64,000 nucleotides of DNA from an uncultured Pelagibacteraceae bacterium (GTDB taxonomy: Bacteria > Pseudomonadota > Alphaproteobacteria > Pelagibacterales > Pelagibacteraceae). Position 1 is the stretch's first letter. Each line of letters begins with the position of its first letter. The stretch covers positions 45,706-109,705 of the forward strand of contig CACKBK010000002.1 of assembly GCA_902598425.1 (NCBI GenBank). The letters run 5' to 3'. Shown here piece after piece: positions 1 to 64,000 of this stretch. Made by a program: the position numbers and the translations under genes. Under the pieces are notes generated by a model. It made no database searches. It was not told where the DNA came from and saw only the letters and a list, made by a program, of their open reading frames with translations.

Positions 1-385
1 ATGCAACGGTTACATTTCCTATTGAAGCTGCATCTTTAGCCCCTCTACCAGCTATTCCTCTTGAAGCTGTTCCACTTTGTTTAGCACCATAATTACCAAA
101 ACATTTTTCCAAAGTTTCATAATCCATACCTTCTGCTTGATCTTTAACAATTAAGGTTGTTGAATTTCTTTTTCCACCTGGTGAATACTCTAACAAACAT
201 TTCCCATTCCATGTTTTCTCTTTTTTTAAATTTGCTAATCTTTCATAAGAATCATCGACGTTTGTAATAAATTCTACTATTGCTTCCCACAAAGAACCCA
301 TTGATTCATCGCTGAGCTGCTTATAGACGCGAGTTGCTATTTTTAAATCTTTTGATGATATTGGTTTACCTGAATTAATTATCAT
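1..385 (-). CDS. GHKL/HATPase-type ATP-binding protein, 3' part cut by window edge
   Basis: Minus-strand frame open from ATG at 385 to window edge: MIINSGKPISSKDLKIATRVYKQLSDESMGSLWEAIVEFITNVDDSYERL...TTLIVKDQAEGMDYETLEKCFGNYGAKQSGTASRGIAGRGAKDAASIGNVTVA. N-box-like ExxxNxDD, G1-like DQAEGM and glycine-rich GRGAKDAA motifs. Confidence 0.75.
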   Translation of the reverse strand, partial: MIINSGKPISSKDLKIATRVYKQLSDESMGSLWEAIVEFITNVDDSYERLANLKKEKTWNGKCLLEYSPGGKRNSTTLIVKDQAEGMDYETLEKCFGNYGAKQSGTASRGIAGRGAKDAASIGNVTVA

Positions 386-1044
386 AACATTTTTTTTAAT
401 TGTTTTTTAGATTTATCTAAAGCAGCCTTCCTTTTCTCTTCATTTAATAAATCTTTATGCTCATTCTCAATAAAATTTAAAAAATCGTAAACTTTTTCAT
501 CAATTTCATATGCTTTATTTTTTGTTTCATAAAATTTTTCAACTAATCTTGGTGTATTGCTAGTTAATACTTTAAGAAAATCTGCCACATCGTAAATAGT
601 TCTATTCTGTAAATTTTTATTACTCTTCCAAGCTTTAAAATATGCTGATCTTTTAATTGAAATTACAAAAGATTTTTCGTGTTGTTGAAAATTACTTTTA
701 TTTTTTTTTATATCAACAAACTCTGCTAGATCTTGATTACAAAACTTTAAACCACTTTCTGTTAAAATCCACCCATCTTTATTTTGATCTTCATGTTTTC
801 CACCGTAAACCTTATTTTCCTCTGCTAAATGTGTTAATGTTTTATAAACTGGTTCTAAATTAGGAAAATTTTTAAATTTTTTTAATTTCCAAGAAAACAT
901 ATCTCTATTTATTTGAAATGCTCTATAACTAATTTCTTCAGTGTGAACTTTTGTTTTATTGCCTCCTCTTTGAAAAAGGCTTATTAATACAATTTCTTTT
1001 TTTGTTAATTTTGTATATTTTTTATCTTTTAAATTCGAAACCAT
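382..1044 (-). CDS. hypothetical protein, possible winged-helix N-terminal part
   Basis: 220-aa ORF overlapping the downstream GHKL ATPase start by 4 nt (ATGA) and the upstream 76-aa ORF by 23 nt. Confidence 0.7.
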   Translation of the reverse strand: MVSNLKDKKYTKLTKKEIVLISLFQRGGNKTKVHTEEISYRAFQINRDMFSWKLKKFKNFPNLEPVYKTLTHLAEENKVYGGKHEDQNKDGWILTESGLKFCNQDLAEFVDIKKNKSNFQQHEKSFVISIKRSAYFKAWKSNKNLQNRTIYDVADFLKVLTSNTPRLVEKFYETKNKAYEIDEKVYDFLNFIENEHKDLLNEEKRKAALDKSKKQLKKML

Positions 1045-1252
1045 CTTTTTTTGTATTTTTTTTTGAATTTTTAAATTTTTCTTTTACTAATCTAATTTCT
1101 TTATCTAGCGCCGACATCATTTGGCTAACTTCTTCATTGCTGTAAGAATAATGACTTTTATTGGATAAATTTCCTATTAATTGAATTGATTTTATTGTTT
1201 TATTTACTCTTTGCTTAGCTAATTCCAAGAATTTGTTTTTTTTATCTTTCAT
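1022..1252 (-). CDS. small hypothetical protein (76 aa), first gene of GHKL operon
   Basis: ORF with motif RVNKTIKSIQLIGNLSNKSHYSYSNEEV; begins just downstream of a promoter-like sequence. Confidence 0.7.
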   Translation of the reverse strand: MKDKKNKFLELAKQRVNKTIKSIQLIGNLSNKSHYSYSNEEVSQMMSALDKEIRLVKEKFKNSKKNTKKDGFEFKR

Positions 1253-1266
1253 ATTTTAATATAATA

Positions 1267-1295
1267 TATATAATATATTATGCAATATATGTCAA
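1267..1295 (-). promoter_or_regulatory. putative sigma70-like promoter for the three-gene GHKL operon
   Basis: Minus strand TTGACA-N17-TATATA (-35 at 1290-1295, -10 at 1267-1272), ending 15 nt before the ATG at 1252. Confidence 0.5.
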
Positions 1296-1496
1296 TACAA
1301 TATATTTATATATTTTAATCTATATTATAATAAATATTAAACCTGAGATTGTATGATTGAATTTTTAATTGCTGTTGAAGTTTTGGTAATAGTAATTGGG
1401 ATTTACTTAAATCAAAATTGAATTTAATCATTGGATTTTATAGGATACTAGATCGCAGACTATACCAGATTGAGATAAAACAAGGTTTTAAGTAGT

Positions 1497-1724
1497 ATGA
1501 ATAAAGAAAACGCAAGTAAACTCTGGAAAATTATTCAGGAAGCTGGTGATTATCTCAATGGTCAGTTGCCTGACCATCCTAATCATCCCAAAGGTAGAAA
1601 TCCTTATGCTCATGTAGCATTATGTATTAAAAATAAGTTTAGTAATAGTTACAAAGATATAGAAGATGAAAAGTTTGAGGAAGTTGTAAATTTTATTAAT
1701 TTTTTAAAAGAAAATCCAAGTTGA
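1497..1724 (+). CDS. small hypothetical protein (75 aa)
   Basis: Intact ORF MNKENASKLWKIIQEAGDYLNGQLPDHPNHPKGRNPYAHVALCIKNKF; ends flush with the convergent gene. Confidence 0.6.
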   Translation: MNKENASKLWKIIQEAGDYLNGQLPDHPNHPKGRNPYAHVALCIKNKFSNSYKDIEDEKFEEVVNFINFLKENPS

Positions 1725-2840
1725 TTATTGTTTAGGAAAGTAATCTTTTAAATCTCCCTCTCTATAAACATCTGCAGTACAGCAATGAAGACCACCACCA
1801 AATGCATAAGCATCACGAAGCTCGACTGGTAAAACTTCCATTCCAAGTTTGTCTAATTGTTCAGCTTGATATACCTCACTTTTCTCAACACAAACTGTTT
1901 TAGGATCCAAAACTAAAACATTCATTGATAACCAAACTGAGGAATAGCATAATGGAGGAGGACTGTTATGTGCAGGTTGCGCAGAGTCAATAATTTTCCA
2001 ACCATTGTCCTCAAATAACTTTCTTTGTTCTTTCGGCAACCTTCTTTGAGGATTATTAATTATTAGACCTTCCTTTATTGGAGTAAACGTTGCATCAATA
2101 TGTATTGGATATGGGTCGCCAGGGAAATTTAAAGCATGTACCCTATGATCTTTGAAATGTCTTCTTAACCAATCTATACCTTTTAAATTTGTTGTAAAAC
2201 CGTGCTGGACTACTAAGTCTTTACCAAATCTTAAAATATCTGCAGCATCAAACAAGGGCTCCTCTTCTGTAGTTACAAAAAACTTATCTTCTGTCCACTT
2301 GAGTCTTTTTTGAACACCAATTTTTTCTGATAAATAATCTTTTCTGTAATCTGCATCTGTTAATCTCGGTTTTGGTGCAATTTCATGTCTCATATTTGGA
2401 TCTTGCTCAAAATAATTTTGCAGAAGTGGTCTATAATTAAGATATTCAAACCACCTACATCTATAACTCATTGTTGCTTCTAACATTTCATTGCCAACTG
2501 TTAAAATTATATCTCTTGCTGGCATACATCCAAACATACTATCAGCTTCCCAATCTGGTGTAGAAATTTTTTGATTATGTTTTATTGGTGTTGGTCTATC
2601 AACTTTGATGCCCCTTTTCTCAAGCAAAGAAACAAAATTATTTAGTAATTCATTTGCCTTATCGATTGTATCTTGTGTTCTTTGTCCATGTTGACCTTTC
2701 ATATCGGAATCCTCTGGCACTTTTGCATCAAGTGCTGGTTCAGGAGCAGGAATACAGCAGCCGTCTGCTCTTCCAACAATAATATGTTTTAATGGGTCCC
2801 ATTCATTCCAACTATTAACGATTGTTTTTGAGGAATTCAT
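1725..2840 (-). CDS. glycine amidinotransferase-like protein (AGAT/amidinotransferase family)
   Basis: 371 aa; NSWNEWDPLKHIIVGRADG N-terminus, C-terminal GGGLHCCTADVYR resembling AGAT catalytic Cys motif. Confidence 0.85.
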   Translation of the reverse strand: MNSSKTIVNSWNEWDPLKHIIVGRADGCCIPAPEPALDAKVPEDSDMKGQHGQRTQDTIDKANELLNNFVSLLEKRGIKVDRPTPIKHNQKISTPDWEADSMFGCMPARDIILTVGNEMLEATMSYRCRWFEYLNYRPLLQNYFEQDPNMRHEIAPKPRLTDADYRKDYLSEKIGVQKRLKWTEDKFFVTTEEEPLFDAADILRFGKDLVVQHGFTTNLKGIDWLRRHFKDHRVHALNFPGDPYPIHIDATFTPIKEGLIINNPQRRLPKEQRKLFEDNGWKIIDSAQPAHNSPPPLCYSSVWLSMNVLVLDPKTVCVEKSEVYQAEQLDKLGMEVLPVELRDAYAFGGGLHCCTADVYREGDLKDYFPKQ

Positions 2841-2843
2841 AAA

Positions 2844-3749
2844 TCAGTTTAAAGCTATAAATCTTCTGTTATGTTTTATTATCAAGCTATAATAGATGAT
2901 AGCCAAGAATATTAAAAAACCACCAATAACAGTAGTATTTGATGGAACTTCATTAATACCAAGTATAGGTAGCCAAACCCAAAATATACCGCCTATTACC
3001 TCGGTCAAAGACAATAAAGTTAGTTCAGCTGCTGGAATTGCTTTTGATCCTATTGAATATAAAATCAAACCTAAACATACTAATGTACCATGAACTGCAA
3101 ATAGAGATTGATTTCTGCTATTTGAAATTAAAGCACTATCAGTGTTGATCAAAATAAATAATGAAACAATTGCACAAAAAAAGCCTGCAAATGCAACAGT
3201 TGTAAATTTTGGAGTTTCTTTTCTCCATCTTAAAGTGACTGAAAAAATAGAAAAACCTAATGCTGATATAAGACCAAAAGTAAACCCAAATAAAGAACCG
3301 GTCTCAAAATTTCCAAGAGCCATAATGACTATGCCAACCGCTGCAGTAAATATCGCTACCCAAACATTTGTGGATATAGTCTCTTTCAAAAATAAAAAAC
3401 CCAATAATGCTGTCATAAAAGGCATGGCGGCAAGACAAAGTAAAGTAATTGCTGCACTTGTATGAGTAATAGACCATATAAAAGAAATCATAGCTGTGCC
3501 AAGTCCTGCTCCTCCAATTAAACCTGATATACCGATTTTTTTATAATTATTTAAAAAATCAAGTCCTTCTTCAAAAAATAAATAAATATTTAAAAGAATA
3601 AATATAGTTATTCCCCTTGCAAATAAATATTGCCAAGGTACAAGCTCAGGCTGATCCATGTAACGAACAACTAAGGGACCAAAAGACCAAAGTATTCCTG
3701 CAATTAGAACAACTGGAATAGCAACATTTTCATTTTTAAGTTTAAACAT
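2844..3749 (-). CDS. DMT-family (EamA) transporter
   Basis: 301 aa hydrophobic, two EamA-like halves; 4 nt upstream of the amidinotransferase. Confidence 0.85.
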   Translation of the reverse strand: MFKLKNENVAIPVVLIAGILWSFGPLVVRYMDQPELVPWQYLFARGITIFILLNIYLFFEEGLDFLNNYKKIGISGLIGGAGLGTAMISFIWSITHTSAAITLLCLAAMPFMTALLGFLFLKETISTNVWVAIFTAAVGIVIMALGNFETGSLFGFTFGLISALGFSIFSVTLRWRKETPKFTTVAFAGFFCAIVSLFILINTDSALISNSRNQSLFAVHGTLVCLGLILYSIGSKAIPAAELTLLSLTEVIGGIFWVWLPILGINEVPSNTTVIGGFLIFLAIIYYSLIIKHNRRFIALN

Positions 3750-3860
3750 TGAGTGTTTTTATTAATAAATTTGACTTACTACAATAAAAAATTAAATTGT
3801 TATTGATATTTGAATAAAATTAAATTTTACCTCAACTTAAAGTTGTTAACTACTTAATTA

Positions 3861-4262
3861 ATGGATTTAAAAGTTTTTAAATTAGCAGCAAATACAAAAA
3901 ATCATAAATTATTAAAAGATTATGATTATGTTTTAAGGCAAAAAAATACTTTTTGTGGAGATGAAATTACAATATCAATTAAAGCTAAAAGTAAAAAAGT
4001 TTATAAAATTGGTTATAGCTGTAAATCATGTATTTATACTCAAGCTTCAGCAAGTCTGCTTTCAGAATTTTTTAAAAATAAATCATTTAAGGAAATAGAT
4101 GATATAATTCTAGAACTGAACAAGTTTTGTAAAAAACAAACATCAAAACTCCCAAAAAAACTATCAGTTCTAAATAAGATAATTAATGAAAAAAATCTTG
4201 CCAGAAAAGATTGTTTATTGCTACCATTTATTACTGTCAAAAAAATGATAAAAAATCTATAG
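3861..4262 (+). CDS. iron-sulfur scaffold IscU/NifU-N-like protein
   Basis: NTFCGDEITISIK and SCKSCIYTQASASLLSEF motifs. Confidence 0.75.
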   Translation: MDLKVFKLAANTKNHKLLKDYDYVLRQKNTFCGDEITISIKAKSKKVYKIGYSCKSCIYTQASASLLSEFFKNKSFKEIDDIILELNKFCKKQTSKLPKKLSVLNKIINEKNLARKDCLLLPFITVKKMIKNL

Positions 4263-4269
4263 TATTATT

Positions 4270-4734
4270 ATGAATAAAGAAAATACTCTAAAATCCTCTA
4301 TAGCCGCATTGTTCTCTTTTTTAACTATAGGTGCATTAACTTTACTAACTTATAAGACAGAATATGGTATTTTTTTAATTGCATCATTTGGATCTACAAT
4401 GGTATTGCTTTATGGATATCCTGAAAGTCCTTTCGCCCAACCAAAAAATATTTTCTTTGGTCATCTTTTAACAGCTTTGGTTGGAGTGCTTTGTTTATTA
4501 TTTATCCCATTACCAAATTATATTTTAATACCACTGGCAGCTGGTCTTGGGGTTGGGTTAATGATACTTTTTAATGTTACTCACCCACCTGCAGGGGGCA
4601 ATCCAATCATTGTGATTATTGGAGGTGTGTCTTTTGATTATTTATTGAGCCCGATAATAACTGGTTCAATAGTTATTCTAGTTTTTGGTGTAATTTTAAA
4701 TAGATTTATTTTAAAGAAAAATTACCCAAAATAG
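4270..4734 (+). CDS. HPP-family membrane protein
   Basis: 154 aa with multiple hydrophobic segments, FNVTHPPAGGNPI motif. Confidence 0.8.
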   Translation: MNKENTLKSSIAALFSFLTIGALTLLTYKTEYGIFLIASFGSTMVLLYGYPESPFAQPKNIFFGHLLTALVGVLCLLFIPLPNYILIPLAAGLGVGLMILFNVTHPPAGGNPIIVIIGGVSFDYLLSPIITGSIVILVFGVILNRFILKKNYPK

Positions 4735-4817
4735 CCACTATTTAATTGCTACTAAATGTCAAATTCTATAGATTGTCTGAAAAAAATATCTTTAGTTACA
4801 ATTTAATAGGAGATTAA

Positions 4818-6017
4818 ATGAAAATACTATGTGTTCTGTATGATGATCCAAAAAATGGAATGCCTAAAGCATATCCATTATCAGATTTACCAAAATTAGA
4901 AAAATATCCTGATGGGATGACTTTACCAAGTCCAAAAGGAAGAGATTTTACACCAGGTGAACTTCTTGGATGTGTATCAGGAGAATTAGGTTTAAGAAAA
5001 TTTTTAGAAAGTAATGGTCATGAATTTATTGTTACTAACAGCAAAGACGGAGATGGATGTGAAGCCGACAAGCACATCGTAGATGCAGATATAGTTATAT
5101 CTCAACCATTTTTTCCTTATTACCTAACAAAGGAGAGGATTGCAAAAGCCAAAAACTTAAAAATGGCAATAACTGCAGGAATTGGCTCAGATCATGTTGA
5201 TTTACAAGCAGCTATGGATAATAAGATTGATGTTGTTGAAGTAACATTCTGTAATTCAAGATCAGTTGCAGAACATATTGTTATGATGATTGTATCTATG
5301 GTTAGAGATTATCATAATCAACATAGAGTTGTTAACGAAGGTGGATGGAATATCGCTGATGCAGTTCAAAGAAGTTATGATGTTGAAGGAATGCACATTG
5401 GTACAGTTGCAGCTGGAAGAATTGGGCTTGATGCATTAAGAAAAATGAAACCATTTGATGTTCACTTGCATTATTTTGACAGACATAAATTACCAGATAG
5501 TGTTGAAAAAGAATTAAATCTTACTTTTCATGATTCTGTAGAATCTATGGTAAAGGTATGTGATGTTGTCACAATTAATTGTCCTTTGCACCCAGAGACA
5601 GAAAATCTATTTGATAAAAAAATGATAAGTAAAATGAAAAAAGGTGCATACATAGTTAATACTGCTAGAGGAAAAATATGTAACAGAGATGATATAGCAG
5701 AGGCATTAAAATCAGGTCAATTAAGTGGATATGCAGGAGATGTGTGGTTCCCTCAGCCCGCACCAAACGACCATGTGTGGAGAACAATGCCTAATCACGG
5801 TATGACCCCACATACATCTGGCACTTCTTTGTCAGCTCAAGCAAGATATGCAGATGGTGTAAGAGAAATACTTGAATGTTTCTTTGATAAAAAACCTATA
5901 AGAGATCAATATTTAATAGTTAAAGACGGTCAGCTCGCTGGTATGGGTGCTCACTCTTACAGCAAAGGATCTGCAACAAGTGGATCTGAGGAAGCTGCAA
6001 AATATAAAAAAAAATAA
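4818..6017 (+). CDS. fdh: NAD-dependent formate dehydrogenase
   Basis: 399 aa D-2-hydroxyacid dehydrogenase family; HIVDADIVISQPFFPYYLTKERI, GIGSDHVDLQAA, NSRSVAEHIVMMI, GDVWFPQPAPNDHVWR are FDH-type. Confidence 0.9.
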   Translation: MKILCVLYDDPKNGMPKAYPLSDLPKLEKYPDGMTLPSPKGRDFTPGELLGCVSGELGLRKFLESNGHEFIVTNSKDGDGCEADKHIVDADIVISQPFFPYYLTKERIAKAKNLKMAITAGIGSDHVDLQAAMDNKIDVVEVTFCNSRSVAEHIVMMIVSMVRDYHNQHRVVNEGGWNIADAVQRSYDVEGMHIGTVAAGRIGLDALRKMKPFDVHLHYFDRHKLPDSVEKELNLTFHDSVESMVKVCDVVTINCPLHPETENLFDKKMISKMKKGAYIVNTARGKICNRDDIAEALKSGQLSGYAGDVWFPQPAPNDHVWRTMPNHGMTPHTSGTSLSAQARYADGVREILECFFDKKPIRDQYLIVKDGQLAGMGAHSYSKGSATSGSEEAAKYKKK

Positions 6018-6038
6018 ATTCTTAATTTTTAGTAACAA

Positions 6039-6073
6039 ACTCAAGTTTATATCACCTTGATATAAACTTGAGT
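6039..6073. terminator. 16-bp perfect inverted repeat with 3-nt loop between fdh and selO
   Basis: actcaagtttatatca-cct-tgatataaacttgagt; no strong T-tract follows on either strand. Confidence 0.45.
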
Positions 6074-6091
6074 ATTAACTATATCTATTTA

Positions 6092-7552
6092 ATGGCAGTT
6101 GATAATAAAATTCAATGGAATTTCAATAATACATATTTGAGTCTTCCAAAGATAATGTTATCTGAACAAAAACCAGATATTGTTGAGAAACCAGAAGTTG
6201 TTATAATTAATCACGCTTTATCAAAAGAACTTAGTTTAAATTTATTAGATTTAGATGATGAGTATCTAGCTTCAGTTTTCTCTGGAAATTCATTACCTGA
6301 TGGATCTAAGACTATTTCAATGGCATATGCTGGTCATCAATTTGGACATTTTACTATTTTAGGCGATGGTAGAGCAATAACAATCGGTGAACATGTTACT
6401 CAAAATAATCAAGGATTTGAAATTCAATTTAAAGGTTCAGGTAAAACTAAATTTTCTAGAGATGGTGATGGTAAAGCTGCATTAGGTCCTATGTTAAGAG
6501 AGTATATTATTAGTGAGGCAATGCATTATTTGAATATACCTACAACAAGAAGTTTAGCTGTAATTAAAACTGGTGAAAAAGTAATTAGGGAGACAGAATT
6601 AAAAGGAGCAATTCTTACTAGAGTAGCTACTAGTCATCTTCGTGTAGGCACATTTCAATACTTTGCATATAAAAAAGACGATTCAAATTTAAAAACTCTT
6701 ATTAATTTTACAATTAACAAACATTACCCATTATTAAAAAATAAAGAAAATTTATATTTAAATTTGATTGATAAATTGATGGAAAAACAGATTGATTTAA
6801 TTGTGAATTGGATGAGAGTTGGATTTATTCATGGAGTAATGAATACAGATAATATGGCTTTATCAGGTGAAACTATAGATTATGGTCCATGTGCTTTTAT
6901 GGATCAGTATGATCCAAAGAGTGTATTCAGCTCAATAGACCATTTTGGTCGTTATGCATATTACAACCAACCTACAATAGCAAAATGGAACCTTGCGAGA
7001 TTTGCCGAGTGTTTAATTCCTTTGCTTGATTCAAATAAGGATAAAGCAATAAAATTAGCTACAGATAAGATAAATGAATTTGACAGTAAGTACGAAAAAA
7101 AATGGCTTGAAATGATGAGAGACAAACTTGGGATGATAGGCAATCAAAAAGAAGATGAGGTATTAATCTTAGACTTGTTACAATGGATGCATCTAAATAA
7201 AGCTGATTATACTAATACATTTTGTAATTTAACTTATGAAAATATGATTAATGATAAAATATTTCACAAAGATGACTTTTTAAAATGGAAGGAAAGATGG
7301 AAAATTCGTCTATCAGTAAATAATAATGACAAAACTTCAGAAAAGACTATGAAAAAATCAAACCCTGTAGTGATACCGCGAAATCATCTAGTTGAAGATG
7401 CTTTGAAAACTGCAGAGACAGGTGATTTAGAAAAAACAAATAGATTACTGAAAGTCTTAAGTGAACCTTACAAAATACAATCCTCAATTCAGGATTTACA
7501 GACATCTCCTAAACCTAGCAAAATTCCGTATAAAACTTTTTGCGGCACATAA
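6092..7552 (+). CDS. selO: SelO/YdiU family protein adenylyltransferase
   Basis: AYAGHQFGHFTILGDGRAI, QFKGSGKTKFSRDGDGKAALGPMLREYI, GVMNTDNM, C-terminal FCGT. Start moved to 6092 because the 6068 ATG lies in the hairpin. Confidence 0.88.
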   Translation: MAVDNKIQWNFNNTYLSLPKIMLSEQKPDIVEKPEVVIINHALSKELSLNLLDLDDEYLASVFSGNSLPDGSKTISMAYAGHQFGHFTILGDGRAITIGEHVTQNNQGFEIQFKGSGKTKFSRDGDGKAALGPMLREYIISEAMHYLNIPTTRSLAVIKTGEKVIRETELKGAILTRVATSHLRVGTFQYFAYKKDDSNLKTLINFTINKHYPLLKNKENLYLNLIDKLMEKQIDLIVNWMRVGFIHGVMNTDNMALSGETIDYGPCAFMDQYDPKSVFSSIDHFGRYAYYNQPTIAKWNLARFAECLIPLLDSNKDKAIKLATDKINEFDSKYEKKWLEMMRDKLGMIGNQKEDEVLILDLLQWMHLNKADYTNTFCNLTYENMINDKIFHKDDFLKWKERWKIRLSVNNNDKTSEKTMKKSNPVVIPRNHLVEDALKTAETGDLEKTNRLLKVLSEPYKIQSSIQDLQTSPKPSKIPYKTFCGT

Positions 7553-7564
7553 TCTTGAATTTAC

Positions 7565-7738
7565 ATGTACGAGAAATTAAAGAAATTTTATAAGCCATTT
7601 TTGATTACTTATATTTTGTTTTCGGTGGCAATCGGATTTTATCCTTCTTTTGAATTTTACTCGTTAAAAGGACAATCTATTATTTTTTTTGTGTCTTTTT
7701 TTAATGGGTTGCTTGGAATTTATTTAAAAAAAAATTAA
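7565..7738 (+). CDS. small membrane protein (57 aa), not in supplied ORF track
   Basis: MYEKLKKFYKPFLITYILFSVAIGFYPSFEFYSLKGQSIIFFVSFFNGLLGIYLKKN; two hydrophobic segments, 10 nt after selO stop. Confidence 0.5.
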   Translation: MYEKLKKFYKPFLITYILFSVAIGFYPSFEFYSLKGQSIIFFVSFFNGLLGIYLKKN

Positions 7739-8838
7739 AGTACATAAGGTTCGGGCCTTGCATTCTTGTCTAAAACTCTCTCGACTGCAAATTCACTTAT
7801 ATCAATAGTTTGATATGAGCCTGTTGTAATAAGCTCAGTCAATGCTCTACCAATTCCGGGCGCTTGCATTAATCCTCTACCAGTAAAACCTGAGGCCAAA
7901 TATACATTCTCATATTTAGGATGTTTTCCTACCACAGCGTTATTATCTAATTTATTGCAATCATAATAACCTGCCCAACCACCTGTAAGCTTCAATTCCT
8001 CAAATGCAGGTATTCTTTTTGCTAAAGCAGGCCAAACCAATTCTTCAAAATCATTCCAGGCTGGCTCAAGATCGTCAGCATCAAAAACAGATATTGGAGA
8101 GCCTGCTAAATATTCTTTTCCTTCTGGTCTCCAATAAACTCCTGTAGTTAAATCACCAGTTAAAGGCATATCAGCGTAATGTTTTGGGCACTTAACCCTA
8201 AACACGGTATGTTTTTGTGGAACAACGGGAATATCATCTAAAAGTTTTTTCGTCCAACACCCAGCGGCAGATACAATTGTATGAGCCTTAACTTCAGAAA
8301 TATTATTTATCTCACCTTTAATGAACTCAGCACCAAGTTCCATAGCTTTACTTTTTAATGCTCCATGAAACATAAAAGGATCAATCCATCCCTCAGTTTT
8401 ATTATCTGTATATGTTGCAGTTTCGATACCCTCATTGTTAATATAGGGAAAAACCTTTGACAATTCTGAGCCTTTAATATTTTTTGTACCAGCATCACAA
8501 GCTTTATGATTTTCAAGCGCTCTATACTGTTCTTCTGCATGCTCAGGTCCAAACATCAATAGATATCCGTTGGCTACCATACTAGCAGTTGGATTGGGAT
8601 TTTTTTCGGTTTTTAAAACATTGGGTAAATCAAAAATAAATTCTTTTGCAAATTTTCCAAGAAGGATATTTTCTTTTTGAAAAAATTGTCTTCTAAACCC
8701 TCCAAGCGAAAGTGGGAAAGATGCTTGTTTATAGGTTGGGTCTCTCTCAATTACTTTAACTTTTCTTCCTTCTTTTGATAAAAAATAAGCAGTAGCAGTT
8801 CCAATGATACCCCCGCCAATAATTACTACATCATCCAT
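7735..8838 (-). CDS. FAD-dependent oxidoreductase, DAO family (glycine/sarcosine oxidase-like)
   Basis: N-terminal VVIIGGGIIGTATAYFLSKEG FAD motif; GGWAGYYDCNKLDNNAVVG and ASGFTGRGLMQAPGIGRALTEL C-terminal motifs. Confidence 0.85.
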   Translation of the reverse strand: MDDVVIIGGGIIGTATAYFLSKEGRKVKVIERDPTYKQASFPLSLGGFRRQFFQKENILLGKFAKEFIFDLPNVLKTEKNPNPTASMVANGYLLMFGPEHAEEQYRALENHKACDAGTKNIKGSELSKVFPYINNEGIETATYTDNKTEGWIDPFMFHGALKSKAMELGAEFIKGEINNISEVKAHTIVSAAGCWTKKLLDDIPVVPQKHTVFRVKCPKHYADMPLTGDLTTGVYWRPEGKEYLAGSPISVFDADDLEPAWNDFEELVWPALAKRIPAFEELKLTGGWAGYYDCNKLDNNAVVGKHPKYENVYLASGFTGRGLMQAPGIGRALTELITTGSYQTIDISEFAVERVLDKNARPEPYVL

Positions 8839-8839
8839 A

Positions 8840-9307
8840 TTAATTTAAATATAATAAAGTTGCATTTAGTATTAACGCATAACAACTCCATAACAAATAT
8901 GGAATCATTAAATAATAACTTATAATACTTATTTGTTTAAATTTTACAGTAAGAATTACAATAAATAAAATCAGCACAATCAAATTTACTAATGCTAAAG
9001 AAATATTATGGAAAACAAAAAAAACTATACTCCAAGTTGTATTAAATAGTAAGTGAATAAAGTAAATTAAAACAATATTTAAATTTTTAAAATTTTTTTG
9101 CCATGCTAGCCATATAGCAATGGTCATAAACAAATAAAGTGTTGTCCAAACAGGTGCAAAAATCCAGTCAGGTGGGGTTAAAAACGATTTGTTCAAGCTT
9201 GAATACCAGGGCTCTTTTGAATTGATAGTTGAAATACCCCCAATAAATGACGCGGAATAAGTCGCAATTGCGAAAAGCATAAACGATATAAATTTATTTT
9301 TTAACAT
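8840..9307 (-). CDS. tspO: TspO/MBR family protein
   Basis: W/P-rich KEPWYSSLNKSFLTPPDWIFAPVWTTLYLFMTIAIWLAW and five hydrophobic segments; start placed at internal Met (ORF opens at 9322). Confidence 0.85.
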   Translation of the reverse strand: MLKNKFISFMLFAIATYSASFIGGISTINSKEPWYSSLNKSFLTPPDWIFAPVWTTLYLFMTIAIWLAWQKNFKNLNIVLIYFIHLLFNTTWSIVFFVFHNISLALVNLIVLILFIVILTVKFKQISIISYYLMIPYLLWSCYALILNATLLYLN

Positions 9308-9331
9308 ATAAGTATTATACATCAGTATAGG

Positions 9332-10093
9332 ATGAATAAAAAAACTATTTGGATAACGGGTGGCAGTACGGGAATTGGAAAAGCTCTAGCTATTAAATTT
9401 GCAAGCATGGGATGGAATGTTGCTATTTCTGCAAGAAGAGAAGGTCTTCTTAAAGAAATATCAGAAAATAATAAAAATATTTTTTCTTACCCTCTAGATG
9501 TAACAGACAAGTCGAAATGTTTAGAAGTTTTCAATGAAATTCAAAAAAAATTTGAAAATATAGAAATATGTTTTTTTTCAACAGGGACATGGAATCCTAA
9601 AAAAGAAAAGGATATTGACGTAGAGCAAATTGAAGAGGTATTTAAAGTAAATTTTTTTGGAACATTAAACTGTATCAAAGCTGTTGAAAAATATTTTAAA
9701 GAGAAAAAAGGTGGTATAATAACAATTGTATCCTCTATAGCAGGATACAGAGGATTACCAAACTCGACTGGTTATGGTCCATCTAAATCAGCTTTAAATA
9801 ACCTTGCAGAAAGTTTATTTTTTGATTTTAAAAGATCTAATGTTCGTGTCAGTTTAGTATCACCAGGTTTTATAAAAACGCCAATGACAGATAAAAATGA
9901 TTTTAAAATGCCTTTTTTGAAAACTACCGATTATGCAGCTGAGAAAATATATGACGGGCTAGTAAACAAAAATAATTTTGAAATTCATTTTCCAAAATCC
10001 CTCACAATAATTCTGAAAATATTAAGTTTTTTACCTAGTAAAATTTATTTTAGTCTTGTAGGAAAAATGACAAAGCATCAAAAAAAAAATTAA
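9332..10093 (+). CDS. short-chain dehydrogenase/reductase
   Basis: ITGGSTGIGKALA, SSIAGYRGLPNSTGYGPSKSAL, VSPGFIKTPMT. Confidence 0.88.
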   Translation: MNKKTIWITGGSTGIGKALAIKFASMGWNVAISARREGLLKEISENNKNIFSYPLDVTDKSKCLEVFNEIQKKFENIEICFFSTGTWNPKKEKDIDVEQIEEVFKVNFFGTLNCIKAVEKYFKEKKGGIITIVSSIAGYRGLPNSTGYGPSKSALNNLAESLFFDFKRSNVRVSLVSPGFIKTPMTDKNDFKMPFLKTTDYAAEKIYDGLVNKNNFEIHFPKSLTIILKILSFLPSKIYFSLVGKMTKHQKKN

Positions 10094-10638
10094 TCTTTTA
10101 CAAAAACAACTGTCAGCTCTGCAACTTTAAATCCAAATTTTGTCATTGTTGCTCTATTAATGGCTACACGTTCATCTTGTTTAAATATCCAGTCGTCAAA
10201 AGTAATTTTTATTTCTTTTCCTTTAACAGGGACTAAAAGAACATATTCAAATTTAAAAGCTGGTCCATAAGAATAGCCTTTGGCTTTTCCTACTACATCT
10301 CCAGCTGTTCCCTCATAATTATTTTCATCAATTTTATTAATTTGCCATTGTCTTTTTTGAATCTCGCCATCATCCCAATTAAATATTTCATCAAGAATTA
10401 GTTGTTTTCCATCCCACTTTCCATTTAGTTCTGCTGAAAATTGTCTGATTACTTTACCAGATCTGTTTTGTAATACTCCCCAGGCTTTTACATTTCCGGA
10501 AAGATAGTTTTCAATAATAAGTCTTGGTTCTTTATTTTTAAAATCTTCTGGTTTCATATTGTTAGTACTGCAGCTTGTATTAAATGAAAATATAATAATC
10601 AACAAAAAAGGAAGTATTATTTTTTTTATATTTTGCAT
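10090..10638 (-). CDS. DUF3833-type lipoprotein
   Basis: Lipobox-like NTSC; YLSGNVKAWGVLQNRSGKVIRQF, DWIFKQDERVAINRATMTKFGFKV. Confidence 0.75.
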   Translation of the reverse strand: MQNIKKIILPFLLIIIFSFNTSCSTNNMKPEDFKNKEPRLIIENYLSGNVKAWGVLQNRSGKVIRQFSAELNGKWDGKQLILDEIFNWDDGEIQKRQWQINKIDENNYEGTAGDVVGKAKGYSYGPAFKFEYVLLVPVKGKEIKITFDDWIFKQDERVAINRATMTKFGFKVAELTVVFVKD

Positions 10639-10642
10639 AATT

Positions 10643-11815
10643 TTATTTATTTTGAAGTGAAAATTGTATTAGATCAATATTTTTAGATTTAAAACCAGCC
10701 TCACAATAAGACAAATAAAAATTCCACATTCTTTTAAATGTAATATCAAACCCTTGTTTTGAAATTTCGTTCCATTTTTTTTGAAATTCATCCCTCCATA
10801 CCACCAAAGTATCTGAATAATGTTTACCGTATGAATAACACTGATTAAAATTTAGGTTGTTTACATTTGCGAGTTCAATAATATTTTTTTTACAAGGCAA
10901 AAAACCACCAGGAAAAATATACTTTTGAATAAAATCTTGCTTAGATTTGTACCTATTATATAGATTATCATCAATAGTGATTGCTTGTATTGCTGCTGTT
11001 CCTCCAGATTTTAGGTTTTCCTTAATTGTTTTAAAATAACTTTTTAAATATTTTTGCCCTACTGCTTCAATCATTTCAATAGATGCAATTGAATTATACT
11101 TTGATTTTACATCTCTATAATCCATCATTTTAATATTTACTTTTTCATTAAGACCTTTTTTAAAAATTCTTTCTTTTGCATAATCAAATTGTTTTTTTGA
11201 TATAGTTATACAATCAATTTTAACGTCATAATTTTTCCCTACATACTCTGCATATCCACCCCATCCACATCCGATTTCAAGCATTTTATCTCCAGCTTTT
11301 GGTTTAATTAAATTGGAAAGTTTTTTATATTTATTTATCTGTGCATCTTCTAGATTATTTTTTCCGTTTTCAAAAATAGCACTTGAGTATGTTAAGGTTT
11401 TGTCAAGCCATTTAGAAAAAAACTCATTTCCTAAATCATAGTGTTTTGAAATATTCTCTTTACTTCTTTCCTTGGTATTTTTAATAAAAAAATTTTTGAC
11501 ATAGTTCAATATTGGTAAGTCAAATGCACCTGAGAATTTGTGAACAGTTTTTATATTTTTAGCTAAGATTTCTATTAAATTTGTTAAATTGTTTGTTTCA
11601 ATTTCATTTCTCATATAGGACTCGGCAAGTCCAATACTTCCTTTATTTATAATTTCTAAAAAAAAACCTGGCTTTTTAATTATTAGGTCAGCTTCCAAGT
11701 CGGAGCTCTTATCACCAATGATAAACTGTTTTCCGTCAAAGTTTTTAAGATTAATTTTTCCATGCTTAATTTTGGATAAAAGACTAAATACAATTTTATC
11801 TGCTATTTTATTCAT
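10643..11815 (-). CDS. cfa: cyclopropane-fatty-acyl-phospholipid synthase-family SAM methyltransferase
   Basis: HYDLGNEFFSKWLDKTLTYSSAIF, MLEIGCGWGGYAEYV, SIEMIEAVGQKYL, YIFPGGFLP. Confidence 0.88.
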   Translation of the reverse strand: MNKIADKIVFSLLSKIKHGKINLKNFDGKQFIIGDKSSDLEADLIIKKPGFFLEIINKGSIGLAESYMRNEIETNNLTNLIEILAKNIKTVHKFSGAFDLPILNYVKNFFIKNTKERSKENISKHYDLGNEFFSKWLDKTLTYSSAIFENGKNNLEDAQINKYKKLSNLIKPKAGDKMLEIGCGWGGYAEYVGKNYDVKIDCITISKKQFDYAKERIFKKGLNEKVNIKMMDYRDVKSKYNSIASIEMIEAVGQKYLKSYFKTIKENLKSGGTAAIQAITIDDNLYNRYKSKQDFIQKYIFPGGFLPCKKNIIELANVNNLNFNQCYSYGKHYSDTLVVWRDEFQKKWNEISKQGFDITFKRMWNFYLSYCEAGFKSKNIDLIQFSLQNK

Positions 11816-11817
11816 AA

Positions 11818-12585
11818 TTATTTTTCATAAGATATGTTATTTTTAATATTAACTTTCTTTTTTACTAATTTAATTCCCTTAAGCCATAATCTTAATGCCT
11901 CAAAATGTATCGCCGATATTATTTTAAAAGTCATTAGTGGGTGTTTAAGATAAGAAAATATAAGGTTTTTTGAGTTTAAATTTGATCTTACACCATCTTG
12001 AGATGCAAATAACAATTTCCCACTTTTATCCCTTTGATCAATTATTATTGATAGACTTTTATCTGGGTTTAGCACTTTAAAATAATACTCAGATTCTAAA
12101 TCCATAAAGGGTGATACAAAAAATTTTTTTTCACAATTATTTTTTTGTAATTCTGATTTTTCATCTACTTTAAATACATATGTATGTTGTTCTCCAAATG
12201 TATTTTTTACCTCATACAAAATAGATATTAATTTTGATTTAGAATTATAAACAAAAAAAATACTTAAAGGATTAAATACATAACCTAATATTCTTGGGTA
12301 ACATAATATTTTTATTTTTATTTTTTCATGGTTTAATCCAACTGATTTTAAATTTAATTTTACCCAGTCAGTAAGGGAGGATCCATCTCTTGGACCATGA
12401 TCTTTATCATAAAAACTCATAAGATTAAATTTATTATGAGAGAAAAAATTTACATTTTTACTAATAAATTTAATTTCATTTAAATCTAATAAAATTGAAA
12501 AAACTTTATACTTAAAAAAATGTTCTTTTGGCTTAAATCTTTTGTGAACTACTTTTCCAGTATAAATACAAGATTCTTTAATCAT
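11818..12585 (-). CDS. DUF1365-domain protein
   Basis: GKVVHKRFKPKEHFFKYKVFSILLDLNE, NPLSIFFVYNSKSKLISILYEVKNTFGEQH. Confidence 0.85.
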   Translation of the reverse strand: MIKESCIYTGKVVHKRFKPKEHFFKYKVFSILLDLNEIKFISKNVNFFSHNKFNLMSFYDKDHGPRDGSSLTDWVKLNLKSVGLNHEKIKIKILCYPRILGYVFNPLSIFFVYNSKSKLISILYEVKNTFGEQHTYVFKVDEKSELQKNNCEKKFFVSPFMDLESEYYFKVLNPDKSLSIIIDQRDKSGKLLFASQDGVRSNLNSKNLIFSYLKHPLMTFKIISAIHFEALRLWLKGIKLVKKKVNIKNNISYEK

Positions 12586-13825
12586 CTAAATATTTTATCA
12601 TTTCTAAAGATGATTTTATCCCATCTTCATGAAAACCATATCCAAAATAACTCCCAGAAAATAAAAGATTACTCTTATTTTGTATTTCTTTCAAATTTAT
12701 TTGGTTATCAAGAGCATCCATATCATAATAAGGATGCGTAAAATCAATTTTTTTTAAAATTTTTTCATCATCTAATTTCACAATTGGATTAAGTGTTAAA
12801 AAAATATTTTCTTTTATTTTCAAATTTTGAAGAAGATTTAACCAATACGTTATACAGCTATTATTTAAGTTTTTGCTGTCAATTGAAGAGTTCCAAGCAG
12901 ACCATGCTTTAAAGTTTTTTGGCATAACTCTACTATCTGTATGAATAATTGCTGTATTATTTTTATATTTAAATTTTGAAAGTATTTGTTTTTCTTTATC
13001 AGTTGGATTTTCTATTAATTTAATTGCATCATTTGCGTGTGTTGCCAAAATAACTTTATCGTAATCAAAAAACTCATTTTCTTCTCCATAAAAAACTCTA
13101 ATTCCTTGATTATTTCTTTTAACCTTTTTTATCTCATAGTTTTTATAGTGTTCACCACTAATATTTTTTAAAACTTTATTCACATATGATCTACTTCTAT
13201 CTTTTACTGTATACCATTGTGGTCTATTTTTAATTTTAAATAATCCATGATTTTGAAAAAATTTTAAAAAAAAAGCAAATGGCATTTGTTTTGCTTCATA
13301 CGGAGGCATTGACCATATAGCAGACACCATTGGAATTACATGATAGTTGATAAAGTAATTTGAAAGTTTCTCTTTTTCTAAGTATTGCCCCAATGTTAGT
13401 TTATTATCTTTTAAATTTAAATTTGAGCTTCTCTTATAGAATTTAATTATTTCTAAAAACATTTTTAAAAACTTAAAATTAAATAAATTTTTTCTAGTTG
13501 AAAACATTCCATTAAGACCTTTTCCACAATACTCAACTTCATTTGAGGGTGTTGTTACAGAAAAACTCATGTTACTTTTTTCGATTTCAACCTTATTTTG
13601 TTTAAAAAATTCTATTAAATTTGGATAAGTATAATGATTAAAAACAATAAAACCGATATCTATTGGTATAAACTGTTTATCATTTTTATCTATATTTAGA
13701 TCAATAGTGTATGCATGACCTCCAAAATGATCTCCTTTTTCAAAAAGATCTACTTTGTGTTTTTTTGATAAATAATATGCAGCACTTAACCCGGAGATAC
13801 CTGATCCAACTATAGCAATTTTCAT
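12578..13825 (-). CDS. FAD/NAD(P)-binding amine-oxidase-like flavoprotein
   Basis: IAIVGSGISGLSAAYYLSKKHKVDLFEKGDHFGGHAYT; FSGSYFGYGFHEDGIKSSLEM; overlaps the DUF1365 gene by 8 nt. Confidence 0.85.
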   Translation of the reverse strand: MKIAIVGSGISGLSAAYYLSKKHKVDLFEKGDHFGGHAYTIDLNIDKNDKQFIPIDIGFIVFNHYTYPNLIEFFKQNKVEIEKSNMSFSVTTPSNEVEYCGKGLNGMFSTRKNLFNFKFLKMFLEIIKFYKRSSNLNLKDNKLTLGQYLEKEKLSNYFINYHVIPMVSAIWSMPPYEAKQMPFAFFLKFFQNHGLFKIKNRPQWYTVKDRSRSYVNKVLKNISGEHYKNYEIKKVKRNNQGIRVFYGEENEFFDYDKVILATHANDAIKLIENPTDKEKQILSKFKYKNNTAIIHTDSRVMPKNFKAWSAWNSSIDSKNLNNSCITYWLNLLQNLKIKENIFLTLNPIVKLDDEKILKKIDFTHPYYDMDALDNQINLKEIQNKSNLLFSGSYFGYGFHEDGIKSSLEMIKYLDD

Positions 13826-13834
13826 TTTAAATAT

Positions 13835-14716
13835 TTATTTGTTTAGAATAGTTTGATTCTCACTCTTAATTGAAGTGTAAAATTGAAGCAAAACAGCAAT
13901 TATAACAATTGTGCCTCCTATCAAAACCATAAAAGATGAATTTTCGTTGATAAATAGCCATGCCCAAAATGGTCCTAAAACTGCTTCAGTTAACATTATA
14001 ATTCCAACCATCGCTGAAGGCGTTGATCTGGCACCAATGGTAATTAAAATAAATCCAAAACCTAATTGAAAAAATCCTGCTAAAAATCCTAAAAAAATAT
14101 CGTGAGCAGATATGTTTATTTTTCCGGCTATAATATATCCTATTATCATAGCAGTAATTCCAGCATAGAGCTGTAATGGAACCATATCTACATTTGGATA
14201 CTTTCTAATTATTAAAATCAGAATTGCAAAAGATACAGGCATAATAAATGCGGCTAGGTTTCCTGACATTTGCCCAGGCTCTAAATCAGATCCAACCATT
14301 AATATAATGCCAGAAATTGCTAGAAATATTGAGACAAGAGTTATTTTAGGAATTTTTTCTTTTAAAAAAAAATATCCAAAGATTGCTAAAAAAATTGTTT
14401 GAGTTTGAATTATGAAATTAGTATTTGCAACTGTGGTGTTATACATTGCAAAAACATATCCACAAAAACCTGATGATAAAATTATACCTCCAAATATTCC
14501 AGGAATTCCAGAGTTATAAAAAGCCCTAAAAATTTTCTTTTTATAAGAAATTAAAAGAAAAATAAATACAACCATAATGAAAAATAAAGATCTCCAAAAC
14601 AGTATTTGCCACAAGGTTGCTCCCTCAAAAGACTTAACAATTAAACCACCAAAGCTTAAACTGCATGCTCCAAAAAATACTAGTAATGGTCCAGGTATTT
14701 TAAATATTAAATTCAT
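13835..14716 (-). CDS. DMT-family (EamA) transporter
   Basis: 293 aa, about 10 hydrophobic segments, overlaps pxpC by 4 nt. Confidence 0.85.
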   Translation of the reverse strand: MNLIFKIPGPLLVFFGACSLSFGGLIVKSFEGATLWQILFWRSLFFIMVVFIFLLISYKKKIFRAFYNSGIPGIFGGIILSSGFCGYVFAMYNTTVANTNFIIQTQTIFLAIFGYFFLKEKIPKITLVSIFLAISGIILMVGSDLEPGQMSGNLAAFIMPVSFAILILIIRKYPNVDMVPLQLYAGITAMIIGYIIAGKINISAHDIFLGFLAGFFQLGFGFILITIGARSTPSAMVGIIMLTEAVLGPFWAWLFINENSSFMVLIGGTIVIIAVLLQFYTSIKSENQTILNK

Positions 14717-15660
14717 TTTATTTGGTTTATTAAATTGTCAGTTTCTAATCTATATATTTCATAAATTTTTTCTGCTTCTGAAAGATTGACTAACTTAAAT
14801 TTTATTTTTGTATTTGGTACAAGTTGTACAAGCTTATCATAATCCGCGCTGATAACTACTCCAATTTTTGGGTATCCTCCTATGGTCCCGTGATCTGAAA
14901 GCATAATTATTGGGTCACCGTCTGGAGGTATTTGTATCGTACCTTTAACTATACCTTCTGATCTAATATTTTTTTCTTTTATATTTTCAATAATTGGTCC
15001 TTTAATTCTCATTCCCATTCTATCTGTAAGTTTTGTGACAATGAATTCTTTATTTAGAAAATTTTCCACTGCTTTTTTTGAAAAAAAATCAAAATTTGTC
15101 GCTTTAATTATTCTAATATATTCTATTTTTGTATTAACATATTTAATTTTTTTTTGTGTTTTAAAATTGGATGTTTTATTAATCAATATTTTTTGATTTA
15201 CAAATAATTTTTCTCCTTTGAATGGTCCAATTTTTGCTCTTGAAAATGTTGAATAACTGTTCAAAATTTTTTCTAATACAAAGCCACCTGATACTGATAA
15301 ATAACCATATACAGATTTATTTGTTGAAATAATATCTAACTCATCTTTATTTTCTAAAACGTAATTTTTGTAACATTCGCCATTAATTAATTTTTTATTT
15401 TTTTTTGTAATACTAAAATTAACATCTCCTGTAACAGCAATTACTGTTGATTTACCGTAATATTTTAATAGCGGTCCTTGATAAGCAAATTCAATTGCAG
15501 CCTCATATTGGTTATTTACTAAAGTATTGGATAGTAAATAATTTCTATTATCCATTGCTCCACTAAACGGTAATCCAATGTGATAAAAATTTTCTCTTCC
15601 AAGGTCTTGGAAAGTTGAATTAATTCCTGGTCTTAAAACCTCAAAAAAATTACTTTTCAT
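14713..15660 (-). CDS. pxpC: 5-oxoprolinase subunit PxpC-like (biotin-dependent carboxyltransferase family)
   Basis: VLRPGINSTFQDLGRENFYHIGLPFSGAMDN, DRMGMRIKGP, IMLSDHGTIGGYPKIGVV. Confidence 0.88.
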   Translation of the reverse strand: MKSNFFEVLRPGINSTFQDLGRENFYHIGLPFSGAMDNRNYLLSNTLVNNQYEAAIEFAYQGPLLKYYGKSTVIAVTGDVNFSITKKNKKLINGECYKNYVLENKDELDIISTNKSVYGYLSVSGGFVLEKILNSYSTFSRAKIGPFKGEKLFVNQKILINKTSNFKTQKKIKYVNTKIEYIRIIKATNFDFFSKKAVENFLNKEFIVTKLTDRMGMRIKGPIIENIKEKNIRSEGIVKGTIQIPPDGDPIIMLSDHGTIGGYPKIGVVISADYDKLVQLVPNTKIKFKLVNLSEAEKIYEIYRLETDNLINQIK

Positions 15661-16327
15661 CTAATTTTAAAAATTCATTTTTTGATATTGGAAAAAAATG
15701 AACATTATCTCCTGGATTAATTAGAACTGGATTTGCTTTATTATTTGAATTAAAAATTTTGTAGGGTGTTTTTCCGATAATATTCCACCCCCCTGGACTT
15801 TCAAAAGTATATATATTTGAGAACTGTTCAGTTATTCCAACAGAGCCCTCTGGTACTTTTACCCTAGGTGTTTTTAATCTATCTGTTCTTAATTCTTTAG
15901 AAATATCACCCAAAAATGGCATACCGGCTACAAAACCTGTCATATAACAAAAATAAATTTTATTAAGATATTTTTCTAATATTTCCTCAGCGCTTAATTT
16001 AAGTTTTTTAATTAATCTTTCTTTGTCAAGAAAAAATTCTTCATCACAACAAATTGGTATTTCAATCTTTTTATTTTTTTGTTCATCAATATTAGATGTT
16101 TTTATATCTTCAATTTTTTTTTTTAATTCAATGAAATTTATTTTTTTTAAATCAAAAGAAACTATCAATTTATTGTAAGAAGGAGTTAAATTTATAATTT
16201 CTTCTAAATTTGCTTTCTTTAGGCTGTTAAAGAAAGAAATTACTTTTTTGTTAGTTTCTTTATTAATTTGTTCACCAAAATCGTAATAAATTGATGAGTC
16301 GCCAAGATTTAATATATTTTTGATCAT
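15650..16327 (-). CDS. pxpB: 5-oxoprolinase subunit PxpB-like
   Basis: GFVAGMPFLGDI, TPRVKVPEGSVGITEQFSNIYTFESPGGWNIIGKTPY. Confidence 0.88.
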   Translation of the reverse strand: MIKNILNLGDSSIYYDFGEQINKETNKKVISFFNSLKKANLEEIINLTPSYNKLIVSFDLKKINFIELKKKIEDIKTSNIDEQKNKKIEIPICCDEEFFLDKERLIKKLKLSAEEILEKYLNKIYFCYMTGFVAGMPFLGDISKELRTDRLKTPRVKVPEGSVGITEQFSNIYTFESPGGWNIIGKTPYKIFNSNNKANPVLINPGDNVHFFPISKNEFLKLDEK

Positions 16328-16355
16328 CCCATGTTATACTTTATCAATGAAAGGT

Positions 16356-17129
16356 ATGGAAATTAATATTAATTGTGATTTAGGTGAAAAATCAGAATTA
16401 CATTCTATAGAAAATGATCCTGAATTACTTAAAATTGTCAATTCAGCAAGTATAGCTTGTGGTTATCATGCTGGAGATGAAGAAACAATGCACTCTACAA
16501 TAAAAATTTCAAAACAAAATGGTGTAAGCATAGGAGCTCATCCATCTTTTAAAGATCTTGAAAATTTTGGGAGAAGAAGAATAAACTTATCTGAAAAAGA
16601 AATAATCAATTTAATAATAGATCAGTATAATATACTTCAAAAAATAGCTAGTCAGCATGATGAAAGAGTTTCTCATATAAAACCACATGGGGCGCTAAAT
16701 AATATGGCATGTGAAGATATTGAGCTTGCAGAAATACTTGCTAAAACAATAAAAAGCATCAGTAAAGATTTGATCTATTTAGTACCTACTGGTTCAAAAA
16801 TGGAAATTGCTGCAAAAAAGTTTGATATGAAAATAGCTTGTGAAATATTTGCAGATAGAAATTATGAGGATGATGGAAATTTAGTTTCTAGATCAAAAAA
16901 AGAAGCTTTGATAACTAACCCTGAAATAGCTAAAAAACATGTTTTAGAAATGGTAAAAAATCAGGCGATAAATTGTCTCTCCGGTAAAAAAATACCTTGC
17001 GAAATAGACTCGGTCTGTATACATGGTGACAATCAAAGTTCCTTAAAAACTGCTAAAGTTATCAAGCAAAATTTAATGAATAATGATTTAATGTTAAAAC
17101 CTTTAAACAAACTAGGAAAATTTAATTAA
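16356..17129 (+). CDS. pxpA: 5-oxoprolinase subunit PxpA (LamB/YcsF family)
   Basis: MEININCDLGEKSE, SIACGYHAGDEETM, GAHPSF, HIKPHGALNN; start moved to internal Met. Confidence 0.9.
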   Translation: MEININCDLGEKSELHSIENDPELLKIVNSASIACGYHAGDEETMHSTIKISKQNGVSIGAHPSFKDLENFGRRRINLSEKEIINLIIDQYNILQKIASQHDERVSHIKPHGALNNMACEDIELAEILAKTIKSISKDLIYLVPTGSKMEIAAKKFDMKIACEIFADRNYEDDGNLVSRSKKEALITNPEIAKKHVLEMVKNQAINCLSGKKIPCEIDSVCIHGDNQSSLKTAKVIKQNLMNNDLMLKPLNKLGKFN

Positions 17130-17620
17130 TGAAAAAACTTTTTATAATTATAACAATATTTTTTTTAAGCACTAATCTATATGCTGCTGGTGGGAGTTCT
17201 GGAGGAGATGGACAAGAAAGCAAACAATCCAATTACAAATCCGCAGTAAACTATGTTAAAGCTGGAAAAAAACTTGAAAAAAAAGGCAAGATTGAAAAAG
17301 CAAAAGTGAAATATGAAAAAGCTTTTAAAAGATTACTAAAAGCAAATGATAAAGATCCCTCTAATCCCGATGTTTTAAATTATCTTGGTTTTACTTCTAG
17401 AAAACTTGGGGATTTTAAAAGTGCAGAGAATTACTACCTCTCAGGTTTAAAAATTAATCCTAATCATAATGGAATAAATGAGTATTTAGGTGAATTATAT
17501 TTATCCACTAATAGACCAGAGAAAGCAAAAGAAAGATTGGCGGTACTCCAAAATTGTAATTGTGAGGAGTATGAAGAGTTAAAAGCTATCATAGATGGAA
17601 CAAAACAATCTAAGTATTAA
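17129..17620 (+). CDS. secreted TPR-repeat protein
   Basis: Signal-peptide-like N-terminus and TPR-like repeats (NPDVLNYLGFTSRKLGDFKSAENYYLSGLKINPNH). Confidence 0.8.
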   Translation: MKKLFIIITIFFLSTNLYAAGGSSGGDGQESKQSNYKSAVNYVKAGKKLEKKGKIEKAKVKYEKAFKRLLKANDKDPSNPDVLNYLGFTSRKLGDFKSAENYYLSGLKINPNHNGINEYLGELYLSTNRPEKAKERLAVLQNCNCEEYEELKAIIDGTKQSKY

Positions 17621-17673
17621 ATTTTTCTTTTCTCAATATTGAAATAAAAAAAAATTTAATTAATATAGATTTA

Positions 17674-18285
17674 TTGATTGAAGAACTAATTATACTCACA
17701 CAGATTATATTCATAGATATAATACTAGCGGCTGATAATGCAATTATTATTGGATTAATTGCTGCTAACTTTGTTCCTAAAAATAGGAGAAAAATTATAC
17801 TATGGGGTGTTGCAGGCGCCTTAGTTTTTAAAGTCATATTTGCATTATTTGCAACCTACTTATTTAAATTTTATTTTATAAAAATAATCGGTGGTTTACT
17901 ATTAATTTGGATTGTGAACGATTTAAGAAAAGATCTTTTTGAAATTAAAAAGGTAAAATCCCCCACAAAAAAATCTAAAGAACCGTCATATATTCAAAGT
18001 ATTTATAAAGTTTTATTTGCCGATATAACAATTAGTTTTGATAATGTAATTGGTGTTGTAGGTGCTTCCAAAGGTCATTTTGGATTTATGATTTTTGGAC
18101 TAGTCCTATCGGTAATTTTAACTGGTGCTATGGCAACTTATTTAGCTAATTATATTCAAAAACATTTATGGATTGCGTATGTAGGACTAGGTTTTATTTT
18201 AATTGTAGCTCTGCAGTTAGTAATTGGAGGATTAGTAGATTTGGAAGTTTTATCAATTAACGAAAATTTCAAAAAATATTTTTAG
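17674..18285 (+). CDS. TerC/YjbE-family integral membrane protein
   Basis: IDIILAADNAIIIGL and ADITISFDNVIGV paired motifs; TTG start. Confidence 0.82.
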   Translation: MIEELIILTQIIFIDIILAADNAIIIGLIAANFVPKNRRKIILWGVAGALVFKVIFALFATYLFKFYFIKIIGGLLLIWIVNDLRKDLFEIKKVKSPTKKSKEPSYIQSIYKVLFADITISFDNVIGVVGASKGHFGFMIFGLVLSVILTGAMATYLANYIQKHLWIAYVGLGFILIVALQLVIGGLVDLEVLSINENFKKYF

Positions 18286-19058
18286 TAAGAATATTTTTTT
18301 GTCGGATATTTCTTAGATTTTACCTCTTGTTTAAATTTAAGTACCGCTGAATTTATTATTTTTTTTATATCAACGTATTTTTTAACAAATTTAATTTTAG
18401 CATCAGTTAAACCAATAATATCATCTGTAACTAAAACTTGACCATCACAATTAACAGAAGCTCCAATTCCAATCGTGGGTATTTTAATAAGATTAGAAAT
18501 TTTTTTTGAAATATCACTATAAGTGCACTCTAAAACTATTCCAAAAGCACCATTTTTTTCTAGAGCTTTTGCATCTCTTATTAATTTATTTTTTTCTTTT
18601 TGTGATTTACCTACTGATTTAAATTTTCCTTTTACAGTCTGTGGTGTTAAACCTATATGGCCCAGAACTGGTATTTTGTTTTTGACTAAATGACTCACTA
18701 TATGTTGCACCCTTTCTCCACCTTCCACTTTTACTGCATCACACTTAGTTTCTTTAATAGCAACTTTTGAATTCTTTAAAGCCTCAGATTTATTTCGATA
18801 TGTATTATAAGGTAAATCGATTACGAGAAGGCTTTTTTTAACACCCATTCTAACACTTTTAGTGTGTTCAATCATCATTTTGAGATTAACTTTTCTTGTT
18901 GTTTTGTAATTATAAAGAACTGAGCCCAAAGAATCACCAACCAAAACTATATCAGCATGATTATCAATTATCTCAGCAATATTTTTTGAGTATGCTGTTA
19001 AACATACAATTTTAGATTTATTTTTTTTATCAATTATTTTTTTAATTTTCTTATTCAT
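18282..19058 (-). CDS. panB: 3-methyl-2-oxobutanoate hydroxymethyltransferase
   Basis: VLVGDSLGSVLYNYKTTRKV, GHIGLTPQ, IGIGASVNCDGQVLVTDDI. Confidence 0.93.
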   Translation of the reverse strand: MNKKIKKIIDKKNKSKIVCLTAYSKNIAEIIDNHADIVLVGDSLGSVLYNYKTTRKVNLKMMIEHTKSVRMGVKKSLLVIDLPYNTYRNKSEALKNSKVAIKETKCDAVKVEGGERVQHIVSHLVKNKIPVLGHIGLTPQTVKGKFKSVGKSQKEKNKLIRDAKALEKNGAFGIVLECTYSDISKKISNLIKIPTIGIGASVNCDGQVLVTDDIIGLTDAKIKFVKKYVDIKKIINSAVLKFKQEVKSKKYPTKKYSY

Positions 19059-20620
19059 TATTCTAATTCAATCGTACTAGGTGGTTTTGATGTAATGTCA
19101 TAAACTACTCTATTTATCCCTTTAATATTATTTATTATCTTATTTGAAACAATTTGCATAAATTCTTTTTTAAAATAAAAAGTATCTGCTGTCATTCCAT
19201 CCTCTGATGTAATTGCTCTTAGTAAGCACATATATTCATATGTTCTGTTGTCACCCATTACTCCTACAGTTTTAACTGGAAGTAAAGCTGCATAAGCTTG
19301 CCATATTTTATTATATAAACTGTGACCCTTTAATTCTTTAATAAATATATCATCAGCCTCCTTTAAAATATTCACCTTTTCTTTAGTTATTTCCCCTGGC
19401 ATTCTTATGGCCAACCCTGGGCCTGGAAACGGGTGTCTCAAAACAATTTCTTTCGACAATTTAAGCTCTAAACCTAGTTTTCTCACCTCATCTTTAAATA
19501 GTAATCTCAATGGTTCAACCAATTTTAACTTCATTTTTTTTGGTAAGCCTCCTACATTATGATGTGACTTAATTTTTGATGTTTGGCTTCCTGTAACTGA
19601 CTTACTCTCAATTAAATCGGGGTACAGAGTACCTTGTGCTAAATATTTTACATTTTTTATTTTTTTAGCATGCTTTTCAAAAATTTTAATGAATAGGTTG
19701 CCAATTATTTTCCTTTTTTTTTCAGGGTCGAATATTTTTTTTAATCTATTAAGAAAAAGAGTTTTGGCATCAACATAAACAAGATTTATTTTAAATTTTT
19801 TTTTGAAAGTATTTAAAACTTGATGCTCTTCTTTTTTTCTTAGTAAGCCAGTATTTACAAAAATACATATTAGTTGCTTTCCTATTGCCTTGTGGATCAG
19901 TTTTGCAACTACACTACTGTCTACACCACCTGATAAAGCGCATATAACTTTAGATTTTCCTACATTGTCTTTAATTTCTTGAATTAACATTTTTTTTTGA
20001 TTTTTTGAGGACCAATTTTTTTTTATCATACAAATTGAAAAGATGAAGTTTCTCAAAATTGTTTTTCCATTTTCTGTGTGCGTTACCTCAGGGTGAAATT
20101 GTATTCCATAAAGTTTTTTTTTTGGATTTTCTATAATGGAGAATTTTGAGGTCTCAGTTTTTGCAACAACTTTAAATCCTCTTGGCAATTTTGTCACTTC
20201 GTCAGCATGACTCATCCATACATTATTAGATCCTTTTTTATTAAAAAAATTACTGATGAGTTTACTTGGATTTAATTTTTTTAATTTAGCCAATCCAAAC
20301 TCTCTGTGTTTGGCCTTTTTAACACTACCACCTAGCTCTTTCGAGATTATTTGGTGACCAAAACATATTCCTAAAATTGGAACATTTAGTGAGAAAAGTT
20401 TTTTATTAAATCTAACTTTTTTTGATTGATAAACATTTAATGGTCCACCTGATAAAATAATTCCCTTTATTTGTTTTTTTTCTAATTTTAGATTTAATTT
20501 TTTATGGCTAATAATTTCAGAGTAAACACCTAACTCCCTTACTCTTCTTGCTATAAGCTGGGTAAATTGGGAACCAAAATCAATAATTAAAATTTTATTT
20601 AAATTATTGTTTGGTATCAT
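19058..20620 (-). CDS. guaA: GMP synthase (glutamine-hydrolysing)
   Basis: [60 protein letters not shown]. Confidence 0.95.
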
Positions 20621-21059
20621 TTTGTGGTTCTATATCTTTTAAAGACTCTTCTATATTTTTTTTTTCTTTACAAAGATTAGTACATATCATGGAGAAACTA
20701 TCTTTTAACTCCTTTACTCTATTATAATTTGATTTTTTAAGTTCATATTTAATTAAAATAAACATTGCTTCCTCGTTATTGGGTTCAAGAAGAAGTGTTG
20801 TATTTATATTTTTAATTTGCTCTCCCTCATTTTCCTCATTTTCAAAGATTTTAGCTAAATATAAATATGACTTTGCATCCTTCGGATTAAAAACGATATT
20901 TCTTTGAAATAAAAATTTTGACTCCTCATAATTTTTTTCCTCGTATTTTTTTTTTGCTTCATCAAAAAAATTTTGGGCATTTGAGGAATTAGCAAATAAA
21001 ATGATACTAATAAAAATAATGTATAAAAATTTAATACTTTTCATCTTTTTTAATTTCAT
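20604..21059 (-). CDS. secreted TPR-repeat protein between guaB and guaA
   Basis: Signal-peptide-like start, TPR-like segment; overlaps both guaB and guaA ORFs. Confidence 0.7.
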
Positions 21060-22107
21060 CTATGTTATGCACCATACTCTCGTAAAAACCAGCTTTTGTA
21101 ATCTTAACAAATTTTGGTTTTTTTCTTAAATAAATAATTTTTCTTGATCCAAGATATCCCATCGAAGACTTAAGACCACCTATAAGTTTAAAAATAATTT
21201 TTTCAACTGAGCCTTTGTATTTCACATATCCCTCTACTCCCTCGGGAACATATTTGGATTTATCTTTTTGTTTTTTTTGAAAATATCTGTCTGCCGATCC
21301 TTTGTTCATCGCGCCTATTGACCCCATTCCTCTGAAATTTTTGAATAGTTTACCATTTTTTTTTACTATTTTTCCTGGAGACTCGTCTGTTCCAGCAAAT
21401 AGAGAGCCTATCATAACCGCATCGGCTCCTGCTGACAAAGCTTTTGCTATGTCGCCTGAAAATTTAATTCCTCCATCTGCAATAATTTTTATATTTTTAT
21501 TTTTTAAACCTTTTTTTACATCTAAAATCGCACTCAGTTGAGGCACTCCAATGCCTGCAACCAATCTTGTTGTACAAATTGAACCAGGTCCAATTCCTAC
21601 TTTTATAATATCAACACCTAATTTTGCTAAAAAATTTGCTGCGTTTGCAGTCGCAATATTTCCTGCGCATAGTAAAGTATTCTTATTTTTAATTTTTTTA
21701 ATTTTTTTTATTATGTCTGCTACTTTTTTAGTATGACCATGTGCAGTATCTACTACTATTAAATTTACTTTTTCATTTATTATAGCTTTGGCCCTTTCGA
21801 ATTCTAGTGAACCAGCTCCGACCGCTGCACCAACTAAAAGATTTTGTTTTTTAACTTTTTTAATCTCTAATATCTGTTTTTTTATATCTAGGTTTCTGTG
21901 TATTACTCCAATACCTCCAGCTTTAGCAATTGCTATCGCCATTTTAGATTCTGTGACTGTGTCCATCGCAGACGATATAAGAGGAATTTTAAGTTTAAAT
22001 TTTTTTGATAAAAATGTTGTGGTATTCACCTCAGAGGGTAATATTTCAGAATAATTTGGTGCAAGTGTTACGTCGTCAAATGTAAGTGCTTCTTTTATAG
22101 GACCCAT
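21031..22107 (-). CDS. guaB: IMP dehydrogenase, apparently lacking CBS domains
   Basis: [48 protein letters not shown], catalytic [36 protein letters not shown]; 358 aa, [18 protein letters not shown] runs directly into LLVGAAVG. Confidence 0.95.
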
Positions 22108-22144
22108 AATCTTATATATATGATTCTTTTAAAATATAAAGGGT

Positions 22145-22756
22145 CTATCTTAAAAATTTACAAATTATAAAGCTTTCTTTCGAATCTTTTCTACTTGATA
22201 AAGGCTTAAAAATATTAACTTCTCTAAATTTTTTTTTTGCGTCTGCGACAATTTCATTAAAACTTGATCCCATAAAAATTTTTGAAACAAATTTACCTTT
22301 TTTGTCTAACATTTCGAAGGCAAACTCCATAGCCTCAATACATAATTCTCCAGTGACAATAGCGTCTAAATTTTTATTTCCTGTGGTGTTTACTGCCATA
22401 TCGGAAATAACGACATCTACTTTTTTGTTGAAAAAGTTTTTAATTTTTTCTTTATTTTCTGATTTTGTAAAATCTCCGACTATTTTATTAACCTTATCAA
22501 TATGCTCAAAATCTAATAAATCAATTGCTAAGACTAGACTTTTTTTATATTGCCTTATGATGTATTGAGACCAACTTCCTGGAGCAGCACCAAGGTCAAT
22601 TATTGAAGTTGTATTTTTAAATATTTTAAATTTTTCGTCTATTTCTTTTAATTTGTAAATAGCTCTTGATCTATAACCCTCAATTTTAGACTGTCTTACA
22701 AAGATATCCCTCTTCTGTCTAATAATCCAATTTTTTGAGATTTTATTCTTTTTCAA
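22145..22756 (-). CDS. rlmE: 23S rRNA (uridine-2'-O-)-methyltransferase RlmE/FtsJ
   Basis: RSRAIYKLKEIDEKFKIF, DLGAAPGSWSQYI, DVVISDMAVNTTG. Confidence 0.9.
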   Translation of the reverse strand: MKKNKISKNWIIRQKRDIFVRQSKIEGYRSRAIYKLKEIDEKFKIFKNTTSIIDLGAAPGSWSQYIIRQYKKSLVLAIDLLDFEHIDKVNKIVGDFTKSENKEKIKNFFNKKVDVVISDMAVNTTGNKNLDAIVTGELCIEAMEFAFEMLDKKGKFVSKIFMGSSFNEIVADAKKKFREVNIFKPLSSRKDSKESFIICKFLR

Positions 22757-23668
22757 TTAAAGGCCAAACCGCAAACTTTTATTTATAATATTATTTTCTA
22801 GCGTTTTAATTTCAATTTTAATGCTTTTGTCAATTCTCATATCTTTATTATCTCTCCAAATTCCAGCTGCAAGATGCATTATTCCAATTTTGTTATTAGG
22901 TAAATAAGGTTCTACAAATGTATTATTGTGGTTATCATATTTTGGTAACAAATTACTTGCTATCCAATTACAATATAAAGGCAAAAATTCTGTATTTACA
23001 TTATCAATATATACACTCATATTAATCGCAAGCCCCTCGGAACCAAATATATTTCCAGATTTTAGAGTTTTCTTTAAATTATTTTGCCAAATACTCCAAC
23101 AATTTGAATTTTTTTCTAAAGAAAAAACTCCAATATTTATATGAGGTGCAAATGCCAACTTTCTTGCTTTATCGATACCAATTTTTGAGCTAATTGCATG
23201 TTTAAAGTTTTGAGATTTTATAATCGCTAATTTTCCAAGTAACCAACTGACTTTTGACATAATTTTATAACCAGGGCCCATTGTTTGAGTAATTCCTAAT
23301 TTTCCATCATCACAAGCCCTAAAATATAGTTCAATTGTTGACCAGTCATTTACCCAGGCATCACAATCAATCCAGAGATATTTTTCGTAATTAGGAAAAT
23401 AGTTTGTTAAAAATGCTCTCGATACTTGACTCTTCAGCCACTCCTTACCCTTAATTTTATATTGTGATACTTCAATATCCCATTCTGCTTTTTTAATCTC
23501 ATCAACCTTAGAGGTTAATATTTTAAGCTGGTCTTCATTAAGGCCGGCATCTAAAACACAAAACGCAACCTTCTCACTTTCTTTGAAACGTTTTATAGAA
23601 TCTATTAATTCATTTAATAAATCAAAATATTTTGAATCGGCTAATGAAATTATTACATTTTTTTTCAT
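22757..23668 (-). CDS. glycosyltransferase-like protein
   Basis: YEKYLWIDCDAWVNDW resembles a GT8-type DxD context; 303 aa. Confidence 0.6.
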   Translation of the reverse strand: MKKNVIISLADSKYFDLLNELIDSIKRFKESEKVAFCVLDAGLNEDQLKILTSKVDEIKKAEWDIEVSQYKIKGKEWLKSQVSRAFLTNYFPNYEKYLWIDCDAWVNDWSTIELYFRACDDGKLGITQTMGPGYKIMSKVSWLLGKLAIIKSQNFKHAISSKIGIDKARKLAFAPHINIGVFSLEKNSNCWSIWQNNLKKTLKSGNIFGSEGLAINMSVYIDNVNTEFLPLYCNWIASNLLPKYDNHNNTFVEPYLPNNKIGIMHLAAGIWRDNKDMRIDKSIKIEIKTLENNIINKSLRFGL

Positions 23669-24468
23669 TATAAAACATCTTCTAGTTCATCGTCCTCATT
23701 ACCAGATGTTATAGAATATTTTTTTTTAAGTTTTACATAGTGATAAATACTTATTGGAATCGATAGTATGTATACCATGCAACTAATTACTATTACTTCA
23801 AAAGTGAATACTAATAATAAACCAAATAATAAAACAATACCAAAAAGTAAAAATACAGTTGTGCTTCTTGGCACAACAATCTTTTTCATTGAGTAAGTAG
23901 GAACTTTACTGATCAATAAAATAGAAACTAAAATAAATATATATGGAGTTAAAATTTCAAAATTGATACTAAATAAGTTTACCCCGCTTAAATCCAAAAC
24001 TAATGGCGTCAATACTAATATACCTCCAGCAGGCGATGGTACTCCTTGAAAAAAATTATCTTTCCAAGATACGTCTCCTCCAGAACTTATATTAAATCTA
24101 GCTAATCTCAGTGCAACGCATACAACATAAATTAAAGACAACAACCATCCAATTTTTCCAAGTGTATTAAGTGTCCAGAAGTACATAATAAAAGCAGGGG
24201 CTACTCCAAAACTAATTACATCTGTAAGAGAGTCTAATTCCTTTCCAACTTTTGAAGTACCTCTTATAAGTCTTGCAATTCTTCCATCAAGGCCATCTAT
24301 GATTGCTGCAAATAAAATTGCGATTATTGCTATTTCATATCTTTGATTTAGTGCAAAATTTATTGAACTTAAACCTACACAAACTCCAATCAACGTTAGA
24401 GTATTTGGCAGTATCATTCTTGCTTGTGTATCTGTTACTAGTTTAAATTTTTTCTTTGGTTCGTTCAT
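23668..24468 (-). CDS. pssA: CDP-diacylglycerol-serine O-phosphatidyltransferase
   Basis: CDP-alcohol phosphotransferase motif DGLDGRIARLIRGTSKVGKELDSLTDVISFG. Confidence 0.92.
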   Translation of the reverse strand: MNEPKKKFKLVTDTQARMILPNTLTLIGVCVGLSSINFALNQRYEIAIIAILFAAIIDGLDGRIARLIRGTSKVGKELDSLTDVISFGVAPAFIMYFWTLNTLGKIGWLLSLIYVVCVALRLARFNISSGGDVSWKDNFFQGVPSPAGGILVLTPLVLDLSGVNLFSINFEILTPYIFILVSILLISKVPTYSMKKIVVPRSTTVFLLFGIVLLFGLLLVFTFEVIVISCMVYILSIPISIYHYVKLKKKYSITSGNEDDELEDVL

Positions 24469-24469
24469 A

Positions 24470-25120
24470 TTATACTTTTCTTGCTATTAATGTTTCACCT
24501 GCTACTGCCCTTTGTTCTAATTTAACCAGTGGTTTATAATTTTCAAAATAAAGATCTGCTCTACTTCCAAATCTAATCATTCCTATTCTATCACCTTGGT
24601 TTAAATCATCATTTTCTAGAGTTTCACATACTATTCTTCTTGCAATAAGACCTGCTATTTGAACAACTATTACATCTTCACCATTTTTGGTGGTAATTTT
24701 ATAATAATTTCTTTCATTATCCTCACTTGCTTTATCAAGCGAAGCATTTACAAACTTGCCTGGTTTGTAAAGAATCTGTGAAACTTTTCCTGCACATGGT
24801 GTTCGATTGACATGGCAATCAAATACATTCATAAAAATACTTACCTTTGTAAATTTCTTTTCACTTAAATTAAGTTCTTTTGGACCAGTTGACTCCTCAA
24901 CTTTAATAATTAACCCATCTGCAGGACTAACTAAATAATTATCATCATTAATTGATATTCTTTCCGGATCTCTGAAAAAATAGTAACACCAAACTGTTAA
25001 AACTAAACCTATTAAACCAAGTAATGTACTCAGCAGATATAAAATTATAGTAATAAAACCAAATATTACTAAAAACTTATAACCTTCGCTGTGAATTTTA
25101 GGAAATACTTTGTCTATCAT
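24470..25120 (-). CDS. psd: phosphatidylserine decarboxylase
   Basis: YFFRDPER, VSPADGLI, FMNVFDCHVNRTP, C-terminal IRFGSRADLYF. Confidence 0.92.
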   Translation of the reverse strand: MIDKVFPKIHSEGYKFLVIFGFITIILYLLSTLLGLIGLVLTVWCYYFFRDPERISINDDNYLVSPADGLIIKVEESTGPKELNLSEKKFTKVSIFMNVFDCHVNRTPCAGKVSQILYKPGKFVNASLDKASEDNERNYYKITTKNGEDVIVVQIAGLIARRIVCETLENDDLNQGDRIGMIRFGSRADLYFENYKPLVKLEQRAVAGETLIARKV

Positions 25121-25194
25121 AATCGCTAATTGATAATTTTTAATTAATATGTATATAAACTGTTTAAATTCAATTATTAAGATAGCAACAAAAA

Positions 25195-26409
25195 ATGAGC
25201 AAAATTAAGGTAAAAAACCCAATTGTCGAGTTAGATGGTGATGAAATGACCAGAATTATATGGGATTTCATTAAAAAAAAACTAATTTTACCTTATTTAG
25301 ACTTAGGAATTGAATATTACGATTTAGGAATGAAAAGTAGAGATAACTCCAATGATCAAATTACAATTGATTGTGCGAATGCAATAAAAAAAAATGGGGT
25401 AGGTATAAAATGTGCAACAATTACTCCTGACGAAGCTAGAGTAAAAGAATTTAACTTAAAAAAAATGTGGCGATCTCCAAATGGTACAATAAGAAATATT
25501 ATTGGTGGAACTGTTTTCAGGGAGCCAATAATTTGTAAAAATATTCCAAAACTTGTGCCATCCTGGACCGATCCTGTTATTATAGGTCGTCATGCATTTG
25601 GAGATCAATATAGAGCTACAGATTTTCAAGTTCCTGGTAAAGGTAAGTTAGAAATTAAATGGACATCAGAAAATGGTAAAGATGAGAAGAAGTATGAAGT
25701 CTTCAATTTTCCTGGTCCTGGTGTTGCTTTATCGATGTATAATCTTGACAGATCAATAGAGGATTTTGCCAGGTCCTGTTTCAACTACGGCCTAATTAAA
25801 AAATGGCCTGTTTATCTTTCTACAAAAAATACAATTTTAAAAACCTATGACGGAAGATTTAAAGATATTTTTCAAAAAGTTTTTAATGAAGAATTCAAAA
25901 AAGATTTTGATAAAAATAATATTACATATGAACATAGATTAATTGATGATATGGTTGCATGTGCTATGAAGTGGAGTGGAAAATATATTTGGGCTTGTAA
26001 AAATTATGATGGAGACGTTCAATCGGATACAGTTGCTCAGGGATATGGGTCTTTAGGATTAATGACAAGCGTATTGCTTGCTCCAGATGGAAAAACTATG
26101 GAAGCAGAGGCAGCCCATGGAACTGTGACTAGACATTATAGAATGCATCAAGAAGGTAAGGAAACCTCAACAAATCCAATTGCATCAATATTTGCCTGGA
26201 CTAGAGGGTTAGCACATAGAGGTAAATTAGATGATAACCAAGACTTAATTAAATTTTCAAACACATTAGAACAAATTTGTGTTGGCTGTGTGGAAACTGG
26301 ATCAATGACAAAAGACTTAGCAATATTAGTGGGGTCAACACAAAAATATTTGACTACTAATCAATTTTTAGATGAAATTGACGGAAATTTAAAAAAGAAA
26401 CTAAATTAA
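25195..26409 (+). CDS. icd: NADP-dependent isocitrate dehydrogenase
   Basis: [47 protein letters not shown]. Confidence 0.94.
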
Positions 26410-29067
26410 TTTTTTAAGACTTTCTATAGCATCCTCAATTTTGTCTATATGCTGTCCACCTGCCTGAGCAAAGTCTTTACGACCTCCTCCTCCTTTTCCT
26501 CCTAAAATTTCAGAACCAACTTTTGCAAATTTAACTGCATCAAAGTTTTCTGTAAGTTTTTCAGTAATACCTACCGCAAGACCGACTTTTTCATCTTTGC
26601 TGGCAAAAACAATTATAATTCCTTCTTTAAGTTCTTTCTTTCCGTTATCTACTAATTTTCTTAATTCTTTGGGTGATAAATCAAAAATTTTTTGAAATCT
26701 TACTTTAATATTATTTATTTTTTCATCTTTAATTATGTTCTTATTCTTATCAGATAAAATTGATTTAACACTTAGCTGATCTAATTGCTTTGACAAATCT
26801 TTAATTAACTGTTTTTTGTCGTCTACATTTTTTATTGGTTTTCCACCTAATGAAATAATTTCTTTAGATATTTCATCAATTATCTGATCGTTTTTTTGTT
26901 CTGATATACCTATTTGCTTTTCTTTATTTGTAAGAAATTTCTCTAATTGTTTATCTCTCAAAGCCTCTACCCTTCTTACACCAGAGGCGATCGCTGACTG
27001 ACTTATAATTTTAAATTTGCCTACATCACCAGTATTTCTTACATGTGTCCCACCACATAATTCAGTAGAAAAGTACTTATTTCCCTCATCACCCATAAAT
27101 ACTACTCTAACCTCATCACCATATTTCTCACCAAAAAGAGCTAAAGCACCATGCTCAATCCCTTCTTTTGGAGTCATTATTCTTGTTATAACCTCAGATT
27201 TTTTCTGAACCACTTCATTTACAGAATTATCAATTTTTTCAAGTTCATCTGAGGATATTGGCTTCATATGGCTGAAATCAAATCTCAGTCTATCTGGTGC
27301 TACTAATGAACCTTTTTGAGTAACATGTGTTCCAAGAATTCTTCTTAAGGACTCGTGTAGTAAATGTGTTGCTGAGTGGTACGCTCTAACATTATTTCTT
27401 TTTTCGACATCAATTTTAAGTTCAACATTTTCATTTTTTTTTAAATTTCCATTTCTCATTTTTCCATAATGAACAAAAAGATTTCCTAATTTTTTTTGTA
27501 CATCATTCACTTCAAAAATATTTTCACCTGATTTAATTGTTCCACTATCGCCTACTTGTCCTCCTGACTCACCATAAAATGGAGTTTGATTTAAAATAAT
27601 TATACCTTCATCACCATCGCTTAACTTTTCTACTTCTTTATTATTTTTCACAATTTTCTGAATAACTGCTTCAGCATGTTCGTATTCATAACCTAAAAAT
27701 TCGGTCGGTCCTACTTTGTCTTTTATTCCAAACCAGATTTCATCTACCGAGCTATCTCCAGATCCTTTCCAATTCTTTTTTGCAAGTTCCTTACTTTTTA
27801 TCATTAAATCTTCAAATTTCTTGTGGTCTAAAGTTAAAGATTTATTTTTTAAAATATCTTCAGTTAGATCTAAAGGAAATCCATATGTATCATAAAGTTT
27901 AAAAGCAACTTCCCCAGATAATTTTTTATCAACCTTGTTAATTTCATCATCTAATATTTTCATTCCTCGATCTAAAAGCACTAAAAATTTTTCCTCCTCC
28001 ATTCTTAAAGTCTCTTTAATAAGTGACTCAGCTCTCATTAGTTCTGGATAATTTCCAGACATTTCATTCATTAGCGTTTTAAAAATATTAAAAAAAACTG
28101 GTTCTTTGGATCCAAGTAAATGGCAATGTCTCATACCTCTTCTCATTATTCTTCTTAAAACATAACCTCTACCCTCGTTAGATGGTAAAACCCCCTCAGC
28201 TAATAAAAAAGAGCTTGCTCTTAAATGATCCGCTATTACTCTAAAACTAGATAAATTTGTTTCACTTGGTTTAATCTTAATCGTTTCAGAAATTGAGTTT
28301 ATAAGTTTTATAAAATGATCTGTTTTATAATTATCGTGTGTACCTTGAAGAAGTGCAGCAATCCTTTCAAGTCCCATGCCAGTATCAACAGAAGGTTTCG
28401 GTAAATCAATTCTTTTTTCTTTTGAAACCTGTTCATATTGCATGAAAACTAGGTTCCAAATTTCAATGTATCTGTCGCCATCCTGATTTTTTGTTCCGGG
28501 CAAACCTCCTTTTAAATGGTCACCATGATCATAAAATATTTCTGAGCAAGGTCCACAAGGACCTGTTTCTCCCATTGACCAAAAATTGTCTGAAGTTGGA
28601 ATTCTAATTATTCTATTGTCATTAAAGCCTGTGATTTTTTTCCACAAATTAAAAGCCTCATCATCTTCACTAAAGATAGTAAAATAAAGTCGGTTTTTAT
28701 CTAGTCCAAAATCTTTTGTGATTAAATCCCAAGCGTAAAATATTGCTTTTTCTTTAAAGTAATCACCAAATGAAAAATTGCCTAACATTTCAAAAAAAGT
28801 GTGGTGTCTTGGAGTATAGCCAACATTTTCTAGATCATTATGCTTACCTCCTGCCCTTACACATTTTTGAGAAGTAGTTGCTCTTTTGTAATCCCTTTTT
28901 TCTAATCCAGTAAATACGTTTTTAAACTGCACCATGCCTGAGTTGGCAAACATTAATGTAGGATCATTATTTGGAACTAAGTTGCTTGACTCTACTATTT
29001 TGTGATCATTTTTTTCAAAATATTTTAGAAATGTAGATCTTATTTCATTTAGTGATTTGTCTGCCAT
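26401..29067 (-). CDS. alaS: alanyl-tRNA synthetase
   Basis: [75 protein letters not shown]. Confidence 0.96.
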
Positions 29068-29113
29068 ATTTTTAAAATACAGCTTTTTTGTTTGTTGTCT
29101 AGGTTCTGAAGGG

Positions 29114-29142
29114 AAAAAAGGCGCTTATTTAAGCGCCTTTTT
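29114..29142 (-). terminator. intrinsic terminator of recA
   Basis: aaaaaggcgctta-tt-taagcgccttttt (13-bp arms), T-rich 3' end on the minus strand, just after recA stop. Confidence 0.85.
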
Positions 29143-29161
29143 AGATAACTAAAAGTTATTG

Positions 29162-30307
29162 CTAATTCTTTTTAGATGGTGTTTCTTCTGTTTTTTCTTC
29201 TGCTTTCACCTTCTCTTGATCAATTGGATTTCCTTCAATCTTTTTGGAAATAAGACCAGCTTTCTCTCTTATTGCCATTTCTATCTCAGCTGCGGCTTTA
29301 GGATTTTGTTCAAGATAAAGTTTTGCATTTTCTTTTCCTTGTCCAATCTTCTCACCTTTGTAAGCATACCATGCTCCAGATTTCTCAACTATGTCTGCTT
29401 TTGCACCAAGGTCTATTAATTCTCCTGTTTTGCTAATTCCCTTGCCATACATAAGATCAAATTCAACCACTTTAAATGGCGGAGCAACCTTATTTTTAAC
29501 TACTTTAACCCTAGTAGAATTTCCGATAATTTGCTCTTTATCTTTGATTGCCCCAATTCTTCTAATATCCATTCTTACAGATGAATAAAATTTTAAGGAA
29601 TTTCCTCCTGAAGTAGTTTCTGGGCTACCAAACATAACACCAATTTTCATTCTAATTTGGTTAATAAATATAACCATGGTATTAGTTCTAGAAATTGAAC
29701 CTGTTAATTTTCTTAACGCTTGAGACATTAATCTTGCTTGTAGACCAACGTGATGATCTCCCATGTCTCCTTCAATTTCAGCTCTTGGAGTTAATGCTGC
29801 AACAGAGTCCACAACAAGAACCGACATTGAGCCTGATTTAATTAATGTATCAGTAATTTCTAATGCTTGTTCACCAGTATCCGGTTGAGAAATTAATAGT
29901 TCTTCCGTATTTACACCTAATTTTTTAGCATAAACCGGATCTAATGCATGTTCTGCATCTACAAAACCACAAATTCCACCTGCTTTTTGTGCTTCAGCTA
30001 CTACTTGGAGTGCAAGTGTAGTTTTTCCAGAAGATTCTGGTCCATAAATTTCAATAATTCTTCCTTTTGGTAGTCCACCTATTCCTAAAGCTAAATCAAG
30101 ACTTAATGAACCTGTTGAAATCGACTCAACATCCATTGCTTTTTGCTGTCCAAGCTTCATTACAGAGCCTTTTCCAAAATTATCTGTAATTTGGCTGATA
30201 GCAGCGTCTAGTGCTTTATTTTTTTCTTTATTTTCCAAATCTCTGTCTTTTGCGGATTTAACCACTTTTAAGTTATTTTTTGTCATTTTTGCCTCTTTTT
30301 TTTTCAT
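29162..30307 (-). CDS. recA: recombinase RecA
   Basis: [73 protein letters not shown]. Confidence 0.97.
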
Positions 30308-30336
30308 TTTTTAACAATCGAATCATGTTATTAAAT

Positions 30337-30351
30337 GTACACATTTTGTTC
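30337..30351 (-). promoter_or_regulatory. putative SOS (LexA) box upstream of recA
   Basis: gtacacattttgttc = GTAC-N7-GTTC, one mismatch to GTTC-N7-GTTC; 12/15 identical to the umuD box in the same orientation. Confidence 0.5.
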
Positions 30352-30404
30352 TCATTGGCAAGAAATTAATTTTCTCAAAGATTATTAAGGAAAATAGCCT
30401 TTAA

Positions 30405-31700
30405 TTAATTAAAAGTTAAATAACGAGCATTTAAAAGCCCAACAGATTTAAGAAGTTGAAATTGTGAGAGAAGGTAATCTCTTTCAGATTTTGCAAGACT
30501 AACTTTTGCATCTAGCAATATTGAGTTAGATTGAAGTACATCTAATGTTGATCTACCTTGTCCACTTTCATATTCTGCAGTTATTCCCTCGTTTGCAATC
30601 TCTGCTGCCTTTACTTGAAGTTTCACTGCTTCTAGTACACTTTTTGATGACTGAAGATTTGACCAAGCACTTGCTACATTCGAATCATTCAATTTTACAG
30701 CATTTTCATAAAGAAGTTGTTTTCTATTTCTTAAATTTTTGGATTTTGATAAACTTGCATAATACTTGCCTCCTGAAAAAATAGGCCATGTAATAGTTGC
30801 TTCTAAGGTTTCTTTATCTTGTTGATCATAAGTTGAACTCAAATCATCGGTTTCTTTCGTCTCAAAGGACAATGATGCAGAGGGTGATAAATCAGATTGT
30901 GCTATTTGAACATCTTTCTTTGATTGCTCAAATTCTAATTTTGAAATTATTAAATTTGGGTTTGAGTTCTTTGACAAATTTATTGATTTTTCTAGTGATG
31001 TCGGAATTTTCAAATTCATAGTAATATCCTTTTCCAGTTGAAAAGTATCACTTATAGGGCCAATTATAGTCTCATAATTAAGTTTGGCAGTTACAACATC
31101 GTTTTTTGCTTGAATAAATTTAGCTTCAGCTTCTGCTAAAGAGGATTCTGATTGTGCCAAATCAGCTAATGTTACTTGTCCTCTATCAAGGCGTACCTGA
31201 TCCATCTCGACTTGTCTCTCAATTAAATTTAAATTTTGTTGATAAATTGAATACTTTTCATTAGCAAATATTGCCCCCGAGAATGCATCAACAGCTTTAA
31301 GCAAAGTATTTTGCTCTACTTGTAAAAGTTTTGCATCAGCTACTGCTAAGCCAATTTTATTTTTTTCATAATCTGCAACTCCCCCAAAACCTTGAAAAAT
31401 TTTTTGCTCAATTTTGACTGATTTAGTCTCTGGATTAACATCATTAATTGTTGCGTTACTACCGTCTTGATTAGTTAGTTTTGAAGTATCTTGACTGCTT
31501 TTAGTTCCAGACAGTGTTACGGATGGTAAAAATTCACTTTTAGAAATATTTAAATCTTGCTTTGATGCTTTAATATTTTCTCTTTCAGCATTCAATTCAG
31601 GATTTTTTTTATATGCTAATGATAAAGCATCAGATAAACTGATTGCATATGAATTCGATAAATTAAAAAATATAAATAAAGTTAAAATTATTTTTTTCAT
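30405..31700 (-). CDS. tolC: TolC-family outer membrane efflux protein
   Basis: Signal peptide, SLSDALSLAYKKNPELNAERENIKA and repeated TolC half-domain pattern. Confidence 0.87.
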   Translation of the reverse strand: MKKIILTLFIFFNLSNSYAISLSDALSLAYKKNPELNAERENIKASKQDLNISKSEFLPSVTLSGTKSSQDTSKLTNQDGSNATINDVNPETKSVKIEQKIFQGFGGVADYEKNKIGLAVADAKLLQVEQNTLLKAVDAFSGAIFANEKYSIYQQNLNLIERQVEMDQVRLDRGQVTLADLAQSESSLAEAEAKFIQAKNDVVTAKLNYETIIGPISDTFQLEKDITMNLKIPTSLEKSINLSKNSNPNLIISKLEFEQSKKDVQIAQSDLSPSASLSFETKETDDLSSTYDQQDKETLEATITWPIFSGGKYYASLSKSKNLRNRKQLLYENAVKLNDSNVASAWSNLQSSKSVLEAVKLQVKAAEIANEGITAEYESGQGRSTLDVLQSNSILLDAKVSLAKSERDYLLSQFQLLKSVGLLNARYLTFN

Positions 31701-32623
31701 TTTTTATACTTAATATTTTTGATTTCGTGATTTTGATTTAGTGAAAAAACGATTGAAGCAAATTTTGGTGCTTCTTTAAACATGTGTTCAGTTATTCTTT
31801 GATAAGTCATCATAAAATTTAAAACTTCTTTGTTGCTCATGATTTTTGAATTTTTTTTACTTTTATTATTTAAATATAATTTTTTTTCTTGTTTTATTCT
31901 CCACTTTCTTAATAAACTAAAATTTTTTGCTTTCAAATATAAAAAATAATCAAAGAATTTATACATTGATTTATATTTTTTATTAAGTTGATTATTTACA
32001 TATTTTCTCCATTTCAGTTTTTGATCATTATCACGCTCGATTGTATTTATTGGTTTTTTTAAATTTTTTAGTTTTTGTGGGGACGAACCTACACACCATC
32101 CTTCTAATATTACAATATTAGGTTTTTTTTTAATTTTATACCATTTATCTCTTTTTAACCTGTCATCAATTGATTTATCAAATTTCGGTAATAGTACAGG
32201 TGAAAATCTTTTCTTTGAAACTTTTCTAAAAAAACTTAAAATTAAATCTACATCATGTGTTCCTGGAACACCTCTTGTCATCAGTAAAGGATGCACCTTT
32301 TTAGCTAATATCATTCTATTTTTTCTGGTTTTGTAAAAGTCATCAATAGATATTTTAAATACTATCAATTTAAAATATTTTTCTAAAATAATCTTAATTA
32401 AAGATGAAATAGTAGTTTTTCCAGTACCCTGCCCACCTGCCAAACCTATTATCATTGTATTTTTTTTATTCACTCTATTTGCCAACCAAAAGCATACTGG
32501 GATTAAAAAAGATTTAATCATTTTATCTTTTTTTCTGAATTTTTCAGTTCTTGTTTCTTGGCTTGATATAAATTTAATACAGTCTTTCTTTACTTTTGTG
32601 TAACACAGGTTTGCTGGATGCAT
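31697..32623 (-). CDS. P-loop kinase, glycerate 3-kinase-like
   Basis: Walker A GLAGGQGTGKTTISSL, ISIDDFYKTRKNR, RGVPGTHDVDLILSFF, VILEGWCVG. Confidence 0.78.
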   Translation of the reverse strand: MHPANLCYTKVKKDCIKFISSQETRTEKFRKKDKMIKSFLIPVCFWLANRVNKKNTMIIGLAGGQGTGKTTISSLIKIILEKYFKLIVFKISIDDFYKTRKNRMILAKKVHPLLMTRGVPGTHDVDLILSFFRKVSKKRFSPVLLPKFDKSIDDRLKRDKWYKIKKKPNIVILEGWCVGSSPQKLKNLKKPINTIERDNDQKLKWRKYVNNQLNKKYKSMYKFFDYFLYLKAKNFSLLRKWRIKQEKKLYLNNKSKKNSKIMSNKEVLNFMMTYQRITEHMFKEAPKFASIVFSLNQNHEIKNIKYKK

Positions 32624-32628
32624 AAAAA

Positions 32629-32997
32629 TTAATTCTTTTTATCCAAGGGATGGTTTATTCCATCAAAAATTTCTATATCATCTAATTTATATGGATCTAC
32701 ACCTTCAATACATGCAGCATTAATTCCATACATATTTGGATTACTTCTCATTTTATGATGAGTATAAATTCCACAAATTTTACAAAAATAATGCTCAGCT
32801 ACTTTGGTATGGTACTGATATTTTGTTAATTGTTCACTGCCATTTTTTATTTGTAGATCTTTGACCTCTACAAAAGTCATTACAGTTCCTTTTCTTTTAC
32901 AAAGAGTACAATTACATCTTCTTTTAGTTTTTAATCCTTCTTTAGGAAGTTGTATTTCTCCTTGCACTTCCCCACAATGACATGACAGTTTTTTCAT
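32629..32997 (-). CDS. GFA/CENP-V family protein
   Basis: LSCHCGEVQGEI, RRCNCTLCKRKG, HYFCKICGIYTHHK zinc ligands. Confidence 0.87.
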   Translation of the reverse strand: MKKLSCHCGEVQGEIQLPKEGLKTKRRCNCTLCKRKGTVMTFVEVKDLQIKNGSEQLTKYQYHTKVAEHYFCKICGIYTHHKMRSNPNMYGINAACIEGVDPYKLDDIEIFDGINHPLDKKN

Positions 32998-33151
32998 AAA
33001 GTTTATATTGAATACACCATGTGATATTTCTTTTCATTTTTATTTTAATTCCACTTTTAGTGATAGTTATCCACATTATACACTATATAGTTTTCGATGT
33101 TCACGTTTTGATTCACTTTTGATTCAGTTACAGACTCAAAATACAACTTAT

Positions 33152-33178
33152 TTGACACTATTAAATAAGTGTTATACT
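33152..33178 (+). promoter_or_regulatory. putative sigma70 promoter of umuDC
   Basis: TTGACA (33152-33157) - N15 - TATACT (33173-33178). Confidence 0.5.
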
Positions 33179-33183
33179 AATAA

Positions 33184-33198
33184 GAACAAAATAAGAAC
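33184..33198 (+). promoter_or_regulatory. SOS (LexA) box of alphaproteobacterial type upstream of umuD
   Basis: gaacaaaataagaac = exact GTTC-N7-GTTC on the opposite strand, just downstream of the -10 and 4 nt before ATG 33203. Confidence 0.75.
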
Positions 33199-33202
33199 AT
33201 TT

Positions 33203-33598
33203 ATGAAGCTAACTATACCTTATTATTTACATAAAGCTGGAGCTGGTTTTCCATCTCCTGCTACTGATTATATCGAAGAAGATATTGATCTAAATGTGCA
33301 CTTAATAAAAAATGTTCCAGCAACTTTTGTAATTAGAGTTCAAGGGAAATCAATGACAGATGTTGGTATTAATGACGGTGATATATTAGTTGTTGATAAA
33401 AGTTTAACACCTAGAAATTTTTCAACTGTTATTGCAAATGTACATGACGAATTAGTTGTTAAAAGTTTTGTTCAAGAAAGAGATAAAAAATTTTTAACAT
33501 CTGGGTCAAAAAACTTTAAAGATAGAATTTTAATTAACGAAGAAGAAGATATTTTTATTTGGGGAGTTGTAACTTATGTCATCCACTCAGTTTACTAG
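33203..33598 (+). CDS. umuD: UmuD-like S24 peptidase / DNA polymerase V subunit
   Basis: AGFPSPATDYIEEDIDLN, FVIRVQGKSMTDVGINDGDILVVDKS; start corrected from 33008. Confidence 0.9.
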   Translation: MKLTIPYYLHKAGAGFPSPATDYIEEDIDLNVHLIKNVPATFVIRVQGKSMTDVGINDGDILVVDKSLTPRNFSTVIANVHDELVVKSFVQERDKKFLTSGSKNFKDRILINEEEDIFIWGVVTYVIHSVY

Positions 33599-34856
33599 AA
33601 AAATAGCACTTGTTGATTGTAATTCTTTTTATGTATCCTGTGAAAGGTTATTTAATCCAAAAATAAGAAAAAAGCCTGTGGTAGTTTTATCTAATAATGA
33701 TGGTTGTATTATTTCAAGGTCTAATGAAGCGAAAGCTTTAGGTATTAAAATGGGTGAACCTTATTTTAAAGCAAAAAATATAATCATAAAAAATAATGTA
33801 AATGTATTTTCATCAAATTATTCACTATATGGAGACTTATCAAGAAGAGTTATGCGAACACTTAAGAGATTTAATTCTGCTATTGAAGTTTATTCTATTG
33901 ATGAGGCATTTATGGATTTGTCTAACTTTTCTGATAAAGAAGTTGAAGAAGTTGGTAGAGAGATTAGAAACACTGTTTTACAGTGGACTGGTATACCAAC
34001 TAGCATTGGAATAGCAAAAACTAAGACTTTAAGTAAAGTTGCAAATCATATAGCAAAAAAAAAACAATCAGGAGTTACAAGTTTAATTGGAATAGAAAAC
34101 ATTGACTCGATATTAGAAAAAGTAGAAATAAATGATGTTTGGGGAGTTGGAAGACAATTAACTAAGTTTTATCAAAAAAATGGTATTTATAATGCCAAAC
34201 AACTTAAAAACAAATCTAATACATGGATTAAAAAGTGCTCTAATGTTTTAAGCTCAAGAACTGCAATGGAATTAAGAGGTATCCCTTGTATAGATTTAGA
34301 AACAACTGCAACCAAAAGAAAAAGTTGTGTCGTATCAAGATCATTTGGAAAAAGAGTAGAAAATTTTCAAGAATTAAGAGAGGCGGTTGCAAATTATTGC
34401 TTAAATGCCTCAGAAAAAATCAGGTCCGAGTCTTTGGTTGCAAAATCAATTACTGTATTTGTTAGGACAAGCCCTTTTCAAAGAAACTTTGGATATTATT
34501 CAAATTCAAAAACTATTGATTTCCCGATAGCTACAAATAATAGTATTGAAACTGTTAAGGCTGCGGTATCTATATTAGAAGATATTTTTAGAAATGGTTA
34601 TAGATATCAAAAAGCAGGAGTGATGCTTACGGGATTATCAAATTCAGATGGAAAGAAAAATTTATTTTCATCTGAAAAAGACTTAAAAATAAATAGTTTA
34701 ATGAAATCAATTGACAATACAAACTATAGATATGGTAGATCTACTTTAAGTCTTGCAAGTGCAGGTGTTCATAAAAAATGGAATATGAAAAGAGAGCATT
34801 CTTCAAAAATAGATACTGCAGATTTTTACTGCTTACCAAAAATAAGAGCTATTTAA
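33576..34856 (+). CDS. umuC: Y-family DNA polymerase V subunit UmuC
   Basis: IALVDCNSFYVSCERLFNPKIRKKPVVVLSNNDGCIISRSNEAKALGI, EVYSIDEAFMDLS. Confidence 0.95.
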   Translation: MSSTQFTRKIALVDCNSFYVSCERLFNPKIRKKPVVVLSNNDGCIISRSNEAKALGIKMGEPYFKAKNIIIKNNVNVFSSNYSLYGDLSRRVMRTLKRFNSAIEVYSIDEAFMDLSNFSDKEVEEVGREIRNTVLQWTGIPTSIGIAKTKTLSKVANHIAKKKQSGVTSLIGIENIDSILEKVEINDVWGVGRQLTKFYQKNGIYNAKQLKNKSNTWIKKCSNVLSSRTAMELRGIPCIDLETTATKRKSCVVSRSFGKRVENFQELREAVANYCLNASEKIRSESLVAKSITVFVRTSPFQRNFGYYSNSKTIDFPIATNNSIETVKAAVSILEDIFRNGYRYQKAGVMLTGLSNSDGKKNLFSSEKDLKINSLMKSIDNTNYRYGRSTLSLASAGVHKKWNMKREHSSKIDTADFYCLPKIRAI

Positions 34857-34862
34857 TAAAGT

Positions 34863-35738
34863 TTAGGATTTTTCAAAAACTTCAATATTCGAAATATTGT
34901 CGAGACACTTGTTGTATTCTTCCATATTCTCTCTTTTGGATAACTTGAAAATTGCAATAACAAAAATAATTATTAAAACTATTGGAATTGAGGTAACTAT
35001 AGAAAAATTACTTTTTATAAGAAAAGTGTATAAAATTATAAATCCAATAGATCTGATTAAAACATTTATCTTAAATACGCTAATTATTGAGAATGAGTGG
35101 ATAATTAAGTTATAGAAACTCATCTTTGATAAATCAAAATATCTCTTGCCTCTAATCGAAGGTATTGAGTCTCTGGTTTTAGTAATCTTAACTAATGAAG
35201 CTGAATAGCAGTTCCACGTAGCTTTTTCATTTATCATGTTTTTTACTACACTTTTTGAAATGCATGTAAAATGACCAAACTTAATTAGTTTTCCTGTAAA
35301 TAAATAAGTTAAAATTTTATGAACCTCGTAACAAAATTTAAATACATTGTTCTCTGATCTTTTTACTCTTTTGCCAACTACTGGAATATCTGGATTTTTA
35401 ACAATTTTTTCGACAAATTGAGGTATTTCTTCTGGTCTATCTTCTCCATCTCCATCCATAGGGATAACATAATCAAAATCCTCTTTTTCATAAATATATT
35501 TAAGTCCTGCTGCATTACATCTTCCGTGACCACGATTATTAATCATATTAATAATTTTGACTGATTTTAAATTTTTAAAACTTAAGAAATTATCGGGTTT
35601 TTTTTGTGTAGATGCATCATTAATAATTATAACTGAAAAATTACCCTCTATATCTGTAACCGCTTTATCAATATTGTTAATTAAAAGTTTTACTGAATTC
35701 CAATCATTATAGATAGGTATCAATATTTTGATTTTCAT
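34863..35738 (-). CDS. GT2 glycosyltransferase with C-terminal membrane segments (polyprenyl-P-sugar synthase-like)
   Basis: KILIPIYNDWNSV, INDAST, YVIPMDGDGEDRPEEIP, two C-terminal hydrophobic stretches. Confidence 0.82.
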   Translation of the reverse strand: MKIKILIPIYNDWNSVKLLINNIDKAVTDIEGNFSVIIINDASTQKKPDNFLSFKNLKSVKIINMINNRGHGRCNAAGLKYIYEKEDFDYVIPMDGDGEDRPEEIPQFVEKIVKNPDIPVVGKRVKRSENNVFKFCYEVHKILTYLFTGKLIKFGHFTCISKSVVKNMINEKATWNCYSASLVKITKTRDSIPSIRGKRYFDLSKMSFYNLIIHSFSIISVFKINVLIRSIGFIILYTFLIKSNFSIVTSIPIVLIIIFVIAIFKLSKRENMEEYNKCLDNISNIEVFEKS

Positions 35739-35742
35739 AAAA

Positions 35743-35868
35743 TTAATTAACAGAATTTAAAAATCTTATTAAAGATACAAAAATTCCATGGCCTGAAATT
35801 TCTATAATAGCTATTACAACTATGATAAAAATCGTTTTTTTTAATTTAGTATCGAAAAATTTATTCAT
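35743..35868 (-). CDS. small membrane peptide (41 aa), not in supplied ORF track
   Basis: MNKFFDTKLKKTIFIIVVIAIIEISGHGIFVSLIRFLNSVN; ATGA overlap with upstream GT39 stop, ends 4 nt before the GT2 ATG. Confidence 0.6.
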   Translation of the reverse strand: MNKFFDTKLKKTIFIIVVIAIIEISGHGIFVSLIRFLNSVN

Positions 35869-37205
35869 TTCACTCCAACACAAACTTTCTCAAAGCAGAT
35901 ATACTTATTATAACTATCTAATTTACTTTTATCTACAATTCCTTCCCATGCTGGGCGTGACTTTAAATGATATGACAAGTTTCCTGCTGTCCATTCATCG
36001 CCTAAAACAACGTTTATAGGTTCTTTAAATTCAGAATTCCATTTTTTTTCAACTTCAATAGCAATTTCTTTACCGGGATAGTCTGTTCTTTTATTATCTT
36101 TTAGCAAAGAAACAGTTCCATAGCTTAGTGGTGAAAGTAAAAAAATAAATATAAAAAAAATTAGAAAATTTTTAATTTTTTTCATTTCTAAATGCTTTTG
36201 GAAAATATAAATTAATAATGTTCCAAAGAATAAATAAAATGGGGTCATCCACATTGTTCTAATTTTAGAGCCGGTCATTATTGAGGTCAAAAGCACAAGT
36301 AAAATTGGTAATATATTAACAATTAATAAAAATAATAATTTTCTGTCATTAAAATTTAAATTAATTTTAATTTTTTTTAAAATTAAAAATAACATTATTA
36401 AAACCGGCAATAAAATTAAAATTTGTTTCATTAAAAAAATAATCGGAAATTTTAAATGGTTTATGTAATTAATTTCTTCGAGTCCTGCTCTGGAAAAAGC
36501 ATATTTAATTGCAATAAAATCGTTATTAAACAACCAAACTAAATGAGGAACTAAAAGAATAAAAAATACTTCAATTGATATTAAGTATTTAAAGTCAAAT
36601 TTTCTCTCTTTTAAAATTACAATTTGATAAAAAAATAAAATAAAAATAGAAACCAATAAATAGATAAATAAATACTTCGATTGGAACCCAATAGCAGCAA
36701 AGATAGCTAAATAAAAACAATCATAAATATTAATTTTTTTACCATCAAATATTTTCCAAGCATAAAAAACAGTTAATGACCAAAAAGGTAGTTGACAAAC
36801 ATTAACGTTAAATTCTGGTGTAGTAAAATTATAGAAATATATACCTTCTAATAGTATTACTGATAGAAAGCTTAAAGTCTTATTATTAAATATTTTTTCA
36901 CTTAATTGAAATACTATAAAAAATGAAAAAATTACAAATAACTGACTAAGTAAATAATAAGCCCAATCTTGACTTCCAAACAAAAAATAAAATAACTCTA
37001 CAAAAAAAGCACTTGCTGGAGGATGTTTTTCAAATCCCCAATCTAAATTACTTCCCCAACCTAGCGCCTCAATTGTATCGAGTGGCAAATTGTTATTTGT
37101 AATCGAAGGAATCAATGTCCAAATAAAAAGATGAATAAATAAGAAAATGTAAAAATAACGTAATGTATTTTTTCTATAATTAAACATTTGCTTGAATTTA
37201 TACAA
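35865..37205 (-). CDS. GT39/ArnT-like membrane glycosyltransferase
   Basis: 446 aa multi-TM; LPLDTIEALGWGSNLDWGFEKHPPASAFFVELFYFLFG. Confidence 0.82.
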   Translation of the reverse strand: MYKFKQMFNYRKNTLRYFYIFLFIHLFIWTLIPSITNNNLPLDTIEALGWGSNLDWGFEKHPPASAFFVELFYFLFGSQDWAYYLLSQLFVIFSFFIVFQLSEKIFNNKTLSFLSVILLEGIYFYNFTTPEFNVNVCQLPFWSLTVFYAWKIFDGKKINIYDCFYLAIFAAIGFQSKYLFIYLLVSIFILFFYQIVILKERKFDFKYLISIEVFFILLVPHLVWLFNNDFIAIKYAFSRAGLEEINYINHLKFPIIFLMKQILILLPVLIMLFLILKKIKINLNFNDRKLLFLLIVNILPILLVLLTSIMTGSKIRTMWMTPFYLFFGTLLIYIFQKHLEMKKIKNFLIFFIFIFLLSPLSYGTVSLLKDNKRTDYPGKEIAIEVEKKWNSEFKEPINVVLGDEWTAGNLSYHLKSRPAWEGIVDKSKLDSYNKYICFEKVCVGVK

Positions 37206-37266
37206 TTAAAGCATTCTTGACACTAAATAATTGCTGAATATACTTCCGACCGTTCAAACTATTAAA

Positions 37267-37683
37267 ATGGTTAAGATATCAAAAAATTATATACCCAAAA
37301 GTACTGAAAAATATATGTGCGAAAAGCATAAAGCATTTTTCAAAAATAAGTTATTAGAGTGGAAAAAAGATTTAGTTAAATCAAATAATGAGGCTTTATA
37401 TAATAGCTCCCTAGACGATAATAGCACTTCTGCTGATATTGTTGATCAAGCAAGCTCATACACAGAAAAAAATGTTGAGATGAGAGCAATAAATAGACAA
37501 ATAAAACTGATTTCTAAAATTGATTCTGCGCTCAAAAAAATAAAAGATGGAACATATGGCTTTTGCGAGGAGACTGCTGAACCAATTGGTCTAAAAAGAC
37601 TAATGGCAAGACCTGTTGCAACTCTATGTATTACAGCTCAAGAAAAACATGAAAAAGAGGAAAAAGTTTACGCTGACGATTAA
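37267..37683 (+). CDS. dksA: DksA/TraR-family transcription factor
   Basis: KIDSALKKIKDGTYGFCEETAEPIGLKRLMARPVATLCITAQEKHE; start moved to internal Met. Confidence 0.88.
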   Translation: MVKISKNYIPKSTEKYMCEKHKAFFKNKLLEWKKDLVKSNNEALYNSSLDDNSTSADIVDQASSYTEKNVEMRAINRQIKLISKIDSALKKIKDGTYGFCEETAEPIGLKRLMARPVATLCITAQEKHEKEEKVYADD

Positions 37684-39497
37684 TTATTTTTTCTCTTTAA
37701 TAACGTCCAGTCCTCAATAGTTTCAATTTTTTCAAAATTTTCCTCAATGTAAGCATTTACTAAAAATAGCCTCTCCTCTAAAGGAGCCAGCCAATTAAAT
37801 TTCACTCCACCAGATATAATAATTTCTGTTTTATTTAATTCATTAATAAAGTTTTTTTGATCTGGAATAGATCCAATACTCCAAATTAAATAGTATTTAG
37901 TACAACTTTTTTTTTTTAATAAATAATGAAGTGCAGCATCATGAGAAAAAAGTTGTATACATTCTTTGTCTTGTAAAATTGATTTACTTTCATTAATAAA
38001 ATTTATTTCTTTTTGATTAAGAAATTTTTGGTCTGGTAAATTTATATATTTCTCAAACCTTAAATTAAAATTTTTTAAATTTTTTGGATTTATATCAAAA
38101 ATTATAGGAAATAATATTAATAAAAAAAATATTAAAAAAATGTTTTTTGAAGAAGATCTATCAATCTTTATTTTTTTATTTATTTTAAATAAAATGAAAT
38201 ATAAAGAAATGATTGAAAAAAAAATTATAGGGAAACCAAAAATATGTTTAATATGTGGTCCATCTGATCTTCCTACAACATAAGCATAGCTAAAAATCGA
38301 AATAAAACATAAGAACATTAATAAAAATTTAAAATTTGGGTAGTATTTGTCATTAACTTTTAAAAATAAATTAATTGTAAAGATGGATATAAAAATGATT
38401 GATAATAAAGTTTTAGTTGCTCTCGATGAATCTGGGTGGTCACTGAATGGTGTTGGATGAATGATCCCGTGAATGTAGCTCACATATTTATAAACTGAAA
38501 AAGTATTACTAATAAAATGCTTAAATTCTAAACCTAAATAAAAATAAAAAAATAACCACCAAATGAATATTGATGACAATAAAATAATAAAACTTTTTAA
38601 ATCTTTTCTTATTATAAGGAAAATTAAAAAGCTTATTAAAATTAGGTTCATGACTAATCCCCTATCAATACCCCAAAGTAATGTGCTTATACTCAAGAAA
38701 CCAAATATTAAAAGAATTGGTACATGTAATTTTTTATTTTCAAAAAAAAATGAAAATAATATGAGTGAAAATATTATTGGAATTTCTCTTGCAACAAGAT
38801 GGTCTACACTTGCAATGTTGTAATCAATGACTGATAAAAAAATTAATGAATTTAAAATAAAAAATATATTTTTGTAAAATTTCTCTACTTTCAAAAATTT
38901 TGTAATTCTTAAAGATAGAAATATTAATAAAAACTTTAAAGAAAAAATTAAAAATATATCTGTTATTCTTTTTAAACCAATTGTCTGTGAGTCAAATATA
39001 TACCATAGAATTTTAGCACTTATAGTCTCATAAAATATTCCTTGAGTTACATAAGAACCAGACCATAAAGATCCGTCTTTTGAACTTTTAAATGCTGAAC
39101 TTAATTGCTGACCTTCATGCATTAAATCTAAATTATGTAATTGAAATTGAGTTGATAAAAATTCAAAAATAATTAATAAGGTCAATATAAAAAATATTAA
39201 AACCAATGAATTATTTTTCTTTGGTTGAATTTTTGAGTAATTATTTAAATTGAAAATAATATTTTTAAAATTTTGCTTTCTAAAAAAAACTTGTGAAAAA
39301 AAAATGATGATTGGTAAAAATATAAAAGCCAAATATCTAAGAATATCGTTTGTTGGATTAAATTTTTTATCTGAATATTCTCCAACAATCATATTATCAT
39401 GAAATGGTATTGTAATTTTTTCCCAAATAAATGTTCCAAATAAAATTGATAAAACTATTAATATGCAAAATATTAAATTAAATGAATAATTTTTCAT
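37680..39497 (-). CDS. multi-TM membrane protein, possible glycosyltransferase
   Basis: 605 aa, many hydrophobic segments, operonic with the next gene (4-nt overlap). Confidence 0.55.
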   Translation of the reverse strand: MKNYSFNLIFCILIVLSILFGTFIWEKITIPFHDNMIVGEYSDKKFNPTNDILRYLAFIFLPIIIFFSQVFFRKQNFKNIIFNLNNYSKIQPKKNNSLVLIFFILTLLIIFEFLSTQFQLHNLDLMHEGQQLSSAFKSSKDGSLWSGSYVTQGIFYETISAKILWYIFDSQTIGLKRITDIFLIFSLKFLLIFLSLRITKFLKVEKFYKNIFFILNSLIFLSVIDYNIASVDHLVAREIPIIFSLILFSFFFENKKLHVPILLIFGFLSISTLLWGIDRGLVMNLILISFLIFLIIRKDLKSFIILLSSIFIWWLFFYFYLGLEFKHFISNTFSVYKYVSYIHGIIHPTPFSDHPDSSRATKTLLSIIFISIFTINLFLKVNDKYYPNFKFLLMFLCFISIFSYAYVVGRSDGPHIKHIFGFPIIFFSIISLYFILFKINKKIKIDRSSSKNIFLIFFLLILFPIIFDINPKNLKNFNLRFEKYINLPDQKFLNQKEINFINESKSILQDKECIQLFSHDAALHYLLKKKSCTKYYLIWSIGSIPDQKNFINELNKTEIIISGGVKFNWLAPLEERLFLVNAYIEENFEKIETIEDWTLLKRKNN

Positions 39498-40750
39498 GAT
39501 GATTGATTTGACAAATATAAAAATTTAATTGTTTTGTAAGGAATTCGATAGCCAGGAAATGAATTTACATCAGCAGATAATAGTGTTGGGGGACTCCAAC
39601 CAAATGCAAAAACTAAAAAAAAAATTACTAAAATACTTTTAGGATTGATTTTAAGCAATTTATGCAAATTATTTACCATTTTAAAAGTTTTATCTTCAAT
39701 TAACCTGAAATTAATTTTTATAAAATCGTTTTTGAATAAGTAAAAAAAGAATAATATTGATGAAACGTAAGTTATATTAACTGCTCTACCCCAATCTATA
39801 AACATTAACCAATGGATTGGCACAAAAATATTTAAAATTACAAAAATCAAAGCTAGTTTTTTAAATTTAAATATTTTTTTGGTCAGCTCAGAATTTTTAA
39901 TTAGTAATATTAATGGAGCAAACCCAATTAACATTATCAAAAAATATCTAAATAAATATGTAAAAATACTAAATTCTTTCTCTGTTAATTTACTAATTGT
40001 AGCTTTGATATGTACAATCGCCTCTCTTTTTGTATCCATAAGACCGCAAGACATATAGCAAGCTTCCCCAAAATTATTCATCAAGGAAGATTTCATAATT
40101 TCAAAACCATTTTTAGAGATAATATGAAATGCGCTATAATATGAAACAATAATCGATGGAATAAAAATAAGAAATATTACCAAAAAAATTTTAATTAAGT
40201 TTTCATTTTTCATTTTAATTAAAACTGTAGCCGCAAAGAATGTATAATAAAAAATTGCTGGCTCGTATAAAATAGAAATTAATGGTAAAATAAAAATTAT
40301 CCATAATATAGAACTTTTTGTCTTACTCTCTTTTGAAGATATATTGTAGAACCAAATATAACCAATAAATAAAAATAATTCTTTTCTTGCTAATACTTCT
40401 AATTCTGCAATATGGTAAATTAAAAATATAGGCGTAAACAAACTAAAAAGAATAATTCCATTAAACTTTATTTTTTTAAAAAATTTGTAGATAAGAATTA
40501 AATATAGTCCATAAAAAAAAATCTGCATCAATAGAATTACAAACCTTAATTTTAAATCAAAAATTTGTGCGATATGAAAAGCTATTTCTCCTGGTAAACC
40601 TCTTCTTGTAAAACCTCCTTGATAATTAATTATCCATTCAGAAATAGTGGAGTCATTACCTACACCGTGTTTTAGATATAACCAGATAAATGCAAATACT
40701 GAGATTGAAATTAGATAGTATTTAAAATAATTTTTATAATTTTTTTCCAT
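39494..40750 (-). CDS. multi-TM hypothetical membrane protein
   Basis: 418 aa, many hydrophobic segments; early loop WIINYQGGFTRRGLPGEIAF. Confidence 0.55.
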   Translation of the reverse strand: MEKNYKNYFKYYLISISVFAFIWLYLKHGVGNDSTISEWIINYQGGFTRRGLPGEIAFHIAQIFDLKLRFVILLMQIFFYGLYLILIYKFFKKIKFNGIILFSLFTPIFLIYHIAELEVLARKELFLFIGYIWFYNISSKESKTKSSILWIIFILPLISILYEPAIFYYTFFAATVLIKMKNENLIKIFLVIFLIFIPSIIVSYYSAFHIISKNGFEIMKSSLMNNFGEACYMSCGLMDTKREAIVHIKATISKLTEKEFSIFTYLFRYFLIMLIGFAPLILLIKNSELTKKIFKFKKLALIFVILNIFVPIHWLMFIDWGRAVNITYVSSILFFFYLFKNDFIKINFRLIEDKTFKMVNNLHKLLKINPKSILVIFFLVFAFGWSPPTLLSADVNSFPGYRIPYKTIKFLYLSNQSS

Positions 40751-40754
40751 ATAT

Positions 40755-41393
40755 TTATGGTAAGGGAATCTTATCTCCTTGTTTCATAAACTCATAGCCC
40801 TTTTTCACAGCTTCTCTATTTGAAATTTCTAAATACCATCTTGTCAAATTTTTGAATTTTTTGATTCCAATATCGTGCCATTTATGCCTAGCTATCCAAG
40901 GCCAAGTCGCTATATCAGCTATTGAATAATTATCACCTGCTAAAAATTTTGAGTGTAAAAGTCTTTCATCTAAATCATTGTATATTGATTTTGTTATTTT
41001 AAAATATCGATCTTCACCGAACTTACTTTTTCCAGGATTGTAACGATGAAACTGGTGATGCTGGCCGATCATTGGTCCTACATATCCCATTTGCGCCATA
41101 AGCCATTGGTTTATTTTTAATCTATCTTTATTTTCATAAAACATTTTACTTTTTTCAGCTAGATAAATTAATATTGCACCAGACTCGAAAATTTTTTCCT
41201 CATTTTCATGATCTATGATAACTGGTATTTTGCTAAAAGGGCTAATTTTTCTAAAGTTTGGCTTAAATTGTTCCCCCTTGCCTAAATCTACTTTAGTAAC
41301 TTTATAATCGAATTTAATTTCCTCCAACATTATACTTATTTTTTTTCCGTTAGGGGTGTCAGCTGTAAATAATTCAATCACTCTTTTTACCAA
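40755..41393 (-). CDS. glutathione S-transferase family protein
   Basis: [54 protein letters not shown]. Confidence 0.88.
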   Translation of the reverse strand: MVKRVIELFTADTPNGKKISIMLEEIKFDYKVTKVDLGKGEQFKPNFRKISPFSKIPVIIDHENEEKIFESGAILIYLAEKSKMFYENKDRLKINQWLMAQMGYVGPMIGQHHQFHRYNPGKSKFGEDRYFKITKSIYNDLDERLLHSKFLAGDNYSIADIATWPWIARHKWHDIGIKKFKNLTRWYLEISNREAVKKGYEFMKQGDKIPLP

Positions 41394-42393
41394 GTCTCTT
41401 TAATATACTTGATGAGGATGTTGTAAATTCAAATCTATATTTTTCATTTGGTCTAGCTAATTTAAAGCAGGCCCTAGCTGCTAAAGCTCCCTCGTGAAAA
41501 CCTGATAAAATTAACTTTAATTTACCTGGATATGAACAAATATCACCTACTGCATAAATACCTTTTTGGTTTGTCTGAAACTTTTCAGTATCTACTTCAA
41601 TTGTCTTTTTATTCAAATTTAAACCCCAGTTTGCAATTGGTCCGAGCTGCATTATTAAACCAAAAAAGCCCAAAACGTAGTCAGTTTTAAGGTTTTTTAT
41701 TTCTTTGTTTTCATGTTGAATATCAATACTATCAAGCTTTCCATTGCCTTTAGGAATTTTTAATTGATACTTTGTAAATAAATTAATTTTACCCTCTTTT
41801 TCAAGCTCATAAACTTTATCTAATGTGGATTGAGCTCCCCTGAATTCATTACGTCTATGTATAAGATTTACATTTGAGTTTGCAGATAATTCAACAGCCC
41901 AATCTAAAGCACTATCACCACCCCCAAAAATTGATACTGTTTTATCTTTAAAAATTTTTTTATCTTTAATTGAATAAAAAATTGATTTCCCCTCGTATTG
42001 TTCACACTCCTTTGGTGTAAATTTTCTTGGCTCAAACGAACCTACTCCACCTGCAATAATTACATTTGGTGTAGAAAAAACGGTTCCATTATTCGTTTTT
42101 ACATGCCATTGACCATTTTCATTTTTAACTTCTTCAACTCTCTCATTTAAATGAAAATTAATATCAAAAGGTTTTAGTTGATTTATCAAATTGTTAGTTA
42201 ATTCTTCTCCAGTGCATTCTGGAACTGCCGGTATATCATAAATAGGTTTATCTGGATAAAGCTCAATACACTGTCCTCCAATTTTATCTAAATTATCCAC
42301 AATTTCACATTTCAGCCCAATTATATTTAACTGGTGCGCAGTGAATAAACCAGTGGGGCCTGCTCCAATAATTAATGCATCAGTCCTAATCAT
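41374..42393 (-). CDS. ferredoxin-NADP reductase (thioredoxin-reductase-like)
   Basis: [76 protein letters not shown]. Confidence 0.9.
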
Positions 42394-42707
42394 TGTTTTT
42401 CTGGAAGATCAACTACCAGTCCATCAATTTCATCGGTAACTGAAATTTGACAGCTTAGCCTACTAAATTTATTTGGATTGTGTGCCTGATCTAACATGTC
42501 ATCTTCTCCTTCAGATTTTTCATTAATTTTATTATACCATTCCTCTTTGACATAAACATGGCATGTAGCACAAGCCATACTTCCTCCACAATCTGCATCA
42601 ATTCCAGATATATTATTTTGCACAGCGCCTTCCATAACTGTTAAACCTTTATCGACTTCAACAGTATGGGATTTACCGTTATTTTCTATGTAAGTAATTT
42701 TAGGCAT
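42390..42707 (-). CDS. 2Fe-2S ferredoxin (adrenodoxin type)
   Basis: [19 protein letters not shown] and RLSCQI cysteine motif. Confidence 0.93.
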
Positions 42708-42726
42708 TAATCATATTTATAAGGAC

Positions 42727-42766
42727 AAAAAAAAATAGGGCAATATGAAAACATATCGCCCTATTT
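42727..42766 (-). terminator. intrinsic terminator of proteorhodopsin
   Basis: Minus strand AAATAGGGCGATATG-TTTT-CATATTGCCCTATTT then a T run; 15-bp stem with one G.U wobble. Confidence 0.85.
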
Positions 42767-42784
42767 AAATAACTTCAGTTATTA

Positions 42785-43555
42785 TTATGCTCTTCTAGCT
42801 CCTGGCTGAGAAACAGCTGCACTCCAAATTACAAGACCAAATGCGATCTTGTTAATAAAGTCTGCTAAGTTATAGATCACGTTAAGTGTGTTAGCGTCTA
42901 CACCACCTGTTAAGTAACCAAATACATAACCTAATGGGTAGATTGCCCAACCTACTGTAACGATCATTCTCATAGCACCAAATGCAGTACTTAATCCTCT
43001 GTTACCGCTTTTAGCTGCCATTTTACCAGCTTCACCAGAGAATACTTCATATAAGATGTAGATCCATCCAGCCATACCGATAATGAAACCAAGCATTGCG
43101 TTGATGTAACCTGCTTCTCCTAAGTAACCTCCGATTAACATTACTAGAGATCCAATTAGTAGTCTCCAGAAGATGTTACCTGATACTTTTCTCACAGCTG
43201 CTAGAATTAAATAAAATTCTATCATCTGTAATGGTACAGTGATTAACCAGTCAATATATCTATATACTGTTGGTGAGTCACCTGTTTGAACCCATACACC
43301 TCTCATGTAAACATAGTGAATGAATGCAATACCAGTTACTAGTCCTGCTACTGTTACTGATGTTTTCCATCCAGCAGCTACTGATCCTCTTTCTAAGAAA
43401 AAGAATGCTGTAGCAGCTAACATACCCATTGAAATTATCCAAAAAGAAATTCCAACAAAGTCATCAGATGCAAGAAGGACTGCCTCTGCGTTTGCTGCAC
43501 CTGAAAAGCCCAATAGAGCCACAGCTGCTAATGCAAACAATTTAAGTTTTTTCAT
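42785..43555 (-). CDS. proteorhodopsin, blue-absorbing type (Q at position 105)
   Basis: RYIDWLITVPLQMIEFYLIL (D97, T101, Q105, E108 pattern), IAFIHYVYMRGVW (H75), NLADFINKIAFGLVIW Schiff-base lysine, signal peptide. Confidence 0.97.
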   Translation of the reverse strand: MKKLKLFALAAVALLGFSGAANAEAVLLASDDFVGISFWIISMGMLAATAFFFLERGSVAAGWKTSVTVAGLVTGIAFIHYVYMRGVWVQTGDSPTVYRYIDWLITVPLQMIEFYLILAAVRKVSGNIFWRLLIGSLVMLIGGYLGEAGYINAMLGFIIGMAGWIYILYEVFSGEAGKMAAKSGNRGLSTAFGAMRMIVTVGWAIYPLGYVFGYLTGGVDANTLNVIYNLADFINKIAFGLVIWSAAVSQPGARRA

Positions 43556-43581
43556 AAAAAACTCCCTCTTTAGTTAGTTTT

Positions 43582-43601
43582 TATAGTTTATATAAACTAT
43601 A
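43582..43601. promoter_or_regulatory. 20-bp perfect palindrome in proteorhodopsin leader
   Basis: tatagtttatataaactata is its own reverse complement; 27-46 nt upstream of the proteorhodopsin ATG. Confidence 0.5.
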
Positions 43602-43771
43602 GCAGTCTATTAAACTGCCAAAGTTAAGGGGTTAATTACCAAATTAAGTTAGTTTATTGAAGACTTTTTTACCTCTTATTTATGTTGATTTTATTGGCTT
43701 TTTGAAATTAAATGCAACTTGTTGCTTAAATATCAAGCAATTAAAGCTATTTTGAATCAATTAATTAAATT

Positions 43772-45661
43772 ATGAATTTTAAAGAGATTTACGACAAATC
43801 AATAAAAAAACCTGACGAATTTTGGCGAGAAGTGGCTGATGATGTATTCTGGTTTAAAAAGCCAACCAAAATTTTAAACAGCACTAACCCACCTTTTTAT
43901 AAATGGTATGAGGATGGGATTACTAACACTTGCTTCAATGCTCTAGACTTGCACATTCAAAATGGTTTAGGAGACAAAACTGCATTACTTTACGATAGTC
44001 CAATCACTGGGAACAAGTCAAAGTTCACTTTTAAAGAATTAAAAAATAAAGTCTCTAAGTTCGCAGGTGCTCTTAAAAATCAAGGTATTGCTAAAGGGGA
44101 TAGGGTAGTTATATATATGCCAATGGTGCCTCAAGCAGTGGTAGCAATGTTAGCTTGTGGTAGAATCGGAGCAATACACTCAGTAGTTTTTGGAGGATTT
44201 GCCTCAAATGAATTAGCAAGTCGTATTGATGATAGTAAAGCAAAAATATTGATTACGGCTTCATGTGGTTTTGAGCCTGGAAGAACTGTTGAATATAGGC
44301 CATTAGTTGATGGAGCGCTCAAATTAGCTAAGCATAAATTAGATAAGGTTATTTTTTATCAAAGAAAAGATCATGAGATTAAATTAAATGCACCTTTGGA
44401 AATTAGTTGGGATGAAAGTCTTCAGAATGCAAAAGATACAGATTGTGTAGAGATGAACTCAAATGATTATGCTTATATTCTTTATACATCAGGGACGACA
44501 GGTGTTCCAAAAGGTATTGTTAGAGATATTGGTGGTCATATCGTAGCTCTTAAGTGGACTATGAAAAATATTTATAACATAGATCAAGATGATGTTTGGT
44601 GGTCTGCAAGTGATATTGGATGGATCGTGGGTCATTCTTATATAGTTTATGCCCCACTGTTTAAGGGTTGTACGACTTTATTGTTTGAAGGTAAGCCTGT
44701 TGGAACTCCCGATGCAGGCGTTTTTTGGAGAGTGATTTCTGATTATAAAATTAAGTCTTTATTCACAGCACCAACTGCCTTTAGAGCAATTAAAAAGGAA
44801 GATCCAGATGGAAAATTTTTTTCTAAATATGATTTAAGTTCTTTCAAATCATTATTTTTAGCTGGAGAGAGAGCAGATCCAGATACAATTAAATGGGCAG
44901 AAAATTTATTAAAAGTTCCTGTAATTGACCACTGGTGGCAAACAGAGACTAGTTGGGCTATTAGTTCAAATTGTACAGGTATTGAAATGATGAAAACAAA
45001 ATATGGCTCTGCTTGCAAAGCAGTACCGGGTTATGATGTAAAAATAATTAAACAAGATCAAACAATTGCCAAACCAAATGAAATGGGAGATATAGTTGTT
45101 AAACTGCCCTTACCACCTGGAACTTTTCCAACTCTTTGGAATGCAGATCAAAGATACAAAGAAAACTATATGTCTAATTATGAGGGATATTACCAAACTT
45201 ATGATGCAGGACACATTGATGAGGATGGATATATATGGATAATGTCTAGAACGGATGATATTATAAATGTTGCAGGCCATAGGTTATCTACTGGTGCGAT
45301 TGAAGAAGTTTTATCAGAACATAAATCTGTTGCGGAATGTGCTGTGATCGGTATTGCTGATAAACTTAAAGGACAATTACCGATAGGTTTATTGACTTTA
45401 AAGGCAGGAGTTGATCAAGATAATGAGATTATCTCGAAAGAATGTATAAAAATGGTCAGAGATAAAATTGGTCCAGTTGCTGCATTTAAATTAGCTATAG
45501 TTGTAAAAAGACTTCCAAAAACAAGGTCGGGTAAAATATTGAGAGGAACAGTAAGAAAAATTGCTGATAAAGAAGAATATAAAATGCCAGCAACAATTGA
45601 CGATCCAACAATTTTAGATGAAATAAAAGAAGAATTAATCAAAAATAATATTTTAAAGTAA
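43772..45661 (+). CDS. prpE: propionyl-CoA synthetase (PrpE-type acyl-CoA ligase)
   Basis: YILYTSGTTGVPKGIVRDIGGH, WWQTETSWAI, RTDDIINVAGHRLSTGAIEE, LPKTRSGKILR. Confidence 0.9.
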   Translation: MNFKEIYDKSIKKPDEFWREVADDVFWFKKPTKILNSTNPPFYKWYEDGITNTCFNALDLHIQNGLGDKTALLYDSPITGNKSKFTFKELKNKVSKFAGALKNQGIAKGDRVVIYMPMVPQAVVAMLACGRIGAIHSVVFGGFASNELASRIDDSKAKILITASCGFEPGRTVEYRPLVDGALKLAKHKLDKVIFYQRKDHEIKLNAPLEISWDESLQNAKDTDCVEMNSNDYAYILYTSGTTGVPKGIVRDIGGHIVALKWTMKNIYNIDQDDVWWSASDIGWIVGHSYIVYAPLFKGCTTLLFEGKPVGTPDAGVFWRVISDYKIKSLFTAPTAFRAIKKEDPDGKFFSKYDLSSFKSLFLAGERADPDTIKWAENLLKVPVIDHWWQTETSWAISSNCTGIEMMKTKYGSACKAVPGYDVKIIKQDQTIAKPNEMGDIVVKLPLPPGTFPTLWNADQRYKENYMSNYEGYYQTYDAGHIDEDGYIWIMSRTDDIINVAGHRLSTGAIEEVLSEHKSVAECAVIGIADKLKGQLPIGLLTLKAGVDQDNEIISKECIKMVRDKIGPVAAFKLAIVVKRLPKTRSGKILRGTVRKIADKEEYKMPATIDDPTILDEIKEELIKNNILK

Positions 45662-45671
45662 AGTAATTCAA

Positions 45672-46304
45672 TTGAAATTCAGAACTATTACAAATATTTT
45701 GTGGCTATTAAAAAATCATAGACAAATAAAAAATTGGAAAAAAAGAAATTTTTCTCCCCCTTCACCTGAATTTCTCAAGCATCAAATCATTCAAAATAAT
45801 AATATAGAAGAGTCTGCATGGATAGAAACTGGAACTTATTATGGTGATACAACTAAAATTTTATCAAGAATTTCGAGCAAGGTAATCTCTATTGAGGCAG
45901 ATCAGGATTTATATGAACTTGCAAAAAAGACTTTTTCTAATTTAGAAAATATTGAATTAATGTTTGGAAGGAGTGAAGATAAACTGTCTGAGGCATTTAA
46001 AAAGATAAAAACTTACAAAAATATTTGTATTTATCTTGATGCTCATCTTTGTAATGATCATATAAAGAATAAAAAAACTTTTGGAGAAGAAAAAGATGCT
46101 ACACCAATAAAAAAAGAGCTTAAATTCATTGAAGAGCAAAAAGATAATTTTAATAAAATAAATATTTTAATAGATGATATTAGACTTTTTAATAATAAAT
46201 TTCAGAATTATCCAAAAAAAGATTATTTGGTTAATTGGTGTAAAGAAAATGATTTTGATTGGGAAATTGAACAAGATATTTTTATTTGTAAAAGAATGAA
46301 ATGA
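45672..46304 (+). CDS. SAM-dependent methyltransferase-like protein
   Basis: AWIETGTYYGDTTKILSRISSKVISIEADQDLYELAKKTF; TTG start. Confidence 0.6.
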   Translation: MKFRTITNILWLLKNHRQIKNWKKRNFSPPSPEFLKHQIIQNNNIEESAWIETGTYYGDTTKILSRISSKVISIEADQDLYELAKKTFSNLENIELMFGRSEDKLSEAFKKIKTYKNICIYLDAHLCNDHIKNKKTFGEEKDATPIKKELKFIEEQKDNFNKINILIDDIRLFNNKFQNYPKKDYLVNWCKENDFDWEIEQDIFICKRMK

Positions 46305-46632
46305 TAAAAACTTATATATTCTAATATAAACAATTTTTTTTGAAGTAGCAGGTACTATGCTTCTACCAGTAACATCAAACTTTACTAAGCTAATACCAAC
46401 ATCAATTCTCACAGTATGTTACTTATCCGCATTTTATTTATTAACATTTGTTGTGAATAAATTACCTATTACAATCGTATATGCTACGTGGAGAGGCTAA
46501 GGTGTTTTTACTATAGCAATTCTTGGCTATATTTTTTTTAAACAAACTTTCAGCTGGCAAGCAGTTTTAGTTTTATTTTTAATCGTTCTGGGGATTGTGC
46601 TTGTAAATAGCTTTACAATTAAAATTAATTAA
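46301..46632 (+). pseudogene. disrupted SMR (EmrE-like) small multidrug transporter
   Basis: Frame reads FFEVAGTMLLPVTSNFTKLIPTSILTVCYLSAFYLLTFVVNKLPITIVYATWRG*GVFTIAILGYIFFKQTFSWQAVLVLFLIVLGIVLVNSFTIKIN*; in-frame TAA at 46498-46500 and an out-of-frame N-terminus (MIKTYIF* from 46301). Confidence 0.8.
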
Positions 46633-47932
46633 ATATTAAAGGACTTCCATCTGGATCTCCCAAAATTTCACCATTTTTCATTTTAATTTTTCCAGCTATG
46701 ATGGTTGCCACAGGGGTTCCTTTAAACTCAACTTCATTAAAAGGTGACCATCTACATTTACTTTCAATATTTTCATTTTTAATAATTATTTTTTTATTCA
46801 TGTCTACAATTGTAAAATCAGCATCATAACCTTCTTTAATAAATCCTTTATTCTGTATTCCAAAAATTTTTACTGGATTTTCACACACTAGTTTTATCAA
46901 TTGATTAAGCGATAACTTTCCGTCATTAATATGATTTAACATTACCGGCATAAGAGTTTGAACTCCTGGCATTCCTGATGGCGAATTGGGATATTTTTTA
47001 TCTTTATTTATTTTCAAATGGGGTGCATGGTCTGAGCCAATCGTATCATTTAAATTATTTTTTACTGCATACCATAGTCTATCATAATGTGATTTATCTC
47101 TGATAGGTGGATTCATCTGTGCATATGTTCCAAGTTTATTATAACAGTCTGGTGCATAAATTGTTAAGTGCTGAGGAGTAATTTCAAAAGTAATGTTACC
47201 CTTGTGTTGTGATAGAAAATCAATTTCTTCTTTTGTAGTTATATGAAGAACATGAGCTTTTTTATTATACTTTTCAGCTATTCTTACAATTCTTCGAGTA
47301 GAAGACATAGCGCATTCAACACTTCTCCAGATTGGGTGAGAGTGTACATCACCATTTTTAATTAATTTTTTATTAATATTTAAAATCTCCTCATCTTCAG
47401 AGTGAACTGCTACAACTTTAGAGCTATTTTTAAAAACTTTTTCAATATCTGTTTCTTTGGCAACCAATAAATTTCCTGTTGAGGAACCAGCAAAAAGTTT
47501 GATACCACAACAACCCTCTAAATTTTTTAAATCAGCCAAATCATCAGCATTATCTGCAGTTGCACCAAAATAAAAAGCATAATTGCAATACATTCTATTT
47601 TTTGCAAGATCTAGTTTTCTTTGAAATTCTTTTTTATTTGAAGTTGGTGGATTAGTATTGGGCATTTCGAATACAGCTGTTATACCTCCTGCAATTGCGG
47701 CTCTACTTCCAGAATGTAAATCCTCAGTATCTGTTGATCCTGGCTCTCTAAAATGAGTTTGAGTATCAATGCATCCTGGCAATACTAATAAATTTTGGGC
47801 ATCATAAGTCTCTCTTGCATCTTCTTTTAATTTACCAATTTTTACAATTTTGCCATTTTCGATACCAAGATCTTGTTGTTTTATATTATCATCTATAAAA
47901 CAAGAGCCATTTTTAATTATTAGGTCTAACAT
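46625..47932 (-). CDS. pyrC: dihydroorotase-family amidohydrolase
   Basis: LPGCIDTQTHFREPGSTDTEDLHSGSRAAIAGGITAVFEMPNT, IGSDHAPH, SGMPGVQTLMPVML. Confidence 0.85.
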   Translation of the reverse strand: MLDLIIKNGSCFIDDNIKQQDLGIENGKIVKIGKLKEDARETYDAQNLLVLPGCIDTQTHFREPGSTDTEDLHSGSRAAIAGGITAVFEMPNTNPPTSNKKEFQRKLDLAKNRMYCNYAFYFGATADNADDLADLKNLEGCCGIKLFAGSSTGNLLVAKETDIEKVFKNSSKVVAVHSEDEEILNINKKLIKNGDVHSHPIWRSVECAMSSTRRIVRIAEKYNKKAHVLHITTKEEIDFLSQHKGNITFEITPQHLTIYAPDCYNKLGTYAQMNPPIRDKSHYDRLWYAVKNNLNDTIGSDHAPHLKINKDKKYPNSPSGMPGVQTLMPVMLNHINDGKLSLNQLIKLVCENPVKIFGIQNKGFIKEGYDADFTIVDMNKKIIIKNENIESKCRWSPFNEVEFKGTPVATIIAGKIKMKNGEILGDPDGSPLIFN

Positions 47933-47975
47933 TATTTTTAAAAGTAATTATATTATTATTAATTTATTAGCAATT

Positions 47976-48866
47976 ATGAATTTAAATGAAATTTACACTT
48001 TAGAGGATAGAGGATTAATTTTTATTAATGGAGTTGATGCAAAAAAATTTCTTCAAAATATTGTCTCTAATGATGTTGAAAAAATCACAGATAATTCAAC
48101 TATTTTTTCATCTTTATTAACCCCACAGGGGAAATATTTATTTGATTTTATAATAATCAAACACAAAAACGGTTTCTTTTTAGACTGTGAAAAAAGTCAA
48201 GTATTCGATCTATTTAGGAAATTAAATATTTATAAGCTAAGATCGAAAGTTGAAATTTTAGATTTAAGTAATGAATTTGTTGTTGCGGTACTAAGTAGAG
48301 ACAAATTTTTAAGTCTTAAAAATACTCAGGATATTGAGGGAAATACTATCAAGTTTAGAGAAGATACTTTATTTCTTGATCCGCGAAATAAAAAACTAGG
48401 TGCAAGATTGGTTATTAATCTTGAAAAACTTTATTTATCCATAAAAAAACTAAATTTGAAACCAGCAGAGCCAAAAAAATATTATTCATTAAGTCATAAA
48501 TTAGGAATACCTCAAATTGAATGCAAAAATTTAAAAGATAAAATTTTTGGGATTGAGTGTAATTTCGAAGAGCTTAATGGGATTGACTTTAAAAAAGGCT
48601 GCTATGTAGGTCAAGAAAATACTGCTAGAATAAAATTAAAAAATAAACTTTCTAAACGACTTCTTGCTTTTGAAGTTCTAAAAGGGAGTATAAGTGCGAA
48701 TGAAGATATATTTTTTGAAAATAACAAATTAGGTAAAATACTTATAAGTAATGCCTTCCCGTTTGGTATAATTAAAACAGAAAATAATACTTTTGATTTT
48801 TCAAAAACTTATAATTGCAAAAAAGCTGAAATTAAATTTTTTAAACCAGATTGGATAAAAAATTAG
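47976..48866 (+). CDS. ygfZ: YgfZ/GcvT-like folate-binding protein
   Basis: GVDAKKFLQNIVSNDVEKI, KKGCYVGQENTARIK signature; start corrected from 47850. Confidence 0.9.
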   Translation: MNLNEIYTLEDRGLIFINGVDAKKFLQNIVSNDVEKITDNSTIFSSLLTPQGKYLFDFIIIKHKNGFFLDCEKSQVFDLFRKLNIYKLRSKVEILDLSNEFVVAVLSRDKFLSLKNTQDIEGNTIKFREDTLFLDPRNKKLGARLVINLEKLYLSIKKLNLKPAEPKKYYSLSHKLGIPQIECKNLKDKIFGIECNFEELNGIDFKKGCYVGQENTARIKLKNKLSKRLLAFEVLKGSISANEDIFFENNKLGKILISNAFPFGIIKTENNTFDFSKTYNCKKAEIKFFKPDWIKN

Positions 48867-49603
48867 GTCAAAATTTTTATCGCTGCCTGAGATGTGTCTG
48901 TAGAAAAAGATATAAATTTGTAATCTTTTTCATCAAAAACTTCTTTTAACGCTTTATATTCGCCAACGTCCCAACCTTCAAAATTATAAAGTTCATCAAA
49001 TAAAATGATGGCACCTTTAATTAAATGAGGCTTAATTCTTTCTAATACAAATTTTGTAGTTTCGTAAGTATCAACATCCATGTGCACAAAGTTGATTTTA
49101 GGTTTTTTTTCTTCAATAAAAATAGGAAGTGTATCTTGTATCCATCCAGATATAGGAACAACATTACTATTTAGCTTTGGAATTTTTTTTTTTAAATCAA
49201 AAGTTCCTTTAATTACAGTTGTTCCTAACCAGTCTTCCTTTAAACCCTCGAATGAATCAAAGCCATAAATTTTTTTGTTTATTTTTTTGGAAAAAAAATT
49301 TATTGATGAACCACTGAATACACCAAATTCTAAATAATAATTATTTGGATCTTTATCATTTTCGTTTGCTTCGTTAATTGCATGAACTCTAATATTTTCA
49401 GAATTTAGTAAAACAGCAGACTTTAAATATTCTTTAAAATGTTCATAACATTTTTTAATTTGTTCCTCTTTATAAAAGTCATAAACAGTTAAATATTGCC
49501 TATAGGTAGGAAAAGCATATTTTTTTAAAGTATTAAGAAATTTTCTTAAAGATTTAAGAATAGGCATTATATAAGCTCTTCTTTTTCTTTTAAAATTAAT
49601 CAT
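48863..49603 (-). CDS. TylF/macrocin O-methyltransferase-like protein
   Basis: YLEFGVFSGSSINFFSKKINKKIYGFDSFEGLKEDW, FVHMDVDTYETTKFVLERI. Confidence 0.75.
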   Translation of the reverse strand: MINFKRKRRAYIMPILKSLRKFLNTLKKYAFPTYRQYLTVYDFYKEEQIKKCYEHFKEYLKSAVLLNSENIRVHAINEANENDKDPNNYYLEFGVFSGSSINFFSKKINKKIYGFDSFEGLKEDWLGTTVIKGTFDLKKKIPKLNSNVVPISGWIQDTLPIFIEEKKPKINFVHMDVDTYETTKFVLERIKPHLIKGAIILFDELYNFEGWDVGEYKALKEVFDEKDYKFISFSTDTSQAAIKILT

Positions 49604-49700
49604 GTGCTATTTTATTAATAAGGCAATTATTTTACATTAAGTATTAAAAAATTATAGATTTAATTTAAATTAAATTACTGTATTAATGTGTCAATCAAAT

Positions 49701-50504
49701 ATGATAAAAGCAACTGTTGGTATACTAACTTTTAATAGTGAAAAATATCTTTATCATTGCCTTAATAGTGTAAAAAAGTTTAACGAAATTTTAATTATTG
49801 ATGGTGGGAGTAAAGATGATACTTTAAAAATTGCAAAGAAATTCAAATGTAAAATCAAACAACAACCAAAACGATTTAAATTTAATAACAATAAAATAAG
49901 AGATTTTTCAAAATTAAGAGAATATATTTTAAAATTATCAAAAAATGAGCTTGTTTTATTTTTAGACTCTGATGAGTTTCTTAAAAAAACAGCTTTAAAA
50001 AAAATTGACTTTTACTCAAAATCTCAAACATCAAAAAAAAAATATTACTCATTTTTACTTGGAAGATTTCCTATGCATAAAAATAAAATAATTACCCAAA
50101 AAACTATATTTTATCCAAACTATCAAGAAAGATTATTTTATAAATCCAACATAAAAACATTTGTAAAACCGGTCCATGAAAGAGTAATACCAAATAATAA
50201 ATATTTAACGAAAAAAAAAATTGAAGATGCCTCAATTATATTTCCGTTAGATATAAACTATCAAAGGCTTTATGATAAATGTAAATATTATTTTGAAATA
50301 GAAAAAACCATGGTTTCAAGAAAAAAATTTTTAAATAGTTTAAATTTTGTATTTTATCGATTTTTAGTTATTATGAAATATTTTTTTACAGGGTTATTTT
50401 TAAAATCTAAAAAATTAGATAAAGATTATAAAGATTTTGAAAATAAACTTATAAAAATCCATATTTTCTTTTCCTTCAAATTGTTATTAAAAGCCTTTTC
50501 TTAA
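49701..50504 (+). CDS. GT2 glycosyltransferase
   Basis: ATVGILTFNSEKYLYHCLNSV, ILIIDGGSKDDTL, ELVLFLDSDEF. Confidence 0.82.
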   Translation: MIKATVGILTFNSEKYLYHCLNSVKKFNEILIIDGGSKDDTLKIAKKFKCKIKQQPKRFKFNNNKIRDFSKLREYILKLSKNELVLFLDSDEFLKKTALKKIDFYSKSQTSKKKYYSFLLGRFPMHKNKIITQKTIFYPNYQERLFYKSNIKTFVKPVHERVIPNNKYLTKKKIEDASIIFPLDINYQRLYDKCKYYFEIEKTMVSRKKFLNSLNFVFYRFLVIMKYFFTGLFLKSKKLDKDYKDFENKLIKIHIFFSFKLLLKAFS

Positions 50505-50507
50505 TTT

Positions 50508-50593
50508 TGGTGCGGTCAGTGAGACTTGAACTCACATGAGCTAGGCTCACACGGCCCTCAACCGTGCCTGTCTACCAATTTCAGCATGACCGC
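50508..50593 (-). tRNA. tRNA-Leu (GAG), CCA encoded
   Basis: Minus strand GCGGTCA...CACGG-TTGAGGG-CCGTG...long variable arm...GTTCAAGTC...TGACCGC-A-CCA; 7-bp acceptor stem closes exactly. Confidence 0.95.
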
Positions 50594-50650
50594 ATTTATG
50601 CGGCAGAATAAGTGAATGACAATTATCTTTCAAGTTGATAGATTTGTCAT

Positions 50651-51640
50651 ATGGAACTTAATTCGGAAATTAAAAAAGCTACAGATCCAATTTATAAGAA
50701 AATTTCTAAAACTATGCCAGAAATTGAATGGGCTGTCCATGCTCCATATATTTACAAAATTAATAAATTAAAAAAAGAAAAGAACGCAGTTATACTTGCA
50801 CATAACTATCAGACCCCAGAAATTTATCATGGCATCTCGGACTTTTCGGCTGACTCACTTGCTTTAGCAGTTGAGGCTGCAAAAACAAAAGCCGATATGA
50901 TTATAATGTGTGGAGTACATTTTATGGCTGAGACCGCGAAATTAATGTGCCCAGAAAAAAAAGTTTTTTTACCTGACATGAAAGCGGGTTGCTCCTTATC
51001 ATCATCAATTACAGGTAAAGATGTAAGAGAACTAAAAAAGAAATATCCAGGAGTCCCTGTTGTATCATATGTTAATACATCTGCAGATGTAAAAGCTGAA
51101 ACAGATGTATGCTGCACATCAGCAAATGCTGTTAAAATTGTAAACTCATTAGGTGTTAAAAAAGTTATCTTCCTTCCAGACGATTATCTTGCAAAATATG
51201 TTGCATCTCAAACTGATGTTGAAATAATTTCATGGAAAGGTACTTGTGAAGTTCATGAACAATTTAATGACGAAGAAATTAATGAAATAAGAAAAAATAA
51301 TCCTGGAATTAAAATTATAGCACATCCCGAGTGTCCTCCCGACGTCATTAAAGCTAGTGACTTTGCAGGGTCAACAAGTGGAATGATAAAATATGTTAAA
51401 GATAATCAACCTAAAAAAGTAATGATGGTTACTGAGTGCTCAATGAGCGATAATGTACAAATTGATAACCCTAATGTTCAATTCATAAGACCATGTAATT
51501 TATGTCCACACATGAAAAGAATAACTCTTCCAAAAATTTTAGATTGCCTTGAAAATGAAACTAATGAGATTTTAATGAGTCAAGAGACTATTAAAAAAGC
51601 AAGAAAATCAGTAGAAAGAATGGCAGAGATTGGCAGATAA
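50651..51640 (+). CDS. nadA: quinolinate synthase A
   Basis: VILAHNYQTPEIYHGISDFSADSLALA, YVNTSADVKAETDVCCTSANA, HPECPPDV, TECSMSDN, CNLCPHMKRI. Confidence 0.95.
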   Translation: MELNSEIKKATDPIYKKISKTMPEIEWAVHAPYIYKINKLKKEKNAVILAHNYQTPEIYHGISDFSADSLALAVEAAKTKADMIIMCGVHFMAETAKLMCPEKKVFLPDMKAGCSLSSSITGKDVRELKKKYPGVPVVSYVNTSADVKAETDVCCTSANAVKIVNSLGVKKVIFLPDDYLAKYVASQTDVEIISWKGTCEVHEQFNDEEINEIRKNNPGIKIIAHPECPPDVIKASDFAGSTSGMIKYVKDNQPKKVMMVTECSMSDNVQIDNPNVQFIRPCNLCPHMKRITLPKILDCLENETNEILMSQETIKKARKSVERMAEIGR

Positions 51641-51645
51641 ATTCT

Positions 51646-52473
51646 GTGTCTAAAATAAAACTATCAAAAAAATATATACATAAAATTTGTAAAGAGGCTT
51701 TAAAAGAAGATCTCTATCCCTCTGGAGACATAACTTCTAAACTTTTAAATAATACAAATAAAATAAAAGCAAAAATTGTATCAAATTCAAGCGGCATAAT
51801 TGGTGGCTTAGAATTTGCAAAACAAACTTTTAGAATAGTTGATAAAAAAATATTGTTTAAAATTAAAAAAAAAGAAGGATCGAAAGTAAAAAAAAAACAG
51901 GTAATTGCAGAAATTATAGGAAATGTTAAGAATATTTTAACTGGTGAAAGAGTAGCTTTAAATTTTTTATCTCATGTTTCAGGTATAGCAACTCAAACAA
52001 ATAAGTATGTCAATAAAGTTAAAAAAAAAACAAAAATTTGTTGCACAAGAAAAACCATACCAGGTCTAAGAGCCATTCAAAAATATGCAGTTAATCTGGG
52101 CGGAGGCTACAACCATCGTTTTAATTTAAGTGATGAATTCTTAATTAAAGACAACCACATTGCTAATACAAACTTAAGAGAATTGATTATTAAAGCAAAG
52201 AAAAATAGAAAAAAAATTACAGTTGAAGTAGATAATTTAAATCAGTTGAAAAAAGTATTAGATTTGAAATTTGATACTGTTTTATTTGATAATATGAATG
52301 TAAAAAATTTAAGAAAAGGTGTTCAGCTAGTAAAGAATAAATATGAAACTGAGGCATCCGGAAATGTTAATTTAAAAAATATAAGAAAAATAGCATCAGC
52401 CGGTATAAATAGAATTTCTATTGGACGTTTAACACATAGTATTTCTGCGATTGATTTAAAATTAGAAATTTAA
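51646..52473 (+). CDS. nadC: nicotinate-nucleotide diphosphorylase (carboxylating)
   Basis: EDLYPSGDITSKLL, GERVALNFLSHVSGIAT, TRKTIPGLRAIQKYAVNLGGGYNHRFNLSDEFLIKDNH; GTG start. Confidence 0.95.
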   Translation: MSKIKLSKKYIHKICKEALKEDLYPSGDITSKLLNNTNKIKAKIVSNSSGIIGGLEFAKQTFRIVDKKILFKIKKKEGSKVKKKQVIAEIIGNVKNILTGERVALNFLSHVSGIATQTNKYVNKVKKKTKICCTRKTIPGLRAIQKYAVNLGGGYNHRFNLSDEFLIKDNHIANTNLRELIIKAKKNRKKITVEVDNLNQLKKVLDLKFDTVLFDNMNVKNLRKGVQLVKNKYETEASGNVNLKNIRKIASAGINRISIGRLTHSISAIDLKLEI

Positions 52474-52474
52474 A

Positions 52475-55132
52475 TTATTTTTTTAATTGTGCTTGTGCGG
52501 CTGCAAGCCTTGCAACAGGAACTCTGTAAGGTGAGCAAGAAACATAATTAAGACCTGTGTTTGAACAAAAATTGATACTTTTTGGATCCCCGCCATGTTC
52601 CCCACAAATTCCTAATTTAAGTTTTTTATTTTGCTTTCTACCTTTAAAAGTAGCAATTTCAATTAAATCTCCCACCCCTTCATCAATTGATATAAATGGA
52701 TCGATATCAAATATTTTATTCTCAATATAATCATTTAAAAATTTACCACTATCATCTCTGCTAATACCAAATGTTGTTTGTGTTAAATCATTTGTTCCAA
52801 AACTAAAAAAGTCAGCATGTTTGGCTATATCTTGAGCTTTTATTGCGGCTCTTGGTAATTCAATCATTGTACCCACAAAGTAATCTATTTTTGTTTTATT
52901 TTCTGCTTTTACTTGATTTGCAACTCTATCAACCAAATTTTTCATTATTTGTATTTCAGCTTCTGTAGAAACTAAGGGGATCATAATTTCTGGAATAATT
53001 GATTTAATTTTTTTATTCTTGCATTCAATTATAGCTTCAAAAATTGCTCTACATTGCATTTCGTAAATCTCAGGAAAAGAAATAGCTAATCTACAACCCC
53101 TATGTCCCAACATTGGGTTATGCTCATGTAGTTCCCCTATTCGTGACTCTATTTCGTTAATAGCTAAACCAAGTGAGTTTGAAACATCTTTAATTTCTTT
53201 TTCAGATTTTGGTAAAAATTCATGTAATGGTGGGTCTAATAGTCTGACTGTCACAGGAAGACCATTCATAATTTTAAATATTTCTATAAAATCTTTCTTT
53301 TGGTGAGGTAAAAGTTTTGCTAAAGCTTTATTTCTATCGGTTGTAGTCTTAGAGAGTATCATTTCTCTTACAGACATAATTCTATCTTCGTCAAAAAACA
53401 TATGTTCTGTTCTGCAAAGTCCAATACCTTCAGCACCAAAATCTCTTGCAGCTTTAGTATCTACTGGAGTTTCAGAATTGGTTCTTATTTTGAGTTTTCT
53501 AAAACTATCAGCCCAACTCATTAATTTTGAAAAGTCTCCTGATATCTCAGGTTTTACTGTTTGAACCTCTCCTAATATTATTCTTCCAGTAGATCCATCA
53601 ATTGTAATGATTTCTCCCTCCGTGACTTGAATTTGATCAGTTTTAAATAGTTTATTTTCATAATCTATACTAATTTCACTAGATCCAGAAATACATGGTC
53701 TTCCCATACCTCTTGCAACAACTGCGGCATGACTTGTCATTCCTCCCCTGGAGGTTAAAATTCCTTTAGCAGCATGCATTCCGTGAATATCTTCTGGTGA
53801 TGTTTCAACTCTTACCAAAATAGTATTTTGCATCATTCCATTAAGCCTTTCTGCCTCTTCTGATGAGAAGACCACCTTTCCACTAACTGCACCTGGAGAT
53901 GCGGGCAATCCTTTAGCTATTACTTTTATTTCACTTTTTTCATCTAAGGTTGGATGAAGAAGTGTATCCAAAGAATTTGGATCAATTCTTAAAATAGCTT
54001 CTTTTCTAGAAATTAGTTTTTCTTTTACCATATCTACTGCAATTTTAACTGCTGATTTTGCTGTTCTTTTTCCAGATCTAGTTTGAAGCATCCAAAGTTT
54101 TTTATTCTCTACAGTAAACTCAACATCTTGCATATCTTTATATCGCTTTTCTAAAATAGATAATATTTTTTTAAGTTGTTTAAATACTTTTGGCATAGTT
54201 TCTTCCATCGATAATTCTTTTCCACCAGAATTAATCCTTGCTTTTTTTGTAATATGTTGAGGCGTTCTTGTCCCCGCAACAACGTCCTCACCTTGTGCAT
54301 TGATTAAATATTCACCATATATTTCATTTTTTCCACTTGATGGATCTCTAGTGAAAACTACTCCAGTTGCACAATCGTCACCCATATTGCCAAAAACCAT
54401 TGATTGAACATTTACAGCGGTACCCCAATCATCTGGGATATGATTTAGTTTTCTATACACTTTAGCACGATGGCTTTGCCAAGATAAAAAAACGGCAGAT
54501 ATTGCACCATCAAGTTGTTTATAAACATCTTGTGGGAATTCTTTCTTTGTCTTTTCTTTTACAACATTTTTAAAGTCGCTGATTAATGCATCCCAGTCTT
54601 GTTCGTCTAGCTCGGTATCTAACAAAACTCCTTTTGTTAATTTATAATTCTCAATTAACTCCTCAAAATTAAAGCTATCTATTCCAAGTACAACACTCGA
54701 ATACATTTGAATAAATCTTCTATAACTATCTTTTGCGAACCTTTTGTTTGAAGTTTTGTTAGCTAACGCCATAACCGTTTTATCATTTAGACCTAGATTT
54801 AGTATCGTATCCATCATTCCTGGCATCGATACTCTTGCTCCTGATCGAACGGAAACTAATAAAGGATTTTTTAAATCTCCAAATTTTTTGTTTGTTTCTC
54901 TCTCTATTTGAGATAGTTGCTTATTAATTTCTTTTATTAATTGCTTATTAAGCTGTTTGTTGTTTTTATAAAATATATCACAAACTTTAGTGGAAATTGT
55001 AAATCCAGGAGGAACTGGCAATCCCATTCTTCCCATTTGAGATAGATTTGCACCTTTTCCACCAAGAAAATTCTTTGGGTTTTTAATTCTTTTTGAAAAC
55101 TTTGAATTAAAGTTTATAATTAAATCACTCAT
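52475..55132 (-). CDS. ppdK: pyruvate phosphate dikinase
   Basis: FLGGKGANLSQMGRMGLPVPPGFTI, GILTSRGGMTSHAAVVARGMGRPC, phospho-His region, PEP-binding C-terminal domain. Confidence 0.95.
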   Translation of the reverse strand: MSDLIINFNSKFSKRIKNPKNFLGGKGANLSQMGRMGLPVPPGFTISTKVCDIFYKNNKQLNKQLIKEINKQLSQIERETNKKFGDLKNPLLVSVRSGARVSMPGMMDTILNLGLNDKTVMALANKTSNKRFAKDSYRRFIQMYSSVVLGIDSFNFEELIENYKLTKGVLLDTELDEQDWDALISDFKNVVKEKTKKEFPQDVYKQLDGAISAVFLSWQSHRAKVYRKLNHIPDDWGTAVNVQSMVFGNMGDDCATGVVFTRDPSSGKNEIYGEYLINAQGEDVVAGTRTPQHITKKARINSGGKELSMEETMPKVFKQLKKILSILEKRYKDMQDVEFTVENKKLWMLQTRSGKRTAKSAVKIAVDMVKEKLISRKEAILRIDPNSLDTLLHPTLDEKSEIKVIAKGLPASPGAVSGKVVFSSEEAERLNGMMQNTILVRVETSPEDIHGMHAAKGILTSRGGMTSHAAVVARGMGRPCISGSSEISIDYENKLFKTDQIQVTEGEIITIDGSTGRIILGEVQTVKPEISGDFSKLMSWADSFRKLKIRTNSETPVDTKAARDFGAEGIGLCRTEHMFFDEDRIMSVREMILSKTTTDRNKALAKLLPHQKKDFIEIFKIMNGLPVTVRLLDPPLHEFLPKSEKEIKDVSNSLGLAINEIESRIGELHEHNPMLGHRGCRLAISFPEIYEMQCRAIFEAIIECKNKKIKSIIPEIMIPLVSTEAEIQIMKNLVDRVANQVKAENKTKIDYFVGTMIELPRAAIKAQDIAKHADFFSFGTNDLTQTTFGISRDDSGKFLNDYIENKIFDIDPFISIDEGVGDLIEIATFKGRKQNKKLKLGICGEHGGDPKSINFCSNTGLNYVSCSPYRVPVARLAAAQAQLKK

Positions 55133-57198
55133 TAAGCACTCTCGATTTTAGAAAAATTTATATAATTTTCGAATGTTCTACAAAACATTTGAAGGAGTTC
55201 CAATCGATTTTTTCTAATTATTTCATCATTGTCATTAACAATTATATTATCAAAAAAAGCAGAAATAATCGGTTTTGCAGTCTTTAGATTATCAAGAGTT
55301 GTTTCGTAATTTTCATCTTTATCTATATTTGTAAAATATTTCTTTAATTCTTTTATTTTTTTAAATAAATTTTTTTCAAAATCGTTTTTAAATATTCCTG
55401 GATCAGCAGTATCTGCCAGCTCTAATTTATTATCTTTTAGCTCATTTTCAATAATGTTTGATGCTCGTTTATAACTTGAGATAATATCTATTCCACTTTC
55501 TTTGTTTATAATTTTGTTTAAAGCGAAAGACTTTCTAAAAATTTCGTTTATATTATTTATATTTTTATTATTTAAACTAGCGTTAATTATATCAGGTCTA
55601 ATAGCTTTATCTTTCATGTAATATTTTAATCTTTCTAACAAAAATTCAGATAAATCTTTTAATACAGCTGTATTATCAAATTTATAACTTTGTACTTGGT
55701 ACAAAAGCAAAGAATAATTTATCAGATCTTTAATTCTAATATTTTTCTTATTTTCAAGTATTAGTCTAATAACTCCTAATGCTGCTCTTCTTAATGCAAA
55801 TGGATCTTTTGAGCTTGTGGGCTTTTGATTAACACCGAAGAAACCAACTAATGTATCTAACTTATCAGTCAACGAAAGACCAAGACTAAAAGGTCTCGTT
55901 GGAACTTTGCTTTCAAGTGAATTAGGTAAATAATGTTCTTTTATTGCAAGAGAAACATCTTTATCAAAACCTTGTGATTCAGCAAAATAACCTCCCATTA
56001 CACCTTGAAGTTCTGGAAACTCTCCAACAAGATCAGAAAGCAAATCAGTTTTGCAGATAGAGCATGAAATTTCAATTTTATCTTTACTAATTAAAAGTTC
56101 ATCTGAGATTGCTCCACCTAATTTCCTCATCCTTTGAATTTTGTCAAAATAAGTTCCTAATCCTTTGAAATAATTCATACTTTTTAGTTTGGAAACTTGT
56201 TTAAATAAATTTTGATTTTTGTTTTTATTCCAGAAAAATTCAGCATCATTTAGTCTTGCTTCAACCACTCTTTCATTACCTGCTTTAATATAGCCTTTTG
56301 GATCTTTATTATTTGCAACAACAAAAAACTGATTGGTAATATTTCCTTTTCTATCCAAAGTATGAAAATATTTTTGATGGTGTTGCATTGTAATTACAAG
56401 AATTTCTTTTGGCATAGATAGAAAGCGTTTGTCGAATTGACATAATAAAATATTTGGCTGCTCAACTAAATCTGTTACTTCTGCCAAAAGCTTTTCATTG
56501 ATTTCAATATCAATGTTATTTTTTTTTGAGTTTTTAATAAGTTGTTTTTTAATAATTGATTTACGTTGATTTTGATCAATCGTGATATTTAATTTTTTTA
56601 AACAATCTATATAGTCTTTATATCCTCTTACTATTTTTTTTTTATCCTCAAATTCTTTATCTAAGATTATGAAATTACAGCTTCTTAAATGATGGTAATT
56701 AAAATCGATAAACTTATTATCAAAAACAGCTATTAAAGATTTTAAAGGTCTTGCCCACTGTAAACTGTAGTCTGACCACCTCATAGAATTTTTCCAGTCA
56801 ATTTTGTCTAATATTGTTGGTATTTCTCTTTCAAGTATGTCCTTAGTATTGATTTTCTCTTTTGGTTTTAAAAAAAAATAAAATTCACCTTTTTCAGTTT
56901 CTTTTTTAAAGATTTCTTTTTCAGTAATTTTATTTGATCTTAAAAAACCATCTAGCGCCTCTTTGGGTGATTTTGTACTAGGTCCTCGCTTCTCCTCCTT
57001 TTCAAAAACAATTTGTTTATTTAAACCATCAAAAAATACTACTAATCTATTTGGAACAGAAAAGACTTTGCTATTTTTATATTTTATTTTTTTTTCTTCA
57101 AATAATTTTTTAAAATTATAAGACAAATAATTTCTCGCATCATTTTGTAATTTAGCTGGTATCTCCTCTGTAAAAACTTCTAAAAAAAATTCAGACAT
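55132..57198 (-). CDS. glyS: glycyl-tRNA synthetase beta subunit
   Basis: FFLEVFTEEIPAKLQNDARNYL, RWSDYSLQWARPLKSLIA, KVPTRPFSLGLSLTDKLDTLVGFFGV. Confidence 0.94.
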   Translation of the reverse strand: MSEFFLEVFTEEIPAKLQNDARNYLSYNFKKLFEEKKIKYKNSKVFSVPNRLVVFFDGLNKQIVFEKEEKRGPSTKSPKEALDGFLRSNKITEKEIFKKETEKGEFYFFLKPKEKINTKDILEREIPTILDKIDWKNSMRWSDYSLQWARPLKSLIAVFDNKFIDFNYHHLRSCNFIILDKEFEDKKKIVRGYKDYIDCLKKLNITIDQNQRKSIIKKQLIKNSKKNNIDIEINEKLLAEVTDLVEQPNILLCQFDKRFLSMPKEILVITMQHHQKYFHTLDRKGNITNQFFVVANNKDPKGYIKAGNERVVEARLNDAEFFWNKNKNQNLFKQVSKLKSMNYFKGLGTYFDKIQRMRKLGGAISDELLISKDKIEISCSICKTDLLSDLVGEFPELQGVMGGYFAESQGFDKDVSLAIKEHYLPNSLESKVPTRPFSLGLSLTDKLDTLVGFFGVNQKPTSSKDPFALRRAALGVIRLILENKKNIRIKDLINYSLLLYQVQSYKFDNTAVLKDLSEFLLERLKYYMKDKAIRPDIINASLNNKNINNINEIFRKSFALNKIINKESGIDIISSYKRASNIIENELKDNKLELADTADPGIFKNDFEKNLFKKIKELKKYFTNIDKDENYETTLDNLKTAKPIISAFFDNIIVNDNDEIIRKNRLELLQMFCRTFENYINFSKIESA

Positions 57199-57199
57199 T

Positions 57200-58084
57200 T
57201 TAAGTTTGATTTTTTAACCAAGTTTCAGCTGCCGCTTTTGTGATATCTCTTATCCTTGATATATATTCGGCTCTTTGAGCAACACTTATTACACCACGTG
57301 CATCTAAAATATTAAAAATATGGCTTGCCTTTAAACATTGATCATAGGCTGGTAATGACACGTTATTTTCAGTGAGCATCTTTGCCTCTTTTTCAGTCAT
57401 ATCAAAAATTTTAAAAAGATTTTCTGTATTTGCTAATTCAAAATTATAAGTAGAGAATTCCTTTTCTGCTTGATGAAATACATCTCTATATTTAATATCT
57501 TCACTGTTCCATATTAAATCATAAACATTTTTTTTCTGTTGAGTAAACATACACAACCTTTCTAAACCATATGTAAGTTCAACCGAAACTGGTTTGCATT
57601 CAAAGCCTGCCATTTGTTGAAAGTAGGTAAATTGAGTAATCTCCATCCCATCGCACCAAACTTCCCAGCCAAGTCCAGCTGCACCTAATGTTGGGCTTTC
57701 CCAATCATCTTCTATAAAACGAATGTCATGTTCTTTATGATTGATGCCTATCGTTTTTAAACTGTTTAAATAAAGTTTTTTTATATTTTTTGGTGATGGT
57801 TTAATAATTACTTGAAACTGATAATAGTGCTGAAGCCTATTAGGATTGTCTCCATATCGTCCATCAGTTGGTCTTCTTGAAGGTTGAACATAAGCAGCTT
57901 TCCAGGGATTTGGACCTAATGATCTAAGTGTTGTTGCTGGATGGAATGTTCCAGCCCCCACTTCAATATCATAAGGCTGAAGTATCACGCAACCATTTTT
58001 ACCCCAATATTTTTGCAGATTAAAAATTGTGTCTTGAAAAGTTTGAAACTTGGGTTTTTTTTTAATTTTAATTTTAGAAACCAT
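57200..58084 (-). CDS. glyQ: glycyl-tRNA synthetase alpha subunit
   Basis: [70 protein letters not shown]. Confidence 0.96.
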
Positions 58085-58880
58085 ATCTTTGCCAGATAGA
58101 TCTTTCTTCCATAATACTTATAACTTTCTCAGTATGACTCTCTGACGATAGTTTACTTGCAAGCCAACCTTTTTGTTTTTCAAATTTTTTAATAACAACA
58201 TCTTCACCATATTTTTCTTTTAATACTTTTTCAGCATTTCCTATTCCATCAATAAGACCAAGCTCTTTTGCTTTTCTTCCAGACCAAAACTCACCTGAAA
58301 ATAATTCTATTCCAGAATCTTTTTTTAATTTATTTGAACGACTGTTTTCTACGACCTCTATAAAATCTTTATGAAGATCTAATTGAATATTTTTTAATCT
58401 ATCAATATCCTCTTTTTTTTCCTCCATAAATGGATCAAGAGTACTTTTATTTTTTCCAGCTGTATAAACTCTTCTTTGAACACCAATTTTACTTATTAGC
58501 TCAGTAAAACCAAAAGATGAATATATTACTCCTATAGATCCTATAATGGAACTTTGATTTGCATAAATTTCGTCACCAGAACAAGCTATAAGATATCCTC
58601 CTGATGCAGCTACATCTTCGGCAAAAATTATTACTTTTTTTTTATGTTTTTTAGCTAAAGACTTAATTTGATCATGGATTAAATGTGATTGAACTGGAGA
58701 TCCTCCAGGAGAATTTATTGAAATTGCTACTGCTGGTGCTTTTTTTATAGAAAAAGCCTTTTTAATTATTTCTTCCTGACTAGCAAAATTTATTCCTTGC
58801 TTAAACTTTCCAACATTACCTATTACCCCATTTAATTTGATATGGGGTATAATTTTTTTTTTTTTGAAAATTGAAAACAT
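58074..58880 (-). CDS. S49-family (SppA-like) peptidase
   Basis: [54 protein letters not shown]. Confidence 0.9.
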
Positions 58881-58989
58881 ACGTATGCTTATAAAATTTA
58901 TGATAAAATATAAAGTCTACTTATAGTTGAAGTTTTAGGTGCGTCAATTGATAAGTATAATATTGATGTTATTATACTAGTTTACAGCC

Positions 58990-60003
58990 ATGGGTACAGT
59001 TGTTCAGTTAAAAAATAAGATAAATAACTCTTATTCAGAACTTAAAAGTTCTGTTGAAGATAAGTTAATTTTAGTTGAAGAGAGAATTAAATCTAAATTG
59101 TCTAGTAAAGTGGAACTAGTTGACGAAATGACAAGTTACCATTTAAGAACAGGCGGAAAAAGACTAAGAGCATTACTAACCTTAGGCTCAGCAAAACTCT
59201 GCGGCTATCAAAAAGGATCTAGAGACGTAAATTTGGCAGCATGTGTAGAATTAATTCACGCAGCAACTCTAATGCACGACGATGTCATAGATAATAGTGA
59301 TGTTAGAAGAGGTAAAAAGACATTAAATAAAATTTGGGGAAATCAATCATCAATTTTAGTTGGTGATTATTTGTTGAGCAGATGCTTCGAAATGATGGTG
59401 GAGGATGGCAATCTAGAAGTTTTGAAACTTTTATCATCGACTTCAGCTGAAATATCACAAGGAGAAGTGCTTCAACTTCAACATAAAGGTGAGGTTGATA
59501 TGTTAGAGGAAACTTATTTAAAAATAATTTCGGCAAAAACAGCTTCATTATTTGCAGCAGCAACTAAAGTTGGTTCTATTTTAGCAAATCAAGATAAAAA
59601 AATTAAGGACGCTTTAGAATTTTATGGAAAAAATTTAGGTCTTACATTTCAAATTGCAGACGATACATTAGACTATAATTCAGATTTAAAATTTTTTGGC
59701 AAAGAGATTGGAAATGATTTTTTTGAAGGTAAGGTCACTTTACCAATTATATTATTGTATCAAAAATTAGATGAAAAGAAGAAAAAATATTTAAAAACAA
59801 TTTTTGAAAAAGAAGAGAGAAATAACGATGATTTAAAATTTATTTTAGATTTAATTAAAAAAAATAATATCATCAATGATTGTTATGTTAAAGCTGAATA
59901 TTTTATAAATCTTGCATCGAATTCTTTAAGTATTTTTAATAGCTCAAAAGAAAGAGATATTTTAAAGAAATTAACATCATTTAGCTTAGAGAGAAATTTT
60001 TAA
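58990..60003 (+). CDS. ispB: polyprenyl (octaprenyl-type) diphosphate synthase
   Basis: GGKRLRALLTLGSAKLCGY, LMHDDVIDNSDVRRG, QIADDTLDYNSD. Confidence 0.9.
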   Translation: MGTVVQLKNKINNSYSELKSSVEDKLILVEERIKSKLSSKVELVDEMTSYHLRTGGKRLRALLTLGSAKLCGYQKGSRDVNLAACVELIHAATLMHDDVIDNSDVRRGKKTLNKIWGNQSSILVGDYLLSRCFEMMVEDGNLEVLKLLSSTSAEISQGEVLQLQHKGEVDMLEETYLKIISAKTASLFAAATKVGSILANQDKKIKDALEFYGKNLGLTFQIADDTLDYNSDLKFFGKEIGNDFFEGKVTLPIILLYQKLDEKKKKYLKTIFEKEERNNDDLKFILDLIKKNNIINDCYVKAEYFINLASNSLSIFNSSKERDILKKLTSFSLERNF

Positions 60004-60626
60004 GGGCTTAACAAAATTTTTTCCCAATTACCACTTTTAGATTTTATATATTTTAACCTTTGATGAATTCTATTGTCCCCATCAAGCCAAAACTCAATCT
60101 CTTTGGGTGATAAATTCCATCCTGACCAATTTGGAGGTCTCGGCACTTTTTTTTCATCTGGAAATTTTTTTTTAAAATTATTAATTGATTGATATAATTC
60201 ATTTCTATCTTTTAAAATGGTACTTTGTTTAGAAGCCCATGCTCCGATTCTACTTCCATATGATCTTGAGTTATAATAAGCATCAGCATCTTTATCTGGT
60301 ACATTATTTAATTCACCAACTATTCTTATTTGTCTTAAAAGACTTTTCCAATGAAAACACATTGATGCATTAGGATTGCTTTGAATATCCTGACTCTTTT
60401 TACTTTTTAAATTAGTATAAAAAACAAATCCTTTTTCATTGAAATCTTTTAGAAGGACCATTCTTACTGAAGGTATTCCATTTTTTGAACTTGTTGCTAA
60501 TGCTAGAGCGTTTGGATCGTTTATTTCAGTTTTTTTTGCTTCATCAAACCATTCTTTGAATAATTCTAAAGGATTTTTATAGTCCTTAAAGCAAATATCT
60601 AGTCCTAGCGAGTTTTTTTCATTCAT
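60000..60626 (-). CDS. pdxH: pyridoxamine 5'-phosphate oxidase
   Basis: [66 protein letters not shown]. Confidence 0.94.
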
Positions 60627-60659
60627 AATTTTAACAAAATAAATTATATAATATATTTA

Positions 60660-61745
60660 ATGTCATTTAATACATTTGGAAAGATATTTCGTTTTACTAC
60701 ATGGGGAGAATCTCATGGCCCAGCAATTGGTTGTATAGTTGACGGATGTCCTCCTAATATACCTATCTCAGAGAGAGACATACAGATAGAGCTAAATAAA
60801 AGAAAGCCTGGCCAATCGAAATTTACTACTCAAAGAAAAGAGGACGATAAAATAAATATTTTATCTGGAGTTTTTGAGGGAAAGTCAACTGGGACGCCTA
60901 TCTCAATGATTATTTATAACAAAGATATGAAATCAAGAGATTATGAAACAATTAAAAATAAATTTAGGCCTGGGCATGCTGATTTTACGTATTTCAAAAA
61001 ATACGGAATAAGAGACTATAGAGGTGGAGGCAGACAGTCTGCAAGAGAAACTGCCGCAAGAGTTGCTGCGGGCGCAATAGCAAAAAAGGTTTTAGAAAAA
61101 AAAATTGGAAAAAAATATAAAGTTATTGGAGCAGTTACTCAATTAGGCATACTTGGTTGCGACGTGAGTAAATGGAATGATAAATTGATCTCAAAAAATC
61201 CATTTTTTTGTCCAGATAAAGATATTTTAAAATTATGGGAAAAATATTTGTTGAGCATTAGAAAAGCAGGTTCTTCATGTGGTGCAATTATCGAAGTTAG
61301 GGCTCGAGGTATTCCATTAGGCTTAGGGGCACCTATTTACTCAAAACTAGATATGGATTTAGCAGCTGCTATGATGAGCATAAATGCTGTTAAAGGAGTG
61401 AATATAGGATCTGGAATGAACTCAGCTCAGCTGTCAGGTGAACAAAATTCTGATGAAATATTTCAGAGAGGAAAATCAACAAAATTTAAATCAAATAATG
61501 CCGGTGGAATACTTGGTGGAATATCTACGGGTCAAGAAATTGTTATATCTTTTGCCGTTAAACCAACATCTTCAATATTAACGTCTAGAAAGACAATAGA
61601 TAAGTTTGGAAAAAATACGTCTATTTCAGTACGAGGTAGACATGATCCTTGTGTTGGAATAAGAGCTGTGCCGATTGGAGAAGCAATGATGCACTGTGTA
61701 TTATTAGATCACTATTTGCTTAATAGTGCACAATGTCTTTCCTAA
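60660..61745 (+). CDS. aroC: chorismate synthase
   Basis: [80 protein letters not shown]. Confidence 0.97.
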
Positions 61746-63655
61746 TTTGATTTTTTAATTATTACCTTTGAATTAAGAGTGTCAAAAACCTTATTTTCGA
61801 TATTTCGTGCATCTAGGCCTGCATTCTTGTACATTATATCAGGCTTATCATGATCGATAAACGTGTCTGGCAAAATCATAGATCTAAATTTTAAATTGTT
61901 ATCAATCAAATTTTTTTCAGACAAAAAATAAGATAGATGTGATCCAAATCCACCAATCGAACCTTCTTCAATTGATATTATTGCTTCATGATCAGTTGCT
62001 ATTTGCCAAAATAGATTTTCATCTAAAGGTTTGGCAAATCTAGCGTCTATAATTGTAGGATTGACCCCTTTTTTTGAGAGATTTTCTGAGGCCATCAAAC
62101 ATTCACTTAATCTTGCTCCAAAATTAATTATTGCAATTTTCTTTCCTTCTTTAATTATTCGTCCTTTTCCAATTTCTATTTTTTCATCAATAGAAGGTAA
62201 ATCAACTCCTCTGCCATTTCCTCTTGGATATCTGAAAGCTGATGGTCTATCATTTATATCTATTGACGTGTTTACCATTCTTACTAATTCAGCCTCATCG
62301 CTTGCGGCCATAACTACAAAATTAGGTAAAGTAGAAAGATAAGTTATGTCAAAAGAGCCAGCATGAGTTGGTCCATCTGCACCTACTAGTCCTGCTCGAT
62401 CTATAGCAAACCTAACTGGTAAATTTTGAATTGCAACATCATGAACAACTTGATCATAGGCTCTTTGCAAAAAAGTAGAGTATATTGCTGCATAGGGTTT
62501 GTATCCCTCAGTAGACAGTCCAGCTGCAAAAGTTACCGCATGTTGTTCAGCAATTCCAACATCAAACATTCTTGAAGGAAATTTTTCCCCAAATAGATCC
62601 ATCCCTGTTCCTGATGGCATTGCAGCAGTTATTCCAATTATCTTACTATCTTTTTCGGCGTGTTTAATTAGTGTATTGGCAAATACTTTAGTATATGCAG
62701 GTAAGCTCGAGGTAGATTTTTCTTGTATGCCAGTATTTACATTAAATTTGGATACACCATGAAATTTGTCTTTTGATTTTTCAGCAAATTCATATCCTTT
62801 TCCTTTTTCTGTTTTTATGTGGATCATAATAGGACCATCGTAATTAATTTCTTTCGCATTTTTCAATACTGAAACAAGAGCATCTACATCATGCCCATCA
62901 ATAGGTCCTATGTAATAGAATCCCATTGAATTAAAAAGAGTTCCACCTGTCATTGCTGATCTTAAAAAATCTTCAGCCTTACCGGCTTTTTTGCTAAATC
63001 TTTTTGAAAATGCAGATATTATAAGCTTAAGTGTTTCTCTAAAACTAAAATATAATTTTCCAGATAAGATTTTAGCAAGGTATGCTCTCATGGCACCAAC
63101 TGGTTTAGCAATCGACATGTCATTATCATTTAAAATTACAATCATTTTAGTTTTGCTAGAACCAGCGTTATTCATAGCTTCATACGACATTCCTGCACTT
63201 ATCGCTCCATCACCAATGACAGCAATGACATTATCAGTTTTATTTGATAATTTGTTTGCAACAGCTATACCTAAAGCAGATGATATTGAGGTAGAACTAT
63301 GAGCGGCTCCAAAAGGATCATACTCACTTTCAGATCTTTTTGTAAAACCAGATAGTCCACCACCTTTTCTTAATGTTCTAATCCTATCTTTTCTTCCAGT
63401 TAAAATTTTATGGGGGTAAGTTTGATGTCCAACATCCCATATTAATTTATCGTGAGGTGTGTTAAAAATATAATGAAGAACTACTGTCAGTTCTACAACA
63501 CCTAATCCTGCTCCTAAATGTCCTCCAGTTTCAGAAACTGCATCAATAAGTTCTTCTCTCAATTCTTCAACTAATATTTTCAGCTCGGATTGAGAAAGTT
63601 TTTTTATATCAGATGGAAAGTTAATATTATTTAAATATTTATAATTTTTATTCAT
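61742..63655 (-). CDS. dxs: 1-deoxy-D-xylulose-5-phosphate synthase
   Basis: [81 protein letters not shown]. Confidence 0.97.
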
Positions 63656-64000
63656 TTACTTCTGTTAACTATATAGTTTATTGTATCTTTTAAATCTTTG
63701 CTTTTTTTTCCATATATTAAAATTTTTTTTAATATATTAAATTTTAATTTATCTCGATAATCAACTGTATTTTGGTATCCTAAAACTTTTATGAGCGTAG
63801 CTTTACCTTTTTTCATATCTTTTTTGGTTTTTTTTCCAGCTCTTTTAGATGAGCTTTTTAAATCAATTAAATCATCAACTATTTGAAATAATAGCCCTAT
63901 TTGTTCTCCAATTAACTTAAATTTTTTTATATGTTTTAATTTATTAGAAACAATAATTGGTGCCATACAACAAAAGCTAAAAAGTTTTCCCGTTTTTTTT
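63652..64000 (-). CDS. ispA: farnesyl/geranyl diphosphate synthase, 5' end outside window
   Basis: Frame open beyond 63966 to window edge ([16 protein letters not shown]...[13 protein letters not shown]); adjacent to dxs. Confidence 0.85.

Follow-up and report, generated by a model that had tools for sequence, protein, structure and literature searches.

An accessory, mobile GHKL ATPase module in Pelagibacteraceae, a candidate for compact defence against invading DNA

A three-gene operon at the edge of the window

We analysed a stretch of 64,000 nucleotides from an uncultured Pelagibacteraceae bacterium (C2:45706-109705, matched in position to the full contig), hereafter called the window. 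Its first base falls inside a module of three minus-strand genes. First in the operon is a gene for a 76-aa protein, here called the leader (1022-1252). It is followed by a gene for a 220-aa protein (382-1044) and by the N-terminal part of a GHKL ATPase gene (2-385, listed as 1..385), which is an open reading frame with 128 aa inside the window. The leader gene overlaps the 220-aa gene by 23 nt and the 220-aa gene overlaps the ATPase gene by 4 nt, so that the arrangement given in a preliminary description of this DNA agrees exactly with the ORF coordinates. The single promoter-like element placed there ahead of the operon could not be upheld: 22 promoter-like matches were found and 23.2 were expected from shuffled sequence, no excess over chance.

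The operon had also been regarded as cut by the window and continuing with further partners. When the contig was extended leftward (L006), the complete operon was recovered. The ATPase gene indeed runs on for 1955 bases left of the window, giving a full gene of 779 aa (C2:43751-46090, minus strand), but no additional partners follow. The operon ends at the ATPase and consists of three genes, without a hidden nuclease or methylase, because the next gene leftward, coding for a 243-aa coiled-coil protein, lies on the opposite strand. No nuclease or toxin domain was found in the three-gene unit, and PADLOC returned no meaningful match for any of its three proteins. In the window genome no defence gene adjoins the module, whose neighbours are housekeeping genes.

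All three ORFs are genuine genes. Each of them has homologues, third-position substitutions predominate in all three, and for the ATPase and the 220-aa gene dN/dS comes to about 0.1-0.2. In the ATPase, synonymous change exceeds non-synonymous change approximately 5- to 10-fold. Evidently, the module genes are kept by purifying selection, since synonymous change lies far above non-synonymous change.

The ATPase and its 220-aa partner

The GHKL motifs noticed earlier in the last gene are well founded. In an alignment of eight homologues, residues E38, N42 and D45 (N-box), D82 and G86 (G1) and G115 (G2) are invariant, and the N-box (E..N..D), the DxGxG-like G1 and the G2 glycine motif of the GHKL superfamily follow each other in order. 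The profile of this alignment matched HtpG/Hsp90 in the PDB with E=2.4e-5 over residues 34-242, and one homologue, from G1301, exceeds the Pfam cut-off for HATPase_c_3. The window ATPase alone stays below this cut-off. Searches with the single protein in plasmids, phages, IMG/VR and the PDB gave no matches. The GHKL domain spans about residues 30-200 of the 779, and the middle and C-terminal parts, beyond residue ~250, have no family match; by eye, region 430-640 is strand-rich and perhaps Ig-like. Invented variant rows served only for setting degenerate search patterns. Their sole match, L021, was confirmed with real sequence, and later profiles were built without any invented row.

The objection that the last gene encodes an ordinary HtpG, MutL or sensor kinase fails for the full-length protein, in which the diagnostic domains were not found. 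Pfam gave no match to the Hsp90 middle or C-terminal domains, and the PDB profile match ends at residue 242. The window ATPase and HtpG/Hsp90 are thus alike in the GHKL domain and differ in the remainder; furthermore, the window ATPase is accessory and shares its operon with two small partners. The second and C-terminal domains of MutL were likewise not matched in Pfam, and MutL is missing among the 60 PDB matches listed. For a sensor histidine kinase, no HisKA match was found and the GHKL domain begins at about residue 30. Several weak matches were set aside: L013 is an ordinary histidine kinase, as reading of its frame revealed, the remaining weak genome matches had no readable long frame at the match and were discarded as generic GHKL-type, a motif-pattern match in IMG/VR (L020) was judged to be due to chance, and weak Pfam and PHROG matches to coiled-coil families were dismissed.

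Known GHKL proteins of conflict systems were also compared. In the part of Iyer et al. 2008 (PMC2292703) available to us, MORC and paraMORC ATPases are tied to restriction systems. Like the window module, those of R-M systems are described there as GHKL proteins of sporadic and mobile occurrence, connected with methylases, Vsr and nucleases; unlike them, the window module comes without helicase, methylase or nuclease, and no TIR or RE-fold C-terminal domain was found. Phage defence is reported, in the accessible part of PMC12137116, for a GHKL-Shedu protein. This type I-D Shedu (VcSduA, paraMORC3) resembles our protein in having an N-terminal GHKL ATPase, but according to the same portion of that paper it is a single gene with a fused DUF4263 nuclease. 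The 779 residues of the window ATPase gave no match to a C-terminal DUF4263 or RE-fold nuclease. Nor is it a paraMORC4, as there is no TIR match in the ATPase and the operon ends after it. The portions of the two papers at hand (PMC2292703, PMC12137116) contain no description of the window ATPase family or of the leader; this covers open-access literature only, and an earlier naming is possible. The protein appears to represent a new family of Hsp90/MutL-like (GHKL) ATPases.

The 220-aa protein was modelled with low confidence (pLDDT 42). In residues 15-103, the model consists of a run of three or four helices and then strand-strand, which is compatible with a winged helix (wHTH-like). A homologous pair of 220-aa protein and ATPase occurs in the 129-kb IMG/VR contig L021 (L021:7281-10184; ATPase with 25% identity and E=3e-21, partner with E=4e-11), the viral status of which is IMG/VR's own label. 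The pair adjoins glycosyltransferase-like and LAGLIDADG genes, and a 92-aa gene after the ATPase is not the leader.

Patchy distribution and insertion sites

We examined how the module is distributed. The ATPase is absent from 60 of 60 near relatives and from 288 of 288 other genomes of the class sample. Among 198 genomes of the order, a two-sequence profile detected it in 3, and an improved profile detected the full-length protein in 6 of 329 genomes of the genus, a count that leaves out eight further listed matches, short and weak. All three genes recur in unchanged order, with ends overlapping or touching, in G1128, G1051, G1248, G1237 and G1397. In G1301, the ATPase is accompanied by a partial 220-aa homologue, the contig stopping within the second gene.

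The history of the module and the history of the locus disagree. The module of G1248 sits at a different locus and is 74/73/86% identical to the window module, and the ATPases of G1051 and G1397, located at the window's own locus, are only about 30% identical to the window ATPase. A comparison of G1045 and G1051 reveals a swap of cargo. On the two sides, over 5.2 and 6.5 kb, these genomes share 97% identity; in the repeat-bounded interval, one has the module (L027:7402-11235) and the other a TPR gene for 590 aa (L090, reverse complement, 5150-7157). In other genomes, too, this site is occupied by ordinary cargo, for example a TPR or a peptidase gene. No integrase was found in the unit or near the L027/L090 swap.

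Direct repeats flank the module. In the window, a conserved 75-aa gene (1497..1724, plus strand) located at the insertion hotspot carries in its 5' part the right copy (1524..1555, plus strand) of a 32-bp direct repeat (91%), the left copy being outside the window (C2:43554-43585). The repeat of G1051 is 96 bp long (85%): at the far side of the module, the 75-aa gene recurs truncated to about its first 20 codons. In G1397, a 65-bp direct repeat flanks the module at 97%. At a different locus, in G1248, the direct repeat comprises 185 bp (75%; L052:6034-6217 and 9789-9972), and the 3' end of an M24-peptidase-like gene forms its left copy. As seen by eye, the module of G1237 adjoins UmuD/UmuC-like genes (L053:4529-6179).

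Absence from 60 relatives, patchy carriage, changes of site and flanking direct repeats bear out the initial view that the unit is accessory. Its variability among close relatives, which had been proposed as a check, disposes of the idea that it is conserved and syntenic in all of them. We are therefore nearly certain that this is an accessory, mobile GHKL module. It looks like a non-autonomous integrative cassette, a mechanism that we infer.

The leader family and the role of the module

The leader is the most conserved part of the module. It belongs to a family of ~75-aa proteins, encoded by the operon's first gene, with the motif R..N..I..LIGNLSN..Y.Y and a C-terminal F. Its predicted structure is a helical hairpin (mean pLDDT 82), and Foldseek returned nothing significant for this model. 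No significant family match was obtained in Pfam, PADLOC or PHROG, a weak PHROG match (E=0.003) having failed to recur in relatives; by sequence, the family appears to be uncatalogued. In hmmsearch, leaders of ten plasmid and phage loci were recognised with E from 9e-12 to 3e-25. Relatives are found on plasmids of Bacillota, Actinomycetota, Deinococcota and Alphaproteobacteria, and a 334-genome phylum sample contained the leader in seven further genomes, all of the same class, one of them with a 264-bp scrap.

Outside the genus, the leader stands immediately ahead of a large GHKL-motif protein in 16 loci, of which seven are plasmid (L042, L044-L049), six chromosomal (L064-L069) and three from IMG/VR (L071, L072, L075). 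Besides the window ATPase family, these large proteins form four groups unlinked by BLAST: PDC-M33A, a Gabija-linked GHKL group, an 820-850-aa family beside DNA methylases (L068, L069, L072) and a single 800-aa protein of Ensifer. The Gabija-linked group alone is GHKL by profile (Pfam 6.9e-6; hhalign to the window family 9e-6), the other three by motif only. Neither the PDC-M33A profile nor that of the L068 family found a GHKL match in the PDB, and a GHKL regular expression, which matched 0 of 160 control ORFs, missed several proteins of both. Because profiles and regular expression fell short, the GHKL status of these two groups rests on motifs seen by eye and on invariant columns.

Operons of the PDC-M33 type (M33A/B/C, with DUF6339) are headed by the leader at L042, L043, L045-L047, L064, L065, L067, L071 and L075; PADLOC models of PDC-M33 omit the leader gene, and M33A has GHKL-type motifs. 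In Deinococcus (L043), M33A is apparently broken. These operons resemble the window module in that the same leader comes first and the first large protein bears GHKL motifs, and they often lie by cytosine methylase, Vsr and restriction enzymes. The module itself is nevertheless not PDC-M33. It has no PADLOC M33 match, M33A measures about 610-660 aa and has no detectable relation to the 779-aa ATPase (hhalign to the M33A alignment, E=0.62), B and C are absent from the module, and the 220-aa protein is absent from PDC-M33.

On plasmids of Agrobacterium (L048) and Dinoroseobacter (L049), GajA and a UvrD-like helicase gene lie downstream of the leader and a GHKL ATPase. GajA is identified by PADLOC (E=8e-221) in Agrobacterium L048 only, and Gabija of Dinoroseobacter by annotation. 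The leader is the same and the GHKL N-terminal domain is related to that of the window ATPase (hhalign E=9e-6), but the C-terminal regions differ and GajA and the helicase gene follow. Leader and GHKL ATPase in this position are possibly a Gabija accessory; at L066, a related GHKL with leader occurs, and gajAB was not seen. A conjugative plasmid of Ensifer adhaerens carries an operon of 75-800-229 aa (L044:5980-9305) with the same leader, an ATPase-like protein of similar length and with similar N-terminal motifs, and a ~230-aa partner, but with genes 2 and 3 in swapped order. Values of hhalign (E 0.001-0.02) are suggestive of homology of its two larger proteins to those of the module.

Among cellular and plasmid copies, leader and GHKL gene are strongly associated, though with exceptions. 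These are Vescimonas (L050), L073, where a cytosine methylase follows, and the phage-like contigs L074 and L077-L082. On the phage-like contigs (L074, L077, L078, L079/L080, L081, L082) the leader is present and a GHKL gene was not seen; L081 contains little sequence after the leader, and L074:5488-6222 encodes a fusion protein, a SprT-like HExxH protease with the leader joined to its C-terminus. Such leaders may serve in counter-defence or represent a general DNA-linked domain. Neighbours of leader loci include cytosine methylase, Vsr, MutH/Sau3AI-, AlwI- and other restriction enzymes and Shedu. Co-occurrence with nucleases or methylases, another check proposed beforehand, was thus found at the leader's other loci and not beside the module in the window genome.

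GHKL ATPases are recurrent in prokaryotic conflict systems. We assign a probability of roughly 0.6 to a role of the module in genome conflict, acting against invading DNA (phage or plasmid). By association, the module is probably a compact system directed against viruses or plasmids, because its leader heads other GHKL-ATPase operons beside methylases, Vsr, restriction enzymes, Gabija and Shedu. Of the compact defence system suggested originally, the accessory, compact and GHKL-based character is confirmed, and defence is supported by association only, through the leader's other operons. Counting against defence are the housekeeping neighbourhood in the window genome, the lack of a meaningful PADLOC match and the leaders on phage-like contigs where a GHKL gene was not seen.

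Since the nearest solved structures by profile are HtpG/Hsp90 and the same site holds a TPR or peptidase gene in other genomes, the module could instead be a mobile Hsp90-like chaperone or stress module, its GHKL protein remodelling proteins of the host, its 220-aa protein regulating the operon and its mobility being that of ordinary island cargo. We find this improbable, given that no Hsp90 middle or C-terminal family was matched and that the leader elsewhere accompanies DNA methylases, Vsr and restriction genes, not chaperone partners. A selfish module, maintaining itself in a toxin-antitoxin-like or partition-like manner with the leader as antitoxin or regulator, would agree with an overlapping operon led by small genes, with a compact, repeat-flanked unit without integrase and with the spread of the leader over many plasmids and phage-like contigs. 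Yet no toxin fold was recognised, an ATPase of 779 aa is large for a toxin and the same leader accompanies several ATPase families next to R-M genes, so we give this explanation a similarly small chance.

A further alternative concerns the leader only, which might be a small controller of R-M-related operons, like R-M C proteins, and linked to GHKL genes transcriptionally, not physically. Its place as the operon's first gene, the cytosine methylase that directly follows it in L073 in place of a GHKL gene, and its fusion to the SprT-like protease in L074 would fit. A GHKL-motif ATPase directly after the leader in 16 loci outside the genus, from four groups, and the predicted simple hairpin without HTH argue against a controller, which we rate as rather unlikely.

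MutL, MORC and Hsp90 act by ATP-driven dimer closure. Taking this established GHKL biochemistry together with the lack of a recognisable nuclease, we tentatively propose, by analogy, how the module might act against invading DNA. The 220-aa wHTH-like protein would sense or bind DNA; the ATPase, like MutL, MORC and Hsp90, would dimerise upon ATP binding and close as a clamp on DNA or a DNA-protein complex, thereby blocking or compacting the DNA; and the hairpin leader would be the adaptor or switch of the ATPase. Cutting of DNA would require a host nuclease, as no nuclease domain was found in the unit. It is conceivable, at a comparably low likelihood, that the leader is a dedicated shared partner of at least four to five barely related families of defence GHKL ATPases (the window ATPase, PDC-M33A, the Gabija-linked GHKL, the L068/L069/L072 family and probably that of Ensifer), and that stand-alone phage copies act as decoys or switches.

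To our knowledge, the factors that regulate or target GHKL ATPases in prokaryotic conflicts are known in few cases. The module described here is a minimal form: it consists of three genes, no nuclease was found in it, and the genome around it is small. The action of the ATPase on foreign DNA should therefore be simple to test. Its leader links several separate ATPase families and can thereby help to find further systems of this kind, and the stand-alone copies in phages would be candidates for counter-defence.
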